This document shows, one piece after another, positions 1 to 64,000 of a stretch of DNA of 64,000 bases. The position numbers and the translations under genes are program-made. A model generated the notes under the pieces. It had not been told where the DNA came from. It saw nothing but the letters and a program-made list of their open reading frames with translations, and ran no database searches. Each line of letters starts with the position of its first letter. Within the stretch, counting starts at the first letter, position 1. The stretch lies in assembly GCA_018814045.1 (NCBI GenBank), contig JAHJAR010000144.1:1-64000 (forward strand). Direction: 5' to 3'. This DNA comes from Planctomycetota bacterium. Lineage in GTDB: Bacteria; Planctomycetota; Phycisphaerae; UBA1845; Fen-1342.

Positions 1-983
1 ACCCAGCCCCGATACCACGACGCTTCCTGCGACGAGTACTCGCGCTTGTAGTTCATCGGAATGCCGGCATCCAGCCAGCCCTGCTCCATCCAATACCGCC
101 AATTCTGGTGCGAGGCGTAGGCGTCGGAACTCGTGAAGCTGCCCGGCGCATCGCCAAAAGTGATCAGATCGGCAGTGAACCGAAGCGGCTGCCGCGGATT
201 GCTCGTGATCCACGGAATCTCCGCGCGGCAGCGGCGGACCAGCTCGTTGATCGTGCGGCGCCGGAAGTTGTTCCACGAGGTTTCGCCAGAGTGTGGCGGC
301 GTGCCAACGTATCCTGTTAGCTCCTGAAAGCGAGCGAGTGTCGACTTCGTGTAGGATGTATCGGCCGGATAGCCGGCGTTTACCTGCGTGTAGCGAATGT
401 AGTCGAAACTGACTCCATCGATCGCGTAGTCGGTCACCAACTCCTGCACAATGCTGACCAGGTATTCCTGCACTTCGGGCGAGCCGGGGTCCAGGACGTA
501 CTTCCCGCCGATCGTGGCCGGTCCGCCGCCCATGTTGGCCAGCGGCACCATCAGCCACGCGGGGTTCGCCGCCAGCAGGCTGTTGCCACTCGGCGGCCAG
601 CTCGTGCAGACCCGATAGGGGACAATCCAGGCGTGGACTTCGAGCCCCACCGCGTGAGCGCGCGATACAAGGTACGCCAGCGGGTCGATTCCGCCGGAGA
701 TGTCCGTGGCTTTGGGGACGATGCTCGAGTTCCAGTAGGCCCCGTGAGCGCTGGTTCCGGCATCGTGGTAGGCCAGGACCTCGGCGATGACGGCGTTGTA
801 GTTGCCGGTCAGCGCATAGGAGATCATCGTGTCGATCTCCGAGGTGCTCTTGAAGCCGGCGTGAAAGGCGTCGGCCCAGAAAGCGCGGAACGCGGGGTCA
901 TCCGCCAGCGCCGCCGACCCACTCCAGAGCAGCGAAAGCACCATGAGCACTGCCAGACGCGAGAGGGGCAACCGTGAGCGCAT
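1..983 (-). CDS. GH-like-10 (DUF187) secreted protein, 3' end outside window
   Basis: The gene runs off the left edge; 327 codons are visible with no stop. The ATG at 983 follows GAGGA with 5 nt spacing. The protein opens with a signal peptide (basic MRSRLPLSR, hydrophobic core, likely cut after SAALA). The rest matches the DUF187/GHL10 TIM-barrel family: a FRAFWADAF start, an NYNAVIAEV strand, a GLEVHAWIVPYR strand and a DGVSFDYIRYTQ motif. Family members are secreted glycoside-hydrolase-like proteins, and YngK-type members are thought to act on cell-wall glycans; the substrate here is not shown. The lipoprotein encoded at 6249-7454 is a divergent paralogue with the same motifs. It is the last visible gene of a minus-strand series of secreted proteins. 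Confidence 0.85.
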   Translation of the reverse strand, partial: MRSRLPLSRLAVLMVLSLLWSGSAALADDPAFRAFWADAFHAGFKSTSEIDTMISYALTGNYNAVIAEVLAYHDAGTSAHGAYWNSSIVPKATDISGGIDPLAYLVSRAHAVGLEVHAWIVPYRVCTSWPPSGNSLLAANPAWLMVPLANMGGGPATIGGKYVLDPGSPEVQEYLVSIVQELVTDYAIDGVSFDYIRYTQVNAGYPADTSYTKSTLARFQELTGYVGTPPHSGETSWNNFRRRTINELVRRCRAEIPWITSNPRQPLRFTADLITFGDAPGSFTSSDAYASHQNWRYWMEQGWLDAGIPMNYKREYSSQEASWYRGW

Positions 984-1161
984 GTTCGTCCTCAAGAGAG
1001 AATTACCTTTCTGCTCGTCTACCGCGACACGCCGGCCATCCCGTGACGGGCGCGCAGCCTGACGAGCCCCCTCTTCATCCTCATCATAGCAGAGCCAGGG
1101 CCAGGCGGGGAGTCAAAAGTGCCGCGGCGCATTTGCAGCAAACCGGCGAGGCCCGGTGGCA

Positions 1162-2853
1162 TCATAAACCCGGGCCGAGCAGCAGCGGAGCGAACTCCGC
1201 AAAGTCGGCCAGATCGACGTCTTCGTCTAGATCAAGGTCGAAGATCGCGCAGGCGCCGACCGGCGGCGGGCACGCGGAACCGGTGAAACAGGTCTGAAAA
1301 CGGGCGAAGTCGGCCAGATCGTGGTCGCCGTCATGGTCGTAGTCCCCGCTGGCGTGGGTGAAGACGTAGACCGTTCCGCTGTCGCCGTTGTTGAAGGGTG
1401 TCCCGAAGAGAATCTCGTCGAGGCTATCGCCGTTGACGTCCGAGGCCGCCAATGAGAACCCGACACGATCCTGCGACGCGCCTACGATGCGCAGATCGGT
1501 ATCGACGTTGGCAGTGAACGTCTCGCCGACCGCGAAGGCCCGGCCCAGCAGCACTTCCACCACGCCGTTCGTCGCCGGCCCGCCGAAACGCTCTGCCGCG
1601 GCGATGTCGTCGAATCCGTCCGCGTTGAAATCGCCCGCGCTGACCTCGTCGCCGAGATTCTCCTCAAACTCGCCGATCAGCAGGAAGTCGGGCGTGGCCG
1701 TGGCATAGTCAATCGTATGCGTGCCGGTCTGATAGGTGGTGGAGCCGCGCAAGCCATACACAAACCCATCGCCACGCTGCTCGTTGTGCGCGCCGGCGTC
1801 CGCCCCGGGAGCAGCGCTGGCCAGATCCATGATGTCGTCGCCGTTGAAGTCACCCACGGCGGCGGCGGACCCCAGGTTGTCGTCCTCGCGCGCTCCCAGC
1901 AGGGTGATATCAGCGGGACCGGATGCCAGACTGATCGAACTGGGCCAGGCGGCGCGTCCGCGAAAGATGTGCACCGCACCCTCGGAGGTGAACAGGCTCT
2001 GGCTGGCGTACTCATTGGGGAGAATCAGCTCTTCAATCCCGTCTCCGGTCAGGTCGCCGGTCAGGACGAACGTGCCCAGTTCGTCATAGCTGGATTTCCC
2101 GTCGATACGTACGTCGTAGCCGCCGGGCGAGGACAGATTAAGTGTGAACCCACTCGGGAACGGCCCGCCGAAAATCGCGTACACGCGGCCGGATTGGCTG
2201 CCGCCTCCGCTGGCCAGATGTACGCCCAGGATGATGTCGCCGTACGCGTCGTCGTCGATCCTCCCGATCGCGGCACCATGGGCATCCAGCCCGCCGATGA
2301 GGTTGCTGCCGCCCATGTCTCCCCCGGCAACGGGACCAATGATGCGCAAGTCCCAGTTGTCCGTGTTGCTCAGGTCGCGCGTGGCCGCGTCAAAGAAAGA
2401 CGCGCTGCCGAAAATGAGATAGGCGATGCCGCGGTCCTGGACGCCGGAGTAGTCGGCGGTCGAGGCACAGATCAGCAGATCGTCGATCTGATCACCAGTC
2501 ACGTCGCCAGTGGCGATCGAGGCTCCCAGGTTGTCGTCGATCTCAGCGCCGAGAATCACCTGGTCGGCCCCGCCGAGCGAGAGGTCGACGACGCCCAACC
2601 CGTGGGTTCCCGGTCCGCCACGAATCACGTATACGCGGCTGAGTACGCCGCCCCAGGATTCGGAGGCGCTGACGATGATCTCGTCGTATCCATCGCCGTC
2701 CAGGTCGCCCGAAACCAGCGGCCGGCCCCAATCCTGACGAGCCAACGGCCCCAGGTACACTGTGCCGGCCTCATCGGCCAGGCGTTCAGTTGGACCCGCG
2801 AGTGCGACGCCGGCCACCAGAACCGCGATGAAGGCACAGCGCGATGGCAGCAT
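1162..2853 (-). CDS. Secreted FG-GAP (integrin-alpha-like) beta-propeller with dockerin-like tail
   Basis: This 563-residue protein starts at an ATG at 2853 with GGAGG seven bases upstream; an upstream extension to 2922 lacks such a site. A signal peptide (MLPSRCAFIAVLVAGVALAG) comes first. Seven repeats of the FG-GAP calcium-loop type follow, for example GDLDGDGYDEIIVSA, GDVTGDQIDDLLICA, GDLTGDGIEELILPN and GDFNADGFDDIAAAE, which predicts a seven-bladed propeller. The C terminus has two D-rich segments (DYDHDGDHDLADFARF and FDLDLDEDVDLADFAEF) that resemble planctomycete dockerin type I repeats. It is probably an extracellular calcium-stabilised binding or scaffold protein. No enzymatic residues are apparent. 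Confidence 0.88.
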   Translation of the reverse strand: MLPSRCAFIAVLVAGVALAGPTERLADEAGTVYLGPLARQDWGRPLVSGDLDGDGYDEIIVSASESWGGVLSRVYVIRGGPGTHGLGVVDLSLGGADQVILGAEIDDNLGASIATGDVTGDQIDDLLICASTADYSGVQDRGIAYLIFGSASFFDAATRDLSNTDNWDLRIIGPVAGGDMGGSNLIGGLDAHGAAIGRIDDDAYGDIILGVHLASGGGSQSGRVYAIFGGPFPSGFTLNLSSPGGYDVRIDGKSSYDELGTFVLTGDLTGDGIEELILPNEYASQSLFTSEGAVHIFRGRAAWPSSISLASGPADITLLGAREDDNLGSAAAVGDFNGDDIMDLASAAPGADAGAHNEQRGDGFVYGLRGSTTYQTGTHTIDYATATPDFLLIGEFEENLGDEVSAGDFNADGFDDIAAAERFGGPATNGVVEVLLGRAFAVGETFTANVDTDLRIVGASQDRVGFSLAASDVNGDSLDEILFGTPFNNGDSGTVYVFTHASGDYDHDGDHDLADFARFQTCFTGSACPPPVGACAIFDLDLDEDVDLADFAEFAPLLLGPGL

Positions 2854-2945
2854 TGGACATCCTCCGCGCGGACAGCCGGGCATCGAGCGCCGCGCGCCGC
2901 CGTCCGCGGTGAGAGCAGACAACCTTGATTCCAGGCGGCGGGCCG

Positions 2946-5900
2946 CTACGGTCCCCCGGCACCCGTGAAGTACTGCTGGAACAGGCTGAAGTCAGCCAGG
3001 TCAACGTCGTAATCTTCGTCGCCGTCCATATCGAGGCAGAAGTGCCCGCCTGGATACGGATCGTCCGGCCCGCTGTAGCACCAGACAAAGACGTTGAAGT
3101 CAGTCATGTCGACGTCGTTATCTCGGTCATAGTCAAAGGGCAACGGCCCACTGGCGCTTTCCAGGAAGTCTATGACGCGCTGCATGACAGCGGCGCGAAC
3201 CGTCGGGGACGAGATCGTCTCAAACGGGAAGCCGAACACGACGACGTTGTAGATCTCGCCCGTGTACTGCACACCGGCGACCGTGCCGCTGCCGCCGACG
3301 TAGTGCAAACAGGCCTGCGCGTCGGTGCCGGCGGTGAGCACATCCGGGCTGTACACCTCGTACGGCGCGCCATTGGCCGGGTCAAAATCGAACGAGCCGA
3401 CACCATCGAGAATGCTGCCGGCCACGGCGGTAACATCGAACGTGCCCGCGTCATCGGCAGCGTAGCCGGTGCGCAGTGTGTTCTGCATGAAGCTGGCGCC
3501 GTTTCCCTGGCCGATCAGGTCGTAGCCGATCTCCGCGCCGCTAACGAACAGCGCGCCTCCATCGACCAGGAAGGCCTCGACCTTGCTCTGTTCGTTGGCG
3601 GAGAAGGTCGCGTCTTCGGTGCTTTCGGTGCCGAGAATCCAGACCACGATGTCATAGTGGCCCAACTGCACGTAAGAGTTGATCACCGCATCGTTCGAAC
3701 ACGAAGCAAAGCCAATGTCGTTGGCCGCCAGAGCCTCGGCGTGCTGCACAATGTAGTCAAACGAATTGCTCCGTCGCCACATCTGCCGCTCGATCCAATC
3801 GCCGGCGTAGGCCGGCGGCTGGGTGAACGTCTGGATCGGGTTGATCTGCCGCCGCAGACGATCGAAGCCGTTGACGATCAGCAGGTTGGCGGTACCGGTG
3901 GTCGGCCGGCGGACGGCCAGCACTTCCGTGGGCATGGACTCGCCGCCGGCGTTTGTGGCCGCCACGCGGAAGTAACGCGTCTCACCTACCGGCACACCAG
4001 CGACGGTCGTGGTGAGCACGTTACCCAGGATGATCGGGTTACCGAAGCCGTAGCCGTTGGACGACTGGTAGACGACGTACCCGGTGGCGGCGTCGCCGCG
4101 GGCCCCGTCCACCAGCGGTGCCTGCCAGGAAAGGCGCACGTCGCCGTTGCCCGGGTCCTCCGCACGGAAGTAGCGCGGCGTGTCAGGCGCAAACGCGAGC
4201 GGGACCTGGCTGCCGGGCAGAGTGTTGAGGAACTTGATGATCCCGTGCACACACGCGCGGGCCATGGCCGAGCGCACCCGGTCATCGCGCAACAGTTCGG
4301 CATCGAGTTGATTGTCGTGAAAAGCCAACTCGATGATGGTGGCGTCGAATTCGTCGCTGTTGGCCCCCGTGCAAATGGCGCCATATGACGAGGTGTACGT
4401 GGCACTGGAGCGATCGTACCACTCGTGCTCGAACTCGTCGTCGATGATGAGCATGTCCGCGTCGAACTCGTCTGACAGCATGTTGGCGAACTGCACCTGG
4501 TACGTCGTCGCTCCCAGGTCAGTGATCAGACAAATCTGCCCGCGGGCGCCGCCGCCGGACGCGTTGGTGTGAAACTCGAGGTGCACGCGTTTCCAGCGGT
4601 CGGTCAGGATGCCGCCGCCGGGGACCTGGTTCATCTCGCGGGCCCATTTGCCGCCGGTGCGTACGTTATCGCCGGCGTCATCGCCGCCGCCGTCCCAGAT
4701 ATCAGAATCGAAACCGGAGGCATTGTTGCCCAGTTCGCTGTGCGCAAAGTAGCGTTGGCATTCTTCGTCGCGCGGGTAGCCGCTGATGGAGTCGGGGCCG
4801 GACCGCCAGATGTCACCGACACCGCCACCCCAGCGCACGGCGTCGGCAATGATGGCCCCGGCTAGGGAGGACTCGTTGGTAATCTCGACGTAGTTGTCGC
4901 CACCGGCCTCGAGGTAGTAGTTGCCCAGCCAAATCCAGCCGCTGCCCGTCTCACGGTGGTCGATCGTGATCTCCGCAATGCCGCCACTGTGGCTGACGCG
5001 GTAGGTCTGCAAGCTGCGGTTGGAGCCGGCGACGCTGAAGCAGTACACGGGATAGAAGTCGGTGACGGTGATGTTGGGCGTGTAGCGCGCCGTGGCCGTC
5101 TCCACCGTTTCCGACGAGATCCACTTGTACACGATGCCGGAGATGGTCGCGCCGTTCTCGTAGTACTTGCTGCTGCTGCCGTTGCTCCACGTGCCCGTAT
5201 AGGTGACTCCCGGATCGTCGTTGTCGAGCACGATCTCGATCGTCTGCCAGCCGACCGGACGGAACGGGACGACCGTGGCCCCGGCGTTGAAGGCGTAGTT
5301 CACGAAGAAGTTCAGCATATCGATGTTGCCGTAGTCTTCGCACATGTCCAGCAGCACGGGCCGCTGGAGGAACCAGCTCGACGTGCCGGCGGTCCAGCCG
5401 TGGCCGGCGGAGGCGTATACGGTCACGCCACTCAACGCGCCGACCGGTTGCCGGTTGGCCTGGCTGGGCGGCCCGGTCAGCCGATGGGTGTCGTCGGCCC
5501 CGGGGGCATCCCACTGCGCCGGTCGCTCCTGCGGCTCGAGCACGTCCGGTACCGGGGCGCTGCGCGGCAGCAGGAACTGCTCGAGCGTACCGTAGGGCTG
5601 GTCCTGCCCGGCGCGGACGCGGATGCGCGTTCCGCCAAACGTCCCGTCGCACATGTAGGGACCGCTCAACGCATTCGACAGCGTCTCCGGATCACCCGGC
5701 CACATATGCCAATCGCCGTTGGCGACCGGGATGGTCAGGTGGACTTCCAGTACGTTCTCGTCCCACACGACGTCGTCCACGAGCGTGCCTGGTGGAAGCA
5801 GCCATTGCCCGGCACGCGTCTGCACTTCGGTTGCCCGAGCAACGATGGCGACGATAGCATGAATTGCATCCGGCGAACCGACGGGCAACTGCGCGTTTTC

Positions 5901-6026
5901 GACCGCGCCGGACAACGCCTGCTGCGCCCACGGATCACCTTCGTCCCCCAAGGTCGCATTCGCACACGCAAGCCCCAGTGCGCACGCGACAATGGCCGCC
6001 AGTCTGAACTTCATAGTTCTATGCAT
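2946..6026 (-). CDS. Secreted N-acetylmuramoyl-L-alanine amidase-like protein with golvesin-type and FN3 domains
   Basis: This large secreted protein (about 1,026 residues) starts at the ATG at 6026, preceded by GGAG with 5 nt spacing and followed by a signal peptide (FRLAAIVACALGLACANA). The parts of an amidase_3 zinc site appear in order but widely spaced: YASAGHG (first His), LLDMCEDYGN (Glu), HLEFHTNASGGG (His) and IIELAFHDN (Glu). Between them sits a golvesin/xanthan-lyase-like beta domain of roughly 150 residues, around TARYTPNITVTDFYPVYC and GSGWIWLGNYYLEAGGDNYV. Next come a fibronectin III domain, a region starting NLLIVNGFDR that looks like a Rossmann or GATase-like fold, and a dockerin-like tail (DYDRDNDVDMTDFNVF, DMDGDEDYDVDLADFSLF). 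It probably binds and cuts peptidoglycan outside the cell. Activity is inferred from the residues. Confidence 0.82.
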   Translation of the reverse strand: MHRTMKFRLAAIVACALGLACANATLGDEGDPWAQQALSGAVENAQLPVGSPDAIHAIVAIVARATEVQTRAGQWLLPPGTLVDDVVWDENVLEVHLTIPVANGDWHMWPGDPETLSNALSGPYMCDGTFGGTRIRVRAGQDQPYGTLEQFLLPRSAPVPDVLEPQERPAQWDAPGADDTHRLTGPPSQANRQPVGALSGVTVYASAGHGWTAGTSSWFLQRPVLLDMCEDYGNIDMLNFFVNYAFNAGATVVPFRPVGWQTIEIVLDNDDPGVTYTGTWSNGSSSKYYENGATISGIVYKWISSETVETATARYTPNITVTDFYPVYCFSVAGSNRSLQTYRVSHSGGIAEITIDHRETGSGWIWLGNYYLEAGGDNYVEITNESSLAGAIIADAVRWGGGVGDIWRSGPDSISGYPRDEECQRYFAHSELGNNASGFDSDIWDGGGDDAGDNVRTGGKWAREMNQVPGGGILTDRWKRVHLEFHTNASGGGARGQICLITDLGATTYQVQFANMLSDEFDADMLIIDDEFEHEWYDRSSATYTSSYGAICTGANSDEFDATIIELAFHDNQLDAELLRDDRVRSAMARACVHGIIKFLNTLPGSQVPLAFAPDTPRYFRAEDPGNGDVRLSWQAPLVDGARGDAATGYVVYQSSNGYGFGNPIILGNVLTTTVAGVPVGETRYFRVAATNAGGESMPTEVLAVRRPTTGTANLLIVNGFDRLRRQINPIQTFTQPPAYAGDWIERQMWRRSNSFDYIVQHAEALAANDIGFASCSNDAVINSYVQLGHYDIVVWILGTESTEDATFSANEQSKVEAFLVDGGALFVSGAEIGYDLIGQGNGASFMQNTLRTGYAADDAGTFDVTAVAGSILDGVGSFDFDPANGAPYEVYSPDVLTAGTDAQACLHYVGGSGTVAGVQYTGEIYNVVVFGFPFETISSPTVRAAVMQRVIDFLESASGPLPFDYDRDNDVDMTDFNVFVWCYSGPDDPYPGGHFCLDMDGDEDYDVDLADFSLFQQYFTGAGGP

Positions 6027-6248
6027 GGTTGCTCCAGGCCCTCCGTGAAGCCGTGTGGATGAATCCCAGCATGCACCGTTCACACCACCTTAGCCTCGGC
6101 GGTGGGCTTGGTGCGCGCGCACTTACTACCACAAACCTCAGTGTACTGCGCCCGTGGGGCCGCTTTCAAGCCAGGATTGCCGACGCGGCCGCTCTGCAAC
6201 CGAACACGCGGCGCTCAGTCCGGTGCCGGCCAGCATTCGAGCCCAGGC

Positions 6249-7454
6249 CTAAGACGCCTCGACCAGGGCCTTCAACCGCGGCAGCAGGATCTCGCGTCGC
6301 ACCGCGCGTGTGTTCCGCTGTCGCTCGTTTTGAGACGTCAACTCCTCGTCCGCCGAGTCGAATAGCGAGGAATACGCGAAAACGCAGAAGTTACCGGTCT
6401 TTTCGCGGGCGATGTCCACCTGCTCGCCCACCATGGCCACCGCTTCGCGGAGCGGAGTGTCCGGATGGCGACCAAACCAAAGCCCGGGCACAATCGGCAC
6501 CGGCGAGCCATCGGCCACCCAGGGATCGATGCGCTGCCCGAATTCGGTTGGGCTGTCTGTGTAATTCATCAGAATCACGATATCGATGACGCCGTCCGCG
6601 ATCCACTGCCGGCCGTCCTGAAAGTGATGCAGGGCCCGCTCGCGCACGGAGCCGATCGCCGCCGACAGTGCGGCTGATGGGCGCGTGCGGCGCAGCATGC
6701 CGTGGATGTCGGCCACAAGTTGCGTGACCTGATCGGTCCGCCACCGGTTCCAGGCCTCCGGATCGTCATCCGGGGCCAGACCGGTGTCCGCCTTGTAGAG
6801 TGCGAGCGTTTGCTCATCGCGCGGGTAGTCCAGGCCAGAACCGCGGGGCGTAGCAGGCGGCTCGTTGGGGAAGCGAATGTAGTCCAGGTGCAGGCCGTCC
6901 ACGTCGTAGCGCGACACGAGATCGCGGAACACGTCGACGAGATAGGTGCGCACCTCGGGCAAGCAGGGATTGAGGCTCACGTAGAAGCTCGACAGCGCCT
7001 GCCGGTCGCCGTTCTGATCGTACCAGAACCACTCCGGCCGTTTGTTGTAGAGCTGCTCGGGGTTATCGGGCGGCTGTTTGCCGCGCCAAGCGGGCATGAC
7101 GTTGACATAGGCGTGCAGCTCGACGCCGCGGGCGTGCGCTTCGTCACAAGCCAGCGCCAGCGGATCGAAACCGGGATCGCTACCGCCGAGTTCATCCGCC
7201 CAGGGCTCGAAACTGGAATCATAAAACGCGGTACCGTTGCCACGGACCTGGAACAGGAGCGCGTTGAAGCCGGCGTCGGCACAGTTCTGGACGATGCGCT
7301 TCACGTCCTCGGCCGTGGTGTAGTCGAAGCGGGTCACCCAGATGGCCCGCATCGGCTCGGTCACGCGCGGGCCAAGGGCACAACCGGACGCCAGCGTGAC
7401 GGATACGAGCAGCGCGAGCGCCAACGCCGACCTGATCCATTCCTGCATTCTCAT
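6249..7454 (-). CDS. GH-like-10 (DUF187, YngK-type) lipoprotein
   Basis: This 401-residue protein starts at the ATG at 7454, which has AGGA six bases upstream. A lipobox (LASGC) predicts attachment to the outer membrane or periplasmic face. The body is a DUF187/GHL10 TIM barrel: MRAIWVTRFDYTT, GFNALLFQVRGNGTAFY, GVELHAYVNVMPAW and VDGLHLDYIRFP are classic motifs. Length is normal for the family. It lies 37 bases downstream of the sodium-solute symporter and murQ on the same strand, so it is probably part of that operon. This supports a role in releasing or trimming cell-wall sugars before uptake, although no family member of this exact type gives a certain substrate. Confidence 0.9.
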   Translation of the reverse strand: MRMQEWIRSALALALLVSVTLASGCALGPRVTEPMRAIWVTRFDYTTAEDVKRIVQNCADAGFNALLFQVRGNGTAFYDSSFEPWADELGGSDPGFDPLALACDEAHARGVELHAYVNVMPAWRGKQPPDNPEQLYNKRPEWFWYDQNGDRQALSSFYVSLNPCLPEVRTYLVDVFRDLVSRYDVDGLHLDYIRFPNEPPATPRGSGLDYPRDEQTLALYKADTGLAPDDDPEAWNRWRTDQVTQLVADIHGMLRRTRPSAALSAAIGSVRERALHHFQDGRQWIADGVIDIVILMNYTDSPTEFGQRIDPWVADGSPVPIVPGLWFGRHPDTPLREAVAMVGEQVDIAREKTGNFCVFAYSSLFDSADEELTSQNERQRNTRAVRREILLPRLKALVEAS

Positions 7455-7491
7455 CGTTCTTCCTCTCGTTGTGTCGAGCGAAACCCGGGTG

Positions 7492-9429
7492 CTAGGCGGC
7501 GCGACGCCGCGCCAGTAGGTATCCCCAGACGAAGGCGATCGAACTGCCGACCGGTGCGTACCAGGGCCACGCCACCGTGAGCACCTTTGGAACCCCGTCA
7601 GCGTCGGGCGCGCCTTTCCAGTAACCGAAGTAGTTCAGCCACAGCAGCAGCGCCAGGCCAGCCATCAGAATCAGCGTTTGCGGAAGATCGCGAATGACCA
7701 GCGCGATCAGCCGGCGGCGCTGCTCGCTCCAGTCGGTCACGGCGGCCGCGGTTTGTGCCTCGGTCATGCGCTGCCAGGTCCAGACCAGCAGGAGAATGAC
7801 CGCGAAAGCCCAACAGACGCCGTGCGTCCACGGGTGATGCCACACCATCGCGAAGACGCAGACGGCCGACAGTGGGCCGGAGAACATGAACCCGCGCCCG
7901 TCGATTCCCAGCGGCAGGAACGACAGGGCGAAACCGGCCAGCAGGGCGCCGCCGGTATAGCCGACCATCGCGAGCCCCAGATCGAGGATGGACTTGTAAT
8001 GCTCGCGCACGTCGGCGGCCAGATAGGCCATCAGGCACAGCACCACGCCCCAGAACAGGACCAGCAATCGTCCCACCAGCACCGAACGCCGGTCCTCGTC
8101 TGAAGCCTCGGTCTTCTCCGCCAACTCCTCGATGTTCCCGGAAACGGTGACCGTGATGCCCCGGCTGCGCAGATACCTCTCGCGCAGGGGGTTGTAGAAG
8201 GCGGACATCACCACCTGGCTGAGCGCCGTCAGAATACCCATCAGGCTCGAGATCGCGGCCGCAAAAATGGCGGCGATGATCAGCCCCTTCAATCCGGTCG
8301 GGATTCGTTCGAGGATGAAGATCGGGAAGATGCGGTCGGGCGTCTTCGTGTACATCTCGAGCGCCTCGCCGCGCAGATTCGGGAAATCGGGATGCGCCGA
8401 AGCCGCGATGAACTCGGCGGGAGCATCTGGCGCTGGCGTCTGCCGGTAATAGACGTACAGGCCGATTCCAACGAGCATGACCGATAACGTCACAATCTGT
8501 CCCGCGGCGCTGCTGATGATCGCCCAGCGCGCGTCACGCGGGTTGCGGCAGCAGAACATCCGCTGTGCGAGCAATTGGTCGGTGCCGTAAGCGCCCAGCC
8601 CCCCCCACGTGCTGGCGATCGCTGCGGTCCACATCGTGTATTGTCGTAACGGACTGACACTGAAGTCGAAGAAGGTGAACTTACCCCAGGGGCCGCAGGC
8701 TTTGGCCTCCCAGCCGACCCGGAACATCTCGGCCCAGCCGCCATTGAGGTGATAGGCAACCGTCCCCAGCGCCACGATCGCCCCGAGCAAAAAGACCAGG
8801 AATAGAATCACGTCGGTCCAGATGACCGTCGTGATTCCGCCAATCAGGGTCCAACCGACGGACACCACGCCAATCATGATCAGCGCCCAGGCCAACTCGT
8901 TCAGCCCGATGTTGCCGGACAGCCAGGCCAACTGATCGCGAAGTACGACGTTGACGACTTCGGCGGTGAGATAGACGCGCGCTGACTGGCCCAGGATCCC
9001 CCCCAGTGAGAACAGCACCGTGGTCATCGCGCGCACGTGACCGCCGAGCCGATTGCCCATGTAGTCGTAGGGACTGTAAATCTCACGCTGGTAGTACGCC
9101 GGGACCAGCACATAGCCAACGATGATCCGCGCGAGCAGGGAGCCGATCACGCCCAGTTGCAGATACTTGAGGTTACCCTCGACCCCCATGTTGAAGACCA
9201 CGAAGGGAACGCTCACGAAGGTGAGCGCGCTGATCTCGGTCGCGATGATCGAGCCGGCGACCGCGTACCACGGCAGCTTGCGCCCGCCGAGGAAGAAGTC
9301 GCGCAGGGAGGTCTGCCGTCCGGCGAGCTTGGCGCCCAGGACCGTGGTGAAGGCGAGATAGCCCACCACCACGAGCCAATCGATCCATCCGAACCTCGAA
9401 CTCAGCGAAGCGGCGATGAGGTCGCTCAT
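7492..9429 (-). CDS. Sodium:solute symporter (SSS family), candidate amino-sugar transporter
   Basis: This 645-residue integral membrane protein begins with the SSS-family pattern WIDWLVVVGYLAFTTVLG, a loop containing RDFFLGGRKLPWYAV and then SIIATEISALTFVSVPF. Later segments include YDYMGNRLGG, GGITTVIWTDVI and a long run of hydrophobic helices, about 13 in all. The family imports sugars, amino acids or vitamins with sodium. The ATG overlaps the murQ stop codon in ATGA (9426-9429), so the two are translationally coupled. The GH-like-10 lipoprotein follows. This context makes N-acetylmuramic acid or a related sugar the best substrate guess, but the sequence itself does not show specificity. 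Confidence 0.9.
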   Translation of the reverse strand: MSDLIAASLSSRFGWIDWLVVVGYLAFTTVLGAKLAGRQTSLRDFFLGGRKLPWYAVAGSIIATEISALTFVSVPFVVFNMGVEGNLKYLQLGVIGSLLARIIVGYVLVPAYYQREIYSPYDYMGNRLGGHVRAMTTVLFSLGGILGQSARVYLTAEVVNVVLRDQLAWLSGNIGLNELAWALIMIGVVSVGWTLIGGITTVIWTDVILFLVFLLGAIVALGTVAYHLNGGWAEMFRVGWEAKACGPWGKFTFFDFSVSPLRQYTMWTAAIASTWGGLGAYGTDQLLAQRMFCCRNPRDARWAIISSAAGQIVTLSVMLVGIGLYVYYRQTPAPDAPAEFIAASAHPDFPNLRGEALEMYTKTPDRIFPIFILERIPTGLKGLIIAAIFAAAISSLMGILTALSQVVMSAFYNPLRERYLRSRGITVTVSGNIEELAEKTEASDEDRRSVLVGRLLVLFWGVVLCLMAYLAADVREHYKSILDLGLAMVGYTGGALLAGFALSFLPLGIDGRGFMFSGPLSAVCVFAMVWHHPWTHGVCWAFAVILLLVWTWQRMTEAQTAAAVTDWSEQRRRLIALVIRDLPQTLILMAGLALLLWLNYFGYWKGAPDADGVPKVLTVAWPWYAPVGSSIAFVWGYLLARRRAA

Positions 9430-10334
9430 TTGCAGTCAGCCTCGAGTATTCGGGCAACATGCCCGCCGTGCTCAGCCAGCAGCCGCTCTGCGTCCGGGCG
9501 CTGCACACCCTTGGCGTGCATGACCAGTGCGGTCTTTATGTGCCCGGCGGCGCGTCCCAGCAACTCGCCGGCCGCCGCCCGTTCCAGGCCCGTGACAACC
9601 TGGATCATCCGCTCACCACGGTCGATGAGCTTCCGGTTCTTGCTCGTGTCGACGTCCACCATCAGGTTTTCATAGACCTTGCCGATCCGCACCATGGCGA
9701 TGGTGGTGATCATGTTGAGGACCATCTTGGTCGCGGTGCCCGCTTTGAGGCGTGTGCTGCCGGTGATCACCTCTGGTCCGACCAGGACCCTGATGGACAC
9801 ATCCGCCTCGTCGGCCACATGCTCGTCCAGGACGCAGCCGAAGAAGATGGTCTTGGCGCCTCTTCCCCTAGCCCGTTCAATAGCGCCGTGTACGTAGGGT
9901 GTCGTTCCCCCCGTGCTGATGCCCATGACCACGTCGTGCGCGCCGACTTCCAGCTCGTCCATCTTCGCCGCGCCGTCCTCGGGGTAGTCTTCGGCACCTT
10001 CGATCGCGCGCCGCAACGCCTCCCAGCCGCCGGCGATGACACCCTGGACCATGCGCGGATCAGACAGGAACGTCGGTGGGCACTCCGATGCATCCAGCAC
10101 GCCCAGGCGCCCGCTCGTACCAGCCCCGACGTAGATCAGACGCCCCCCCGCCTCAAAGGCCGCGACCACCAGCTCGATCGCCGCACAGATCTCCCGCTTG
10201 GCCGCCGCCACCGCGCCCGCGACGCCGGCGTCTTCGGCATTGAGCAGTTCAACCGCTTCGGCGATGGACATGCGGTCAATCTGCGCTGAGCGCGGGTTGC
10301 GCAGCTCGGTCAGGAGGTGTCCACGATCCTGCAT
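9426..10334 (-). CDS. murQ: N-acetylmuramic acid 6-phosphate etherase
   Basis: MurQ cleaves the lactyl ether of MurNAc 6-phosphate in the cytoplasm, giving GlcNAc 6-phosphate and D-lactate. The ATG at 10334 gives 302 residues, the usual MurQ size, and avoids overlap with the divergent amidase gene. The opening LLTELRNPRSAQIDRMS is typical. The SIS-domain motif AGTSGRLGVLDASECPPTF contains the conserved Glu expected at the active site, and GISTGGTTPYVHGA is the second sugar-phosphate loop. It heads an operon with a symporter and a GH-like-10 lipoprotein. GlcNAc 6-phosphate produced here would need NagA before NagB (21388-22188); no nagA was seen in this window. Confidence 0.96.
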   Translation of the reverse strand: MQDRGHLLTELRNPRSAQIDRMSIAEAVELLNAEDAGVAGAVAAAKREICAAIELVVAAFEAGGRLIYVGAGTSGRLGVLDASECPPTFLSDPRMVQGVIAGGWEALRRAIEGAEDYPEDGAAKMDELEVGAHDVVMGISTGGTTPYVHGAIERARGRGAKTIFFGCVLDEHVADEADVSIRVLVGPEVITGSTRLKAGTATKMVLNMITTIAMVRIGKVYENLMVDVDTSKNRKLIDRGERMIQVVTGLERAAAGELLGRAAGHIKTALVMHAKGVQRPDAERLLAEHGGHVARILEADCK

Positions 10335-10503
10335 CTCTAGAATCCGGAGACCGGCAGGGTAGCGCCGCGCGGGCCGCGCGGCAGTCGCGGTAGTGTCGCA
10401 GAATCGCCGCAGACTTTCAACGACTTGAGCGATATGACGCGCGGACTTATAAGGAAACCCTGCTTGCCACGCGCACGATAGCAACTTTGTGAGGAGCAGC
10501 GCG

Positions 10504-11640
10504 ATGCGCAACGTTATCTGGCTGACCGTGGCGACGGGCTTGTCCGGAATGCTGGGCGGTTGCCAGTCGCCGCCTGGCCGCGGGCCAGCCCCCGCAGTCG
10601 ACCCGCAATTGTCGATCAACACGCTGATCGCGGCGCCGGAGGACTTCGCCCGGCAACGGATCGGCTCGGATGACTATCCCATCCCGCCTTACGCAGAGTT
10701 CCTGGCGGGTGTCAAGATCTGCCTCGACCCGGGCCATGGCGGCGACGCCCACAAACGCGGTTACAAGCGCGGCCCGACCGGCGTACGCGAGGCCGAGATG
10801 AACCTGCGCGTGGCCCAGTATCTGCGTGACCTGCTGGCCGTCGCCGGCGCGGATGTGCGACTGACGCGTGAGGTGGACGTCGACTTCTCGCTCGCCGAGC
10901 GCGCCACGCTCGCCAACGAGTGGGGCGCCGACCTGTTCGTGTCGTTGCACCACAACGCGATCAACAACAAGCCGCAGGTCAACCGCACGAGCGTCTGGTA
11001 TCACAACGATGTCGACTACCGCCCGGCCAACCTCGACCTGGCCCGCTATCTCTACGGCGGGTTGTGCGACTACCTCGCCCTGCCACAGATCACCGGCGTG
11101 CCGCTCAAGAGCGATCAGTTGATGTACGACAGCGGCTTCGGGATTCTGCGGCACGTCCGAGTCACCGCTGCCCTGTGCGAGAGCTCGTTCTTCACCAACC
11201 CGCAGGAAGAGCAGCGGCTGCGCGACCCGGCGTACAACCTACAGGAAGCCTATGGGCTGTTCATCGGGTTGGCAAAGTACGCCGCCGCCGGACTGCCTAG
11301 GGCCCACCTGATCGAGCCGGCGGACGGAGTCGTTTTCTCGTCACACATCCCCACTTCCGAAGAGGCGGGGCATCCCACGCTGGTGTTCGAGCTCGACGAC
11401 GGCCTGCGCTCGCGCAAATCCTGGGGTTGCGAGCGGCAGATGGTCCTCAGCGACTCCATCGCCGTCCGCATAGCTGGCGTGGAACTGCCGTTTGAATTCA
11501 GCGACGACGGCGAGTGCTGCCGTTTGACGATCGCATTGCCCGATAGCCTGCAACCCGGCGAACACTCGGTCGAAGTCCAGTTTCAGAACATGTTCAAGAA
11601 CTCGGTGCTGAATCCGCACTTCGTGATCGAGCTGCGTTAG
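10504..11640 (+). CDS. N-acetylmuramoyl-L-alanine amidase (Amidase_3) lipoprotein
   Basis: The ATG at 10504 has AGGAG seven bases upstream and opens a lipoprotein signal (MRNVIWLTVATGLSGMLGGC). The 378-residue protein carries all four Amidase_3 zinc and catalytic positions: DPGHGG, REAEMN, SLHHNA and ALCESSF. The enzyme cuts the amide between MurNAc and the stem peptide. After the catalytic domain there are about 100 residues of predicted beta structure (from LIEPADGVVFSS to the end), perhaps a wall-binding domain. It is transcribed divergently from murQ across about 170 bp, so the two may share control. The context suggests wall turnover or scavenging rather than division. Confidence 0.93.
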   Translation: MRNVIWLTVATGLSGMLGGCQSPPGRGPAPAVDPQLSINTLIAAPEDFARQRIGSDDYPIPPYAEFLAGVKICLDPGHGGDAHKRGYKRGPTGVREAEMNLRVAQYLRDLLAVAGADVRLTREVDVDFSLAERATLANEWGADLFVSLHHNAINNKPQVNRTSVWYHNDVDYRPANLDLARYLYGGLCDYLALPQITGVPLKSDQLMYDSGFGILRHVRVTAALCESSFFTNPQEEQRLRDPAYNLQEAYGLFIGLAKYAAAGLPRAHLIEPADGVVFSSHIPTSEEAGHPTLVFELDDGLRSRKSWGCERQMVLSDSIAVRIAGVELPFEFSDDGECCRLTIALPDSLQPGEHSVEVQFQNMFKNSVLNPHFVIELR

Positions 11641-11674
11641 TGCAGTTGGTCATAAGTGAAGCATCATCTCTGCA

Positions 11675-11743
11675 CCGAGCCGCGCCCGTCAGGAAGCGGT
11701 TGTTGCGCACGGGGGGCACCGCTCCCTAACGGTCGCGGCTCGG
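11675..11743. repeat. Imperfect palindromic intergenic repeat, copy A
   Basis: Two 25-base arms, 11675-11699 and 11719-11743, are reverse complements at 22 of 25 positions, with a 19-base loop. The element lies between the convergent amidase and kinase genes, where it could act as a bidirectional terminator, though no T-run follows either side. The right arm matches the 13141-13165 arm in 24 of 25 positions on the opposite strand and is related to 44269-44292. This makes it a dispersed repeat family rather than a unique hairpin. Confidence 0.75.
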
Positions 11744-11789
11744 ATACGATGCAAACAGCGTGAGAAACCCCCTTAGCGCGGCCCCAATC

Positions 11790-13070
11790 CTAGGTCCCGC
11801 GCCAGGCATGCACCGCCGCCACCGCGGCACCCAATGCAGGCGCCGCGCGGAGCTGCGAGGCCTGCACGAAGCCCGGCTTCAGCGTGGCCGAGCCCGGCGT
11901 GCTGTCGCCACGCTCCAGATACTCGTCCGCCAACTGCGTGTCACCGCACTTGTCGAGCAGCGCGGCGAGTTGAGTATCCAGCTTGGCGCGGAAGACCGCG
12001 CGAAACGCCGGGTCGGCGTAGATCTGGCCCACGCGCTGACCGATGACAACGCGCTCGAGCAATGTTCCGCGGTAGGCGTGGTCGGAGTTCAGTGCTCCGT
12101 ACGCCGCCCCGCGATGGGGTGCGTCCGCCCGTCCGTTCTTGATCGTCCAGATGCGTTCGAAGATCAACTCCGCTAGCACCAGCGCGGCGGTGTTTAGCCA
12201 CGCGACGGCGACCGGTTCGCCGGCAGCGGCGGCGGTTTCCGGATAAACCGAGCCCGCAGCGCAAGCGAGGGATTCACTGCCGGCCGAGCGCGGGGCCCGC
12301 GCTCGCGCTTCGAGTTCGGATGCCGTCGGCGCTTCGGCGTTTCGGCGCTCCAGCGCTGGCCGCAGGCGCACGTAAACCTCGTTCAACGACTTCGCCGAGA
12401 CCAGCTTCTCGAACGTCGGCCCCAGGGCGCTGGGCATCTGCCAGCTCTTCTGAATCCACGCTCTCGCCGCGTCGAAGGGCACCAGTCTGCCGCGCAGCTT
12501 CAGCGCGTCGGCAACGCCCGTCCCGCAACCAACGTAGTAGGCGTGCTCAACATCCCGGAACGAACCGTCCGCCGCATACTGTTCCCCCAAGCCGCAATAG
12601 TCCGCGTCACTGCCCAGGACGGCGATCGGCGCGGCCAACTCGACCGCGGCCGTGGCCAAGGCCTGTTCCAGCATAGCGAGGTAGCGCGGGATGCGCGGGC
12701 CGTTGTTGATCACGTTGATGCCGCGGCCATCGAGCGTCTTCAGGCCCGGCATGCCGATCCCGACCAGCACGCGCCGGCACCCGCAGGACCGGGCGACGCT
12801 CGTGACGGCCTCGGCCGCCGCGGCAACCCAGCGCTGCCCTTCCTGTTCTTCGCGGGGCGTCAGCTCGATCGGTGCGGAATCGCGTTGTTCGATCTGTTCG
12901 GAGACCGGCAAGGGCTCGAAAGCCGCGTCGCGCGGGTAGACGCGTGCGGCCGACTCGGGCCGTAGCGTGAACGAAGCAGCGCGGTCGAGGTCGGCGCAGG
13001 CGACGGCGTGGGCTTTGACCTCCGTGGCCCCCCCGTCAACACCGATAAGGAGAGTCTCTTTCGAACTCAT
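11790..13070 (-). CDS. ASKHA-fold sugar kinase-like protein (ROK / BadF type)
   Basis: This 426-residue protein has the ATP-binding layout of sugar kinases in the ASKHA superfamily: LLIGVDGGATEVKAHAV (phosphate-1), VLVGIGMPGLKT, VLGSDADYCGLGEQ (the catalytic-Asp segment) and YYVGCGTGVADALKLRG (phosphate-2). It resembles ROK and BadF/BadG-type N-acetylhexosamine kinases but lacks the CxCGxxGC zinc motif of ROK repressors. A long variable stretch (about residues 40-80) separates the first two motifs. Its position next to murQ and an amidase suggests a MurNAc or GlcNAc kinase that would supply the MurQ substrate. That substrate is inferred from context only. It ends convergently with the amidase gene. 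Confidence 0.72.
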   Translation of the reverse strand: MSSKETLLIGVDGGATEVKAHAVACADLDRAASFTLRPESAARVYPRDAAFEPLPVSEQIEQRDSAPIELTPREEQEGQRWVAAAAEAVTSVARSCGCRRVLVGIGMPGLKTLDGRGINVINNGPRIPRYLAMLEQALATAAVELAAPIAVLGSDADYCGLGEQYAADGSFRDVEHAYYVGCGTGVADALKLRGRLVPFDAARAWIQKSWQMPSALGPTFEKLVSAKSLNEVYVRLRPALERRNAEAPTASELEARARAPRSAGSESLACAAGSVYPETAAAAGEPVAVAWLNTAALVLAELIFERIWTIKNGRADAPHRGAAYGALNSDHAYRGTLLERVVIGQRVGQIYADPAFRAVFRAKLDTQLAALLDKCGDTQLADEYLERGDSTPGSATLKPGFVQASQLRAAPALGAAVAAVHAWRGT

Positions 13071-13372
13071 GCGGGCCCTGCTTCCCAGTTACGGCCAGCG
13101 CGGCGGCGCGAACTCACTAGGACCTGGCCCAAAGCACTTTCCGAGCCGCGACCGTAAGGGAGCGGTTGCCGAAAAACCGCCTGCTTGCGCGCGCGGCTCG
13201 GTTCGACTACCCACCTCTGGACGGTCTCGGGGTTGCTTCCAGCGTCCATGTGCACTAATCCGCGCGAGCGGCCAATTCGCGTCCCGCACGGCTAAAGCCA
13301 TGGGGCACCCAATTCCGAACCCTGGACCCTCTCGTTGCAGCCGAAGACCAGGCCATGCCTTTGTGGTTCTCA
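13071..13372. other. Intergenic region with repeat copy B
   Basis: There is no gene in these 302 bases between the kinase start and the glycosyltransferase stop. The region contains the palindromic repeat at 13141-13201. Beyond that nothing was recognised. The short reading frames that cross it lack good codon use and ribosome sites. Confidence 0.6.
13141..13201. repeat. Imperfect palindromic intergenic repeat, copy B
   Basis: Arms at 13141-13165 and 13177-13201 begin and end with the same CCGAGCCGCG / CGCGGCTCGG core and pair at 19 of 25 positions. The left arm is nearly identical (24 of 25) to the reverse complement of 11719-11743. Both copies lie downstream of or between genes of the cell-wall region. 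Confidence 0.72.
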
Positions 13373-15010
13373 TCACGCCTCGGCCTCGTTCAGCGCCTGT
13401 CGCCGCCGCAACGCCTCCCACCGCATGTGATCCTTGGCGTCGTTGTTGCGGTCGATCGTCGCTTGATCGATGGCGTGGTCCGTGCCGCCGGAATGGCGAA
13501 TCACCTCGTAGATCGGCTCCCAGACGCGGTCGCTCTTGTAGCGCTCGCTGATCCGCAGCACGAGGTCGTAGTCCTCGCCGTAGTTGCGGCTGCCGGGCGT
13601 ATCGTTCACGCCGAACCAGCCCACCGCACGGATTACCTTGACGTGTGCAGCCCGCGGGGCGCCGGCGCCGTTGATGCGCAACAGATTGTTGCGGCCGTTG
13701 TCGGCGGTCCATTCGTCGTGCGTAACAACCGGAATCTCCTCGTTGCGCGTCAGCGTACCGCTGTGTTCGTCCAGCGTCCACACTTCGTACGAGCCTACCA
13801 CCATCCCCACGGTCGCATCGGCCTCGAATACCGCCAGCAGCTTCTCAACCGCGTCCGGCTTGAGCCGGTCGTCGGAATCGAGTTGCACGTAGTACTTGCC
13901 GCGCGCGGCGGCGATGGCGGTGTTCAGGCACAAGCCGAGGTTATTCACGTCGACCACGATCAGCCGGACCGGGGGCGCCTGGGCATCGAAGCGGTCACCG
14001 CCGGCCATGTAGCGCCGCACTTCGGCGGCGGTCGGATCGTCGGGGCCACCGTTGACCACGACGATCATCTCGACCTGCGGCACGGTTTGTGCCTGCACGC
14101 TTTCGATCGCTCGCCCGATAAACTCGGGGCGGTTGTTCACCGGCGTGACGACGCTCGCAATGCAGTCCACCCAGCGCCGATTTTCCTCGGCCGTGTACGT
14201 CACGCGTTGCACGTGCCGGCCCGCCGGCAGGTAAGCGCCAACGCGTTTCAGATGCGCCGTGCAGGCCCGTTCCATTTCGAGTTGCGTCTGCCTGTCGGCC
14301 AGAAGATAGGCAAAAACATCGTGCCTCGCGGCCGGCTCCGCCACGGTGTACAAGGCGCCCGCGAAGCGATTGGCGATGTGCACGATGCGGTATTTCTCGG
14401 TCAGGCGTAGCCGAAGATCATACCAATCGGCCGCGTTGTAGCTTTCGTCGAAACCGCCGCACTCACGCAGGGCCGCGGCGCTACACATCACCGCGTGTCC
14501 GAAATCGACCGCGTCCCGCAAGCGGCCGGCGTGCCAGTCGAGCAGATGGACATCCTGTCGGGTTCCGCCCGGCTCAACCCGCTCGTAGTCGGCGTAGACC
14601 AGGCCAACCGGCGCGAGCCCGTCGGCGGACGCCCCCACGTCGCGCGTGGCAGCCATCATCATCGTCTGGATCGCCGAGCGCCTCAGCGTAACCTGCGCCT
14701 GGTCGTTGAAGATCAGCAAGACCAGATCGCCGGTGGCGCTGCGCAGGGCCGCGTTGTACATCGCGGCACGGTTGGCGTACGCACCAGGCAGGTGACGCAG
14801 CAGTGTCGTGTCCGCGCCGGGCGGCATGAAATCCGCCGACGCCTCCGGGCCGCGATCATCTACCACGAGCACCTCCGTCGGCGGGTGATCCTGCTCAAAG
14901 ATGGCTTGCAGCCCGGCCTGGAAGCCGCTGAGGTCGTAGGGTAGCGCGTCACGCCAGATCAGCGCGACTGATACGTTGACTTTTTCGAAGCCCGGTGACA
15001 TGAGTGGCAT
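13373..15010 (-). CDS. Tandem-domain family 2 glycosyltransferase
   Basis: The 545-residue protein appears to contain two GT-A folds. The C-terminal one (from about residue 285) is a clear GT2 enzyme: IASVVTPVNNRPEFIGRAI, EMIVVVNGG, then YYVQLDSDDRL with the metal-binding DSDD, and NYGEDYDLVLRI at the acceptor-base position. The N-terminal half also follows GT2 order (VSVALIWRDALPY, EVLVVDDRG, GDLVLLIFNDQAQV, GFDESYNAADWYDLRLRL) but has FNDQ in place of a DxD motif, so it may be inactive or regulatory. The protein has no membrane segment and probably acts in the cytoplasm on a lipid- or protein-linked glycan. ATG 15010 is used; ATG 15001 is an alternative. Confidence 0.85.
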   Translation of the reverse strand: MPLMSPGFEKVNVSVALIWRDALPYDLSGFQAGLQAIFEQDHPPTEVLVVDDRGPEASADFMPPGADTTLLRHLPGAYANRAAMYNAALRSATGDLVLLIFNDQAQVTLRRSAIQTMMMAATRDVGASADGLAPVGLVYADYERVEPGGTRQDVHLLDWHAGRLRDAVDFGHAVMCSAAALRECGGFDESYNAADWYDLRLRLTEKYRIVHIANRFAGALYTVAEPAARHDVFAYLLADRQTQLEMERACTAHLKRVGAYLPAGRHVQRVTYTAEENRRWVDCIASVVTPVNNRPEFIGRAIESVQAQTVPQVEMIVVVNGGPDDPTAAEVRRYMAGGDRFDAQAPPVRLIVVDVNNLGLCLNTAIAAARGKYYVQLDSDDRLKPDAVEKLLAVFEADATVGMVVGSYEVWTLDEHSGTLTRNEEIPVVTHDEWTADNGRNNLLRINGAGAPRAAHVKVIRAVGWFGVNDTPGSRNYGEDYDLVLRISERYKSDRVWEPIYEVIRHSGGTDHAIDQATIDRNNDAKDHMRWEALRRRQALNEAEA

Positions 15011-15122
15011 TCTAGGGACACCCTATGCTGTCGGCCAACCTGGCCGCGTGGATGCTCGCCGCGCAGAAGTCAGGCAGCCGCACCCGACCGACACCTTGGG
15101 TGCCACTGTTCAGGAGGAAACC

Positions 15123-16061
15123 ATGAGCGCGTCGGAATCTAAGCCGCTGACAATCAGGACCGCGCAGGAAGACGACCTGCCCGCGTTGTTCGCCCTGTGC
15201 CGCGAGGCACTCGTGCTGGATACGTTCAGTCCGCAATTGCTGGCGGAAAAGCTCTTCCGGAACCCGCGTCCGAACGAGTTCTGCTGGGACGTTTACCTGG
15301 CCGAGGACGCGAGCCGGGTCGTCGGTCTGATGCAGTCGGTGGTCCGCCCCGCCGCCGGCAAAGCGTGGCTGGGGTTGTTCGCCGTCGCTGCGGCCAGCCG
15401 CCGCCGCGGCATCGGCACGGAGTTGCTGAGGCAGGCCCAGAAGGCCTGGTCCGGCGAGATCACCGAGGTCGAGGTGCTGGCCATTCCCGGCAACTACTTC
15501 GCCCCGGGCCTGGACCCGCGCTACACCGAAGCGCTCTGTTTCGTCGAGCGGGCCGGATGGAAGCGCTTCAAGGACTGCGTGAACCTCACGGCGGATCTGT
15601 CGGCACGCTTTGATACGTCGGCCGAGCAACGCCGCCTGCGAGCTGCGGGCATCGACGTACGCCGAGCGCGGCCCGATGATGCCGGGTTGCTGGATGTCTT
15701 CTTCTCCGAGCATTTCGGTCCTGACTGGCGCTTCGAGGCCGAGCTGGCGCTGCGGAATGACCCGCCGGCGCTTCACCTGGCGCTCCGGGACGAGCGCCTC
15801 ATCGCGTTCAGCGCCCATTCCGCGCAGAACCGGGAGTGGGGCTTTTTCGGTCCGATGGGGACGGCACCCGAGGCACGTGGCTCAGGCTTCGGCCGCGTGC
15901 TGCTCTGGCTTTGCCTGAACGACCTGCGCGACGCCGGCCACCGCACCGCTGTCATCCCCTGGGTCGGCCCGATTGCGTTCTACCAGCAATGGGCTGGGTG
16001 TCGGGTCGAGCGTGTCTTCTGGCGCTACCGCCTGGAACGCACGGCCAGTTCCACCGGCTGA
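15123..16061 (+). CDS. Tandem GNAT N-acetyltransferase
   Basis: The ATG at 15123 follows a strong AGGAGG (4-5 nt spacing) and gives 312 residues. Two GNAT units are visible. The first (residues about 8-155) has LTIRTAQEDDLPALFAL, WLGLFAVAAASRRRGIGTELL, which is the acetyl-CoA-binding RRGIGT loop, and a C-terminal ALCFVERAGW. The second (about 168-312) starts VRRARPDDAGLLDVFF and has a looser AEARGSGFGRVLL-like loop (APEARGSGFGRVLL) plus YQQWAGCRV. Both may bind acetyl-CoA, or one may only support the fold. The acceptor is unknown and the divergent glycosyltransferase gives no firm clue. Confidence 0.85.
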   Translation: MSASESKPLTIRTAQEDDLPALFALCREALVLDTFSPQLLAEKLFRNPRPNEFCWDVYLAEDASRVVGLMQSVVRPAAGKAWLGLFAVAAASRRRGIGTELLRQAQKAWSGEITEVEVLAIPGNYFAPGLDPRYTEALCFVERAGWKRFKDCVNLTADLSARFDTSAEQRRLRAAGIDVRRARPDDAGLLDVFFSEHFGPDWRFEAELALRNDPPALHLALRDERLIAFSAHSAQNREWGFFGPMGTAPEARGSGFGRVLLWLCLNDLRDAGHRTAVIPWVGPIAFYQQWAGCRVERVFWRYRLERTASSTG

Positions 16062-16093
16062 GGTGCTGGACGTGACGCGCGCGGCACTGACGT

Positions 16094-16339
16094 CTACTTA
16101 TCCAGGTGCTTGGCGATGAACTCGGCCGCATCCTGGACGGTCTGCACGGCCAAGGCCTGCTCCTGGTCCATGTCGATGTCGAATTCCGCCTCGAAACCCA
16201 TCACCAACTCGACGCTCTGACTGGACTCCGCGCCCAAGTCGAAAATGAAGTTCGCACCCGGCGCGACCTCGCTCGGATCGAGCCCCAGCACGCGCCCGGT
16301 CACCTTGATGACACGCTCCAGAGTATCCTCGTCTGCCAT
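16094..16339 (-). CDS. Acyl carrier protein
   Basis: This acidic 81-residue protein has the acyl carrier fold: VIKVTGRVLGLDPSEVAPGANFIFDLGA, then helix II with VELVMGFEAEFDIDM. The phosphopantetheine site reads GAESSQSVEL, with Ser39 in place, but the usual D-S-L is E-S-S. This is either a variant site or a specialised carrier. It follows the ADP-forming acyl-CoA synthetase gene by 57 bases on the same strand. It could carry an acyl group made or salvaged by that neighbour. It is not next to other fatty-acid synthesis genes here, so it may not be the main AcpP. Confidence 0.85.
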   Translation of the reverse strand: MADEDTLERVIKVTGRVLGLDPSEVAPGANFIFDLGAESSQSVELVMGFEAEFDIDMDQEQALAVQTVQDAAEFIAKHLDK

Positions 16340-16396
16340 TGCTGCGTTCTCCCCACGCCGATCACCACGGCGTGTTTCTAGTCTGATGTCGAAAGA

Positions 16397-18571
16397 TCAG
16401 TCCCCGTTCAAACGGATGCGGATGTCGGCGACATGGCAACCCTGGCCGACGGGATGCACGATCAACGGGTTGATATCCAACTCGGCAATACGCGGGAAGT
16501 CGTGCGCCAACTGCGAGAGCCGTCGGAGCGCGTCCTCGATGGCCGCCAAGTCGCTGGGGGCCTCGCCCCGCAACCCCTCCAACAGCGCGAAGGTCCGCAG
16601 TTCGCGCACCATCTTCCCCGCCGCCGTCTCACGGATCGGCACGATGCGGAAGGTCACGTCCTTGAAAGCCTCGACGTAGATGCCGCCCAGCCCGAACATC
16701 AGCATGTGTCCGAACACGGGGTCGCGGTTGATGCCCAGGATCACCTCTTTGCCCGCCGGGATCATACGCCGCACGAGGATACCCGTAATATCCTCGGCCC
16801 GAACGTGCCGCAGCAGATTGGCGTGCATCGTGTCATAAGCCTGCCGGACTTGCGCGGCGTCGTGCAAGTCGAGCGCGACGCCCTTCATCTCGAACTTGTG
16901 CACGATCTTCGGCGAGACAACGCGCAGCACGACCGGATAGCCGATGCGCTCGGCCGCCGCGACGGCTTCCGCGGCCGAGTGGGTCAGGGCTGACTCGACC
17001 ACCGGGAAGCCGTAGGCCTCGAGCACCTGGAGCGCCTGCGACTCCAACAGGTAGCCGTCCGGTGCCGAATCGATGATCTCTGCGACCCGGGCCCGGTCCA
17101 CTTCGTAAACTACGATGTCGGATACTTCGCGCTCGAGCCAACTGCGATACCAGGCCGCGTGCCACATGGCGTCGGTGGCCCACTCGGGCAGGATGTAGTG
17201 GGGGATGCCGTGCTCTTGCAGGATCTTGATGCCGGTCGCTACATCCTTGGCACCCATGAACGAGCAGAGCAGTGACTTGCCCGCCACCTCGAAGCGATTC
17301 TTGATGGCGCCGACCGTCTCGGCGATGGTGTTGATGTTGGTCATCGACTGCGGCGTGAGTATGACCAGGACCTGGTCGACGCCGTCGTCGGCGCAGACCG
17401 CCTCGAGTGCCGCGGCGTAGCGATCCTCGCGGGCGTCGCCGATCACGTCGATGGGGTTCTTCATGTTGGCGGCCGCCGGCAAGGCCTTCTTCAGCTTGGC
17501 GGTGGTTTCGGCGGAAAAACTGGCCAGTTCCAGCCCATGTCCGACGGCGGCATCAGTGGCCATTACGCCCGGGCCGCCGGCATTCGTGACGATCGCGATG
17601 CGGTTGCCGCGCGGCAAAGGCTGGTAGGCGAGCAACTGCGCGGTGTTGAACATCTCCTCGATCGAGGCGCAGCGGATGATCCCGCACTGCTCGAACACGC
17701 CATCACAGACCTCAGCACTAGCCGCCAGCGCCCCGGTGTGCGACTGGGCCGCGGCCGCACCGGCGGCGGTGCGCCCACCCTTGATCGCCAGGATCGGCTT
17801 GGGGTTGTCATGATTGCCGGCGATCTCGCGGGCCGCCTTCATCAACTCGCGCCCCTGCGTGATCTCTTCCAGGTACATCAAAATGACCGACGTCTGTGGA
17901 TCGGCGGCGAGGTAGTGCAGCAGATCCACTTCCCCTACATCCGCCTTGTTGCCCAGGCTGACAAACTTGGAGAAGCCGATGCTCTTGCCGGCGGCGTAGT
18001 CGAGCACCGCCGTGCACAGGGCCCCGCTCTGAGAAAGGAAACCGATCTTCCCGGCCGCCGGCATGGCCCGCGCAAAGCTCGCGTTCAGCCGCACGTCCGG
18101 CTCGGTGTTGATCACCCCGAGGCAGTTCGGGCCGATCAGCCGCATTCCGCCCCCAACCGCGATGTCCTTGACACGCGCCTCGCGCGCTGCGCCCGCCGCG
18201 CCAACTTCACGGAAGCCGGCCGAGATGATCACCGCCGACTTGACCCCCTTCTCGACGCACTGTTTCAGAGCCATTTCGCAGACGGCGCCGGGGAAGACGA
18301 GGATCGCCAGGTCGACCGGATCCGGAATGTCAATGACGTAGTCGTAGGCGCGCACACCCGCGATGTGCTTCTTGCGCGGTGCCACCGGGTAGACGACACC
18401 GTTGAAGCGGCTGTCGAGCAGGTTGACGAAGATGTCGTGCGGGACGGTGCCGGGCGTATTGGTCACGCCCAGCACCGCGATCGACTTCGGTCGAAAGATG
18501 CCGTCCAACCCGTGGGCGAAGGGACTGCCTTGTGATTTAGACGTTGCGGGCATAGTGGCTACTTCGATCAT
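16397..18571 (-). CDS. ADP-forming acetate/acyl-CoA synthetase (fused alpha-beta subunits)
   Basis: The enzyme interconverts an acyl-CoA, ADP and phosphate with the free acid, CoA and ATP. The 724-residue chain has the alpha part first: a CoA-binding Rossmann domain (SIAVLGVTNTPGTVPH, YPVAPRKKHIAG, MRLIGPNCLGVIN) and a ligase domain in which AAQSHTGALAAS holds the expected phospho-His, His278. The C-terminal beta part is an ATP-grasp domain (VLEAYGFPVVESAL, YPVVLRVVSPKIVHKFE, and FGLGGIYVEAFKDV). No GNAT domain is fused, unlike Pat-type proteins. It lies between a nucleotidyltransferase and an acyl carrier protein gene on one strand. The acyl substrate is unknown. Confidence 0.92.
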   Translation of the reverse strand: MIEVATMPATSKSQGSPFAHGLDGIFRPKSIAVLGVTNTPGTVPHDIFVNLLDSRFNGVVYPVAPRKKHIAGVRAYDYVIDIPDPVDLAILVFPGAVCEMALKQCVEKGVKSAVIISAGFREVGAAGAAREARVKDIAVGGGMRLIGPNCLGVINTEPDVRLNASFARAMPAAGKIGFLSQSGALCTAVLDYAAGKSIGFSKFVSLGNKADVGEVDLLHYLAADPQTSVILMYLEEITQGRELMKAAREIAGNHDNPKPILAIKGGRTAAGAAAAQSHTGALAASAEVCDGVFEQCGIIRCASIEEMFNTAQLLAYQPLPRGNRIAIVTNAGGPGVMATDAAVGHGLELASFSAETTAKLKKALPAAANMKNPIDVIGDAREDRYAAALEAVCADDGVDQVLVILTPQSMTNINTIAETVGAIKNRFEVAGKSLLCSFMGAKDVATGIKILQEHGIPHYILPEWATDAMWHAAWYRSWLEREVSDIVVYEVDRARVAEIIDSAPDGYLLESQALQVLEAYGFPVVESALTHSAAEAVAAAERIGYPVVLRVVSPKIVHKFEMKGVALDLHDAAQVRQAYDTMHANLLRHVRAEDITGILVRRMIPAGKEVILGINRDPVFGHMLMFGLGGIYVEAFKDVTFRIVPIRETAAGKMVRELRTFALLEGLRGEAPSDLAAIEDALRRLSQLAHDFPRIAELDINPLIVHPVGQGCHVADIRIRLNGD

Positions 18572-18637
18572 GGTTCTTCCAGATCCTCAGAATCCCCCAT
18601 TCCTGCCGGTTGCGTCCCGGCCACGAGCGCGGCGCCG

Positions 18638-19894
18638 CTAGCGCCGCGCCATGGTCTTGCGCGCCCGCCGAATGTGTGTGAGCCGGTCTTCAGCCGTGAG
18701 CTCGAACACGTGGCGGAGCAGTTGCTCGTCCTCATCAGTCATCACGACTTTGCGGCGCGACATTGCCGTACGAGCCGTCTTGATCAGTGGCGTCAGCCCG
18801 AAGCCCTTGCCGAGCACGCCGTTCAGGAGCCAGACGTAGGGCGGGATGTACTTCGGCAGGGGCGCCCCGGTGGCGACGAGGATCGCCATGTTCCCGACGA
18901 TCGTGCCGGTGTTCAGCAGCGTGCCGATGCTGGTCTTGACGTGGTCGCCGATAAAGCTGCCGACCTTCGTCGAGCCGGTGTCCACCGTCTGCCCGTTCAT
19001 CAGGACGCTGACCGAGCCGTAGTCGTTCTTCAGGTCGCTGTTGGTCGTCAGCGCCCCCAGGTTCACCCACTCGCCCACGTAGGCGTGGCCCAGGAAACCG
19101 TCGTGATACTTGTTCGAATGGCCGTGGATGATGCTCTCCTCGACCTCGCCCCCCACACGGCACATCGGCCCGATGCTGCAACCTTCGCGCACTTTGGCAC
19201 CAAGCAGGATGCTGCCAACACCAACGTAGCAGGGCCCCTCGATGCGCGTGAACGGATGCACTTCACAGCCCGCTTCGATGGTCACCGGGCCTTCGCGCGT
19301 ATCGATGCAAACGAACGGGTGAATCTCGGCTCCCGGCGCAATGTAGACACGCTCCTCGGGTCCGACGACCGCGGCGCACTCATGCATGTCGCCTTCGAAG
19401 CCGTGTCGGCCGGCGGCCTCGAAGTCCGCGGTGATCTCCTCGGGATTGGAGAGCATCACGTCCCAGATGTAGTCGAACCACTTCCCGGAGAACTGCGCTC
19501 GATCGGCCTGTTGCGCAGCCGCGGCCAGGCTCGCGTAGTCGCGCAGTGAGGTGACGTCCGCCGTCGTACGCCAGGCAGCCAGTTGCGCACCCTGCCAGAG
19601 CGCCACGCGTTCACGGGGTGGGGTCCAACCCGTGCCGCACACGCGGGCGTTGACGAACAGCACTTCCTCCCCCCGGCAACCGGAAAGGTCGTTGAACGCC
19701 GGGGACTGCCAGCGCTGCCGCAGCGTGGGAACGAGATAGTCACGCACCAGCAGCGCGTCCACATCCGCGCCGACCGCCCGCGCCAGCTTGGCGGCCAGCG
19801 TCGTGGCCCCACTCTTGAGCTCGAATACGCCCCGCAACCAGACCAGTGGCAGGAAACGGTCGAACTGGTCATCCTCGAATAACACAAGCTTCAT
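18638..19894 (-). CDS. GlmU-like sugar nucleotidyltransferase with left-handed beta-helix
   Basis: The ATG at 19894 has CGGAG seven bases upstream and gives 418 residues. The N terminus (MKLVLFEDDQFDRFLPL, VWLRGVFELKSGATTLAAK) matches the GlmU-related 'putative sugar nucleotidyl transferase' family of planctomycetes and Bacteroidetes, which lacks the classic GxGTRM loop of true GlmU. The C-terminal half is a hexapeptide beta-helix (VYIAPGAEIHPFVCID, VTIEAGCEVHPFTRIEG, VGSILLGAKVREGCSIG), ending near LLNGVLGKGFGL. It probably acts on amino-sugar phosphates, either as nucleotidyltransferase or as acetyltransferase. It lies just downstream of a ROK regulator, 62 bases away, on the same strand. 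Confidence 0.82.
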   Translation of the reverse strand: MKLVLFEDDQFDRFLPLVWLRGVFELKSGATTLAAKLARAVGADVDALLVRDYLVPTLRQRWQSPAFNDLSGCRGEEVLFVNARVCGTGWTPPRERVALWQGAQLAAWRTTADVTSLRDYASLAAAAQQADRAQFSGKWFDYIWDVMLSNPEEITADFEAAGRHGFEGDMHECAAVVGPEERVYIAPGAEIHPFVCIDTREGPVTIEAGCEVHPFTRIEGPCYVGVGSILLGAKVREGCSIGPMCRVGGEVEESIIHGHSNKYHDGFLGHAYVGEWVNLGALTTNSDLKNDYGSVSVLMNGQTVDTGSTKVGSFIGDHVKTSIGTLLNTGTIVGNMAILVATGAPLPKYIPPYVWLLNGVLGKGFGLTPLIKTARTAMSRRKVVMTDEDEQLLRHVFELTAEDRLTHIRRARKTMARR

Positions 19895-19956
19895 GTAATC
19901 GCTCCGCAGCAATCCTGAGCGAGCCGACGCGGGAGGCGGCTCGCTGCCATCCCCCA

Positions 19957-21180
19957 TCAGGAAGGTGCCACGATACCGCGCGGATTCGCCCAAAACCGCT
20001 GGCAGACCTCCGCTGCCCCACCGATGGCACGGTCCTGAGTCAACACTTCCCCCTTGACCACCCGCAGGCCGCGGTCGTCCCAATCGAGCACCATCCGTTC
20101 CAGTGCTCGCTGAACGTCCTTCCGCAAGGCGGGGTTGTCCTCAAACAGGTAGCCCCCTAGTACCAACAACTCCGGGTCATAGGCGGCAACCGCCATCGCC
20201 GCTCCCATCGCCAGGTAGTTCGTGATCTGGTTCAGCAACGCCGCGAGCGGCTCGTCCTTCCGACGCGGACGGTGCTTGAAAGCCGCTTGCACGATCTTGG
20301 CTGGCGGGTACGCGTCACACTGCCACAGCAGCTTGCGCACATTCTCGGGCAAACTGCGGCGGGGCAGCTTCTTCATGGCCGCCAGCAGCGCCGGCCCGGA
20401 GGCAACAGCCTCCAGGCAGCCGCTGTTGCCGCACACACACTTGGCCTGCCCCGGGGCCACTACGACGTGGCCGATCTCCCCGGCCCGCTGCGTGGCCCCG
20501 GACAGGGGTCGCCCGCGCTGCACGAAGCGCGCGCTGATGCCGCGGCCGGCGTGGTAGTAGACCAGACTGTCAGCATCGCGGCCCACGCCCATCAGCGCTT
20601 CCGCCGCGGCGGTCATGACCGTGGCCCCGCCCTGCACGAGCACGTCACAGGCGTAGCGCTCCCTGAGTACCTGGCGGAAGGGCTCGTTGTGCCAACCGAG
20701 CGAGGCGCAGGTCACCACCATCCCCCGATCGTCCACGGCCCCGTTTATGCCCGCCCACAGACCCAGCAGCGCCGGGACGCCGAACTCCGCGCGCGACAGC
20801 AGGCCACGCAGGTTCAGGTCGATCTGGTCGACAACCGCCGGCAGGCTGCGATCATTCCCCAGGCGGGAAGACGTGTGTTCCAGCAGCGTCCCATCGGCGG
20901 CGACGACGGCGCAGTGCAGTTCGTTGGCCGCAATGTCGATCCCGCCGAAACAACCAACCGCCCGGTTCACCGCGAGCAGAATGGCCGGCCGGCCGCGTCC
21001 GCTGCCGGACTGCCCAACGCGTTTCAGCCAGCCTGATGTGACCAGTCGCTGCACGGCTCCGTTGATCGTGGAGCGCTGGCGGCCGATCTGCTCGGCGAGC
21101 TTGTGCTGCGGGATCGCACCGAGGCGGTGGATCACCTGCAGCACGGACCAGTCCATGGGCCGGACCTTGGACGTAGGCAT
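19957..21180 (-). CDS. ROK-family transcriptional regulator (NagC/XylR type)
   Basis: The 407-residue protein has an N-terminal winged helix-turn-helix (about residues 10-58, GAIPQHKLAEQIGRQRSTIN) and a ROK sugar-sensing domain. The zinc and sugar signature is complete: GEIGHVVVAPGQ followed by CVCGNSGCLEAV. FGGIDIAANELHCAVVAADG is the N-terminal actin-like strand pair. It is divergent from nagB over about 200 AT-rich bases, the arrangement seen for NagC-like repressors of amino-sugar use. It likely binds that spacer and responds to GlcNAc 6-phosphate or a related sugar. A kinase role is less likely because of the DNA-binding domain. Confidence 0.92.
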   Translation of the reverse strand: MPTSKVRPMDWSVLQVIHRLGAIPQHKLAEQIGRQRSTINGAVQRLVTSGWLKRVGQSGSGRGRPAILLAVNRAVGCFGGIDIAANELHCAVVAADGTLLEHTSSRLGNDRSLPAVVDQIDLNLRGLLSRAEFGVPALLGLWAGINGAVDDRGMVVTCASLGWHNEPFRQVLRERYACDVLVQGGATVMTAAAEALMGVGRDADSLVYYHAGRGISARFVQRGRPLSGATQRAGEIGHVVVAPGQAKCVCGNSGCLEAVASGPALLAAMKKLPRRSLPENVRKLLWQCDAYPPAKIVQAAFKHRPRRKDEPLAALLNQITNYLAMGAAMAVAAYDPELLVLGGYLFEDNPALRKDVQRALERMVLDWDDRGLRVVKGEVLTQDRAIGGAAEVCQRFWANPRGIVAPS

Positions 21181-21387
21181 TTTACCCTTATCCGAATCTA
21201 ATCAAGTGCCTCAAAAATCCAATTTAGTAGGGCGAGAGCAAGTTTTCAATGGTGCACGCTTGTATTTTTACAGAATTCGTATTAAATTGTCCTAGTAGTA
21301 GTCGGCGCGGCCCCGGCGGGCCTGGCCCGTGGTTTCCGCCGGGCGCCGAGCCGAACCGCCAGTACCGTCCGTTCGGAGTCCGATGCA
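21181..21387. promoter_or_regulatory. AT-rich divergent control region between ROK regulator and nagB
   Basis: These 207 bases are strikingly AT-rich compared with the surroundings, especially 21181-21295. A hexamer pair caattt (21220-21225) and aaattg (21284-21289) forms an inverted repeat 58 bases apart, and a shorter dyad-like stretch AATTcgtattAAATT lies at 21274-21288. Such sites could be ROK operators flanking both promoters. No single sigma-70 promoter could be fixed with the right spacing, so the exact start sites are unknown. Confidence 0.5.
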
Positions 21388-22188
21388 ATGGAAATCATCG
21401 TAGCTGAATCCTACGAGCAGATGAGCCGCCTGGCCGCCGACATGATCGAGCGGCAACTCTTGCGCAAGCCCAGCAGCGTGCTGGGACTGGCCACCGGTTC
21501 CACGCCGGTGGGATTCTACCAGGAGTTGGTCCGCCGGCATGCGCAACAGGGCCTGGACTTCTCGAAGGTAATCACGTTCAACCTGGACGAATACCTGGAC
21601 CTGTCTCCTTCGCACCCGCAGAGCTACCGCTACTTCATGGATCACAACCTCTTCAATTTCATCAACGTTGACCCCAAGAACATCCATGTGCCCTACGGAC
21701 ATACGGAGGAGGTCGACGAATTCTGCGACTGGTACGAACAGGAGATCAAGCGCGTCGGCGGGATCGACATTCAAGTGCTGGGCATCGGGGCTGACGGCCA
21801 CATCGCCTTCAACGAACCCGGCTCGTCGCTGGGCTCGCGCACGCGCCTAAAGACGCTCACCAAGCAGACGATCGACGACAACGCCCGCTTCTTCGACAAC
21901 CCCGAGGAAGTCCCGCGTTTCGCCATCACCATGGGTGTCGGCACGATCCTGGAAGCAAAGGAGATCATCCTGCTCGCTCATGGCGCCAAGAAGGCCGAGA
22001 TCGTGGCCCAGGCCCTCGAAGGTCCGATCACGGCCCAGGTCTCGGCCAGCGCCCTGCAAATGCACCGACACGTGACGGTGATCGTCGATGCCGAAGGCGG
22101 CTCCCTGCTCAAGCGGGCAGACTACTATCGCTGGGTGTTCGAGGAGAAGAAGAGGCTCGTTCCGCGCCTGATCGGCAAGGTCACCTGA
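21388..22188 (+). CDS. nagB: Glucosamine-6-phosphate deaminase
   Basis: NagB converts glucosamine 6-phosphate to fructose 6-phosphate and ammonia, the last step of amino-sugar use. The 266-residue length is standard. Active-site motifs are all present: GLATGSTPVGFY for the phosphate, TFNLDEY with the general base Asp67, and GIGADGHIAFNEP with Asp136, His138 and Glu143. A GGAG lies nine bases before the ATG. It is divergent from the ROK repressor and upstream of a peptidoglycan hydrolase-like lipoprotein, which ties it to cell-wall or chitin amino-sugar catabolism. The deacetylase NagA was not seen in this window. Confidence 0.97.
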   Translation: MEIIVAESYEQMSRLAADMIERQLLRKPSSVLGLATGSTPVGFYQELVRRHAQQGLDFSKVITFNLDEYLDLSPSHPQSYRYFMDHNLFNFINVDPKNIHVPYGHTEEVDEFCDWYEQEIKRVGGIDIQVLGIGADGHIAFNEPGSSLGSRTRLKTLTKQTIDDNARFFDNPEEVPRFAITMGVGTILEAKEIILLAHGAKKAEIVAQALEGPITAQVSASALQMHRHVTVIVDAEGGSLLKRADYYRWVFEEKKRLVPRLIGKVT

Positions 22189-22298
22189 TCCCCGCCGGTC
22201 GGGATCGACGAAGGCTGGAACAACCCCTGCTGGGCCGTGGGCCGACGCATCGCTGTCCGGCCCACGACCGCCGATCGATGATCGGAAAGGGACAGAGC

Positions 22299-24119
22299 GT
22301 GCGAGTGTTCTCTCTGCAGTTCCGGATGGCCGGGTGGGCTGCTGCAGTACTTTTGGCAAGCAGCGGCTGTCAGCGCCCGTCCCGGCCACCGGTCACTGCG
22401 GACATGTCCCGCTTCAGCGAGCGTCCGCTCTACACTCTCACGGAAGCGGATGTCGACCAGTATCTGGCCCCGTTGCGCGAGGTGCAACCGGAGCTCACGG
22501 CCCGCGTGGCGGCTCTGGGACGCCAGAATATCGGTCAGCCCTACGACATCTACCTGCTGGGTGAATTCCCGTACGAGTCCCATGACCCCGATCCGATCTA
22601 CTGCCTCCAGCGGAGCGACTGCCTGACCTTCTGCGAACACATGTACGCCCTGGCGCTGGGCGACGATTGGTGGAGCTTCCTGCGCATCCTGCAACGCCTC
22701 CGCTATCGCGACGGCATCATCGGCATGCTCACACGTAACCACTACACGCTGGCGGACTGGAACCGCAACAACGCCTTTCTGTTCGAAGACCTGACTCCCA
22801 CGCTCGGCGCGGGCAAAGCGGCAGTCCCCTTGCAGCAAACCTGTCAACGCGCACGCTTCTTTGCCCAGTTCGGCATCGGCCAGGACATCCCCGACGAGGC
22901 GCTCACGGATACGTACATCCCGAAGGACCGCCTGCCGGACGTGCTCGACGAGTTGCGCAACGCGGACTTCGTCAACATCATCCGCGGCGATGACGAATCT
23001 CAGTGGTGCGGTCACACCGGACTGATCGCCCGCGGCGGAGACGGAACGGTGGATTTCCTGCATTCGGCGCGGCCCGCGGTACGCGAAGAGCCGCTGCTGG
23101 AATATGTGCAGAAGGACCGCCGCTGTCTGGGGGTGAAAATCCTGCGCCTGCGGCCCGGGGCTGAGCAAACTGTGCAGGATGTGCTGGCAGCCTCGTCGCC
23201 GGGCGCGACCGAAGTGAGCGAGGCAGCCTTGAACCAGGCGCTGCAGGAACGTTGGGACGCCGCTCCCGACGCCGCCAAGCCGGTCGATCTGGACTGGTGC
23301 GCTGCCAGCCGTTTGCAGGCCTACCGTCTGGACTACGACACGCCGCTCGATCCGGAGCTGCAACAGACATTGGAAGAGTGCCTCGCCCGGATCTGCGCGG
23401 AGCTGGACATGCAGCCCGAGGACTGCGCGGCCGGCGTACTCGACCTGACCCGACTGCGCCTGGCTATGGTCCGCCCGGATGCGATGTTCTACGCGGCCAG
23501 TGTTCCGAAGATCTGCATCCTCGCCGCCTGGTTCGAGCAGCACCCCGAGGCCGTCGCAGACTTGCCGGCCGAGGTCGCGCTCGAGCTGGGCCGGATGATC
23601 AAGCACTCGGACAATGCCCTGGCAGCCAAGTACGGACAACTGGTGACACTCGAGCAGCTCGAGGCGTTCGTACGCTCGAAGCGCTATCGCTTTTACGACG
23701 AGCAGCGCGGCGGGGGACTGTGGATCGGCAAGCACTACACGCAGGACAGCCCGCGGATCGGCGACCCGCTGCACGACCATTCACACGGCGCCACCGTGCG
23801 GCAGTGCCTGCGCTACTACCTCCTGCTCGAACAAGGGCGCCTGATCAGCGCCGCGGCGTGCACCAGAATGCGCGAGGTTTTCGCCTCGCCGCAACTGGAG
23901 CACATCGACAGCAAGTTCGTCAGCGGCCTCAAAGGACGCAACCTGAAACTAATCCGCAAGAGCGGAACCTGGGAAGAATGGCATCTGGACACGGCCCGTA
24001 TCGCGCACGGCGACCACGTCTATTTGCTGGTAGGAATGGCCCATCACCCGCGCGGCGCGGAGTTTCTCTCCGCGCTCGCGAGTGAGATCGATGACATTGT
24101 GAGCTGCGCCCGGGAGTAG
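22299..24119 (+). CDS. Lipoprotein fusing DUF1460 amidase-like and class-A beta-lactamase-like domains
   Basis: A GTG at 22299 with AAGGGA six bases upstream fits better than the ATG at 22278. The protein has 606 residues and a lipobox (LLASSGC). The first half matches DUF1460, an NlpC/P60-like amidase family: RSDCLTFCEHMYALAL carries the nucleophile Cys108 and CGHTGLI the His. The second half is a serine beta-lactamase / PBP-like fold: SVPK (Ser401, Lys404), HSDN (Ser437) and KSGT (Lys554) form the full SxxK-SDN-KTG triad. Two potential wall-cutting or peptide-cutting sites in one chain suggest a muropeptide-processing enzyme near nagB. Beta-lactam hydrolysis is not excluded. Confidence 0.85.
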   Translation: MRVFSLQFRMAGWAAAVLLASSGCQRPSRPPVTADMSRFSERPLYTLTEADVDQYLAPLREVQPELTARVAALGRQNIGQPYDIYLLGEFPYESHDPDPIYCLQRSDCLTFCEHMYALALGDDWWSFLRILQRLRYRDGIIGMLTRNHYTLADWNRNNAFLFEDLTPTLGAGKAAVPLQQTCQRARFFAQFGIGQDIPDEALTDTYIPKDRLPDVLDELRNADFVNIIRGDDESQWCGHTGLIARGGDGTVDFLHSARPAVREEPLLEYVQKDRRCLGVKILRLRPGAEQTVQDVLAASSPGATEVSEAALNQALQERWDAAPDAAKPVDLDWCAASRLQAYRLDYDTPLDPELQQTLEECLARICAELDMQPEDCAAGVLDLTRLRLAMVRPDAMFYAASVPKICILAAWFEQHPEAVADLPAEVALELGRMIKHSDNALAAKYGQLVTLEQLEAFVRSKRYRFYDEQRGGGLWIGKHYTQDSPRIGDPLHDHSHGATVRQCLRYYLLLEQGRLISAAACTRMREVFASPQLEHIDSKFVSGLKGRNLKLIRKSGTWEEWHLDTARIAHGDHVYLLVGMAHHPRGAEFLSALASEIDDIVSCARE

Positions 24120-24159
24120 CGGTCCTCCGCACACAAGCACCTCGGGCCGCAGACGGCCG

Positions 24160-24180
24160 CGGCCGGGTCAGACCCGGCCG
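24160..24180. terminator. GC-rich palindrome between convergent genes
   Basis: A perfect dyad of 10-base arms (cggccgggtc / gacccggccg) with a single-base centre lies between two genes that converge. It may act as a two-way transcription block, but it lacks a T-run, so classic rho-independent termination is uncertain. Confidence 0.5.
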
Positions 24181-24248
24181 CCGAACTTGGCAGGTGTCCG
24201 CACCTGGTACGCTCCGGGTCCTGCACCCGGGCACTGTGGCAGGGATGT

Positions 24249-24893
24249 TCAGACGTGCGCTTGGACAGGCGGCAGAAGCTTGTCCAGTCGCTCGGCCAGC
24301 AGCCCATAGCCGGCGTCATTCAGGTGCAGGCCATCGGTAGTAAGTTCGTCACGCAGCGCGCCGCGCCCGTCGACGACCACATGATGAAAACCCAGGTGCC
24401 CGCAGCCGTGCTGGGCGGCCACATCGCTGATGTGTGCGTTCAGCGGCGGCACCAGTGGGTTCAGGCCCGCAAAACGACCGGTCGTGGGCAACTCGTTCAC
24501 GATCAGTAGCGGCACGTCCGCAGTGCCCGCGCGAATCGCGGCGATGACCCTGGTGTAGGCCTCGCAGATTTCGGCCAGCGCCGGTTTCCCGTTGCGCCAC
24601 AACTCGCCCAGATCGTTCGCCCCATTGTTGAACACGATAAACGACGGCTGTACGTCGAAGACAGATATGTCAAGGCGGTGCAGGAGGCCGCGCTCACCGA
24701 GGCCCAGGCGATCGGAGGCGATTCCGCGGTTGACGAAGCGCCGACCGGGCAGAAAGCGGTCGGTCTCGAACCACTCAAAATGCGACGACCCAACCAGAAC
24801 TATGCCGCCCGGCTCGACCTGCTCAGCCGCAAACTGCTGCAAACGCTCGTAGTAGTGCTTCTCGGCGTCGATGACTCTGTGTTCGGGGGGCAT
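24249..24893 (-). CDS. SGNH/GDSL-family hydrolase
   Basis: The start at 24893 lies just five bases past the stop of the SpoIID gene, so the two are translationally coupled; longer reading frames would overlap that gene. The 214-residue protein has the four SGNH blocks: IVLVGSSHFEW (nucleophile Ser), FVNRGIASDRLG (Gly), FNNGANDLGEL (Asn) and DGLHLNDAGY (Asp and His). No signal peptide is seen. Such enzymes remove acyl groups from sugars or lipids. With SpoIID and GH20 in the same operon, a peptidoglycan or amino-sugar O-acetylesterase is plausible but not shown. Confidence 0.85.
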   Translation of the reverse strand: MPPEHRVIDAEKHYYERLQQFAAEQVEPGGIVLVGSSHFEWFETDRFLPGRRFVNRGIASDRLGLGERGLLHRLDISVFDVQPSFIVFNNGANDLGELWRNGKPALAEICEAYTRVIAAIRAGTADVPLLIVNELPTTGRFAGLNPLVPPLNAHISDVAAQHGCGHLGFHHVVVDGRGALRDELTTDGLHLNDAGYGLLAERLDKLLPPVQAHV

Positions 24894-24898
24894 ATTCC

Positions 24899-26290
24899 TC
24901 AACCGTAGACTGTGGTCAACTGGGCCTCCGGGTAGTAGTGCCGACAAATCGCCCGACAGTCGCCGCCCGTCAGGGCCATGCCCAGCGCCCCAATCTGGCA
25001 CAGGCCCACGCCGTGCCCCCAGCCGGCGCCGCGCAGCGTCACCGATTTCAGGCGCTCGTTCTGGTCCCGTTCGGCACGCACGGCGAAGGCGCTGCTGTAC
25101 AGGAACTTGCGGTGGAGCACCGCGCGGATGCGGTACTCGCTTTCGAGCTGCACTCGCACCGCCTCCCCGCGCTCATCGCGCCATTCCAGACCAACGGAGT
25201 TGGCCCGCCCGCTGACGCCGCGGGCCAGGACACGGATGTCACGCAGTTCGGTCAACTCCCGCGTTTCGGGCAGTTTCTCCCGCAACAACGCCTCCAGCCC
25301 GGCGCGTGAGTAGTGCACCGTCCAACGGAAGTAGTCGCCCGCCTCGTCGACCCGGCCGAGATAGCGCCCGATCAACTCTGGTGAGACGACCTGTGGGCTA
25401 CAGTACATCCGCGTGGACTCAAGCCAGCTTCCGTCCAGAAAATCATCCAGGTTCCGCTCGGTGACCGGCAGAAAGCGGTGCTCCAACTCGCCCAACGGTG
25501 CATCAACAACTGCGGACAGACCCGGCTTCTCGACCTTCCAGACATGTTGCGGAAGTTCCGTGACGCCTCCACAGCTCTTGGCGTAATTCGCGTCGAGAAC
25601 CGCACCACCAGGGGCGAGCAGAACCTGACCGCGCGTGCCGTGCACGGCGGCCAGCGCCGTCGCGCTCAGGTCATCAGTGCCCTGATAGCGCTGGCAGCAG
25701 TCGTCGTTGCAGCGGTCGAATGGGTCACGCTCGTGCTTGATTTCGGTCATCGCCAGCAGCCAGGAGCGGGCAACCACACTCTGGGCTTCGAGCAGGGCCG
25801 CCGGACAGGCACCGCTCATCTCGGCCGTGATGACGCCCGCCAAGTACTCTTCCAGCGGCAACTCGTTCACGAGGATCAGGCCGTCTTGCCCGGGTAACAT
25901 CTCAAGCGTGCCGCTCAATGTCTGATCGATGTGCTTCTGCCAGTGGAAACCGCGACCGGCCACAACGTCGCGAACCAAAACGCCGGCACCTGGTGCCAGT
26001 TCTTGGACACTTCGGCCTTCGAGCCGCACGACGGACGCCGTCGTCACCAACCGGTCGCCGACGTGCACTGCGACGGCGTCACCGGCCAGTCTGGCGCTGA
26101 GCCCCGTGCCCGCCGCAAGCGTTTCAACGAGTTTCCCGTCGGCGCGCAGCGCGTATTGCTGCGCTGGTAGCCGCAATTCAGTGCGCCCACAGGCATCCCG
26201 GTCTAGGACAATTCCGATCCGCACGCTGGGCTCGGCACCGGTACGCGGCGTCCAGACCGACATTGCCGGCGCGCTCTCTTCCGCGCTCAT
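24899..26290 (-). CDS. SpoIID/LytB-domain protein
   Basis: The 463-residue protein matches SpoIID: an N-terminal strand-rich part, then LPLEEYLAGVITAEMSGACPAALLEAQSVVARSWLL, the conserved core in which the Glu of AEM is the proposed catalytic acid, then GYYxY-like YAKSCGGVTE and, near the C terminus, RGAGWGHGVGLCQIGALGMA. SpoIID enzymes are lytic transglycosylases acting on stem-peptide-free glycan. No signal peptide is obvious in the chosen start, so export is uncertain. The ATG overlaps the GH20 stop in ATGA, and the SGNH gene follows by five bases. The cluster therefore probably trims and degrades a bare glycan strand. A family-like protein also occurs in non-sporulating bacteria. Confidence 0.9.
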   Translation of the reverse strand: MSAEESAPAMSVWTPRTGAEPSVRIGIVLDRDACGRTELRLPAQQYALRADGKLVETLAAGTGLSARLAGDAVAVHVGDRLVTTASVVRLEGRSVQELAPGAGVLVRDVVAGRGFHWQKHIDQTLSGTLEMLPGQDGLILVNELPLEEYLAGVITAEMSGACPAALLEAQSVVARSWLLAMTEIKHERDPFDRCNDDCCQRYQGTDDLSATALAAVHGTRGQVLLAPGGAVLDANYAKSCGGVTELPQHVWKVEKPGLSAVVDAPLGELEHRFLPVTERNLDDFLDGSWLESTRMYCSPQVVSPELIGRYLGRVDEAGDYFRWTVHYSRAGLEALLREKLPETRELTELRDIRVLARGVSGRANSVGLEWRDERGEAVRVQLESEYRIRAVLHRKFLYSSAFAVRAERDQNERLKSVTLRGAGWGHGVGLCQIGALGMALTGGDCRAICRHYYPEAQLTTVYG

Positions 26291-28329
26291 GCACCTCTCC
26301 CGTGCTGCGTGGCGAAGCGGGCCTCCTCCGCCAGCCGCCGAAAGACAGCCGTGATTTCATCGAGACGCGCGCGCTTGTGCCGCGCCAGCCAGGCGGCTTC
26401 ATAGGCCGGCATGAACTGCTCACACGCCCCTGCGAACTGCGTCAAGCGTTCTGCCAGCGCGCGATCCCATACGCCGGCACGGGCAGCCAGGGCACGCGAA
26501 AGCTCGAAACGCTCGGCAACCAAGGCGTTTAGCCGACAGGACAGCTCGAGCTCGTCCAGATCCGTGTCCGACCCAGCACCGGTGCGCGGCCGGGCGTGCA
26601 AGACTTCGGCCGCTTCGCCGGACAGCTCCCGCCACCGGGTCAGCTTTGCAGAACTGAGCAGTTCCTCCGGCACAGTGACGGTCAGCGGCCGGCAGAATTC
26701 CGGCCAACTGCGCGGCAGGTCGCTGACCCGCGCCACGCCCCGCAGCAAGGCGACCACCGCTCCACTGTCATCCCCCAGGAACAGTCGCCCGAAAGCTCGG
26801 TCGAACTCGGCGGCTCCGGGCCCGGAGACGTTCCAGGCCAGCGCGGCACCGAGCGCCATCGGGTGCCACGAACTCGCCAACTGGTTTACATGCCCCTCGT
26901 CACCCCAGTCGGTGTTGAGCAAACCCGCGGCGCCGTACTTCAACCCTGCCGCGGCGTGCCGACGAATGTTCAGCTCCGCCGCATTGATGTCGTTCAGAAT
27001 GCGATTCCACGACGAGGTGCCCGGACACACGAACGTTGTGAGCCCCGCCCGGCGAAACAGGGCCGTGCTCTCGTAATCGCCCTCGGGCGCATAGTCCCAA
27101 TTCAAGACAATCGCGTCCGCTGGTATCTGCTCGATCAGGGCCGGGTGCTTCTTGATCACATCGCCCCAGAACATGGGCTGCTTCCCGTGCTGGCGGCAAA
27201 GCTGGGCGAGGAATCGGAGGTGCTCCAGGTATAGCTCGCCCAAACCCTGGCGCGCTACCAGCTCCTTCGTCTTGCCTCGTCCCAGATCGTAGGTCTCGTC
27301 GCAGCAAACGTTGGCATAGGGAGCCGAGAACAACGGCAGGAACTCGGCGTACATCCGGGTCAACAGCTCCCGCGACTCGGCGCTGGTCGCGTCCAGCGTC
27401 AGCCCACGCATCCGGTCCGTCCAGGTCATCTCCGCCCAGCTCTTGCTGGCCTCGACTTCCGCCAGATGCCGGTACTCGGGCAACGCCAGGATGAATCCCA
27501 TGTGTCCGAATGAAGCCAACGAGGGTACCAGGTCAATGTGGTGCAGGGCGCAATACGCATCCAACTCGCGGATCTCGTCGGCCGTCAGGGGCGCGCAGCC
27601 ACACCCGATGTTGGGATTGAAGCGAAACGCGAACGTGTGCTCCACGTAGAGCTGAAGCTGGTTGATCTTCAGCAGCGCCAGGCGGTCCACCAGCAGCTTC
27701 AGCGTTGCCAGCGTCGGCACCCGGCCGCGGCTGACATCGTACGACAGCCCCCGTACGGGGAAATCCGGTGCATCTGCAACCTCGAGGCACGGCCACTCGG
27801 CCCCGCAGAGCAACGCGATCTGATGCAGCGTCTGCAAACCGTGGAACAGGCCCGCGGGGGAATTGCCGATAATTTCTGTATGGTCAGGCACAATGCACAA
27901 GGTATAGCCCTGTGCGGCGCTAGTCGGGGCAGGTCTGACGCTCGGCCGCCGCGCCCCATCGGCGGCGGCCGACTGGCCAGCCGCGATCCGGACGATGATC
28001 CCGCCGGCTGGCTCATCCGACGTGAACACCGTGACGGGCATTACCAGACCAACGAGGTCGCCAATCGAGCCCTGGAGCCGATGGACCGCCGCGAGTTCAG
28101 GCGCCTCCAGCGCCGGGCCGTGCTGGATAACCATCTCGGCGGCCACACGAAAGACGCCCCTCCCCATATGTACGGAGCGTGGTCGTGGCAACAAGCTGTC
28201 AGTGCGGTTTCCCACGGTGCGGCTGTCAGTACCTGTCAATGCGGCATCCGGTATCCAGAATCCGCTCTGGCGGGCGAGCGCTGCCGGGGTTGGCGGCGCG
28301 CGCGGCGGCATGTTCGGATCGTACCGCAT
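26287..28329 (-). CDS. Glycoside hydrolase family 20 beta-N-acetylhexosaminidase
   Basis: The core is a GH20 enzyme: the N-terminal beta domain begins LLPRPRSVHMGRGVF, and the barrel has APDFPVRGLSYDVSRGRVP, then NVCCDETYDL, with Asp344 and Glu345 as the substrate-assisted catalytic pair. The length is about 680 residues. The start is unsure: ATG 28329 is used; there are also ATG 28311 and GTG 28215, none with a strong ribosome site. No signal peptide is clear. It removes terminal GlcNAc or GalNAc residues. It overlaps the SpoIID gene by ATGA and heads the GH20-SpoIID-SGNH operon, so cell-wall-derived chains are a likely substrate. Confidence 0.88.
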   Translation of the reverse strand: MRYDPNMPPRAPPTPAALARQSGFWIPDAALTGTDSRTVGNRTDSLLPRPRSVHMGRGVFRVAAEMVIQHGPALEAPELAAVHRLQGSIGDLVGLVMPVTVFTSDEPAGGIIVRIAAGQSAAADGARRPSVRPAPTSAAQGYTLCIVPDHTEIIGNSPAGLFHGLQTLHQIALLCGAEWPCLEVADAPDFPVRGLSYDVSRGRVPTLATLKLLVDRLALLKINQLQLYVEHTFAFRFNPNIGCGCAPLTADEIRELDAYCALHHIDLVPSLASFGHMGFILALPEYRHLAEVEASKSWAEMTWTDRMRGLTLDATSAESRELLTRMYAEFLPLFSAPYANVCCDETYDLGRGKTKELVARQGLGELYLEHLRFLAQLCRQHGKQPMFWGDVIKKHPALIEQIPADAIVLNWDYAPEGDYESTALFRRAGLTTFVCPGTSSWNRILNDINAAELNIRRHAAAGLKYGAAGLLNTDWGDEGHVNQLASSWHPMALGAALAWNVSGPGAAEFDRAFGRLFLGDDSGAVVALLRGVARVSDLPRSWPEFCRPLTVTVPEELLSSAKLTRWRELSGEAAEVLHARPRTGAGSDTDLDELELSCRLNALVAERFELSRALAARAGVWDRALAERLTQFAGACEQFMPAYEAAWLARHKRARLDEITAVFRRLAEEARFATQHGRGA

Positions 28330-28345
28330 CTGTTCACACCGGGAC

Positions 28346-28395
28346 AAGCCGCCCGTGCGTTGCGGCCAAAATGCATTCGGGCGGCTTGGTTTTTG
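28346..28395. other. Inverted repeat in the GH20/prepilin divergent region
   Basis: Ten-base perfect arms at 28346-28355 and 28378-28387 are followed on the plus strand by GGTTTTT. This looks like a rho-independent terminator for the plus strand, but no plus-strand gene ends upstream. On the minus strand it sits just above the likely GH20 start. A second small dyad (aacgcct / aggcgtt) lies at 28400-28420. Either could be a regulatory site. Confidence 0.45.
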
Positions 28396-28584
28396 GTTGA
28401 ACGCCTGCGCGTTAGGCGTTACCATAATGGGGCTTGTGTGCGGGGGACCGACCGGCGCGGCCGCTGTGACGGTCCAGACGACGTCCGCAGCTTGAGCGGG
28501 CATGTTTATGCGTCTGGGTTGAACGGTAGGACGTGACCTTGCGCTGCCAGCAACTGGCGGCCGCGGACAACGGGAGCAAAGAAG

Positions 28585-29583
28585 ATGCCAGCTTCAGCAC
28601 ACGACGCCAAACGGGGGTTCACACTGATCGAGTTGTTGGTCGTCATCGCGATCATCGCACTGCTAATGTCGATTCTGCTCCCGGCACTCGGCGCGGCCCG
28701 CGAGCGCGCCCGCTCGACACAGTGCCTGAGCAACCTGCGCACCCTGGGGCAGGGCTGCATGCTCTACGCCGCTGACGAAAACGACGCGCTCCCCGGTCCG
28801 CTGCACCCGGCGATCTACCGCAACCAGGCGGTGTACGAGAGCGGCGGACCAGAGACCGTCAAGTACTTGCGCGAGAGGCAACTGACCTGGCGCCTACGCC
28901 GTATCTTCAACGACAGCCACGGTTTCAAGAACAGCATGACCGACCAGGTAGCCACCTGTCCCGCCATGGCCAACCTGCTTTCCGAGAAGCACTTCGAAGA
29001 TTTCAAGAACAACGTGTTCCCGACGCACTACGTGATCAATAACGTCGGCGCCGTCGGCGAGCAGGGCGGCTCGCTCGGCGGCGTGCGCACCACCAAACCA
29101 GCGTACTACTTCGGCCTGAGTCCCTACCTCGGCGCATCCAGTGAAATCTGGGAAATGGCTGACCGCAACCGCCCACAGCACGTCGGCAAGATCGAACACG
29201 CGTCCCGCGAGTGGATGATCGCTGACGCCTGGTACCGCAAGCGCACCAACGCCGGCGCGCCGGAGTTGCAGCAGGAAGGCCCCTACCAGTGGGACTGGAG
29301 CGGCGAGGCTTTCCCGCACTTTGCCCCGCACTACAGCAAGTACCGGCAGCCCTACATCTACACCGACACCAACCAGCGTAACTCCGAGGCTTCGCGGATC
29401 CGCCGAGGACAAATGGACGGGTTTACGAACACCGCGTTCCTCGACGGTCACGCCGCCCCGGTTGCCTCCAAGACGCTGACCGCGGGTGGGTTCACGCTGC
29501 TCTACGGCTTCCCCGGCACGGTAAACCCGGCCAAGGTATCCCCCCCGGCCAGCAGTCCGTACTGGGACGCCGTCTGGAAGTAA
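28585..29583 (+). CDS. Type II secretion / prepilin-like protein
   Basis: This 332-residue protein begins with a prepilin leader cut before F12: [19 protein letters not shown]. That N-methylation motif and hydrophobic helix are typical of the many planctomycete pseudopilins. The remainder is soluble and has [17 protein letters not shown] close to the C terminus, similar to the DUF1559-type signature of this phylum. The ATG follows GGGAG. It would be membrane-anchored and probably forms surface or secretion-related filaments. A strong terminator lies 40 bases downstream, so it is likely transcribed alone. Confidence 0.9.
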
Positions 29584-29622
29584 CGCTCCGACCGACCCCC
29601 GCACAACTTGATCCTGAATTCA

Positions 29623-29654
29623 ACGGCCGAGGCTCTGTCTCGGCCGTCCTTTTG
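29623..29654 (+). terminator. Rho-independent terminator after the prepilin gene
   Basis: Nine-base perfect arms (acggccgag 29623-29631, ctcggccgt 29639-29647) with a 7-base loop are followed by CCTTTTG. This is the best terminator in the first half of the window. Confidence 0.88.
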
Positions 29655-29702
29655 CGCAACAGTGGGGGAAAGCGTGGTCAATGTCGGCCAGTATCCGCCG
29701 CG

Positions 29703-30373
29703 CTACTTGCCCGCAACGCAGTACAGGTGCTGGTGGCCGCGGAGGAACAGCTCGTCGCCCACGATCACGGGTGAGGCGGTGAAGCTGTCGTCGAGGGTGT
29801 TGGTGGCCAGGAGCTTGAACTCCGGACCGTGCTGGAGCACCGCCGTCACTCCATTGCGCCCGACCACGTAGACCCGTCCCGCGGCACCGACCGGGGAGGC
29901 ATAAACTCCGCGCAGCCCTTCGAGCCGCTGCTTGGCGTAGTGGGCTCGGCCGCTCTTGGCGTCAACGCACGACAATACCTCCCGCACAACGAACGCTCCC
30001 AAACCGTCTTCCCGGTCCCACGGTCGAGGGCCAACAACGCGAACTTGTGCACGTGGGTCGGCGTCTCGCTCCCCATCCAGTTGCGCCCCGTCCGTTGCGG
30101 GCGCTTGTCCGCGGGCGGAGTCTCGACTTGACGATCGGTCTTGAGGGCGGTTTGTATGTAGATGCGGTCGCCCCAGACAATCGGGGTGGCGTGCCCATAG
30201 CCGGGCAACGCGACCTTCCAGCGGATGTTCCGGGACTCACTCCACTCGACCGGCGGATCGGCCTGCGGCGCCACGCCGGTCAGGGCAGGGCCACGCCAAT
30301 GTGGCCAGTCGCGCTGGGGTGTCTCGGCCGAGACCTGCGCGGCGGCGGCCGTCACCAACAAGCTGATAAACAT
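29703..30373 (-). pseudogene. Decayed PQQ-like beta-propeller protein
   Basis: The 5' part (from ATG 30373) encodes a signal peptide (MFISLLVTAAAAQVSAE), then RDWPHWRGPALTGVAP and WKVALPGYGHATPIVWG, the start of a planctomycete PQQ-type propeller of about 430 residues, up to DRGTGKTVWERS near 30030. The 3' part (VLSCVDAKSGRAHYAKQ, ASPVGAAGRVYVVGRNG, ending LDDSFTASPVIVGDELFLRG) continues in another frame and ends at 29703. About 180-190 residues are missing and the frame is broken at the join around 29990-30030. The gene is therefore a deletion remnant, unless the assembly dropped bases. Confidence 0.78.
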
Positions 30374-30748
30374 GACTGCGCTAAGGGTGGTTCGCGTAGG
30401 GCGATCTTCTGAATCAGGTACCAGAATCACGGCGCCCTCCAATCATCCAGGCCCGCCACGCGTACTTTACCATAGCGTTTGGCATTCGTGCCCGATCGTT
30501 CCGGGGATCGTGCCGCGCCTTTCTTGGCAACGGGCCGGCGCGCCATCGTGCGGCGCGTGAGGATCGTGCGCAGCGGCACCGGCGTGTGGGAACGACCCCC
30601 TGGCGGGCGCCCGGTCGCGCAGTCCGGGCCCTGCCCGCCTGCGGAATCTCAAGCATAGGAGTTGTTCTCGCCGCGGGCACCCGCATCGGCCAATACCGCG
30701 TGATCCGGGAACCCGCACCGCGCGAACAAGGAGCGCCCCGTGCTCCAT
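30374..30748. other. Intergenic region, nothing recognised
   Basis: These 375 bases lie between the decayed propeller gene and the serpin stop codon. Short reading frames here have no ribosome site or known motif. No hairpin with a T-run was noted. Confidence 0.5.
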
Positions 30749-31975
30749 CTACGCCGGCTTCACCACCCGGCCCAAAAAGAGAATGCTGCCGGTCCGCGTG
30801 TCGCGGATCAGAAACAGGAACGGGTGGTCGGCGACGAATGCGTCGGGGATCGCACTGCGCTTCATCTTCACTACCGTGGCCGCCGCGGCCTCCGTGCCCT
30901 CCTCGTTCACGTCGATCCGCGCCTGGTGCAGCACCATTCCAATGAACAGGTCACGCCCCCCGGTCATCCCCGAGAAATCGGCCTTCCCGGCGCTGAACGC
31001 GTCGGGCATGCCCATGCCTGCCAGCGTAAGCGTCAAGTCAACACGCAGGTCGAGCTTGAAGCGTGGCAAGCCGACGCGCACGGTCCGCGGACGAAGCTCG
31101 CCCAGCCAGCGTGCGAGATTGTCAGCACTCAACGCCTTCTCCACGGCTGCCAAGCCATCGCGCTCTTTGGGCAAGAGCACGACCATCGACAGCCGTTCGC
31201 CGGCGTAGGGCAGTTCGAGGATTTCGAGCTGTCCGGTCGTGGCCCGCGCAAACTGGGCCGTCTGGGACATCATCGGCACTTCGACCGTGCTCTTCGCGCT
31301 CGCGTGAAAAGGCGCGTTCTCCGTGTGGCGCGGATCGAACTGACTGGCCCAGTCCCCCTTGAAGTAGAGCGCGTTGACCAGTGCCAGCACGTCATCCGTG
31401 TCCAGATCCCCTGGTCTCAGCATCTCTTTGATGAGCTGCTGCGTCTGTTCCGCAATCCAGGCGCTTATCCTCCGCCGCGCTTCCTCGGGCGCCCCCACGA
31501 AATCGACTTCGTGGAACGCCGCGCCGTAGTGCTGCTTGTTCAGGCTCAGGAACTCGTCGAGGAAGCCGTAACCCTGCTGGCCCCACAGGGAATTAGCCAC
31601 GTGCAGCGCGCAATGCGCATCACTGCCGGCCGCCTTGACACGCGCTTCCAGCGCCGCGAAGGCCGGGTGCAGACCAACCTGGTCCGGCGGCAAATGCAGC
31701 ACGTCGGACATCTGCCGCGCTGTTTCGCCCCGGGCACCGGCGTAGGTCATCGCCAGGGCCGTCGAGATGCTGTAGGGCGAGAAAAACAGGTTGCCCTCCT
31801 CTGACCGAACCTGATCGTACAGGTCCAGGGCGAATTGCGTATTGCCTGTCACGAGCACACTGCTGTCGCTCGCCGCCGGCTGAGCAACCGCGACCGGCAA
31901 CCGCGCACCCAACAGTCCCGCACAGACCACCGCTAGTCCCACCACTCGTTTCCAACGTCGCTGTTTTGCGCTCAT
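30749..31975 (-). CDS. Serpin family protease inhibitor
   Basis: ATG 31975, with GGGAG eight bases upstream, gives a 408-residue exported protein with a signal peptide (VVGLAVVCAGLLGARLPVAVA). Serpin landmarks are present: NLFFSPYSISTALAMTYAGARG, NALYFKGDWASQFD, and FLFLIRDTRTGSILFLGRV near the end. The reactive loop EEGTEAAAATVV has the small-residue hinge of an inhibitory serpin. Counting from the conserved Glu puts P1 at Ser, with Arg at P2, in the stretch KMKRSAIP. It would block serine or cysteine proteases outside the cell. The target is unknown. Confidence 0.93.
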   Translation of the reverse strand: MSAKQRRWKRVVGLAVVCAGLLGARLPVAVAQPAASDSSVLVTGNTQFALDLYDQVRSEEGNLFFSPYSISTALAMTYAGARGETARQMSDVLHLPPDQVGLHPAFAALEARVKAAGSDAHCALHVANSLWGQQGYGFLDEFLSLNKQHYGAAFHEVDFVGAPEEARRRISAWIAEQTQQLIKEMLRPGDLDTDDVLALVNALYFKGDWASQFDPRHTENAPFHASAKSTVEVPMMSQTAQFARATTGQLEILELPYAGERLSMVVLLPKERDGLAAVEKALSADNLARWLGELRPRTVRVGLPRFKLDLRVDLTLTLAGMGMPDAFSAGKADFSGMTGGRDLFIGMVLHQARIDVNEEGTEAAAATVVKMKRSAIPDAFVADHPFLFLIRDTRTGSILFLGRVVKPA

Positions 31976-32302
31976 CCTCGTTTCTCCCATTGATCTGAAA
32001 CCCACGCGCTCGCGCGCCACACCGGCGTCGGATCGTGCCGGAACGGGGGCGGTCCCCCGGCACGCGTCGCCATCATCTCGCCAGGCTACTGTCGGTTTAG
32101 ATGTCCAACGGTCCCGCCGGTTCCCGGAGAATGGGAAAAACTGCGGATGCGACACGTCGGCGAGGCGCACACCACAAGCCCGCTGTGCGCCGCGCTCGCC
32201 GATGCTGCACTTGCGAAATGGGTCGTCGAGCCGCCACCAAGTCACCGCGCACAATTCGGCGACCTCGAAGGGCCGCGGGCTTCAGCCGGCGCGCGCGGTG
32301 AT
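31976..32302. other. Intergenic region, nothing recognised
   Basis: These 327 bases separate leuS and the serpin gene on the same strand. No coding region, repeat or RNA was recognised. A promoter for the serpin gene is expected here, but none was clear. Confidence 0.45.
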
Positions 32303-35107
32303 TCAGACGATCAGGTTCACCAGCCGCCCCTTCACCACGATCGCCCGCTTGATGGGCTTTCCGGCCAGCGCCGCGGCGACCTTTTCGTCGGCCCGGGCGG
32401 CTTCGACGATCTGCTCGTCGGTCGTAGCGGCTGGCACGGTGATCCGCCCGCGCACCTTCCCCAGAATCTGCACGGCCATCTCGACCAGCTCGTCCCGCGT
32501 CAGGGCCGGGTCGTACTGCGGCCACGCCGCCCCCTGTAGCGATTCCGCGTGGCCCAGCCGCTGCCACAGCTCCTCGCAAATGTGCGGCGCAAACGGCGAC
32601 AGCACCAGCAGGAATCGCTCGATCTGCAACCGGCCGACGCGCTCGGCTTTCTGGGCCTCGTTCATCCACACGATCATCTGTGCGATCGCCGTATTCAGCG
32701 CGAAGCGTTCAATATCCTCCTGCACCTTCTTGATCGTCTTGTGCAGCAGGCGTTCGAGTCCGTCGTCATTCTGGTCGCCGATCTTCGGGTTGATGCGCCA
32801 GGCGGCGCTGGCGGCAGGTCCCGCCACTGACGCTCCGGGTTCTGACTCGGGCTGGATGACCAGGCGCCAAACGCGTTGCAGAAAACGATGCACGCCCACA
32901 ATGTCGCGCGGGTTCCACGGCTTGCTGGCCTCCAGCGGCCCCATGTACATCTCGTACAGGCGCAGCGTGTCGGCCCCATACTCGTGGATAACCTGGTCCG
33001 GGTTGATGACGTTCTTGAGCGCCTTCGACATCTTCTCGACGCTCTCGCTCAGCTTCTCGCCGCTTTCCTTGTGGTACGCGCCGTCGTCACGCATCTCAAC
33101 ATCGTCGTAGTGCACGCAGACGCCGCGGCGATCGCGGTAGGCATAGCTCTGAATCATCCCCTGGTTGAACAGCTTGTGGAACGGCTCGGGCGTCGATACG
33201 TACCCCAGGTCGTACAGCACCTTGTGCCAGAAGCGGGCGTAGAGCAGGTGTAGCACGGCGTGCTCGGCGCCCCCCATGTACAGATCAACGCCGCCGATCT
33301 TGGGCGAGCCGTCGGCGTTCTTTGAATCGAACCAATAGCGCTCCGCCTCCGGCCCGACGATTCGGCGGTCGTTGTGCGGATCGGCGAAGCGCAGGTAGTA
33401 CCAGCACGAACCCGCCCACTGCGGCATGGTATTCAGTTCGCGCGTGAACTGCACGCCTTCCCGCTCGATGATGCGCCACTGCGCCGGGGCGCGCGACAGC
33501 GGCGTTTGCGGATAGGCTTCGGGGTCATCCGACGCGTGCGGCTTGAAATCCTCGATCTCCGGCAGCACCACCGGAAGCTCCTCTTCGCCAACCGACTGCC
33601 TGCGACCGTCCAACCGACACAGGATCGGGAAGGGCTCGCCCCAATAACGCTGCCGCGAGAACAGCCAGTCCCGCAGCTTGTACTGGATCGTCCCCTCCCC
33701 CAGGTCGCGTTCTTCGAGCCAGTGCGTGATCTTGTTGATCGCCTCGTCAGTCGGCAGCCCGTTCAGGTTGCACTGCCCGGTGAAGTGCTCCGCGTCCACC
33801 GGCGGCGAATTCACCGCCGTTCCACGCCCTTCAAAACCGTGCCAGTCCTGCCCGTCCGGCGGCTCGACCACCTGGAGCACGTCGAGCTCGAAGCGCTCGG
33901 CGAATTCCAGGTCGCGCGTGTCGCTGCCCGGTACGGCCATGATCGACCCCGTCCCGTAGCCCAGCAGGACATAGTCGGCGACCCAGATCGGCACGCGCCG
34001 CCGATCGACCGGGTTGATCGCGTACGCCCCGGTGAACACACCGGTCTTGGCCCGGGCGTCCGTGGTGCGGTCCAGCTCGGATTTCTGCCGGGCCTGCTCG
34101 ACGTAGGCGTGAACAGCTTCGCGCTGCTCGGCCGTCGTGATGATCGGCACCAACCGGTGCTCGGGCGCCAGCACGACGTACGTGGCGCCAAACAGCGTAT
34201 CGGGCCGCGTCGTAAAGACGCGGATGATGTTCTCCTCGTCTCCGGCAAGCACGAAATCGACGTAAGCCCCCGCGCTCCGTCCGATCCAGTTGCGCTGCAT
34301 CAGCTTGATCGATTCGGGCCAATCCAGTTCGTCCAGATCAGCCAGCAGCCGGTCCGCGTACTCCGTAATACGCAGCATCCACTGCCGCATCGGCCGGCGA
34401 TAGACCGGGTGGCTGCCCCGATCGCTAAGGCCTTCGTTGGTGACCTCCTCGTTCGACAACACCGTCCCCAGCGCCGGGCACCAGTTGACCGGCACCTCGG
34501 CCAGATAGGCCAGCCGGTGCTCGTCTCGGTAGGCCTCGATTTCATCCCGTCCCTGCGCGGCCACGTGCGGCGGGATCGGCAGTTCGTCGATCGGACGCGC
34601 CGCGCCCACCACCTTCCGTCCCTGCGGGTCGGTCCAGCGCCGTTCCGGGTCGTACCACGAGTTGTAAATCTTCAGGACAATCCACTGTGTCCAGTGGTAG
34701 TAGGCCTCGTCGCAGGTAGCGAACTCACGCTCCCAGTCGTAGCCGAGTCCGATCATGTGCATTTGGCGCTTGTAGGTCGCGATGTTCTTCTGCGTTGTCT
34801 CGCGCGGGTGCACGCCGGTCTCGACCGCGTACTGCTCCGCCGGCAGACCGAAGGCGTCCCAGCCCATCGGGTGCAGCACGTTGTAGCCGCGCATGCGCAT
34901 GGAGCGGGCTATAATATCCGAAGCAATGTAGCCCAACGGGTGTCCCACGTGCAGGCCGGCTCCCGAAGGGTACGGAAAGAAGTCCAGCACATAGAACTTC
35001 GGCCGCGCGCTGCCCGGCTGGCCGGGATTGGCGGCGGCAAAGGCCTTCTGCTGCTGCCAGCAGTCTTGCCACTTGGGCTCGATTTCACTGAACGCGTATT
35101 CGCTCAT
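32303..35107 (-). CDS. leuS: Leucyl-tRNA synthetase
   Basis: The 934-residue class I synthetase attaches leucine to tRNA-Leu in the cytoplasm. The N-terminal core has PYPSGAGLHVGHPLGY, with HVGH at residues 53-56. The CP1 editing domain follows. The KMSKS loop is KMSKALKNVINPD (residues 692-696): the last Ser is Ala. This substitution departs from the usual KMSKSKGN but keeps both lysines and need not impair function. The C-terminal anticodon-binding region is present and ends KGRLVNLIV. A foldase gene lies upstream on the same strand with a 143-base gap. Confidence 0.97.
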   Translation of the reverse strand: MSEYAFSEIEPKWQDCWQQQKAFAAANPGQPGSARPKFYVLDFFPYPSGAGLHVGHPLGYIASDIIARSMRMRGYNVLHPMGWDAFGLPAEQYAVETGVHPRETTQKNIATYKRQMHMIGLGYDWEREFATCDEAYYHWTQWIVLKIYNSWYDPERRWTDPQGRKVVGAARPIDELPIPPHVAAQGRDEIEAYRDEHRLAYLAEVPVNWCPALGTVLSNEEVTNEGLSDRGSHPVYRRPMRQWMLRITEYADRLLADLDELDWPESIKLMQRNWIGRSAGAYVDFVLAGDEENIIRVFTTRPDTLFGATYVVLAPEHRLVPIITTAEQREAVHAYVEQARQKSELDRTTDARAKTGVFTGAYAINPVDRRRVPIWVADYVLLGYGTGSIMAVPGSDTRDLEFAERFELDVLQVVEPPDGQDWHGFEGRGTAVNSPPVDAEHFTGQCNLNGLPTDEAINKITHWLEERDLGEGTIQYKLRDWLFSRQRYWGEPFPILCRLDGRRQSVGEEELPVVLPEIEDFKPHASDDPEAYPQTPLSRAPAQWRIIEREGVQFTRELNTMPQWAGSCWYYLRFADPHNDRRIVGPEAERYWFDSKNADGSPKIGGVDLYMGGAEHAVLHLLYARFWHKVLYDLGYVSTPEPFHKLFNQGMIQSYAYRDRRGVCVHYDDVEMRDDGAYHKESGEKLSESVEKMSKALKNVINPDQVIHEYGADTLRLYEMYMGPLEASKPWNPRDIVGVHRFLQRVWRLVIQPESEPGASVAGPAASAAWRINPKIGDQNDDGLERLLHKTIKKVQEDIERFALNTAIAQMIVWMNEAQKAERVGRLQIERFLLVLSPFAPHICEELWQRLGHAESLQGAAWPQYDPALTRDELVEMAVQILGKVRGRITVPAATTDEQIVEAARADEKVAAALAGKPIKRAIVVKGRLVNLIV

Positions 35108-35250
35108 GGCTGTTCGTCCCGCCCCACTTACGGCTTCCGGACGTTTCCGCGGGCGAGGATAGCCCGCCGTTGATGTGGAATCAACGCGCGGCGTACGCCG
35201 TTTCGGTCACCGCCGACATCCCGATCCATGGCAACGGCTGTCCAACGCTA

Positions 35251-37170
35251 CTACGGTTCGGCTACGCGCGGTTTGTAGCCCGCCCGCTGCCGAATGTTCT
35301 CGGTGGCAAACCAGGCCTGCGCGAAGTGCGAGCTCTCCATCTGGGCGCTGCGTACGGCCACCTGCTCACGCAGTTGGGCAAACTGGCCGGCGTAAATCGG
35401 CTTGACTTCTTCCAGCTCGGCCACGACCCACTTCCGCACGTTGGCCACCTGCACCAGTGCCACGCGGTGCTTCCCCGCCTGAGCGGGCTCATCCGCCAGA
35501 ACGAAGACCGCTTCGGGCAGGTTGCGGGAGACGCCCACGTTTTGCAGGTACAGCGACCGCCGGCTGAAGGCCCGCGACGGCGTGAAGGGGCCCAGGCTCT
35601 CCAGCCAGCGCGGCCGCGGCAAGCGCGGACCACTGGGCTGGCTGGTGGCTGCCTCTTCGGCCTGCGTCAGCAGGGCTTTCAACTCCGTTGCCTCCTCCAC
35701 GGCCGCATCCAGGCCCACGGCCCGGGCACGCTCCGCCAGGCGTTCGGCGTGGGTGCCGGCCAGCTCGTGTGCCCGCAATTGCTTCAGGTCTTCCGTCACT
35801 TCGGCACGCACTTCGTCCAACGTGTCCGGGGGGCCGCTCGGCACCACCTGGATGACACGGAAGATGTAAGCCTGGTACGGCCGCGGATTGCCCGTTAGTG
35901 GGTCGCTCTGCTGGTCGAGCAAAACTGGACTCGGCTCATACAAGTTCAGGGCCGGCAACTGATCGTTTTCCTCGGGAACCATGAGCCCTTTGACGCGCAG
36001 CGCCATGTCGCGCGCACTGATGCGCTCGTTCCCGACCAGGTAGCTGGCCCGGCCGAAGCCGCGTTCGCTCTGCAACCCACGCTGGTCAACGAGTTCCGTC
36101 TTGCGGTAGGCCACCTCGTATTGCTCGGAGAACCGGTCGCGCAGAGCCTCGAGCGAAACCAGCGTTTCGGCTGGCGGCATCACGTGGAAGCCATCGTCGT
36201 CAAGACTCGCGGCGTCCCAGGGCCGGCGCGCTTCGCGGTAGATGTCGTTCATCAGCCGCTGAGCTTCTTCGATCGCCTTGACCGCCCGGCAGTCTTCGCG
36301 CACCTTGTCGCGCACTTCTTCGTAGGAGCGCGGCACGTGGTCGAACTGCGGCTCCTCCGTCGGCTGCGTCGTCGACGGCGGGCGCGGCACCTTCTCGTAG
36401 TATTGCTCCCGGTGGTCCTCGTAGAAACGCTCGGCCTCCAGCTCGCGCACGCGCACCTTGATCTGGATCGCCTTCGGATCCACGGTCAGGTACTCGATCT
36501 GCACGCGATCCGGCTGCTGGTAGCCGAATTCGAGCAGGTCTTCGGCATTGCTGCCGGTGCGATTCTTGGCCTGTTCGAAGTATTCGGCTACCTCTGCGGG
36601 CGTAGCCTCCGGAACCGAGGCGAGAAACGCCTTCGATTCCAACACCGCCAGCTTCACGACCGCCTCCTGCATCTGGTCGCGGTAGGCCAGTTCAACCCGC
36701 GGGCGGCTCTCGCCCAAGACCGCCACCTGGTAGCCCGCCGCGCGCCTGATGGCGAGCCACTCGCCGACAACGTCGTAGATCGAGTCCAGGCTGCGTCCGT
36801 AGCGATCACGGATCGCGGCCAGCATCACGCCGCTGTTCGGCAACGACCCGAGCGTGGCTTTCACCTCAGCGTGCCCCACGCGCACACCCATCCGCCGCGC
36901 CTCCTGCTGTAGCAGGTACACGTCCAGTTGGTTCAGGCCTGATGGCAGCATGCGGAGCTGGGCGAGAATCTGCATGTCCGAGTTCGCCCGGCGCAGATCA
37001 GTGGTGGAGATGGGCTGGCCAAAGGCCTCCCCGATCTCCTGTTCCGGGTTGCGCCACTTGCTACCCATCTGCTGCAGCACGTCCCCAATCAGGAACACCA
37101 CCAGCAGCAACGACATGAATACCATTAGGAGGATTTTGGTGTAGCGGCGAAAGAACTTCGTGACCGTCAT
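35251..37170 (-). CDS. PpiD/SurA-like membrane-anchored periplasmic foldase
   Basis: The 639-residue protein begins with a short basic segment and one transmembrane anchor (ILLMVFMSLLLVVFLIGDVL), then a SurA_N-type helical region (FGQPISTTDLRRANSDMQ, EARRMGVRVGHAEVKATL) like PpiD. Later it is rich in charged helices and ends with a region like the second foldase lobe. A canonical rotamase domain was not clearly seen, so it may act as a chaperone only. It would face the periplasm and assist newly secreted proteins. A small membrane region is the only hydrophobic part. It is divergent from the pilin gene. Confidence 0.72.
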   Translation of the reverse strand: MTVTKFFRRYTKILLMVFMSLLLVVFLIGDVLQQMGSKWRNPEQEIGEAFGQPISTTDLRRANSDMQILAQLRMLPSGLNQLDVYLLQQEARRMGVRVGHAEVKATLGSLPNSGVMLAAIRDRYGRSLDSIYDVVGEWLAIRRAAGYQVAVLGESRPRVELAYRDQMQEAVVKLAVLESKAFLASVPEATPAEVAEYFEQAKNRTGSNAEDLLEFGYQQPDRVQIEYLTVDPKAIQIKVRVRELEAERFYEDHREQYYEKVPRPPSTTQPTEEPQFDHVPRSYEEVRDKVREDCRAVKAIEEAQRLMNDIYREARRPWDAASLDDDGFHVMPPAETLVSLEALRDRFSEQYEVAYRKTELVDQRGLQSERGFGRASYLVGNERISARDMALRVKGLMVPEENDQLPALNLYEPSPVLLDQQSDPLTGNPRPYQAYIFRVIQVVPSGPPDTLDEVRAEVTEDLKQLRAHELAGTHAERLAERARAVGLDAAVEEATELKALLTQAEEAATSQPSGPRLPRPRWLESLGPFTPSRAFSRRSLYLQNVGVSRNLPEAVFVLADEPAQAGKHRVALVQVANVRKWVVAELEEVKPIYAGQFAQLREQVAVRSAQMESSHFAQAWFATENIRQRAGYKPRVAEP

Positions 37171-37498
37171 TCCAAGCGTCCCGTTTGTTCGTAGACAGTT
37201 GTCCCCTCGTCGCGAACAGCGCGCCGAGACCCGTCATCATAAGGGCTGAGCCCTGTGAAACAAGGCGCCACGGTGGACAAGCCGGAGCCCGCCGCCGCGG
37301 CCGGTAACGTCGCCGCAACCGCGCCCGGGGGAGACGGCGTCGCCCGGCCCGGGCATACCCCTTTATCGGGCTTGCCACCTGAGGACTTTCGGCCGGCATC
37401 GAACCATCCGGTTACCGCGGCTTATTCAGTTTGCCTCGCTTGACATTTATTTCGTACTCTTTCACCGGGGACAGTTGTGCGCCCCAGAGGAGTGCCCC
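37171..37498. promoter_or_regulatory. Divergent intergenic region with candidate pilin promoter
   Basis: These 328 bases separate the foldase from the pilin gene. A local AT-rich island at 37425-37465 holds TTGCCT (37431-37436) and TACTCT (37455-37460) with an 18-base gap, a plausible sigma-70-like promoter. The nearby TTGACA at 37440-37445 has no suitable -10 element 16-18 bases away. Beyond this nothing was recognised. Confidence 0.4.
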
Positions 37499-37684
37499 AT
37501 GTCAGACCGGGTGACTGCCCGTGCCGAGCTCGTGCGCCTGGTGCGGGAAGAAAGCGGGCCAACCGCCACCGAGTACGCAATCCTGCTGGCGGTGCTGGTG
37601 CTCGTGGCCGTGGCTGCAATCGGGGGCATCGGTGAACGGATCTACAACGTCTATGAAAGCGTGAACAGCGTGATGCCCGGATGA
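37499..37684 (+). CDS. Flp/Fap-type (type IVb) pilin
   Basis: The ATG at 37499 has a strong GAGGAG six bases upstream and gives 61 residues. The sequence EESGPTATEYAILLAVLVLVA is a classic Flp-pilin core: a Gly before the cleaved helix, Glu five residues later, and a Tyr next to it. A prepilin peptidase would cut after the Gly, leaving a short mature subunit for Tad pili. No tad secretion genes are in this window. The next gene overlaps its stop codon, so the two are co-translated. Confidence 0.88.
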   Translation: MSDRVTARAELVRLVREESGPTATEYAILLAVLVLVAVAAIGGIGERIYNVYESVNSVMPG

Positions 37685-37929
37685 TGCCGCCCGCGGCGGG
37701 AATGCACGTAACGATGGACCAGTTGCTCTTCTGGACAATTGCGTTTGCCGGGGCAGTACTCGCCGGTTGGTGGCTGGCGGTGCGGCCCGGCCAGACGCCG
37801 CGCGGCGCGGCGACAACGGTGTCCTGCCTGATCCTCCTGATGGCCGTGGCCTTGTGCCTGCTGGTGTTGCTGGCCCCCGGAGGGGCGAGCCAGCTACCCG
37901 ATCCGTGCCAACTCGCTTACGGCCGCTAA
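37681..37929 (+). CDS. Small two-helix membrane protein downstream of Flp pilin
   Basis: This 82-residue protein starts at ATGATG overlapping the pilin stop. Two hydrophobic stretches (LLFWTIAFAGAVLAGWWLAV and TTVSCLILLMAVALCLLVLL) predict a membrane hairpin, with a short polar tail. No family was recognised. Its tight link to the pilin suggests a role in pilus assembly or simply co-expression. A terminator follows 28 bases later. Confidence 0.7.
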   Translation: MMPPAAGMHVTMDQLLFWTIAFAGAVLAGWWLAVRPGQTPRGAATTVSCLILLMAVALCLLVLLAPGGASQLPDPCQLAYGR

Positions 37930-37957
37930 GCAGCACCGCCGCCCACACAGATGCAAC

Positions 37958-37992
37958 CAGCCCGCGGTCGCAACGGCCGCGGGCTGTGTTTC
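37958..37992. terminator. Rho-independent terminator between pilin operon and xer gene
   Basis: Ten-base perfect arms (cagcccgcgg 37958-37967 and ccgcgggctg 37977-37986) with a 9-base loop are followed by TGTTTCG on the plus strand. It lies between convergent genes and may serve both. Confidence 0.85.
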
Positions 37993-38011
37993 GTCTGTCT
38001 TGTGCGCGGTG

Positions 38012-39022
38012 TTATGCGCGCGGGTGAGCTTTGTCGTACGCCTCCTTAACCGTCTCGCCGGTCAGATGCGTGTAGATCTGCGTCGTACTCAGGCTCTGGT
38101 GCCCCAGCATCTCCTGGACGCTGCGCAGATCGGCCCCGCGCCGCAGCATGTGCGTGGCAAAGCTGTGCCGCAGCGTATGCGGGCTGACCGAAAGATCCAG
38201 ACCGGCCTCGAGCAGGTACTTGTCGAGTTTACGGCGGACACTGCGGGTGCTGAGCCGCTGGCCGTGCTTGTTGATGAACAACGCCTCGGGGTCGAACGAT
38301 GCGCTGCGCGAGTCGTTGCGGCGCATGTCGAGGAAGTGGATGATCGCCTTGACGGCTCCGGGGCCGATGGGGATCACGCGCTGTTTCTTGCCTTTGCCGC
38401 GCACGCGTACAACGTTGCTGCTCAGGTCCACGTCGCCGACATTCAGCGCGACCAGCTCGCTCACGCGCATCCCGGTGGAATAGAGCGTCTCGAGCATCGC
38501 TCGATCGCGGGCCCCCAGCAGGGTGGTCGTGTCGGGGTTGGACAGCAGCTTCTCGATCTGTTCTATATCGAGGTACTTGGGCAGCCGCTTGTCCTGCTTG
38601 GGTGTGCGGATCGAAGCGACCGGGTTCTCATTCAGGAGCCCGCGACGAACCAGGAACTTGTAAAAGCTGCGCAGCGTCGCCAACTTGCGGGCCGCGGTGC
38701 TCTTGCAGTAGTTCTTGTCGCGCAGGTGCGACATGAACGCCCTAACCGTGTCCGTTTCGATCGACAATAGCCGCTGGCCCAACTCGGCGTTGGTCAGTTC
38801 GGACACCTGAACCGCGGACGAGGCTTGCAGGGCATTCCCGTTGCCGCCGCCCTCACCAGCATCAGAAGAAGAACCTGCTCCAGACTGAGGGTGCCACTGG
38901 CACAAGTAGGTGCTGAACTGCTGGAGGTCGGCGCCATAGCACCGTGCGGTATGCGGCGAGAAGTGGCGTTCGGCACGCAGGTATTCGATAAACTGCTCGA
39001 TAAGATTCTTGTCGTCGCTCAT
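38012..39022 (-). CDS. Xer-type tyrosine recombinase
   Basis: The 336-residue protein (ATG 39022) has an N-terminal SAM-like DNA-binding domain and a C-terminal catalytic domain. All catalytic residues are present: Arg186 (STGMRVSEL), a Lys in RGKGKKQR, His282 and Arg285 (SPHTLRHSF), His308 (MLGHQSLS) and the nucleophile Tyr317 (TQIYTHL). It resolves chromosome dimers or acts in related site-specific recombination. It is about 40 residues longer than XerC or XerD because of a Ser/Gly-rich insertion (about 45-70) in the DNA-binding domain. Whether it is XerC or XerD is not clear. Confidence 0.93.
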   Translation of the reverse strand: MSDDKNLIEQFIEYLRAERHFSPHTARCYGADLQQFSTYLCQWHPQSGAGSSSDAGEGGGNGNALQASSAVQVSELTNAELGQRLLSIETDTVRAFMSHLRDKNYCKSTAARKLATLRSFYKFLVRRGLLNENPVASIRTPKQDKRLPKYLDIEQIEKLLSNPDTTTLLGARDRAMLETLYSTGMRVSELVALNVGDVDLSSNVVRVRGKGKKQRVIPIGPGAVKAIIHFLDMRRNDSRSASFDPEALFINKHGQRLSTRSVRRKLDKYLLEAGLDLSVSPHTLRHSFATHMLRRGADLRSVQEMLGHQSLSTTQIYTHLTGETVKEAYDKAHPRA

Positions 39023-39113
39023 CAGTTTGCCATCATCCACGGCGAGAGGTTAAAGCGTATTTCCTGGGGCCGCCACTCAGATCTTCCGAATTCGTCGCGG
39101 GCTTCCGTGCCCG

Positions 39114-39320
39114 TCAGGCGACCGGATCAAGCTCGCTATCCCTTTGCTTGCCCATCTGATAGCTCAACACGGCGGCATCGAACCAGTCAAAGTCACAACT
39201 CCGGTCGTCGGCCAGGGCCACCAGACACGCCAGGATGTCGGACTCCTGGCCGTCGCAGTAGCAAAACACATACCGGTGTCGCCCTTTGGCAATGCTCAAC
39301 CAGCGCTGGCCGGCATTCAT
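39114..39320 (-). CDS. Conserved small hypothetical protein
   Basis: This 68-residue protein starts within the stop codon of the gene upstream (ATGA at 39317-39320), so it is translationally coupled to it. It reads RYVFCYCDGQESDILACLVALADD, then CDFDWFDAAVLSYQMGK. I do not know a function. Acidic and aromatic residues and no hydrophobic helix suggest a small cytoplasmic protein, perhaps a partner of the lipoprotein operon. Confidence 0.68.
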   Translation of the reverse strand: MNAGQRWLSIAKGRHRYVFCYCDGQESDILACLVALADDRSCDFDWFDAAVLSYQMGKQRDSELDPVA

Positions 39321-40069
39321 AGCTGCGCCTCGTCCGTCTCGGCGTCTGCGCCATCTGCACTCTGCTGGTCTACCATCGTCCGGATCAATGCCCAACAGCA
39401 GTAACGGACGTACAGTTCTTGCGATTTAACGTAGCGGCGCCAGGCGTAGGGCCCCGCGTGCCCGCGGCGTTGCGCTGCGAAATTCCTGACGTCCTCCAGG
39501 ACAGCGTCGTGAGCGGCATTGAAGACCCGCTGGACCTGCAACTGGGGTGCCAGCACCGCTTCGGCCGATAAGCCGGCCGGCGACTTCGCCGATGCCTCAC
39601 GCGACGCGCTCACCGGATCGAATCCCCTCAGCGGCGCCGCGCGCTCAAGCCCGTACCACTGCATGACCATCCCAACTACGGGCGGGTCATAGGGGTCGTA
39701 TTCCGTGATCGCCGTCACCACGGTCGCGTCCGCGCCAAACTCGCGGGCGAGGTCCATAGCGTCGGCCGGCGTCTCCACGTGGGATTTGCCCATGCGGGCT
39801 AACGCCGCCAGCGTCAAGTTCACCGGGATCACGGAGATTTCCGGGAACGATAGCAACTCCGATGCCACCAGGTCAGTCACCTGCAGAGCGTCGAATTCCT
39901 CGGTACCGCTCAGGTTTATGACCGGCGCTACCACGACCACTTGCGGGCGAGCGACCGGCTGATGCGACTCCGGTCGGCGCTCGGCAGCCTTGCAGCCAGA
40001 GAGCATCGTCATCGCGGCCGCTGCAAGCAGCGGTGTGGTCAACAGCGAACGGAGCGTTCGGGTCGGCAT
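39317..40069 (-). CDS. Lipoprotein with CsgG/TolB-N-like domain
   Basis: ATG 40069 gives a 250-residue lipoprotein (lipobox LSGC). The first 120 residues (VVVVAPVINLSGTEEFDAL, VTDLVASELLSFPEISVIP, LAREFGADATVVTAITEYDPYDPP) resemble the alpha/beta fold of CsgG- and TolB-N-type outer-membrane-associated proteins. The C-terminal part is helical and variable. It is 197 bases downstream of a PD40-repeat lipoprotein and overlaps a small gene. Together they may form an envelope complex. The match is to a fold, not to a function. Confidence 0.65.
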   Translation of the reverse strand: MPTRTLRSLLTTPLLAAAAMTMLSGCKAAERRPESHQPVARPQVVVVAPVINLSGTEEFDALQVTDLVASELLSFPEISVIPVNLTLAALARMGKSHVETPADAMDLAREFGADATVVTAITEYDPYDPPVVGMVMQWYGLERAAPLRGFDPVSASREASAKSPAGLSAEAVLAPQLQVQRVFNAAHDAVLEDVRNFAAQRRGHAGPYAWRRYVKSQELYVRYCCWALIRTMVDQQSADGADAETDEAQL

Positions 40070-40266
40070 CACCCATCCGTGCTTCTGGTGGCATGCCAAC
40101 CAAGCCCGGCGCTCGATTATAGGAACCACAATACCGCCGGACAAATTCCACTTCAGAACTGGTCGGCGTTCGGAACCGCCTGTGAAAACGCGGCCGAACC
40201 AGGCGCGCCGGGTTCCGGCGGGCCTACCGGCGCGGTGGGCGTACGTGGTCAACGCGTTCCACATCA

Positions 40267-41439
40267 TCACTGGTCGTTCCTCAAGCCAGTTTCACCCTCG
40301 GTAGCCCGCGACACGCGCGGGGCAGTCTGCCTGGCGCCCGTGACGCGCAGGTCGGCCTCAGCCGCCAGTGACCATATGTTCTCCATTCCCGCGTGTCCGG
40401 AAACGAAGAAGACCCGCCCGGACGGCCCCAGTGTCGGGTTGAACGCCGGCGCCGCCCCGTCGGTCAGCTTGGTGTGCATGCCAGTCTCCAGGTCGACCGC
40501 CCACAGGTCGGCGTGGATGCTCCGATCCGTCTCTGCCCGCGACAAATCGTGCTCGCGACGCACGGCGCAGTAGACAAGCGCCTTACCGTCCGGCGACCAT
40601 GCGGGTGCGATGCAAGCGGCGGTGTCGCTGTGTGCGATCTCGGTCGGATGACGGGCTTCTCCGTCCACGAGTTCGATCGTCCAGATGCTGAACCAGCGGC
40701 TGCCCCTCTGGCGCGCGCGCTGGAAGGCAATGTGCGTGCCAGCGGGTGACCAAGCCGGGAACATGCCATAAGCGAGGAACCGCCGCCCACCCGGTTCATC
40801 CACCGATATCGTCCAGATCTCCCACCGCTGGGCCCGTTGCGACCACGCCGCGTACGCGATTTCTCGAGTGTTGGGCGACCAGCAGGGTGAGATCTCCTCC
40901 GCGGCTGAGCGGGTGAGTTGCGTGCGCCCGGTGCCGTCCGTGTTGATCAGCCAGATGTCCCAGTTGCCGGCGCGGTTCGAGCAGAAGACAACCTGTTGAC
41001 CATCGGGGCTGAACTTCGGCTGAATGTCGTCGGCGGGGTCATTCGTAAGCTGAACGACCGCGGTGCCATCGACACTCTTGAGGTATATGTCGGGATGCTC
41101 GGAGTTTCGCGTGGAGGCGAACACGAGCATCTTGCCGTCGGCGTCCACATTCGGGTCAAAGTCCAGACCTTCGGTCGTGAACGTGTGCCGCGTAAGGTTG
41201 CTGAGCAGCCGATTCTCGAACGGCACTTCCTCGATCTCGGGCCGGTCGCCAAAGAAGGTCAGGCCCGCACGGGCGCCCAGGGGCGGCCCGGCCGGCGGGA
41301 GCGGTTCGGGCGGCTTTTCCGCAACTCTTGGCACGGACGCTGGTTGCGCCTTTCCTCCCGTGGTTTCACAGCCAAACAGCAGGCCAAGACTCACAGCAAT
41401 GGCCACAGTGACAACCTGGGTAAAGGCGTTCAATCGCAT
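40267..41439 (-). CDS. TolB-like lipoprotein with PD40/WD40 repeats
   Basis: ATG 41439, with GAGG eight bases upstream, starts a 390-residue lipoprotein (lipobox LLFGC). Repeats typical of the TolB propeller are clear: FDPNVDADGKMLVFASTR, PKFSPDGQQVVFCSNRAGNWDIW and APAWSPDGKALVYCAV, six or so in all. The protein lacks the TolB N-terminal domain, but the next gene may supply one, which would restore the TolB layout across two proteins. A role in envelope integrity or uptake is possible, but no other Tol-Pal gene is present here. Confidence 0.8.
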   Translation of the reverse strand: MRLNAFTQVVTVAIAVSLGLLFGCETTGGKAQPASVPRVAEKPPEPLPPAGPPLGARAGLTFFGDRPEIEEVPFENRLLSNLTRHTFTTEGLDFDPNVDADGKMLVFASTRNSEHPDIYLKSVDGTAVVQLTNDPADDIQPKFSPDGQQVVFCSNRAGNWDIWLINTDGTGRTQLTRSAAEEISPCWSPNTREIAYAAWSQRAQRWEIWTISVDEPGGRRFLAYGMFPAWSPAGTHIAFQRARQRGSRWFSIWTIELVDGEARHPTEIAHSDTAACIAPAWSPDGKALVYCAVRREHDLSRAETDRSIHADLWAVDLETGMHTKLTDGAAPAFNPTLGPSGRVFFVSGHAGMENIWSLAAEADLRVTGARQTAPRVSRATEGETGLRNDQ

Positions 41440-41611
41440 GACGTAACCTCGGGCCGCGATGTTCGGACTCATTGCCGGATCCAACGCCCTAGATATCGGC
41501 TCGCAGAGGGCGCAAACCCAGCAAGGCCCGCTTCGAACACGTGCCCGCTCGATTACGTTATCGGCACCTTGAGCGACGAGAGTTTATCGGCGGTCGAACT
41601 TGGCTGCTGGC

Positions 41612-43975
41612 CTACGGTTGATTGCGCACCAGGTCGACCTTGGGATGCGATGGGCCGGCGCGGTCCAGATCCGCCGTCACGATGCCCGGCGTTAGGATCA
41701 CCGGCAACGTGATGACGTCTTCGGGGCGACCGGCGGGGTAGATCAGGTTCAATGGCACCGAGGGGCGTCCGAACGCCTTGATTCTTTCCAGCATCGCCGA
41801 ATCGCGGTTCGTAAAATCGGCCTTGACCGGAATGACGCCCATCTCCCTCATTCTGGCACGCATCGACGCCGGCTCGAGCACGGCGGCTTTGTTGGCGAGA
41901 CAGGTCGCGCACCAGGTGGCGGTGTAATCCACATACACGGTGTAGCCAAGACTGGCCAACTCCTCGGGAACGCCCTCGCGATATGGGGCCCAGGGGACGC
42001 CATCATCCCAACCCTGCGCCCGAACGTAAGCTACGACGGACGCGGGCGTGATATCGTGCACCTGCCTCTTGGGCGGCTCATACATGTGGAAGCTGAATGC
42101 GCCGCCCAGGCCCACGATGGCCAGCGCCCCGGCCCACGTTGTCAGGCGGCCGGTGGCCTCCCAGGTCAGTCTGATCTTGCCGATCATCCACGCGGCCATT
42201 CCGAGGAAGCCCCAGAAGGCCACCGTCCAGACGACGCCGTCGGCGCCCGTCTGGCGACCGAGGATCAACAGCAGCCATACGGCCGTTCCCAGCAGAATGA
42301 AACCCATGGCCTGCTTGAAGGTCACCATCCACGGTCCCGGCTTGGGAATGAACTTCATCCAGGCCGGGTTCGCAGCAAGCAACAGGTAGGGCGAGCACAT
42401 TCCGAGCCCCGCGGCACTGAAGACCAGGAACGAAACCAGGAACGCTTGTGTCGCCGCATAGACCAGCGCCGTCGCCAGGAAGGGAGCCGTGCACGCCGTA
42501 CCGAGCAAAGTCGCCAGGAGACCCTTGAAGAAAGCCCCGCTATAGCCCTCGCGGGATGATGCCTCGTCGAGCTTGCCCGCCGCCGAGCCGGGTAGCACGA
42601 TCTCAAACACGCCGAACAAACTCAGTGAGAAGATGAACAGCACGGATCCCAGCGCGATGATGACGGCGGGGTATTGCCACGGAAGCTGGCCGATCCCGGA
42701 CAACACGCCGAAAGCCCAAAACCAGACCATGATGCCGGCGCAGAAAGCGAGCCCGAGACGAAAGACGCGTTTGGGATCTTCGCCGCCCTGCTGGATGAAG
42801 CTGACAATCTTGATCGAGATCACTGGCAACACGCAGGGCGTGACGTTCAGGATCAAGCCCCCTAGAAAGCCAAACAACAGCACGAGTGGCAGGCTCGTGG
42901 TCGATCTGCCGGCCGACGTCCCGCTCGTTGCGTCGTCTTCGGCCGTAGCGGCCGTCGGCGGTGCGCCCGCATCAACCCAGCTTGCGGCGTCGGCGGTGTA
43001 GTGGGTCGCGGGCTCCGCTGCTTCGTTCGGCGTATCCGCCACGAAGGTGACCGTCGCGGAGGCCATCTCGGGTGCATAGCACTGTCCCGAATCGAGGCAG
43101 CACTGGTATTGGAACAACACCCGCAAGGTCACCGGTCCGGCCGGGAACTCCTGGTCTGTTATTTGGAAGGGGAGGCGGATCTGCACCTCGCCAGATTGCT
43201 CGCGCACCTTGCCGATGTTGGGCATCTCGCGCTCGTGAGCCTCTGGCCAGCGCTCCTCCGCGAACGTCAGGCCATCCACCTTCTCGACGTAGAACCGCGC
43301 TGGGACGAGCGAGTCCACACCCGGGTTGCGATCCTGAATATGGTGCTCTTCCTGAACCTTGATCAGCGCGACGAGCTCGGCCGGCTGGGCGATCCCGATC
43401 TTCGCGGATGACGCGCTGATCCGGCTGCCCTTGATATACGGCGCTTCGGCCAGAGGCTGCGGCAGCGCGGCCCGCGCTTCCTCGAAGAGCTTCTCGTTGA
43501 CCGCCGCCCCGATCTCGCCGGCGACCCGCAAATCCAGCGCGGCGGACGCGCTGACCGGAACGCAGCTCTCGGTGCACGCCAGAGCATCCACCGTGGCGGT
43601 GATGCGCGCCACGCGGCCTGGTTTTGCCGTTTCATCCAGGTGCAATTCGGCCAAGCAGACGATGCGCCCGGCGTGCTCGAGGTATTCCAGGCCGGCGGCC
43701 TCATCGAGCGTGGGGACAGGGAAGCGCAGCGGCCCGATCGTCAGCCCGGGCGGCCCGGTGAATTCGACCGTGGTGGGGAAGCCCGTTTGCAGCACGATCG
43801 GATCGTAAATGTGCCACGGCTCCTCGACCTTCAGCTCGAGCGCCAGCGTAGCGCTGCCACCGGGGGCCAAAGCGGCACGGTCCGCGAGCAGACGAGCTTC
43901 GAACTTGGGACCGGCGGTCGGTGACCCAGCCTGCAAGAACAGCCAGGCCGACAACAGGGCGGTGACTGCGTTCAT
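41612..43975 (-). CDS. dsbD: Thiol:disulfide interchange protein DsbD-like
   Basis: ATG 43975 gives 787 residues with a short signal peptide (VTALLSAWLFLQAGS). Two N-terminal DsbD-alpha-like beta domains contain cysteines (ACTESCVP and CCLDSGQCYAP). The central transmembrane part has eight or so helices with NVTPCVLPVISIK and GTACTAPFLATAL, the redox cysteines. A C-terminal thioredoxin-like domain carries TATWCATCLANK. This chain passes electrons from the cytoplasm to periplasmic disulfides. The first domain and membrane part are of the ScsB/DsbD type. It lies alone on the minus strand. Confidence 0.93.
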   Translation of the reverse strand: MNAVTALLSAWLFLQAGSPTAGPKFEARLLADRAALAPGGSATLALELKVEEPWHIYDPIVLQTGFPTTVEFTGPPGLTIGPLRFPVPTLDEAAGLEYLEHAGRIVCLAELHLDETAKPGRVARITATVDALACTESCVPVSASAALDLRVAGEIGAAVNEKLFEEARAALPQPLAEAPYIKGSRISASSAKIGIAQPAELVALIKVQEEHHIQDRNPGVDSLVPARFYVEKVDGLTFAEERWPEAHEREMPNIGKVREQSGEVQIRLPFQITDQEFPAGPVTLRVLFQYQCCLDSGQCYAPEMASATVTFVADTPNEAAEPATHYTADAASWVDAGAPPTAATAEDDATSGTSAGRSTTSLPLVLLFGFLGGLILNVTPCVLPVISIKIVSFIQQGGEDPKRVFRLGLAFCAGIMVWFWAFGVLSGIGQLPWQYPAVIIALGSVLFIFSLSLFGVFEIVLPGSAAGKLDEASSREGYSGAFFKGLLATLLGTACTAPFLATALVYAATQAFLVSFLVFSAAGLGMCSPYLLLAANPAWMKFIPKPGPWMVTFKQAMGFILLGTAVWLLLILGRQTGADGVVWTVAFWGFLGMAAWMIGKIRLTWEATGRLTTWAGALAIVGLGGAFSFHMYEPPKRQVHDITPASVVAYVRAQGWDDGVPWAPYREGVPEELASLGYTVYVDYTATWCATCLANKAAVLEPASMRARMREMGVIPVKADFTNRDSAMLERIKAFGRPSVPLNLIYPAGRPEDVITLPVILTPGIVTADLDRAGPSHPKVDLVRNQP

Positions 43976-44313
43976 CCTCTTGATCGCTCCCGTCGTGGGG
44001 TTGATTCGGATCCGGGGTCGGAGAATACTCGACTGATCGGAGCAGCAACGTTCCGGGCGACACATCCCGGCCTGGGCGTGCGGCGCACACCAGCACCCTA
44101 CGGCAATCCGTCAATTATACTACTCCGCCCCCGCCGCTCCTATTCCCGGCGAGGTGACGTCGGGCTCGGGCTGTGCCGCCGCAAGTCGGGACACCCAGGA
44201 GCACCCGACAGAAGTCGGGCCGGAACGGAGCCGCATGTGGGAGTGCGCCGGCGGGCCAACTCCTGCAACCGCTTCTCACGGTCGCGGCTCGGATCTCGGA
44301 TCTGTTTGGTGCT
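43976..44313. other. Intergenic region with repeat copy C
   Basis: These 338 bases separate dsbD and an unknown lipoprotein gene. A relative of the 25-bp dispersed repeat is at 44269-44292. No gene, RNA or promoter was recognised. Confidence 0.5.
44269..44292. repeat. Solo arm of the dispersed palindromic repeat, copy C
   Basis: The 24 bases end with ACGGTCGCGGCTCGG, exactly as in 11719-11743, and begin CCGCTTCTC with small changes. No matching second arm lies close by, so this is a half copy. Confidence 0.6.
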
Positions 44314-44892
44314 CTACGAACCCGGGCCGGCCGGCGCTTTGCCACCCCCACCATGCGTGAATGCGTACTCGTCAAACAACGTCTCGTCGCCGCCGGCCGA
44401 ACGCAGGCGGGCCGTGAGAATGTAGTCGCCCGGCGGCAAGACCGGCTGATCCAGTTGCAGCGTGAACTTGTAGAACCGCGACAGACGGTCCCAGTATTTG
44501 AGCAGCGTCTGGTCGGAGTTGATCTCCACCGGCCAGAGCGCCACGCGGCGCCCCAGCCGATCACTGCTGGCCACCCGCCGCGCACACAGCTCGAACTGAA
44601 AGGTCCCGATGATCTTCGTCGGGTCGCCAAACGAGTCCCGCGCCGCGAGGATCACCTCGATACCATTCGCATCACCGCTGCCGGAGAAGCTGACCGGCTT
44701 GGTCAGGTAGCGCTGGATCTCGATTTCCTTGGGCATCATCATGTGGACAAAGGCGGCCAGTTGTGGGTCCGCCAGCGCCACGCTCGCCGAATCCTGTTGC
44801 TGACAGGCGCACGTCAGCAAGACACCCGGCAGTACCACCAGCACTACGCAGCGCCGGCCGCCCAGTTTCGCAAACCTGTGTAAGCAACTCAT
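44314..44892 (-). CDS. Hypothetical lipoprotein
   Basis: ATG 44892 gives 192 residues with a lipoprotein signal (VVLVVLPGVLLTCAC). The remainder is a compact domain with strands such as KEIEIQRYLTKPVSF, TFQFELCARRV and DYILTARLRSAGG. No family was recognised. It is divergent from the arylsulfotransferase-like gene. An envelope role is likely from the lipobox only. Confidence 0.7.
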   Translation of the reverse strand: MSCLHRFAKLGGRRCVVLVVLPGVLLTCACQQQDSASVALADPQLAAFVHMMMPKEIEIQRYLTKPVSFSGSGDANGIEVILAARDSFGDPTKIIGTFQFELCARRVASSDRLGRRVALWPVEINSDQTLLKYWDRLSRFYKFTLQLDQPVLPPGDYILTARLRSAGGDETLFDEYAFTHGGGGKAPAGPGS

Positions 44893-45199
44893 CACGGTAC
44901 CCCGTGTTGAACAACGCGACTCCTCAACTCAACACAGGAGTTTAATTGAGATCAGGCGATTCCGCGAGCAAGCGCGGCGGCCCGGGCGGCAGCACGCGTG
45001 GTCGCCCGCTGTCCGGCACCGTGCGATACCGAGCGCGGCTTGCGGATGCACAAAGCTGGCCGCGAATAATCGCGCGGTGGTTGCGTCCGTTCTGGAAGAC
45101 GGAGCGGGCACGATACTCACCGCGCGGCTGCAGCCGGCGGCGTCGCGTGGCCGCCACGCGCGGACAGGTGTACACTCCTGGTTCTACATGGAGTATTGA
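44893..45199. other. Divergent intergenic region
   Basis: These 307 bases separate a lipoprotein gene and the arylsulfotransferase-like gene. A small dyad actcct / aggagt with TTAATT lies at 44919-44946. Promoters for both genes should be here, but no clear -35/-10 pair was found. Confidence 0.4.
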
Positions 45200-46936
45200 A
45201 TGGACATCCCCACATGCACTCGTGTAATCATGTGCCTGATGGCAGCGCTGCTGCTCGGCCAATCGCGGTCACTCGCCACCCAGGACAAGCCGACCGGCAT
45301 GCCGGCCCGCGACAGGCAGTCGCGGCCGGGCAGCCAAGAGGCGGAAAAACGGCAAACAGAGCAGGGTTTACTCCGACACGAGCCGGATGCGGCTCCCGGA
45401 TACACGCTCATCGCACCGATGCGCTCCGGTACGACGTACCTGGTGGACATGCAGGGTAACGCCGTGCACACCTGGACCAGCGACGCCCCTCCCGGTCAGG
45501 CCGTCTACCTCCTTGAGAACGGCAACCTGCTCCGCTGTGAGCGTCACCGCGACAGCCAGAGCTTCCACGGCGGCGGGCTGGGCGGCCGAGTCAGGGAGTT
45601 AGCGTGGGATGGCACGATCGTGTGGGAGTTTGTCTATTCCGACGACCAGCACTGCCAACATCACGACATCGAGCGCTTGCCCAACGGTAACGTGTTGCTC
45701 ATCGCCTGGGAGCGCAAGAACGAGGCCGAAGTGCTCGCCGCTGGACGAAACCCGGCGTTGGGGACCGAGGAGCTATGGCCGGACCATATCGTCGAGGTCG
45801 CACCCGAGTACCCCCGTGGCGGACGGATCGTGTGGGAGTGGCATGTTTGGGACCATCTGATCCAGGATCACGATCCAGCCCGGGCAAACTTCGGCGTCGT
45901 GGGCGAACCCCCCGAACTGATCGACGTCAATTACGACGGAAGCTCCGCACGACTCGCGCCCGCCGAGAGACGCCGCCTCGAAGCGCTGGGCTATGTGGCA
46001 CCGCCGACGCGGCCGCAACGGCGAGACGGGCACGCCGACTGGAACCACACCAACGCCATCGACTACAACGCGGATCTCGATCAGATCGTGCTCAGCGTCC
46101 TGTCGTTCAATGAAATCTGGGTGATCGATCACAGCACAACTACTGAGGAGGCGGCCGGACACACGGGGGGACGCTGCGGCCAGGGCGGCGACCTGCTCTA
46201 CCGCTGGGGCAACCCGCAGACCTACGCGGCCGGAACCTCCGCTGATCAGCAGCTATTCGCGCAGCACGACGTGCAATGGATCGAACGCCACCGCCCCGGT
46301 GCCGGACACCTGCTAGTCTTCAACAATGGGCGCGGCCGGACAGACGGCAACTATTCCACCGTCGATGAGATCGCCGCGCCCGTGGATCGGCGGGGCGACT
46401 ACCGCCGCGCCACGGGAGCCGCCTTCGGCCCAGAGAAACCGGCGTGGGTCTACGCCGCTGCTGACAAGGAAAGCTTCTTTGCCGGCCACATCTCCGGTGC
46501 GCAGCGGCTGCAAAACGGTAACACGCTGGTGTGCTCGGGCGAGAGCGGCCGGCTGTTCGAGGTTACGCCCGCCGGACGCGTTGTCTGGGAGTACATCAGT
46601 CCGTTCGAAGGCAACCTGGGCGGACCGGGTGGGCCCGGCGGCCCGCGTGGACGGCGTCCCTTCCCGCCCCTGGGTTTCGGAGCGGGGGAGCAACCGCCGG
46701 AACGCTCCGGCCGTCCGGAGTCAGGTCGGCGACGCGGCCCACCCGGTGCATGGGGCGCTACGCCCGGCGACGGTCCGCACGGACCTCCGGGGCAACACGA
46801 CAGCCCGAACGCGCTCTTCAGAGCGCTGCGGCTGCCGCTGGACTATCCCGGGTTGGCAGGCAAGGACCTGACCCCCAAGCCGCCCGCCGAAACGCCGCCG
46901 GAGCGTTCGCAACGCTGGCGACGCTCGAAGCCCTAG
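45200..46936 (+). CDS. Secreted arylsulfotransferase-like (ASST) beta-propeller
   Basis: The ATG has GGAG six bases upstream and starts a signal peptide (VIMCLMAALLLGQSRS). The 578-residue protein follows the arylsulfotransferase-family propeller: GYTLIAPMRSGTTYLVDMQGN, YLLENGNLLRCERH, QHHDIERLPNGNVLLIAWER, HTNAIDYNADLDQIVLSVLSFNEIWVIDH and QRLQNGNTLVCSGESGRLFEV. Histidines in the HHDIE and HTNAI motifs match the active-site positions. Between the last blade and the conserved FRALRLPLDYPGL end is a Gly/Pro/Arg-rich insertion of about 70 residues. It probably acts outside the membrane. Sulfate transfer is a family-based guess. Confidence 0.82.
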   Translation: MDIPTCTRVIMCLMAALLLGQSRSLATQDKPTGMPARDRQSRPGSQEAEKRQTEQGLLRHEPDAAPGYTLIAPMRSGTTYLVDMQGNAVHTWTSDAPPGQAVYLLENGNLLRCERHRDSQSFHGGGLGGRVRELAWDGTIVWEFVYSDDQHCQHHDIERLPNGNVLLIAWERKNEAEVLAAGRNPALGTEELWPDHIVEVAPEYPRGGRIVWEWHVWDHLIQDHDPARANFGVVGEPPELIDVNYDGSSARLAPAERRRLEALGYVAPPTRPQRRDGHADWNHTNAIDYNADLDQIVLSVLSFNEIWVIDHSTTTEEAAGHTGGRCGQGGDLLYRWGNPQTYAAGTSADQQLFAQHDVQWIERHRPGAGHLLVFNNGRGRTDGNYSTVDEIAAPVDRRGDYRRATGAAFGPEKPAWVYAAADKESFFAGHISGAQRLQNGNTLVCSGESGRLFEVTPAGRVVWEYISPFEGNLGGPGGPGGPRGRRPFPPLGFGAGEQPPERSGRPESGRRRGPPGAWGATPGDGPHGPPGQHDSPNALFRALRLPLDYPGLAGKDLTPKPPAETPPERSQRWRRSKP

Positions 46937-47038
46937 CGCGATACTCGCGCGCAACCGCATCCCGATCGGCCTGCCAGGCCAGGCCGGACCGTCGTCTTCG
47001 CGCCCGACAAGCTGATATCCCAGCCGCGCGGCGACGGC

Positions 47039-48520
47039 TCAAGCAGTGCTCGGGTTGGGTGACGGATGCGCCTCCCCTACGCGGTGAAGCAGGGTCGTGT
47101 CCGTCGATCCCGGTGTGCGTGGCCTGGTCGAAGTGACCACGACGATCAGATCACCCCGCCGGGCGAGCCCGCATTCCAACAGCCGCGCATCGAGCACGGC
47201 CGCCATGGCGGCCGGATTGCGGACCGGTTCCACACGAATCGGCTGCACGCCGTACAGCAGGTTCATGCGCCGGCAGACACGCTCGTCGTAGGACAGCCCG
47301 ACCACGGGCATCGGCAGGCGATGCTGCGCCACCAGGCGCACGGAAGCACCGGTCGCGCTCCACACGGCGACCAGACAGGCGTCCAGGTCGAGCGCGGCGC
47401 GCACCGCGGCGTGTGCGATCGCCGCCGTACCGCGATACGCACCGGCCGAGACAGTCTTGGTCAGGGCCCGCGGAGGCTGGTGCCGGCGCAGGTGTGCCTC
47501 GGTGACCTGCGCCACGCGGTTCATCATCTCGACGGCCTGAACCGGAAACTTACCGACCGCCGTCTCGCCCGAGAGCATCACCGCATCGGCGCGATCGAAG
47601 ATCGCATTGGCGACGTCGGATACTTCCGCGCGCGTGGGCATCGGGCTGGAAATCATGCTCTGGAGCATCTGGGTGGCGATGATGACCGGTTTGCCCGCGG
47701 CGCGGCAGCGGGCTGTGATGTCCTTCTGGATCAATGGCACCTGCCAGACGTCCATCTCCACGCCCAGGTCGCCGCGCGCCACGAGCACGACGTCTGTGTT
47801 GACGATCAACTCGTCCAGGTGTTCCAGGGCTTCGGGCTTCTCGATCTTGATAACAACCCCCGTATCGCTGGCGCGTTGCCGAATCAGCTCTTTCAACTCG
47901 TACAGGTCCGCTGGCCGACGCACGAACGACAAGGCCACGTAGTCGAGTTCATGCTCGAGCGCCCAGGCCAGATCACGCCGGTCCTTCTCGGTCAGCGCTG
48001 CCGTCGACAGGGTCGTGTCCGGCAGGTTGACGCCCTTGTGCGGCGACACCACGCCGCCGGCCGTACACGTGCAGACGAGTTCATCCTTTGTCCGCTCCAT
48101 CACCAGCAAGCGGATCATCCCATCGTCGACGTAGACCCGCTGACCGGCTTCGACCTCGTCGATCATCCCCGCGTAGTTGGTGGTGAACTGTTCCGCGGTG
48201 CATTCGGTCTCACCGCGCACAAAGCGCACCACCTGCCCCTGTTCCACCACGAGCGAACCGCCGCGCACTCCGCCGAGCCGGATCTTGGGACCACACAGGT
48301 CACCGACGACGGCGATCGGCTCGCCGCGCTCGTTCGCCAATGTGCGGATCGTCTCCAGCACGCGCCGGTGCCCGTCCAGGTCGCCATGGCTGAAATTGAG
48401 CCGACACACGTCCAGACCGGCATCGAACAGGCTCGTCAATACCTCGCGGCTCGTCGAGGCCGGTCCCAGGGTGGCGATGAGCTTGGTGTTGTTCCAGACA
48501 ACTTCTTTCGGGCTGGCCAC
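47039..48520 (-). CDS. pyk: Pyruvate kinase
   Basis: The start is taken as the GTG at 48520 because GAGGAG sits six bases upstream; an extension to 48610 overlaps the gatC reading frame. The 493-residue enzyme turns phosphoenolpyruvate and ADP into pyruvate and ATP. Motifs include TKLIATLGPAS, CRLNFSHG, GVEMDVWQVPLIQKD and MISSPMPTRAEVSDVANAI, and ADAVMLSGETAVGKFPV. The C-terminal allosteric domain is complete. The gatC frame ends 11 bases before, so pyk is probably the last gene of the rpmB-gatC-pyk operon. Confidence 0.97.
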   Translation of the reverse strand: MASPKEVVWNNTKLIATLGPASTSREVLTSLFDAGLDVCRLNFSHGDLDGHRRVLETIRTLANERGEPIAVVGDLCGPKIRLGGVRGGSLVVEQGQVVRFVRGETECTAEQFTTNYAGMIDEVEAGQRVYVDDGMIRLLVMERTKDELVCTCTAGGVVSPHKGVNLPDTTLSTAALTEKDRRDLAWALEHELDYVALSFVRRPADLYELKELIRQRASDTGVVIKIEKPEALEHLDELIVNTDVVLVARGDLGVEMDVWQVPLIQKDITARCRAAGKPVIIATQMLQSMISSPMPTRAEVSDVANAIFDRADAVMLSGETAVGKFPVQAVEMMNRVAQVTEAHLRRHQPPRALTKTVSAGAYRGTAAIAHAAVRAALDLDACLVAVWSATGASVRLVAQHRLPMPVVGLSYDERVCRRMNLLYGVQPIRVEPVRNPAAMAAVLDARLLECGLARRGDLIVVVTSTRPRTPGSTDTTLLHRVGEAHPSPNPSTA

Positions 48521-48530
48521 GTCGGACTCC

Positions 48531-48932
48531 TCACCAATTGGAAATCGGACACACGGATTCTGGCACAGCCGGTCTGGCATGCCAACCTGCATTTGTCGTG
48601 GCGCAGCCACGCGCCGCCGGGCGGCCGGTTACCCGTCGGCGGCCGATCGAACAACGGTGGCACGCGGAAGCACTCCCCCACAGGGCCGGGGCGTTGGCGC
48701 GGGCGGCAGCGTGGTTGAGGCCGGACAGCGGCTGATCGTCGGCCAGCGCGGTGGCCATTTGCGCGGGGTGCCCGAGCGGTTCGGCCCCTGCCGTTTCAAA
48801 CTGTAATGATTGCCGAACGTGATCGAGGATTCGGCCGAGTTGGCCTGTGAACATCCGCTGATGGTCGTTGAGTTTCAGCCGCGCTGAGCGGGCGATATGC
48901 CGGACCTCGTCTGCGTCGATGACTTCGCTCAA
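48531..48932 (-). CDS. gatC: Asp/Glu-tRNA amidotransferase subunit C with apparent frame break
   Basis: The frame begins at a TTG (48932) and gives an N-terminal GatC sequence: DADEVRHIARSARLKL, FTGQLGRILDHV, and AARANAPALWG. From there the expected C-terminal motif FRVPPLF is found only in another frame. The switch lies at five Cs, 48675-48679. As written, the frame continues with an unrelated 55-residue tail to a stop 11 bases before pyk. GatC helps assemble GatCAB for tRNA-Gln/Asn amidation. Either the base count is wrong, or this copy is damaged. Subunits A and B are not in this window. Confidence 0.7.
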   Translation of the reverse strand: MSEVIDADEVRHIARSARLKLNDHQRMFTGQLGRILDHVRQSLQFETAGAEPLGHPAQMATALADDQPLSGLNHAAARANAPALWGSASACHRCSIGRRRVTGRPAARGCATTNAGWHARPAVPESVCPISNW

Positions 48933-48960
48933 CGGACGGTGCGTCTTCGTCGCGCTTTCC

Positions 48961-49230
48961 TCAAGAGGTGGGCACTTCGGCTGGCTTCGGGCGCTGGCGC
49001 CTCGGTGGCTTGGTGATCAGACCCATGCGGATGGCCTTGGCGCTAACGCGAATCCGCATCACTTGCCCATCGATGAGCGCGCGCACCTTCTGGATGTTGG
49101 GCTTGAATTTCCGCTTGGTGATCCCGGTCACCTTGCGTCCCACGCCGCCGAGATACTTGGCCTTGCCGCGCCGCGAGATCGAACGGCCGGCGACGGTCTG
49201 CTTACCGGTGAAAAGACATCTGCGGGCCAT
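48961..49230 (-). CDS. rpmB: 50S ribosomal protein L28
   Basis: The 89-residue basic protein begins MARRCLFTGKQTVAGRSIS and includes KRKFKPNIQKV and RVSAKAIRMGLI, the L28 pattern. It lies 28 bases ahead of the gatC start on the same strand. Length is slightly above the usual because of a proline-rich tail. It binds 23S rRNA in the large subunit. Confidence 0.95.
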   Translation of the reverse strand: MARRCLFTGKQTVAGRSISRRGKAKYLGGVGRKVTGITKRKFKPNIQKVRALIDGQVMRIRVSAKAIRMGLITKPPRRQRPKPAEVPTS

Positions 49231-50167
49231 CGGCCACCTTCATCGTCAAGACAAGCTGTAAGCGGGGACCGCCCGCGCGGACCTCGCCGAGCCCCATAGG
49301 ATAGCGTCCTGCACCGCAGCGGTCAAACCCATCGCCACCCCTCTTCCGGCTCGTCCGCGTGGGCACCTCGAAGGCGGTCACAACACGCACAATCCGAGCC
49401 CGAAGCGCCAGCGAGGGATCAGGTGACGATAGCGCGTCCGTGTGCAAATCCCTCGCTGGCGCTTCGGGCTCGCTTCCAGACCGCGCTATCGGCTGCGAGT
49501 CTTGGCATCTGGCTCGTGCTACGGCCAGCCTGGCCCGCCAGCGGCGGGATTCGCGGTTCATGCCAAGGCCGGCCTGATCACCAGCCATGACTTCCGACAT
49601 CTGCTCATCCCTTTCACGAAGCGGCGAGTCGCTCCTGATACCAAGGAAGTCAGCACGTCGTTCAGCCTTGGCCGCCGCTTGACCGATCGGTTGTCGATCG
49701 GCTTCGGCGGCCGAGTTGGGGCGTTGCGTGCGCCCTTCAGTGAAGTCCTGGGCCCCCTCGACGTGGAATTCCGCCGCAGCGAGGGCTTGGGAGGCGGGTT
49801 CCACGTCGGGTTGCAGTGCCAAGCGACCGATAACCAGACACAAGCCGCCGCCTACCGTTTGCCGACCTGGTTCGGCGACATCGATGGCGGCCGCATTCCG
49901 CTCGGCATCGACCATGGCCTCAGCCGCGTTGAGGAGGTTCAACATGGCCTCTCATGCGGTTTCGGGTTCAGTTTGGTCGTAGCGCTCATGGTGCGGAGCC
50001 CCTGCTCGGGCACACTGGGCAGGGCACGCCTGCGCCTCTGGCACTCACATCACAATCCCGTTACAGTTTGTCTTTTGGCGGACGTTGGATACACCGCGCC
50101 GACAGGCTCGGGCGCCCAAGCATTGCAACGTCCGAATCCGCTTTCAAGACATGAGGAAGCTCGGAAG
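49231..50167. other. Long region without a supported gene, with a perfect inverted repeat
   Basis: These 937 bases lie between rpmB and the M24 peptidase. Long open frames cross it on both strands (about 240 codons each), but none has a recognised domain. Codon third positions seem less GC-biased than in neighbouring genes. It contains the 25-bp perfect inverted repeat at 49395-49472 and a 9-bp dyad at 50079-50087 / 50126-50134 ahead of the peptidase gene. Confidence 0.5.
49395..49472. repeat. Perfect 25-bp inverted repeat
   Basis: Arms at 49395-49419 and 49448-49472 are exact reverse complements over 25 bases, separated by 28 bases. The core reads gagcccgaagcgccagcg. A second, 9-bp dyad (49428-49436 / 49482-49490) overlaps the loop. 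It resembles a mobile repeat element or an RNA hairpin. No terminal T-run was seen. Confidence 0.85.
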
Positions 50168-51265
50168 ATGGCCAAGAAACGCAGCACAGTACCGAAACGG
50201 TATGCCGATCGCATCACGCGCGTGCGCGCCGAGATGGAGCGCCGGCACGTGGACGGGTACCTCGTCGTCAACCGCAACGACCAATACTGGCTGACCGGTT
50301 TCACGGGGGAGGATGGCGGTGTGCTGGTGAGCGCGCGCGCCGTGGTCCTGCTGACGGACGGCCGCTTCAGCGAGGCCGCCGACCGCGAGGCGCCGTTTGC
50401 TCACAAGGTGCTGCGCAAGCTGCGCTCGCCGGCCGAGACTGCGGCTGAGGTGAAACGCTGCAAGATCCAGCGGCTCGGGTACGATCCCGGCCACATGAAC
50501 GTGGGAGATTTCACGGCCCTCCGCCGACTGGCCCGGCCTGCCGCGCTGGTGGCCGCCAGCGGCATCATCCTCGGCATGCGCAAGCAGAAGGACGCTGGAG
50601 AAGTGGCGGTGATCCGCCAGGCGATCGACGTCGCCCAGCGAGCCTTCAAGAAGACCGTGAACTGGATCAGGGCCGGGCAGACGGAGCGGGAGATCGCGGC
50701 GAAGCTCGAGTACGAGATGGCCCGCCTCGGCGCGACCGGTCCCTCATTCCCCACGATCGTCGCCGTCGGGCGCAATGCGTCGCTGCCACACTGTGTTCCC
50801 GGTGAGCGCGTCGTCAGCGAGCGCGAGGGGATCCTGATCGACTGGGGGGCCCGCGTGGACTGGTATTGCAGCGACTTGACCCGCATGGTCTGGCCCGGTA
50901 GCATCCCCCGCCGATTGGCGAAAATCTACGGCATCGTCCACGAGGCCAAGGAGCGTGCCACGGCGGCGATCCGCCCGGGAATCAAGGCCGCCGACATCGA
51001 CCGCATCGCGCGCGACCATATTCGCAAGTCAGGCTACGGTAAGAACTTCAATCATAGCCTGGGGCACGGTATGGGCCTCGATATCCACGAGGCACCGATC
51101 ATGCGGAAGGTCTGCCCGGATGTGCTTCAGCCCGGCATGATCGTTACCGTTGAGCCCGGGGTATACATACCGGCCTATGGCGGGATTCGCATCGAAGACG
51201 ACGTCCTGGTGACGGAAACCGGTCACGAAGTGCTTTCTTCGCTGCCGACCGATCTGCCCCGCTGA
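50168..51265 (+). CDS. M24-family aminopeptidase (Xaa-Pro type)
   Basis: ATG 50168 gives 365 residues; upstream sequence in the same frame is not recognisable protein. The first 130 residues are a creatinase N-like domain (YADRITRVRAEMERRHVDGYLVV). The pita-bread domain has the five metal ligands: IDWGARVDWYCSDLTRMVW (two Asp), NHSLGHGMGLDIHEAP (His) and VTVEPGVYIP and RIEDDVLVTETG (two Glu). It removes N-terminal residues before proline. The gene sits 43 bases ahead of accB-accC, a linkage also known from other bacteria, where efp usually lies in between; none is present here. Confidence 0.93.
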   Translation: MAKKRSTVPKRYADRITRVRAEMERRHVDGYLVVNRNDQYWLTGFTGEDGGVLVSARAVVLLTDGRFSEAADREAPFAHKVLRKLRSPAETAAEVKRCKIQRLGYDPGHMNVGDFTALRRLARPAALVAASGIILGMRKQKDAGEVAVIRQAIDVAQRAFKKTVNWIRAGQTEREIAAKLEYEMARLGATGPSFPTIVAVGRNASLPHCVPGERVVSEREGILIDWGARVDWYCSDLTRMVWPGSIPRRLAKIYGIVHEAKERATAAIRPGIKAADIDRIARDHIRKSGYGKNFNHSLGHGMGLDIHEAPIMRKVCPDVLQPGMIVTVEPGVYIPAYGGIRIEDDVLVTETGHEVLSSLPTDLPR

Positions 51266-51308
51266 AGGTGCGGAAGCTGCTGAAACCGAACGCTGGAACG
51301 AGAATCAC

Positions 51309-51803
51309 ATGGACATCGAGCATATCAGGAACCTCGTCGAGTTGATGGTCGACAACGATCTCAGCCGTGTCGAACTCCGTGAAGGTGAGACCCACATTCT
51401 GTTGCGGCGCGGGCAGACGGTGGTGGCCGCTCCGCCGGCCAGCAGTCCATCGGCGGCGCTGACGCTGGCGAGTGCAACGGTGCCTGCCGCACTGAGGCCG
51501 GGCGAGCATTCTGCCAGCGCGGGCCCGGCAGCAACGGAGGGCACGCACGCGGCCGGCGGTGACGAGAGCTTTGTCAGGTCGCCGATGGTCGGCACGTTCT
51601 ACGGCGCTCCGGATCCGGATTCTCCGGCGTTCGTGAAGGTAGGCGACAACATTGGGCCTGAGTCGGTGGTGTGCCTGATCGAAGCGATGAAGGTCTTCAA
51701 CGAGATCAAGGCCGAGACGTCCGGCCGCGTCACGAAGGTCTTGGTCAAGAACGCCGAAGCGGTCGAGTTCGACCAACCCTTGTTCGCGATCGCATCATCC
51801 TGA
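51309..51803 (+). CDS. accB: Biotin carboxyl carrier protein of acetyl-CoA carboxylase
   Basis: The 164-residue protein has an N-terminal accB segment ([22 protein letters not shown]), an Ala/Pro-rich linker of about 45 residues, and a biotinyl domain ending with [13 protein letters not shown], where Lys128 is the biotin site. It hands carboxyl groups from AccC to the carboxyltransferase at the start of fatty-acid synthesis. accC follows 28 bases later on the same strand. Length and layout are normal. Confidence 0.97.
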
Positions 51804-51831
51804 TCCCCACTATGGCAGGAACGAGAACCGG

Positions 51832-53196
51832 ATGTTTAGCCGGATCCTAGTAGCCAACCGAGGCGAGATCGCACTGCGCGTCATTCGCGCGTGCCGGGAC
51901 ATGGGCATCGAGGCCGTGGCCGTCTACAGCCGGGCCGACGCCGATGCTGCCTATCTGAAACTGGCCCACGACGCCATTTGCATCGGTGCCGAGGCGCCCC
52001 AGCACTCTTACCTGAATCCCGCGGCGATCCTGTCCGCGGCGGAGATCACCGATGTGCAGGCGATTCACCCGGGCTACGGCTTCCTGGCCGAGAACCCGAC
52101 GTTTGCACAGATGTGCCGCGACTGCAAGATCGAGTTCATTGGCCCCAGTGCGGAATCGATGGCCATGCTGGGCAACAAGATCGCAGCCCGCAACCTGGCC
52201 CAGCGGGCGAAGGTCCCGCTCATCCCCGGTAGCAAGGGTGATGTCGCCGACGACGACGAGGCCGTCCAGATCGCGGAAGAGATCGGGTACCCGGTCATGA
52301 TCAAGGCCTCGGCCGGCGGCGGCGGCCGCGGCATGCGCGTCGCCCACAACGAAGCCTCGCTCAAGAGCAATTTCCGCAATGCGCGGGCCGAGGCCGAGGT
52401 GGCCTTCAAAGACGGCACGATGTACCTCGAGAAGTTCATCGAACGTCCGCGACACGTCGAGGTGCAACTGCTCGGCGACCACAAGGGCAACGTGGTGCAC
52501 CTGTGGGAGCGTGATTGTTCTCTCCAACGACGTCATCAGAAGCTGGTCGAAGAATCCCCGTCGCCCCACATCAGCAGCCGCACCCGCCGCAAGCTGTGCA
52601 GCGCCGCGGTCCGCCTGGCCAAGGCGGCCGGGTACTACTCGGCCGGCACGTGCGAGTTCCTCGTGGACGAGCAGGAGAACTTCTATTTCATGGAGGTTAA
52701 TGCCCGCATTCAGGTCGAGCACCCGGTCACCGAGCTGATCACGGGGGTCGATCTGGTGCAGTGGCAGATCCGCCTCGCCGATGGCGAACAACTCAAACTC
52801 CGGCAGGAAGACATCAGCCAGACGGGATCGGCGATCGAGTGCCGCATAAACGCCGAGTCGCCCGAGGATGGGTTCCGCCCCTGCCCCGGTCCGATCAAGG
52901 AGTTGTTCCTCCCCGGCGGCCCGGGCGTGCGCGTCGACACCCACACGCATTGCGGCTACGTGGTCAGCCCGTACTATGACTCCATGATCGCCAAGCTGTT
53001 GGTGCACCGCCCCAGCCGCACGGAGGCTATCCAGGTGATGCGCCGGGCGTTGGCGGAGTTCCACGTGGCCCCCATCAAGACGACCGTTCCGGTCCACCGC
53101 TTCATCTTAGACCATGCCGACTTCATCAAAGGCGACGTCGATACCGGCTTTATCGAGCGGGCGTACAACCCAGCGGCCTCTCCCAGCGGCGTTTAG
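51832..53196 (+). CDS. accC: Biotin carboxylase subunit of acetyl-CoA carboxylase
   Basis: The 454-residue ATP-grasp enzyme carboxylates biotin on AccB. Clear features are [38 protein letters not shown]-binding [12 protein letters not shown], and catalytic [15 protein letters not shown]. No frame problems or substitutions were noticed. It forms an operon with accB and the M24 gene. A strong terminator follows at 53306-53343. Confidence 0.97.
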
Positions 53197-53627
53197 AGCA
53201 GGTTCCAAAGAGATTTGCCGCTCGCGGAGGGCCAGCCTCCCAGCAGACCGCCGCTCGGCATGTGCCATGCCTTCCCGACGGACGCCTGATGCACAAAAAG
53301 GTGGGGGCCGCCCCGGAGCCGAAGCACTCCGGGACGGCCTTTTCGCGGCACGTGGTCCTGGAAGGGCGACTCGGTTGGGGTCCACGGCAGGTGATAACCG
53401 AGTGCCCTACACCCGCAGTATCGGAGAGACATTGGGTCTTGGTTTACTCGTTTGGGGGAAAAAACCAAGAACTGGTTCTTGACCTCCGGGCTGGACGACC
53501 GGGCCGGCTGAACGGCCGCTGCGGCGACTGAGTTCGGCCGCCGACGGGTGCAACAGAGCCCTCGAGTGGCGCGGCAGCGGTTTCCGCTCGCGGCGTTACA
53601 CTGGTAGCCTGGGAGCGAATAGTCCAG
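53197..53627. other. Intergenic region with terminator
   Basis: These 431 bases lie between accC and a CvpA-like gene. The terminator at 53306-53343 is the only recognised element. A promoter for the next gene should lie in the second half but was not resolved. Confidence 0.5.
53306..53343 (+). terminator. Rho-independent terminator after accC
   Basis: Arms ggccgccccggag (53306-53318) and ctccgggacggcc (53327-53339) pair with one mismatch across an 8-base loop, followed by TTTT. It ends the M24-accB-accC operon. Confidence 0.88.
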
Positions 53628-54737
53628 ATGGTCGACCCACCACTCGTATTCCGCTGTCCGGCATGCCACAAGAAGATATCCGCACCACGCTCGCGGGCGG
53701 GCGCGCGGGCGAAGTGTCCCGCCTGCCAGAAGCCTCTGACCGTGCCCCGGCCACCGGGTGGCGACGTGGGCGCCGGCGCCCAGAGTACGCTCGACGAGCA
53801 ACAAACGCCCGAAGCAGCGCGGGTACGCTTCTGGACGCCCTCCGTTTACGTTGCCGCGGGGGTGCTGGGGCTGTTTGCCGTGGCGGCGCTGCTGTTCGGC
53901 AACCTGGTGACGCGCCTGTTCGTGGTGCTGGTGGTCCTGACGACGCTGAATGGTTACTGGCTGGGTGCCGCGCGCGTAGCCGCGTCTGCGGTCGGGTTTC
54001 TGGTCGCGCTGCTGCTAGCAGTGCCGATGGGCAAGTTGGTCGAACCGCTGGTATCCACGCTGGTGGGCACGACCGGCCTGGCGAACAGGATGCTCAGCAT
54101 CGGAATCTGCGGCGCCGTGCAGGTGATGGTTGTGGGCGTAGCTCTATCAGTGCTGTTCGCGCGCTTCCTGAAGCGCCGGCCCGAGTGGCGCCGTTTCGAT
54201 AGGCTGATCGGAACCGGCGTGGGACTCGTGGACGGCGCGATATTCGGCGCCTTTCTGATCTGGGCCGTGCTTCTGCTGGAACCCATGGCTGGCCGCTACA
54301 CGGGCCAGTCGGGGCGCAGCGACCGCGCGGACCTCCTGAGAAGAAACGTGCTGACCGCCGCCGCCAGCGTACGCCAGAGTGCGGTCGGACGAGCAGCGGG
54401 GGTGGTCAACCCGCTGAAAGAGATGCAGATGTTCGCGTTATTGAATCACGCGCAGACGGTGTTGGCGGATCCGCGCGCGCGGGAGGTGTTTGTGAATCAC
54501 CCGACGATGCAGAGAATCCGCGAGCGTCCCGCCGTCCGGCGAACGTTGGAACTGCTCGCCAACGAGCCAGCGCTGGTCGAGTTCGAGGATGGACTGAGCG
54601 ACGAAGAGCTCCGCGACCTGCTGCAAAGTCCGCGTCTGCTGGCCATTCTTGACGAGACCGGCCTGCTGCGCGAGCTTGCCCCGATCAGCGCGGACATCGA
54701 GCGGGCGCTCGAGGCCGCCCTGCCGGAGCAGCCCTGA
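53628..54737 (+). CDS. Zinc-ribbon plus CvpA-like membrane protein
   Basis: The 369-residue protein starts with a zinc ribbon (FRCPACHKKISAP, then AKCPACQKPL: two CxxC pairs, residues about 10-35). About four transmembrane helices follow (YVAAGVLGLFAVAALLFG and later FLVALLLAVPMG, AVQVMVVGVALSVLF, AIFGAFLIWAVLLLE) with the GLVDGAIFGA pattern of CvpA (colicin V production) proteins. The C-terminal third is helical and charged. Its role is unclear; CvpA proteins affect envelope stress and biofilm. The start has no strong ribosome site. Confidence 0.75.
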   Translation: MVDPPLVFRCPACHKKISAPRSRAGARAKCPACQKPLTVPRPPGGDVGAGAQSTLDEQQTPEAARVRFWTPSVYVAAGVLGLFAVAALLFGNLVTRLFVVLVVLTTLNGYWLGAARVAASAVGFLVALLLAVPMGKLVEPLVSTLVGTTGLANRMLSIGICGAVQVMVVGVALSVLFARFLKRRPEWRRFDRLIGTGVGLVDGAIFGAFLIWAVLLLEPMAGRYTGQSGRSDRADLLRRNVLTAAASVRQSAVGRAAGVVNPLKEMQMFALLNHAQTVLADPRAREVFVNHPTMQRIRERPAVRRTLELLANEPALVEFEDGLSDEELRDLLQSPRLLAILDETGLLRELAPISADIERALEAALPEQP

Positions 54738-54839
54738 CACGCAGCCGCCTTGCAATCGGCAGCCGAATCAGGCAGAATCGGATAGCGTAGTATCCCCCGC
54801 CGGCGAGCCAAGAGTAGCAATCATCAGGAGGAGTACACC

Positions 54840-55148
54840 TTGCAGGTGGACGGCAAGACGATTGACTTCGATAACGATGGCTTCATGATTGACCCCGCGC
54901 TGTGGGATGAGGATGTCGCCTCCGCGATTGCGAGCGAAGAAAACATCGACGGGATGTCCGATAAGCATTGGGGGGTCGTGAACTTCATCCGGGACTACTG
55001 GAAAGAGCACGATCTTGCCCCGCCTGTACGCCTGATTTGCACGGAAGTGGGCGTGAGCGTGCGTGAGATATACAAACTGTTCACGTCGGGGCCTGCCCGC
55101 GGCGCCTGCCGAGTCGCCGGCCTGCCGAAGCCCGATGGTTGCGTGTAG
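54840..55148 (+). CDS. dsrC: DsrC-type sulfur-carrier protein with two C-terminal cysteines
   Basis: The 102-residue protein starts at a TTG (54840) with GGAGG-rich upstream sequence. It matches the DsrC/TusE family (WGVVNFIRDYWKEHDLAPP, CTEVGVSVREIYKLF). The ending ACRVAGLPKPDGCV keeps both conserved cysteines, Cys90 and the penultimate Cys101. TusE has only the last, so this is a DsrC-like carrier able to form the trisulfide or disulfide used in sulfite reduction. It is directly followed by a NarI-like cytochrome and a DsrK-like iron-sulfur protein. No dsrAB is in this window. Confidence 0.93.
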   Translation: MQVDGKTIDFDNDGFMIDPALWDEDVASAIASEENIDGMSDKHWGVVNFIRDYWKEHDLAPPVRLICTEVGVSVREIYKLFTSGPARGACRVAGLPKPDGCV

Positions 55149-55205
55149 AGCGCCCGTCACCCCGCCGAAGGCCGGGGCGTCTCTCGCAAACGGGAGCAGA
55201 TCACT

Positions 55206-55835
55206 TTGCTGATTGCGGCGAGGATATTCGTGGCGCTGGGCGTCTTGTGGGCGGCTGGCGCGCTGGCGTGGCAGGTGCTTGCCGCGCGGGGCGGGGGACG
55301 CCGGGACTACAGCCAACGGGCGGGTGACCCGAGCCGGGGGATACTGTACAACTTCACGATTGCAATGCAGCCGGCACACAAGGAGTCGGTGAAGAACCAC
55401 CCGATCGAGTTCGCCACTGGCCTGGTGCTGCACGCCGGCGTCCTGACCACGCTGGTCGGCGTAGTGCTGTTGCTCGTCTGGCCGTCCGGGGGGCTGTGGC
55501 TGTTGGCCTTGATGCGTCCGCTCGCGGCGCTGGCATTGCTGGCAGGACTCTGCCTGCTGGTGCGGCGTGTCTGGTCGTTGACGTTGCGCGCCATGAGTGT
55601 GGGCGATGACTACCTGGCCATAGCTGCTTGTTGTGGGCTGCTGGCGTGGGTAGTCGCGGGGCAGCTCGGTGGGCAGAACCAGCCCGGCTTCCTGATCTAC
55701 GCTGGCCTGCTGCTGCTCTACCTGCCACTGGGCAAGCTCAGGCACGCGGTGTTCTTCTTCGTGGCGCGGGCAGATCTCGGGCGACGACTCGGCTATCGCG
55801 GCGTCTATCCGCCGGCGCCGGCAGAAACGGAGTGA
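55206..55835 (+). CDS. NarI/DsrM-like membrane cytochrome subunit
   Basis: A TTG at 55206 with GGGAG upstream gives 209 residues. Five predicted transmembrane helices are seen (for example IFVALGVLWAAGALAWQVL and VLHAGVLTTLVGVVLLLV). Histidines His58, His65, His76 and His180 (KLRHAVFFF) are candidates for haem b ligation, as in NarI, DsrM and TmcC. It probably passes electrons between the quinone pool and the following iron-sulfur subunit. It is shorter than most DsrM proteins. The gene for the partner starts four bases downstream. Confidence 0.8.
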   Translation: MLIAARIFVALGVLWAAGALAWQVLAARGGGRRDYSQRAGDPSRGILYNFTIAMQPAHKESVKNHPIEFATGLVLHAGVLTTLVGVVLLLVWPSGGLWLLALMRPLAALALLAGLCLLVRRVWSLTLRAMSVGDDYLAIAACCGLLAWVVAGQLGGQNQPGFLIYAGLLLLYLPLGKLRHAVFFFVARADLGRRLGYRGVYPPAPAETE

Positions 55836-55838
55836 TGG

Positions 55839-57131
55839 ATGGCGGACGCGGACGTGAGCCAGACTCTCGCAACAGCCCGTGCGGCGCTGGCGCGCTCCGC
55901 CCACGGTCTGGCCGCGTACCATCTCAATGCGTGTGTGAAGTGCGGGCTCTGCGCGGAAACCTGTCACATCTACAAGGCCCAGCCCGAAGTTCAGAACCAC
56001 CCAGGGGTGAAAGCCGCGCAGGTCATCAATCACTATCGACGCTATCACACGTTCCTCGGGCGGGTGCTGCCGCGGCTGGTCGGGGCCAAGGAGCTGAACC
56101 CCGCTACGCTCGACGAGTTGGTCGAGACCGTCTATGGGCGCTGCACCGCGTGCGGCCGGTGCAGCTTGCACTGCTCAATCGGGTTGGACGTCGCGGCGGT
56201 CATTCGGACCGGCCGCAACATTCTGGCGTCGATCGGCAAAGTGCCGGAGGGCTTGCAGCGCACCGTCGACAACCAACTCAAAACCGGCAACCAGATGGCC
56301 ATTCCCCAGGACGAGCTCATCTCCACCGCCGCATGGCTGTCCGACGATCTGAAGCTGGAGATGAGCGACGAAGCCGTCAAGGTGCGTGTGGACGAAAAGG
56401 CGAGCCGCGTGCTCTACCTCATCAACCCACGCGAGGTGAAGTTTTTCCCGCTGTCGCTGATGGCCGCGGCGGGCGTCTTCCACAAGGCGGGTGAGAGTTG
56501 GACCATCTCCAGCAAGTTCTACGACGTCACCAACTATGGCTTCTACTCCGGCGATGACGAGTCGGCGGAGGAACTCACGCGGCGCGTCGTCGAGGAAGCC
56601 GAAGTACTGGGCGCAGAAGAGATCATCCTGTCAGAGTGCGGGCATGGCTTCCGTTCGTTCCGCTGGGAAGGGCCGAATTGGATACGGCGCGAGTACCCTC
56701 TCCCGATGCGCAGCATGCTCGAGCTGCTCGAAGAGTATCTCGCCAGCGGGCGCATCAAGGTCGATCCGGAAAAGAACACCGAGCGCGTCACACTCCACGA
56801 TCCGTGCAACCTCGTGCGCTGGGGCGGCGTGAGTGAGCCGCAACGCCGCATTCTGAAGCAGGTCGTGACCGACTTCGTCGAAATGACGCCCAACCGCAAA
56901 GACAATTACTGCTGCGGCGGGGGCGGCGGCATGCTGTCGATGAGTGAATATGGCGATCGCCGGGTCGCTTCGGGCGCGATCAAGGCCGAGCAGATACGCG
57001 CGACCGAGGCCAAGATCGTCGCCACGCCATGCCACAACTGCGCCGATCAATTGATCGAGCTGTCGAAGAAATACAAGCTGGGGGTCGAGATCCAGGCAGT
57101 GGTGGAACTGGTGTACAACGCGCTGGTGTAG
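55839..57131 (+). CDS. DsrK/HdrD-like iron-sulfur oxidoreductase subunit
   Basis: The 430-residue protein has two 4Fe-4S clusters (CVKCGLCAETC, residues 32-42; CTACGRCSLHC, 102-112) and a CCG domain at the C terminus: HDPCNLVRWGG (Cys323), YCCGGGGGML (Cys358-359) and TPCHNC (Cys398, Cys401), matching the noncubane cluster pattern of DsrK and HdrD. An earlier SECGHGFR is a weak first CCG half. It likely reduces the cysteine pair of DsrC, taking electrons from the NarI-like subunit. The three genes have almost no space between them. Confidence 0.9.
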   Translation: MADADVSQTLATARAALARSAHGLAAYHLNACVKCGLCAETCHIYKAQPEVQNHPGVKAAQVINHYRRYHTFLGRVLPRLVGAKELNPATLDELVETVYGRCTACGRCSLHCSIGLDVAAVIRTGRNILASIGKVPEGLQRTVDNQLKTGNQMAIPQDELISTAAWLSDDLKLEMSDEAVKVRVDEKASRVLYLINPREVKFFPLSLMAAAGVFHKAGESWTISSKFYDVTNYGFYSGDDESAEELTRRVVEEAEVLGAEEIILSECGHGFRSFRWEGPNWIRREYPLPMRSMLELLEEYLASGRIKVDPEKNTERVTLHDPCNLVRWGGVSEPQRRILKQVVTDFVEMTPNRKDNYCCGGGGGMLSMSEYGDRRVASGAIKAEQIRATEAKIVATPCHNCADQLIELSKKYKLGVEIQAVVELVYNALV

Positions 57132-57291
57132 GCCGCGCCGCCGATCTTGAGATGGGGAGAAATCCGTACGCCGCATGGTGCGGCCGCGCTGATTGAACTT
57201 GGGGCGGCGGCGGGGCGATTACGGTATCCTACCGGTCGTGGTGCGGCGGACACGCGGCTGCCGCTCTCTACTCATCCCACAGGAACTCGCC

Positions 57292-60200
57292 ATGCACTCT
57301 TCCGTGCCCATCGGCGCCGTCCTGCTGGCGGCGTGCTGTGTGCTCCCGGCGGCCGGTCAGAACGCCGGCTTGTTCGACGAACTGGCCGTCCTTTACCCGG
57401 ATTCGCAGCCGGGTTCCGGCGCGCAGAGCTACGCCGGCGATACGCCGCGCGGCGTGCCGGTAGGCGTGCATCTGCTGGTGACCGGTCTGCCGGCGGAGGC
57501 AGAAGTTGGCTGGCAGGTCAAGCTGGACGGGGCGACGGCCGACAACGTGCGCGCGTTCCGGTTAGTCGATGTACCGGTGGAGCAGAACACCGGGTCGATC
57601 AGCCGCACGGAGGCCTGGGACAACAAGCAGAATCCACACGTGATCCGTGAAGCGCCGTTCCGCGTCTTCGAAGTGCTCGAACCGGCCGGGGAGATTGTGC
57701 GGGCGAGCGCTGCGGGGGTGCTGGCGCTACGTGTGGAGGTGCCAATCAAACCGGACGCCGAGCCCGCGCCGCGTGTGTACAAAATCACGCTGAAGGCCGG
57801 CGATTGGCAACAGATACTCACCTGGCGCCTGCACGTTCACGCCGCGGCGGTCCCGGCCACGGGACCACAGAGCCCGGGATACACCAATTGGTTCAGCCCG
57901 GACATCATCGCCGAGCGGCACCAGCTCGAGCCCTGGAGGGAGCCCTTCTGGGAGATGCTCGGCCGCTATGCCGACCTGATGGCCCGCGCGCGGCAGAACA
58001 CGTTCTGGGTCCGCTGGCGCGACTTCGCACACGTAGACCAGGAGGGGAAGATCGTGCTGAACCGCGCACGGCTGCAGCGCTATGTGCGGCTCTTCCTCGA
58101 GCGCGGCTTCACACACGTCGAAGGCGGGCACCTGGCGCACCGCCATGCCGGCGACTGGAGCGGTCCCCGACTGGACTTGGTTCTGACCGGCAACGACGTC
58201 AATGCCAGCGCGGGCCGGGTCGAGCTAGCGGCGCTGCTGGGCGCGGTGCGCGCCGCGCTGACGGAGCTCGACCTGCCCAAGCACGTCGTCTATCTCCAGC
58301 ACCTCACGGATGAGCCCACCGATGCCAACGCCAAGAGCTACGCGGCGCTCGCCAACCAGGTCCGGCAGCATCTGCCCGGGGTCAAGATCTTCGAAGCCAC
58401 CATGTCGCTCAGACTGACCGAATCCGTAGACCATTGGTGCCCACAGGTGCAGGAGTATCAGAAGCACCGCGAGTTCTTCGAGCAACGCCAGCAGGCCGGC
58501 GATGCCGTCTGGGTCTACACCTGCCTGGCACCCGGCGGGCCGTGGTTGAACCGGCTGCTTGATCAGGAACGCCTGCGTCCGGTTTACCTGGGCTGGGCGC
58601 TGGTGAAGTATGACCTGGAGGGCTTCCTGCATTGGGGCCTGAACCACTACCGGCCCGGCGTGGACCCGCTGGCCCAGAGTGTAGTTCCACACGGCGAAGG
58701 TCCGCCCAACTTCCTCCCGGCCGGCGATTCTCATCTCATCTACCCCGGCAAGACGGGACCACTGTCGGGACAACGCTGCGAGGCTCAGCGGATCGGGATG
58801 GAGGATGCGGAGTTGCTACGGCTGCTGAAGGCCAGCGACGCGGAACGGGCAGAGGCGCTCATCGCCCGCGTCTTTCGAGCGTTTGACGACTACGAGCAGG
58901 ACATCGCGGCCTATCGCGCAGCGCGACTGGCCTTGCTGAAGGCGCTATCCGGACCCGTTGAAGACAAGTCGGCATCTGAAGGGCCGCCGGTCGAGATCCG
59001 CTACGCATTCGACGACCCCGACGAGGCGGGCGCTTTTGCAGTGACCGCCGGCGGAGACGGAGCGCGGAAGGGAGTCGAACCCAAGATCGCTGACGGCCGG
59101 CTCTGTCTGCTGGAATCCTGGTGGAAGTTCGCCACCTCCGCAGCCTTCGCCGCGCCGACCTCGAAGACTGCGCGCGTCGTGGACGTCTCGTGGAAACTGG
59201 TCATTAACACCGGGACCGAAGGGGCCGGGTTCGCCTGGCTGAATGTGCAGCAACACGGCGAGCGCGGCGCGGCGCCGCAGGTCGAGCAGTGGGAAGCACC
59301 CGGCATCGCGGCGTCGTTCGGCGTCGGGTTCGACGCGTCCAACCCGGTCAACCGCGACCCGTTTCGCGGCTCGGGCAACGTCTACGACCGCCCGCAGCAC
59401 GAGCTTTCTCTGCACTGGGACGGACGCGAGATAGTCAAACGCACGACTCCGATGGACTTTCGGGACGAGCAGCCGCACCAGGTGCGCGTGCGGTTGGAGT
59501 TCGTGCCCGGCGGAGCGGATGTGAGCGTCTGGATCGACGACACCGCGATCTACGAGCGCTATTTCATTTCGGGCCTGACCGCCTACGTTGGCCGCCCGGC
59601 CTTCGGCGGCCGCAACTCGCAGACCGCCGGCGACGTGTTGATCGACGATCTGCAAGTCCGCTGCACCGACCCGATCCCCGCCCCGGAGCCGCCAGTGACG
59701 ATCATGGCGATCGATCACCAGCTCAACGACGTCAAGCACCCCAAGCACGAAGCGGTGGTCGAGTTTCCGGAGCAGGGCGAGCGTTTCGCGCGGATTATCT
59801 GCACCCTGCGGCTGGACAAACCCGAGACACGCTTCGATCCGTGGGATCGGCTGGCCGCGGTCTATGTGTATGACGACGATGGCAAGCACTTCGAGCTGCT
59901 GCGCTACATCACGCCCTACCACCGCGGCCACGAATGGCGTGTGGACGTCACGGACTTCCGGCCGCTGCTGTGCGGCAAACGCAAGATCGAGCAGGTCTGC
60001 CAGACTCAGGGGGAGGGTTGGGTGGTCACGGTGACGTTCGATTTCTATCCCGGTGCGTGTGAACGTGTGGCCTACCGCGTCGTCGAGTTGTGGTCGGGCA
60101 GTCCGGAGATAGGCAACCCGGAGAAACCGGTCGCGGATTTCTATGCGCCACGGACGGTCACCTTGGACGAGCACACGGTCGGCGCCCAGGTGCGCACTGT

Positions 60201-60549
60201 CGTCACCGGCCACGGCATGCATCCGAACACAAACAACGCCGCCGAGTTCATGCCACTGGGACGGACGCTGGTCGTCAATGGTGAGTCGTTTCGCAACGTG
60301 CTCTGGAAGACGGATAACTACCTGAATCCCTGCCGGCCGCAGGGCGGAACCTGGAAATATGATCGGGCCGGCTGGGCTCCGGGTGACGTGGTGCGGCCCT
60401 GGGAGGTCGATATCACGCATCTGCTGAGGGGCGCGCGGGAGTTGCTCGTCGAGTATCGCCTCGATCCCTACCTCAACGAGGGCCGCGGCGAGACCTGGGC
60501 GCCCTTCCACAAAACCGAGGCATACGTCGTGTTCTATCGCGCCCCGTGA
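57292..60549 (+). CDS. Multidomain glycosidase/deglycosylase: DUF4091 (GH123-like) + ConA-like + PNGase F-like
   Basis: ATG 57292 has AGGA eight bases upstream and starts a signal peptide (VLLAACCVLPAAGQ). The 1,085-residue protein has, in order: an N-terminal beta domain and DUF4091/GH123-like barrel with TDEPTDANAKSY (Asp340, Glu341) and WALVKYDLEGFLHWGLNHY; a concanavalin-like beta sandwich (about 560-800); and a C-terminal domain like peptide-N-glycosidase F (PWDRLAAVYV, LLRYITPYHRG, VDVTDFRPLL, TGHGMHPNTNNAAEF, QGGTWKYDRAGW). By recall of PNGase F, Asp60 and Glu206 map to Asp852 and Glu985, while Glu118 maps to Gln904. It likely acts on N-glycans outside the cell. Confidence 0.82.
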   Translation: MHSSVPIGAVLLAACCVLPAAGQNAGLFDELAVLYPDSQPGSGAQSYAGDTPRGVPVGVHLLVTGLPAEAEVGWQVKLDGATADNVRAFRLVDVPVEQNTGSISRTEAWDNKQNPHVIREAPFRVFEVLEPAGEIVRASAAGVLALRVEVPIKPDAEPAPRVYKITLKAGDWQQILTWRLHVHAAAVPATGPQSPGYTNWFSPDIIAERHQLEPWREPFWEMLGRYADLMARARQNTFWVRWRDFAHVDQEGKIVLNRARLQRYVRLFLERGFTHVEGGHLAHRHAGDWSGPRLDLVLTGNDVNASAGRVELAALLGAVRAALTELDLPKHVVYLQHLTDEPTDANAKSYAALANQVRQHLPGVKIFEATMSLRLTESVDHWCPQVQEYQKHREFFEQRQQAGDAVWVYTCLAPGGPWLNRLLDQERLRPVYLGWALVKYDLEGFLHWGLNHYRPGVDPLAQSVVPHGEGPPNFLPAGDSHLIYPGKTGPLSGQRCEAQRIGMEDAELLRLLKASDAERAEALIARVFRAFDDYEQDIAAYRAARLALLKALSGPVEDKSASEGPPVEIRYAFDDPDEAGAFAVTAGGDGARKGVEPKIADGRLCLLESWWKFATSAAFAAPTSKTARVVDVSWKLVINTGTEGAGFAWLNVQQHGERGAAPQVEQWEAPGIAASFGVGFDASNPVNRDPFRGSGNVYDRPQHELSLHWDGREIVKRTTPMDFRDEQPHQVRVRLEFVPGGADVSVWIDDTAIYERYFISGLTAYVGRPAFGGRNSQTAGDVLIDDLQVRCTDPIPAPEPPVTIMAIDHQLNDVKHPKHEAVVEFPEQGERFARIICTLRLDKPETRFDPWDRLAAVYVYDDDGKHFELLRYITPYHRGHEWRVDVTDFRPLLCGKRKIEQVCQTQGEGWVVTVTFDFYPGACERVAYRVVELWSGSPEIGNPEKPVADFYAPRTVTLDEHTVGAQVRTVVTGHGMHPNTNNAAEFMPLGRTLVVNGESFRNVLWKTDNYLNPCRPQGGTWKYDRAGWAPGDVVRPWEVDITHLLRGARELLVEYRLDPYLNEGRGETWAPFHKTEAYVVFYRAP

Positions 60550-62843
60550 GAGTCGTGGGCATGCGTACCACTGACAGAAAAACGGTGAATGATGTGGGTT
60601 GCAAAAGGGCTTGTGCGGATTGCGGTTGGAACGTGCGCTGGCGGATCACGGCTGACACAGCCGTGAGAGCGCGAGGATTAATCCGAGGGCGCACTATCTG
60701 GAAGATCGCGGCACTCGGAGTGTTGGCAACACCGATTGGGGCGGCGAATGGTGATTGGCTGATCGACCCCACGCCGTTCAAGGCCCGTTGTAGCGTCAGC
60801 ACTGCTGACGGGACCATAGTGTTAGGCAACGGCCTGGTGCGGCGGACGTTTCTGCTCAAGCCCAATGCAGCCACGGTCGGCTTCGACAACCTGATGACCG
60901 GCGAGTCGCTGCTGCGGGGCATCAAGCCCGAGGCGCTGGTCGAGATCGATGGCGCTGGTGTCAAGGTGGGCGGGCTCACCGGCCAGCCGAACTACGCGTA
61001 TATCGATCCGCGCTGGCTGGGTCATTTGGTCGCCGACGCGGCCGCGTTTCGGTTCGTGGGACACGAGGTCGGGGTCATACAGGAACGCCTGCCGTGGAAA
61101 CGCGTGCGCCATCACGCCCCGGGCGTTGTGTGGCCGCCGCCCGGCGTGCACTTGCGGATGGACTACGAGTGCGCCGTCAGCGAGCCTCCCGAGTTGCAGG
61201 GCATACACGTGGCGGTGCACTACGAGCTGTACGATCGAATCCCGCTATTCAGCAAGTGGATCACCGTGCACAACGGGCGCCAGCAGCCCGTCACGCTGGA
61301 CAGCTTCACGAGTGAGCTGCTCGCCGTGGTCGAGAGGCCGGCGAATCCGCAACAGAGCGGAATACCGGGCCCGCCGAGCAGTCTGCACGTCGAAACGGAC
61401 TACGCCTTCGTCCAGGGCAACGGCAGTCAGTGCCGACATTGCGTGCACTGGGAGCCCGATCCCGCATTTGGAACGCAGGTGGACTATCAACGCCGCACGC
61501 CCTGCCTGCTGGCGGTGCGGCCGACGGTTGGCCCGGCTCAGCCGCTCGAACCGGGTGCAGCCTTCACATCGTTCCGCACGTTTGAGCTGGTGTTCGACTC
61601 ATCGGAGCGCGAGCGGCGCGGGCTGGCCGTGCGGCGCATGTACCGCACGATCGCCCCGTGGGTAACCGAAAACCCGCTGATGATGCACGTGCGCTACGCC
61701 GACCGCGAGACCGTGACCAGCGCGATCGATCAGTGCACCGCGGTCGGATTCGAGATGGTGATCCTGACCTTCGGTAGCGGCTTCAGCATCGAGAACGACA
61801 GCCCCGAGTACCTGGTCCAGATGCAGAGCTATGCCGACTACGCCCGCAGTAAGGGTGTCGAAATGGGTGGCTACTCGCTGCTGGCCTCACGCCGCGTGGG
61901 CGGCGGACACGATGTGGTCATGCCGGAAGGTCAGCGGCCCACGTTCGGCAATTCGCCCTGCCTGGGCAGCGAATGGGGCAGCGCATACTTTGCCAAGCTA
62001 TACGAGTTTTACCGGCAGAGCGGTTTCTCTTTGCTCGAGCACGACGGTTCCTACCCGGGCGATGTCTGCACCGCCACGCACCATCCCGGCCATCGCGGCC
62101 ACGACGACTCGCGCTGGCAGCAGTGGCGTCAGATCAGCGATTTCTACCGCTGGTGCCGGGCGAATGGCGTCTACCTGAACGTCCCCGACTGGTACTACCT
62201 GGCCGGCAGCAACAAGTGCGGCATGGGCTACCGCGAGACAAACTGGTCGCTGCCGCGCGCCCAGCAGGTGATCCACACGCGGCAGAACATCTATGATGGC
62301 ACCTGGGAGAAGATGCCCAGCATGGGCTGGATGTTCCTGCCGCTGACCGAGTATCAAGGCGGCGGCGCGGCGGCGACAATCGAGCCGCTGCGCGAGCATC
62401 TCGAACACTACGAACGCATGCTGGTCAGCAATCTCGCATTCGGGGTGCAGGCCTGTTACCGCGGGCCGCGGCTTTACGACTGTGATGAGACCAAGGCGGT
62501 CGTCAAGAAGTGGGTAGACTGGTACAAGCAGTACCGCGACATTCTCGAATCAGACGTGATTCACGGCCGCCGCGCCGATGGCCGCGCTCTCGACTGGGCC
62601 CTGCACGTCAACCCGCAGCTTCAGCAACGGGGCCTGCTGGTCGTGTTCAACCCGCTGGACCAACCCGCAGCAGAAACACTAACGGTGAACCTGTACTACG
62701 CGGGCCTGACGGACAGCGCGGCGGTTCGCGCAGGCGGCGGGCCAACGGAGAAGCACCAGCTCGATCGGGCCCATCGCGTGCGCATCGCGGTCGAGGTGCC
62801 GGCGCAGGGCTTCCAGTGGTTCGTAATCGCAGCGCCGCGCTGA
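60546..62843 (+). CDS. Clan-D-like alpha-galactosidase-type glycoside hydrolase
   Basis: The reading frame overlaps the preceding stop in GTGA. Residues from about 55 look like a signal segment (WKIAALGVLATPIGAANG), so the true start may be later (ATG 60561 or GTG 60663). The N-terminal half is a beta domain (IVLGNGLVRRTFLLKPN). The barrel has GFEMVILTFGSGF, FSLLEHDGSYPGD, ANGVYLNVPDWYYLAGSNK and MGYRETNWSLPRA, a set found in planctomycete and verrucomicrobial proteins called alpha-galactosidase-like. The Asp in LLEHDGSY is a candidate nucleophile. It would remove alpha-linked sugars from glycans alongside its neighbours. Confidence 0.78.
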   Translation: MRVVGMRTTDRKTVNDVGCKRACADCGWNVRWRITADTAVRARGLIRGRTIWKIAALGVLATPIGAANGDWLIDPTPFKARCSVSTADGTIVLGNGLVRRTFLLKPNAATVGFDNLMTGESLLRGIKPEALVEIDGAGVKVGGLTGQPNYAYIDPRWLGHLVADAAAFRFVGHEVGVIQERLPWKRVRHHAPGVVWPPPGVHLRMDYECAVSEPPELQGIHVAVHYELYDRIPLFSKWITVHNGRQQPVTLDSFTSELLAVVERPANPQQSGIPGPPSSLHVETDYAFVQGNGSQCRHCVHWEPDPAFGTQVDYQRRTPCLLAVRPTVGPAQPLEPGAAFTSFRTFELVFDSSERERRGLAVRRMYRTIAPWVTENPLMMHVRYADRETVTSAIDQCTAVGFEMVILTFGSGFSIENDSPEYLVQMQSYADYARSKGVEMGGYSLLASRRVGGGHDVVMPEGQRPTFGNSPCLGSEWGSAYFAKLYEFYRQSGFSLLEHDGSYPGDVCTATHHPGHRGHDDSRWQQWRQISDFYRWCRANGVYLNVPDWYYLAGSNKCGMGYRETNWSLPRAQQVIHTRQNIYDGTWEKMPSMGWMFLPLTEYQGGGAAATIEPLREHLEHYERMLVSNLAFGVQACYRGPRLYDCDETKAVVKKWVDWYKQYRDILESDVIHGRRADGRALDWALHVNPQLQQRGLLVVFNPLDQPAAETLTVNLYYAGLTDSAAVRAGGGPTEKHQLDRAHRVRIAVEVPAQGFQWFVIAAPR

Positions 62844-62869
62844 ACGCGGCCTCTGTGGAGCGTCACGTC

Positions 62870-64000
62870 ATGTTCAACTGTTGGTCAGTAGCGCTGCTTG
62901 TGGCGGTTCTGGCGAGTGCCGCACCAGACGATGGCAACCAGGACGACCGCCTGGTGCTCTGGTACGACCGGCCCGCGGACGAATGGACCGAGGCGCTGCC
63001 GGTGGGCAACGGGCGGCTGGGCGCGATGGTATTCGGCGGCGTCGACCGCGAGCGGATTCAACTGAATGAGGAGTCGCTCTGGGCCGGGCCGCCAGTCCCA
63101 GAGAACGCCGACGATCTGACCGGGCCGCTGGCGGAGGCGCGGCGACTGTTATTCGCGGGCGATCCGGCGGCGGGCGAGCGCATCGTTGCCGAGCAGATCC
63201 TCGCGCCGCGCATCTCGCCGCGCAGTTACCAGACGCTGGGCGACCTCGCGTTGCGGATGGTCTACCCGGGCCGCGAGTTGGCGGAGCCGCTGCCCGTCAC
63301 CGGCTGGCGGCGTGGCCCCGTGCAACAGGAGACGGACCGCGGGCAGCTTGCGGCCGATTTCGATGACAGCGCGTGGCCGGCTGTCGCAGACGTGAGTGAT
63401 CGGGCGGTACCCGAGAATTCGGTTGTGGTCTTTCGCGCGCGGTTTGCACTAACGACCACACAAATCGCCAGCGGCCTGGCCTGGCTGACACTTAGCCCGA
63501 TTGATGACGCGGCGGAGGTCTATCTCAACGGAGAGCACGTCGGCGAAACACGCGTCTGGAATCGCCCATATCGCTTCGACGTCTCCCACTGGCTGCGCGC
63601 TGGCGAGAACGTGCTCGCGATCGCCGTGCGCAACGTCGGCGGCCCCGGCCATCTGGCACACGAGATTGTGCTGCGGCCGGTGCTGGAGCCGGAATCGTAT
63701 CGGCGAACGCTCGACCTCGATCGGGCGCTGGCTGTCATCGAATACAAGCTCGACGGCGTTAGCTACCGTCGCGAAGTGTCCAGCAGCCCGGTCGATGATG
63801 TGCTGGTGGTACGAATCAGTGCCGACCAGCCGCACCACATCTCGTGCGATATCATCCTCGACCGCCCGAATAGCGACGGGGCCTACAGCGTGGACGAGAC
63901 GCGCTGGGCGATGCACGGGCGCGCCTCGCATGAGGGCCGGCATCTAGGCGTGCACTACGCCGCGCTGCTCGATGCGCGGGCCACGGGCGGAACCGTGCGC
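62870..64000 (+). CDS. GH95 alpha-L-fucosidase, 5' part (runs off window)
   Basis: ATG 62870, with GGAG nine bases upstream, gives 377 codons to the window edge. After a signal peptide (VALLVAVLASAAP) is the GH95 opening: LWYDRPADEWTEALPVGNGRLGAMVFGG and then NEESLWAGPP. From about residue 140 an inserted beta sandwich of GH2 sugar-binding type is seen (WLTLSPIDDAAEVYLNGEHVG, DVSHWLRAGENVLAIAVRN), then the GH95 N-domain resumes (YRRTLDLDRALAVIEY). The catalytic alpha/alpha barrel lies outside the window. GH95 removes fucose from glycans. It follows the deglycosylase and galactosidase genes. Confidence 0.9.
   Translation, partial: MFNCWSVALLVAVLASAAPDDGNQDDRLVLWYDRPADEWTEALPVGNGRLGAMVFGGVDRERIQLNEESLWAGPPVPENADDLTGPLAEARRLLFAGDPAAGERIVAEQILAPRISPRSYQTLGDLALRMVYPGRELAEPLPVTGWRRGPVQQETDRGQLAADFDDSAWPAVADVSDRAVPENSVVVFRARFALTTTQIASGLAWLTLSPIDDAAEVYLNGEHVGETRVWNRPYRFDVSHWLRAGENVLAIAVRNVGGPGHLAHEIVLRPVLEPESYRRTLDLDRALAVIEYKLDGVSYRREVSSSPVDDVLVVRISADQPHHISCDIILDRPNSDGAYSVDETRWAMHGRASHEGRHLGVHYAALLDARATGGTVR

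Follow-up and report, generated by a model that had tools for sequence, protein, structure and literature searches.

What does a dsrC gene do when it is followed by a quinone-type membrane cytochrome and an iron-sulfur reductase, in a genome where no dissimilatory sulfite reductase can be found? This question is raised by three neighbouring genes in a Planctomycetota metagenome-assembled genome (GCA_018814045.1), located within a window of 64,000 nucleotides (contig JAHJAR010000144.1, positions 1 to 64,000, forward strand). The genome, hereafter G000, comprises 5.5 Mb with 94.8% completeness and 7.35% contamination. Other genomes are denoted below by G numbers, contigs by C numbers and the loci of the relatives retained from named genomes by L numbers.

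Gene content of the locus

The observation made in a preliminary description, namely a dsrC gene followed by NarI-like and DsrK-like genes without dsrAB in the window, was confirmed, with all three open reading frames present at the positions that it gave (Table 1). Two of its details do not hold: the membrane and iron-sulfur subunits, described as short, have ordinary lengths for these families (model lengths of 218-226 and 430-457 residues, respectively), and what was taken as a minimal three-gene set is a four-gene set, whose fourth member lies on another contig in this genome. The dsrM-like and dsrK-like genes are 3 nt apart, whereas dsrC and dsrM are separated by 57 nt.

Table 1. Positions and supporting evidence of the cassette genes and the associated signal in genome G000
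Feature	Position	Strand	Description	Evidence
Likely ribosome-binding site of dsrC	54826-54833	+	AGGAGGAG	Sequence, 6 nt before the TTG start
dsrC	54840-55148	+	102 aa; CysB C90 and CysA C101; C-terminus PKPDGCV	PF04358, E 1.5e-33; TIGR03342, 107 bits (cut-off 53.5); alignment over its length with solved DsrC structures; only DsrC in the genome
dsrM-like	55206-55835	+	Membrane cytochrome subunit, 209 aa; predicted NarI fold; conserved H65, H76, H180	AlphaFold2 model, pLDDT 92.5; structural matches to NarI; HmcE 35 bits, below cut-off; residue conservation
dsrK-like	55839-57131	+	Iron-sulfur reductase subunit, 430 aa; two 4Fe-4S motifs and CCG cluster	Pfam Fer4_8 and CCG; HmcF 285, TmcB 277 and DsrK 241 bits, all below cut-off; all cluster Cys in 81 of 81 rows
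csd	C182:14-1225		TIGR01977-type cysteine desulfurase, unlinked, at a contig end; motif TRTGLHCAP	TIGR01977, 422 bits (cut-off 377)

The assignment of the first gene to DsrC is unmistakable. The DsrM-like protein has no Pfam match and only weak HmcE and TmcC scores (the latter of 20.6 bits), but the eight best PDB matches of its predicted structure are all NarI chains, with Z values of 11.2-11.6 against 8.2 for the ninth, EtfD of Mycobacterium smegmatis (9ojn), and 7.3 or less below; since this is a helical fold, the evidence is of moderate strength. In the DsrK-like protein the scores fall below the curated equivalog cut-offs of HmcF (NF045711, 750 bits), TmcB (NF045724, 735 bits) and DsrK (NF045796, 400 bits), with DsrK scoring lowest of the three, and its only PDB sequence hit was EtfD.

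A profile search for the siroheme sulfite/nitrite reductase domain (PF01077, NIR_SIR) returned no match in G000, while 11 of 14 control genomes were positive; thus, neither dsrAB nor a known siroheme assimilatory sulfite reductase was found.

A fourth gene in the relatives

DsrC is rare in the phylum, being detected in 14 of 392 genomes drawn. In the four closest loci (G050, G272, G099 and G012) a neighbour of dsrC or dsrK is a class V aminotransferase, and the two of these four that were scanned belong to TIGR01977, the cysteine desulfurase family (418 and 464 bits, cut-off 377). An alignment of five DsrKs was then used to scan 84,980 named genomes, which yielded 302 relatives, the best 80 of which, ranked by similarity to planctomycete DsrKs, were retained, leaving 222 aside. 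These 80 belong to at least nine phyla: Bacteroidota (44), Planctomycetota (11), Acidobacteriota (7), Zixibacteria (4), CSSED10-310 (2), Ignavibacteriota (2), one each labelled Gemmatimonadota, Coatesbacteria and Eisenbacteria, and 7 without phylum. In their loci dsrC was found in 72, dsrM in 72 and csd in 65, and dsrA or dsrB in none. Clustering of all open reading frames of the 80 loci, called with a simple script rather than a gene finder, gave four conserved families (80, 71, 70 and 63 loci); the next clusters look like frames antisense to these genes, followed by a set of 10 loci of Bacteroidota. With genomes of about 4 Mb and loci of up to 17 kb, chance is estimated to place a given gene in well under one of 80 loci. 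A search for DsrK in plasmids returned no match at E 1e-40.

The csd gene is not a frozen neighbour, as it lies downstream on the same strand in 36 loci, downstream but convergent in 17, and upstream on the same strand in 7. Of the 15 genomes whose locus lacks csd, 13 have a strong csd elsewhere, the exceptions being the genome of L138, which has cassette DsrK and dsrC, and the small genome of L206. Of the 8 genomes whose locus lacks a full dsrC, all have a DsrC-family match: five of these were read, three with both cysteines and two (G414 and G446) without CysB, and the other three are 73-79% identical to the DsrC of the window, one of them, G403, being the DsrC of G050, which was read as well. 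Twelve loci that seemed to lack dsrC, dsrM or csd were searched by tblastn, partly in case a selenocysteine codon had broken the frame, and no such case was seen; several of these loci are cut by contig ends, whereas L135 and L138 have room for a dsrM that was not detected. In the phylum set, 10 of the 11 genomes with the strongest csd homologues (355 bits or more, a cut-off chosen after inspection of the list) have DsrC, against 14 of 392 overall (Fisher p 5e-16, a value overstated because the genomes are related).

The genome of the window fits this pattern. Its csd is 77% identical to that of G050, and in the csd tree it sits next to the csd of L130, inside a branch of 73 rows (SH-aLRT 96) that holds all 66 linked csds, five csds of other DsrC-bearing genomes and one from a genome without a DsrC hit; in this tree, internal stops read through by tblastn were replaced by X (at least one row, G011b, has a stop). 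In the DsrK tree the window protein likewise pairs with L130 (support 82). The same genome has a separate housekeeping IscS over both cut-offs, a NifS-SelD fusion and a TIGR01977 paralogue near a selD (on contig C22), so that csd is here an additional enzyme. The mirror-tree correlation of DsrK and csd distances was 0.93 over 57 loci, but in the absence of a species-tree control no weight is given to it.

Phylogenetic position of the reductase and conserved residues

In a tree of 59 DsrK homologues the 40 cassette proteins form one side of a branch (support 94). Next to them is a group of six in-phylum homologues, of which the four or five scanned score best with HmcF and TmcB, whereas 13 DsrK-type homologues stand apart (support 99). 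Six further cassette DsrKs from several phyla also prefer the HmcF or TmcB model. The cassette reductase is, in this respect, a sister lineage of the HmcF/TmcB-like proteins rather than DsrK itself, with the caveat that the tree includes no true HmcF, TmcB or HdrD sequences and relies on NCBIfam scores for 16 homologues besides that of the window.

In the cassette DsrCs, C90 and C101 are kept in 73 of 73 rows, and the C-terminus is PKPDGCV in 71 and PKPEGCV in 2. In contrast, PKPTGCV is found in DsrC of three dsrAB-bearing genomes, in one DsrC each of G011, G019 and G192, and in the three PDB DsrCs (of 8 hits) whose alignment was inspected. The acidic residue at position 99, two positions before CysA, may mark loss of the DsrAB partner, although this is an inference. 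A third cysteine, C67, present in 73 of 73 cassette rows, was first considered cassette-specific, but this was rejected because it also occurs in DsrC of the dsrAB-bearing genomes (3 of 3) and in the same DsrCs of G011, G019 and G192. In the DsrM-like subunit, H76 is found in 72 and H180 in 73 of 75 rows, the rest being gaps, and H65 in 68, with 4 Tyr and 3 gaps. NarI has four haem histidines, of which at most three are kept, so the haem content of this subunit is unsure. The csd catalytic cysteine, C349, is present in 63 of 63 rows.

The dsrA profile (TIGR02064) was over cut-off in 0 of the 50 cassette genomes searched, out of 80, and in the added control G169; two of the 50 have weak sub-cut-off matches, as do 8 of 14 control genomes. 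Of 12 DsrC-bearing phylum genomes, three have NIR_SIR (G124, G139 and G169), and none of these three has a cassette-type DsrK.

Proposed function

The most likely explanation, to which a probability of about 0.5 is assigned, is that the window holds three of the four genes of a conserved module, composed of a dedicated TIGR01977-type cysteine desulfurase, DsrC and a two-subunit membrane reductase. In this view, csd would take sulfur from L-cysteine, leaving alanine, and pass it as a persulfide to CysA on the C-terminal arm of DsrC; CysB would attack, release sulfide and leave a DsrC disulfide (or trisulfide); and the CCG cluster of the DsrK-like subunit would re-reduce DsrC with electrons from menaquinol drawn through the DsrM-like cytochrome. 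The net reaction would be cysteine + quinol -> alanine + sulfide + quinone, i.e., DsrC/DsrMK chemistry with cysteine in place of sulfite and csd in place of DsrAB. Each step has a precedent: IscS plus cysteine persulfurates DsrC of A. vinosum at CysA in vitro, and the second cysteine is then set out to form a disulfide, with electrons thought to come from DsrMKJOP (PMC3397948); menaquinol is stated to supply those electrons through DsrMKJOP, reducing DsrC trisulfide, in a process coupled to proton translocation, according to a 2026 review (PMC13232883); and DsrM is listed as a di-haem cytochrome b in a review of NrfD-type subunits (PMC8076601).

The four genes, their linkage and co-occurrence, the conserved active-site residues and the absence of DsrAB are established by the present comparison, and persulfide loading by others for a different DsrC, whereas it is inferred, from sequence and by analogy alone, that this csd feeds this DsrC, that electrons pass from quinol to DsrC and not in the opposite direction, which quinone is involved and that any energy is gained. 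Some observations weaken the model: csd is not linked to dsrC in the genome of the window, two genomes lack a strong csd (see above), and the substrate of csd is itself inferred, its family being close to selenocysteine lyase SclA, although its score of 315 bits is below the SclA cut-off of 525. No P-subunit is present, so any energy gain would need a NarI-type redox loop. From formation energies, the cysteine couple lies near -0.1 V, close to menaquinone, so low sulfide would matter.

The interpretation given in the preliminary description, a possible independent thiol/disulfide electron circuit built on DsrMK, is supported only in part. Both redox cysteines of DsrC, the quinone-type cytochrome, the CCG-type reductase and the absence of dsrAB make such a circuit the sensible reading, and neither of the outcomes named beforehand as contradicting it occurred, as no dsrAB was found elsewhere in the genome and the tree, within the limits given above, did not place the subunits with an unrelated oxidoreductase. 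In contrast, the assignment of the two subunits to DsrMK proper is not supported, and the cysteine desulfurase, which gives the circuit a likely substrate, had been missed.

Alternative explanations

ALTERNATIVES. A selenium role, in which csd would be a selenocysteine lyase and the module would handle selenide or selenyl-DsrC, is not favoured and appears improbable. It is suggested by the membership of csd in TIGR01977, near SclA, and by selD over cut-off in 31 of 37 cassette genomes (32 of the 80 plus 5 phylum genomes, including G000), but this apparent enrichment is close to the phylum rate of 136 of 199; moreover, four-gene cassettes occur without selD over cut-off in G099 and in the genomes of L150 and L192, and the selD-neighbouring paralogue of G000 falls outside the cassette branch. 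A biosynthetic relay remains possible, though unlikely, with csd and DsrC acting like TusE in the supply of sulfur for iron-sulfur clusters, tRNA or cofactors and the membrane subunits only keeping DsrC reduced, so that sulfide rather than sulfane sulfur is delivered. TusE is indeed a DsrC homologue fed from IscS in E. coli through TusA and TusBCD (PMC3397948), and in a genome lacking any NIR_SIR sulfite reductase sulfide must come from elsewhere; however, a housekeeping IscS is present, CysB, which E. coli TusE is not known to have, is kept in 73 of 73 rows, and no biosynthetic gene is conserved in the 80 loci.

The oxidative direction, with electrons passing from DsrC thiols to quinone and the module making sulfane sulfur or a disulfide for use elsewhere, is likewise possible but unlikely: DsrMK is run in reverse in sulfur oxidisers (PMC10504309) and sequence alone does not give direction, but a desulfurase already supplies sulfur at the zero-valent level, which needs electrons, and no sulfur-oxidation gene is conserved in the loci. 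Detoxification or redox buffering, i.e., removal of excess cysteine or protein persulfides with quinol as reductant and without a role in growth yield, would involve the same chemistry as the main model, and most cassette genomes are from anaerobes, judging by their record titles; it is nonetheless doubtful, since a membrane quinol link is costly for mere detoxification and no stress genes are conserved beside it. Finally, an ordinary sulfite reducer whose dsrAB is missing from the incomplete assembly is nearly excluded by the absence of NIR_SIR in G000, by the absence of dsrA over cut-off in the 50 cassette genomes, several of which are single-chromosome records by title (L130, L131, L133, L146 and L152), and by the position of DsrK in another lineage than the DsrK-type homologues.

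Comparison with known systems

The cassette shares with DsrC and DsrMK or DsrMKJOP of dissimilatory sulfite reduction and sulfur oxidation a two-cysteine DsrC, a NarI-like membrane subunit and a CCG iron-sulfur subunit, and DsrMK-only versions are known, some without DsrAB identified (PMC10504309). It differs in the absence of DsrAB from the genome, the separate lineage and sub-cut-off score of DsrK, the linkage to a cysteine desulfurase and the PKP[D/E]GCV arm. HmcEF and TmcBC of sulfate reducers give the best NCBIfam scores for both membrane subunits, but these are far below the equivalog cut-offs, no cytochrome c subunits occur in the conserved set, and the cassette subunits are paired with dsrC and csd. 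The TusE relay (IscS-TusA-TusBCD-TusE) also has a DsrC-family protein fed, in the end, by a cysteine desulfurase, whereas in the cassette both cysteines are kept, a membrane reductase is attached and no TusA/TusBCD/MnmA is conserved in the loci. EtfD has NarI-like and CCG iron-sulfur parts, but in one fused protein whose partner is an electron-transfer flavoprotein, not DsrC. The csd of G000 belongs to the TIGR01977 cysteine desulfurases but falls below the SclA cut-off, and the cassette-type csd is tied to dsrC-dsrMK rather than to selD.

Searches of an open-access library, which does not cover subscription journals, showed no paper describing a cysteine desulfurase with dsrC and dsrMK, so that novelty is provisional. 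The closest are the DsrMK-only lineages (PMC10504309) and a syntroph that expresses dsrC, asrAB and a cysteine desulfurase (PMC10579422), while the cockroach paper behind the Odoribacter record, matched by isolate name, appears to speak of DsrC only for Desulfobacterota (PMC10266427).

Implications

The module is real and conserved, and its new element is the dedicated cysteine desulfurase, which turns a vague thiol circuit into a testable reaction. A more far-reaching and tentative possibility is a widespread, undescribed anaerobic respiration in which cysteine is the electron acceptor, with csd charging DsrC and a DsrMK-like quinol reductase turning it over, giving alanine and sulfide and conserving energy by a NarI-type redox loop, in Bacteroidota, Planctomycetota, Acidobacteriota, Zixibacteria and others without dissimilatory sulfite reductase. 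DsrC and DsrMK are usually read as signs of sulfite/sulfate respiration or sulfur oxidation. A conserved csd-dsrC-dsrMK cassette in at least nine phyla, with no dsrA over cut-off in any of the 50 genomes checked, would stop such organisms being annotated as sulfite or sulfur respirers, would show that DsrC is a general protein-thiol electron acceptor not tied to DsrAB, and would offer a quinol-linked route from cysteine to sulfide in uncultured anaerobes. It also bears on how DsrC and DsrMK evolved before or apart from DsrAB.

Genomic context and additional loci

Within the window, the region upstream of the module contains genes named from sequence only, and it shows no visible link to sulfur. 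Elsewhere in the same genome (G000), a TIGR01977 csd paralogue lies just upstream of a selD whose in-frame TGA is probably a selenocysteine codon, while a NifS-type desulfurase is fused to SelD in a single 787-aa frame. In two genomes, a cysteine synthase-like gene is convergent with csd, and a related ORF occurs in four of the 80 DsrK-bearing loci (L131, L138, L167 and L190), these genes likewise being named from sequence. Ten Bacteroidota loci (L155, L169, L175-L177, L180, L196-L198 and L202) share an extra neighbour that looks like a cyclic-nucleotide-type regulator, and five of them (L177, L196-L198 and L202) also share HdrA-like and other HdrABC-like ORFs downstream, as judged from sequence.

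Coordinates of the additional features
Locus	Contig	Position	Feature
Window		49442-53196	Creatinase/aminopeptidase-P-like, biotin carboxyl carrier-like and biotin carboxylase-like genes
L115	G000:C22	4822-7165	csd paralogue and selD
L246	G000:C2	1424-3787	NifS-SelD fusion
L131		14787-17273	Cysteine synthase-like gene convergent with csd
L116	G011:C54	2223-4428	Cysteine synthase-like gene convergent with csd
L037	G011:C15	4850-12646	dsrMKJOP-like cluster, tandem two-domain DsrC protein and two DsrK homologues back to back

Among the DsrK homologues, the HmcF/TmcB-like proteins of loci L074, L075, L076 and L078 consist of 585-597 aa and carry a C-terminal extension of about 150 aa that has no assigned nature. 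The closest DsrK and csd relatives of the window come from L130, a record labelled Gemmatimonadota, which nests among Phycisphaerales in both trees, consistent with either lateral transfer or a mislabelled bin. Finally, the L037 locus of genome G011 represents a second DsrC world, in which a dsrMKJOP-like cluster, a protein with two DsrC domains in tandem and two DsrK homologues back to back are found in a genome without any NIR_SIR match.

What the first reader, a model, noticed from the sequence alone, without database searches (positions are those of the whole stretch)
57292..60549. Secreted fusion of a GH123-like barrel, a lectin-like domain and a PNGase F-like domain
One chain carries an exo- or endo-glycosidase-like DUF4091 barrel, a concanavalin-like sandwich and a domain with many PNGase F landmarks (PWDRLAAVYV, VDVTDFRPLL, NAAEF, DRAGW). 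I know PNGase F enzymes as separate proteins or with small binding domains. Joining the two activities could remove an N-glycan and trim it in one step.
Basis: partly seen in the sequence, partly recalled or inferred. Interest (0 to 1): 0.8.

Follow-up and report, generated by a model that had tools for sequence, protein, structure and literature searches.

The report
Secreted GH123–lectin–PNGase F fusion enzyme
One planctomycete gene makes a single secreted protein that joins a sugar-trimming enzyme, a plant-lectin-like domain and an enzyme that cuts whole sugar trees off proteins; each part is of a known kind, but the joined form was found in only two related genera and in no paper searched.

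Summary
Window 57292-60549 (+) is one unbroken 1085-aa chain: signal peptide, beta-sandwich plus GH123/DUF4091 barrel (PF13320, E=8e-36; best structure NgaDssm 8k2j, E=1e-60), a domain with L-type-lectin fold (Foldseek to pea lectin, VIP36, ERGIC-53, E 3e-9 to 1e-7) and a PNGase F module (PF09113, E=4e-14; 1PNF, E=4e-19). Catalytic residues are intact: D340/E341; W851-D852-R853, H974, E985. The fusion is not an assembly error: a second genus of the same family (G458) has it full length at 62% identity. Elsewhere the halves are separate secreted proteins: lectin+PNGase in many Planctomycetota and several Armatimonadota, GH123 alone in sister genomes. So this is a lineage-restricted joining of two secreted enzymes. 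Best reading: the lectin domain holds a glycoprotein, GH123 removes beta-GalNAc units, the PNGase module releases the N-glycan. Homology, fold and residues are shown; activities, lectin binding, joint action and substrate are inferred. PNGase F residues E118 and W120 are both Gln here, so specificity or rate may differ. No paper in the held library names PNGase F and GH123 together. New variant of a known kind.

The parts
57281..57284 (+). Shine-Dalgarno-like AGGA, 7 nt before the ATG
   Evidence: read from the sequence
57292..60549 (+). gene of the fusion protein, 1085 aa
   Evidence: open frame; full-length 62% identical protein in G458
57292..57360 (+). signal peptide, residues 1-23 (MHSSVPIGAVLLAACCVLPAAGQ); cleavage site and a possible lipobox (LAAC15) read by eye, no predictor run
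   Evidence: sequence; homologues also begin with a hydrophobic leader ending near GQ
57361..57861 (+). N-terminal beta-sandwich of the GH123 unit, residues 24-190
   Evidence: strands in the model; Foldseek alignment of 553 columns to NgaDssm
57862..58956 (+). GH123/DUF4091 barrel, residues 191-555
   Evidence: PF13320 E=8e-36 at 200-512; 8k2j E=1e-60 at 192-553
58309..58314 (+). DE catalytic motif, D340-E341
   Evidence: aligned with the DE of NgaDssm and conserved in the GH123 relatives
58957..58980 (+). linker, residues 556-563
   Evidence: low pLDDT at 556-563; sequence differs from the G458 linker
58981..59691 (+). L-type-lectin-fold domain, residues 564-800
   Evidence: model pLDDT 91.4; Foldseek to legume lectins, Emp46/47, VIP36 and ERGIC-53, E 3e-9 to 1e-7; no Pfam family
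59692..60546 (+). PNGase F module, residues 801-1085
   Evidence: PF09113 E=4e-14; 1PNF E=4e-19 and Ngly2 9lwg E=5e-12; Foldseek 1pnf E=5e-15
59845..59847 (+). D852, equivalent of PNGase F catalytic D60
   Evidence: alignment; conserved in 44 of 46 bacterial sequences
60211..60213 (+). H974, position of PNGase F W191 (His in most PNGases, PMC12381499)
   Evidence: all 46 sequences
60244..60246 (+). E985, equivalent of PNGase F catalytic E206
   Evidence: all 46 sequences

Best explanation
A secreted, multi-catalytic glycoprotein-degrading enzyme formed by joining two secreted proteins that occur separately elsewhere in Planctomycetota. The GH123 unit (closest to the Group 3 oligosaccharide/monosaccharide-releasing beta-N-acetylgalactosaminidases) hydrolyses beta-GalNAc linkages by substrate-assisted catalysis with D340/E341. 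The L-type-lectin-fold domain holds the glycan or glycoprotein. The PNGase F module hydrolyses the GlcNAc-Asn bond with D852/E985. Likely use: feeding on eukaryotic glycoproteins whose N-glycans carry beta-GalNAc. Shown here: homology, fold, residue conservation, conservation of the fusion in a second genus. Inferred: both activities, lectin binding, joint action on one substrate, nutritional role.
For: GH123: PF13320 E=8e-36; NgaDssm E=1e-60 and Foldseek E=1e-37, target TM 0.84; DE motif intact; the Group-3 substrate residues W204/H479/L485 of NgaDssm (PMC11087588) align with W200/H467/L475. PNGase: 1PNF E=4e-19 and acid PNGase Ngly2 E=5e-12; Foldseek to PNGase F, Ngly2, 7zgn, PNGF-II and 3ks7; D60 and E206 equivalents conserved in 44/46 and 46/46, the two residues whose loss abolishes activity in Ngly2 (PMC12753239). 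Lectin: Foldseek to sugar-binding L-type lectins. Fusion conserved in G458. Six PNGase F superfamily members picked from different clades all showed activity when assayed, five of them with narrow specificity (PMC12381499), so the fold with intact Asp/Glu predicts activity well.
Against: E118 and W120 of PNGase F are Q904 and Q906 here; the aromatic that usually packs on the second GlcNAc is missing at that place. Active-site loops 983-985 and 1006-1031 have low pLDDT and the arrangement of domains is not fixed (pTM 0.55). Lectin residues for sugar or calcium were not verified. No GH92 in the genome, although four GH38 hits exist. Only two fusions were found among the 24 genera searched in the family.
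Confidence: 0.62

Rival explanations
1. Only the GH123 half is an active enzyme; the lectin and PNGase modules serve as a binding or targeting arm that recognises N-glycans without cutting them.
For: E118 to Q and W120 to Q in the window, with Q at 120 also in its nearest kin; the lectin fold next to it is a binding fold.
Against: The catalytic Asp/His/Glu set is kept in nearly all relatives, including standalone ones; a mere binding arm would not be expected to hold these. Position 118 varies in proven PNGases too (Gly in PNGF-II, Asp in Bacteroides; PMC9522356), and in Ngly2 it aligns with Ala.
Confidence: 0.12
2. Both modules are active but on different substrates (for example GH123 on a beta-GalNAc exopolysaccharide, PNGase on glycoproteins); the fusion only couples expression and secretion.
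For: Across the phylum the halves occur independently, and no GH123 gene lay within about 8 kb of the standalone lectin+PNGase genes examined. The natural substrate of the Group 3 enzyme NgaDssm is unknown (PMC11087588).
Against: A lectin-fold domain between the two catalytic units and a downstream GH95-like gene suit one complex glycan; beta-GalNAc is a common cap of invertebrate N-glycans (general knowledge).
Confidence: 0.24
3. The fusion is an assembly or frameshift artefact joining two neighbouring genes.
For: The window genome is a draft in 365 contigs with 7% estimated contamination; standalone relatives have separate signal peptides.
Against: The independent genome G458 has the same unbroken architecture at 62% identity with a different linker; no leader remnant lies at the junction.
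Confidence: 0.02

Closest known systems
NgaDssm (PDB 8k2j), Group 3 beta-N-acetylgalactosaminidase of the enlarged GH123 family
   Same: beta-sandwich plus barrel, DE motif, Group-3 substrate residues W/H/L
   Different: single enzyme; here extended C-terminally by lectin-fold and PNGase modules
PNGase F (1PNF) of Elizabethkingia meningoseptica
   Same: two jelly-roll catalytic module, WDR with D60, E206, DRAGW motif
   Different: E118 and W120 are Gln here; W191 is His as in most other PNGases; PNGase F has no lectin or GH domain
Zebrafish acid PNGase Ngly2 (9lwg)
   Same: PNGase F module at the C-terminus behind accessory domains; GHG...EF motif and catalytic Asp/Glu
   Different: accessory domains are thioredoxin-like and PA, not lectin or GH123
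Standalone secreted lectin+PNGase proteins of Planctomycetota and Armatimonadota (e.g. L031, L032, L041)
   Same: 59-73% identical over residues 568-1085, same two domains, same catalytic residues
   Different: own signal peptide; no GH123 unit
L-type lectins (pea lectin, VIP36, ERGIC-53)
   Same: fold
   Different: 8-15% identity; no Pfam lectin match; metal and sugar residues unverified

Membership tests
GH123 (PF13320), Group 3 | profile match above curated cut-off | tested here: met
   124.5 bits against 23.1
GH123 (PF13320), Group 3 | catalytic DE motif | tested here: met
   D340-E341; conserved in relatives
GH123 (PF13320), Group 3 | Group 3 substrate residues (W204, H479, L485 of NgaDssm) | tested here: met
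   W200, H467, L475 by the alignment and numbering; residue roles from PMC11087588
GH123 (PF13320), Group 3 | beta-N-acetylgalactosaminidase activity | not testable with these tools
   no assay
PNGase F superfamily | C-terminal domain PF09113 | tested here: met
   53.1 bits against 25
PNGase F superfamily | N-terminal domain PF09112 | tested here: inconclusive
   no Pfam match at E<=1, but phmmer to 1PNF covers this half and the fold matches over about 315 columns
PNGase F superfamily | catalytic Asp60 and Glu206 | tested here: met
   D852, E985
PNGase F superfamily | aromatic-D-basic motif, and His (or Trp) with Glu on the GlcNAc face (PMC12381499) | tested here: met
   W851-D852-R853, H974, E985
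PNGase F superfamily | Trp/Tyr on the second GlcNAc (W120 in PNGase F) | tested here: not met
   Q906 at that position; some proven PNGases supply this residue from another loop (PMC12381499), so it is a specificity feature rather than a family criterion
PNGase F superfamily | PNGase activity | not testable with these tools
   no assay
L-type (legume) lectin | concanavalin-like jelly-roll fold | tested here: met
   Foldseek 2bqp E=3e-9, probability 1.00, TM about 0.55-0.60
L-type (legume) lectin | sequence family match | tested here: not met
   no Pfam lectin match for the window domain; 1 of 30 relatives weakly hits Laminin_G_3; so it is not filed as an L-type lectin, only as sharing the fold
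L-type (legume) lectin | calcium and sugar ligands | not tested
   needs a residue-level structural overlay

The most novel reading that the evidence does not exclude
The protein is a coupled N-glycan processor: the lectin-fold domain captures the glycan, GH123 uncaps beta-GalNAc (for example LacdiNAc antennae) and the PNGase module, with an altered chitobiose site, releases glycans that ordinary PNGase F handles poorly; and the fusion may have arisen twice within one planctomycete family, since in both module trees the window sits with unfused relatives rather than with the other fusion (a single origin is not rejected, p-AU 0.18 and 0.24).
Probability: 0.22. Interest if true: 0.65.

Novelty: new variant of a known kind. 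Interest (0 to 1): 0.5.

Why it matters
It would be a PNGase naturally linked to a glycoside hydrolase, testable at once with standard glycoprotein assays and possibly useful as a reagent for GalNAc-capped invertebrate N-glycans. It also draws attention to a widespread, uncharacterised lectin-fold+PNGase family in Planctomycetota and Armatimonadota, groups whose use of eukaryotic glycoproteins is little studied.

Tried and rejected
Assembly artefact: rejected by the independent full-length fusion in G458. Inactive PNGase fold: not supported, since D60 and E206 equivalents are conserved in 44/46 and 46/46. A hidden further fusion in G346 (match 18-593 with a TGA inside): read through and found to be a standalone GH123. 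Long frames behind some lectin+PNGase genes (e.g. L011, 1112 aa): upstream open frame without a recognised domain; a start with a leader lies later. Shared gene neighbourhood: none of the four neighbours tested recurs beside the relatives, and neighbours of standalone genes show no obvious glycan cluster (by eye only). Viral contigs: no relative. GH92 mannosidases in the fusion genomes: none. Literature: no paper in the held library contains both 'PNGase F' and 'GH123'; most subscription papers are not held. Phylogeny could not decide between one fusion and two.

Full report
The gene. Window 57292-60549 (+) encodes an unbroken 1085-aa protein. An AGGA lies 7 nt before the ATG and the N-terminus reads as a signal peptide (by eye, no predictor run).

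Domains by sequence. Pfam finds GH123_cat at 200-512 (E=8e-36) and N-glycanase_C at 953-1053 (E=3.7e-14); NCBIfam finds nothing. Against solved structures the first half best matches 8k2j (E=1e-60 over 192-553), then other beta-N-acetylgalactosaminidases; the C-terminal part matches PNGase F (1PNF, E=4e-19), zebrafish acid PNGase Ngly2 (E=5e-12), the B. fragilis PNGase and PNGF-II. PF09112 did not match at E<=1.

Domains by fold. A full-length model built from 24 sequences has mean pLDDT 83 and pTM 0.55, so most of each domain is reliable but their arrangement is not. Foldseek gives NgaDssm 8k2j first (E=1e-37, target TM 0.84), then the other GH123 groups, then PNGase F (E=5e-15, target TM 0.73), Ngly2, the plant/insect PNGase 7zgn, PNGF-II and 3ks7, then pea lectin. 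The middle domain alone (pLDDT 91) matches legume lectins, Emp46/47, VIP36 and ERGIC-53 at E 3e-9 to 1e-7, while Pfam gives no family and a profile search of PDB sequences nothing. It is therefore called L-type-lectin fold, not a proven lectin.

Catalytic residues. The GH123 DE motif is D340-E341. Matching the 8k2j chain numbering to the paper's residues (constant offset of 23) places the Group 3 substrate residues W204, H479 and L485 of NgaDssm (PMC11087588) on W200, H467 and L475. In one alignment line typed by hand into a leading Q was superfluous; the residue pairs given here allow for that. In the PNGase module W851-D852-R853 equals W59-D60-R61, E985 equals E206 and H974 stands at W191, as in most PNGases (PMC12381499). 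Over 46 bacterial sequences the Asp is kept in 44, the His and Glu in all 46. In Ngly2 alanine mutants of these two acids lose all activity (PMC12753239). Q904 and Q906 replace E118 and W120. E118 blocks core alpha-1,3-fucose in PNGase F and is Gly or Asp in other active PNGases (PMC9522356), so Q904 is not disqualifying; the missing aromatic at 906 is a real difference, shared with four of the nearest relatives.

Is the fusion real, and how widespread? G458, another genus of the same family, has the same architecture over its full length (62% identity, 1085 aa from its ATG, different linker). In 27 genomes of the family five have any match and only these two are fusions; one of the five, G688, is cut off by its contig end and cannot be judged. 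In 114 genomes of the order five have PF09113. In samples of 397 genomes of the class and 392 of the phylum no further fusion was seen; only the two best candidate regions per genome were scored there, so a rare further fusion could be missed. The GH123 unit stands alone in G750 and G664 (71% and 64% identical; G626, 67%, ends at a stop near its contig end), and lectin+PNGase stands alone with its own leader in many Planctomycetota and several Armatimonadota. The 11 loci fetched from named genomes are all lectin+PNGase without GH123. PF09113 occurs in 39 of 392 sampled genomes of the phylum.

Which organism. The window's genome is a draft; its relatives by the search tool's kinship labels include G757, which carries the same standalone gene as L031 (CP070718, a Phycisphaerales MAG) and is labelled same order, and G019, which matches L032 (Planctomycetota). 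The window is therefore placed in Planctomycetota, near Phycisphaerales (inference from matching lengths and identities).

Origin. In trees of each module the window groups with unfused relatives (lectin+PNGase with L031, GH123 with L064 and L044) rather than with the G458 fusion, with moderate support at best. Forcing the two fusions together is not rejected (p-AU 0.177 and 0.235). One fusion with later splitting, or two fusions, both remain possible.

Surroundings. The next gene overlaps the stop codon (GTG at 60546) if its first start is used; it has no significant Pfam match, only a weak GH36 N-terminal hit (E=0.24), and no PDB sequence match. It is followed by a GH95-like gene (PF14498, E=6e-51) cut by the window end, with an IS110-like transposase reading frame near the contig end (by eye). 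Upstream lie Fe-S oxidoreductase and colicin-V-like genes. The genome has four GH38 hits and no GH92. This suits a glycan-degrading neighbourhood but does not prove one.

Mechanism. Shown: presence, fold and residues of two catalytic units and a lectin-fold domain in one chain with a leader, conserved in two genera. Inferred from the families: GH123 releases beta-GalNAc units; the PNGase module cuts GlcNAc-Asn; the lectin-fold domain binds glycan. Speculative: joint action on one N-glycan capped with beta-GalNAc.

Verdict. The families are known; the combination appears new in the literature that could be searched.

Noticed in passing
window 60546-62843 (+): Large secreted-looking protein directly after the fusion with no significant Pfam, NCBIfam or PDB sequence match; only a weak GH36 N-terminal hit (E=0.24). 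Possibly an undescribed glycoside hydrolase.
   Followed up: partly
window 62870-64000 (+): GH95-like gene (PF14498, E=6e-51) with a galactose-binding-like segment (PF22666) inside its N-terminal region; cut by the window end.
   Followed up: no
L031, L032, L033-L041 and many of L005-L030: A common, uncharacterised secreted lectin-fold+PNGase family in Planctomycetota and Armatimonadota; its lectin-fold domain has no Pfam entry.
   Followed up: partly
L071:5769-7148 (contig C343 beyond the window): IS110-like transposase frame close to the contig end, just after the glycosidase genes.
   Followed up: no
L004 and L010: PNGase F-like domains in which the catalytic Asp of WDR is Thr or Pro while the Glu is kept; possible inactive relatives.
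   Followed up: no
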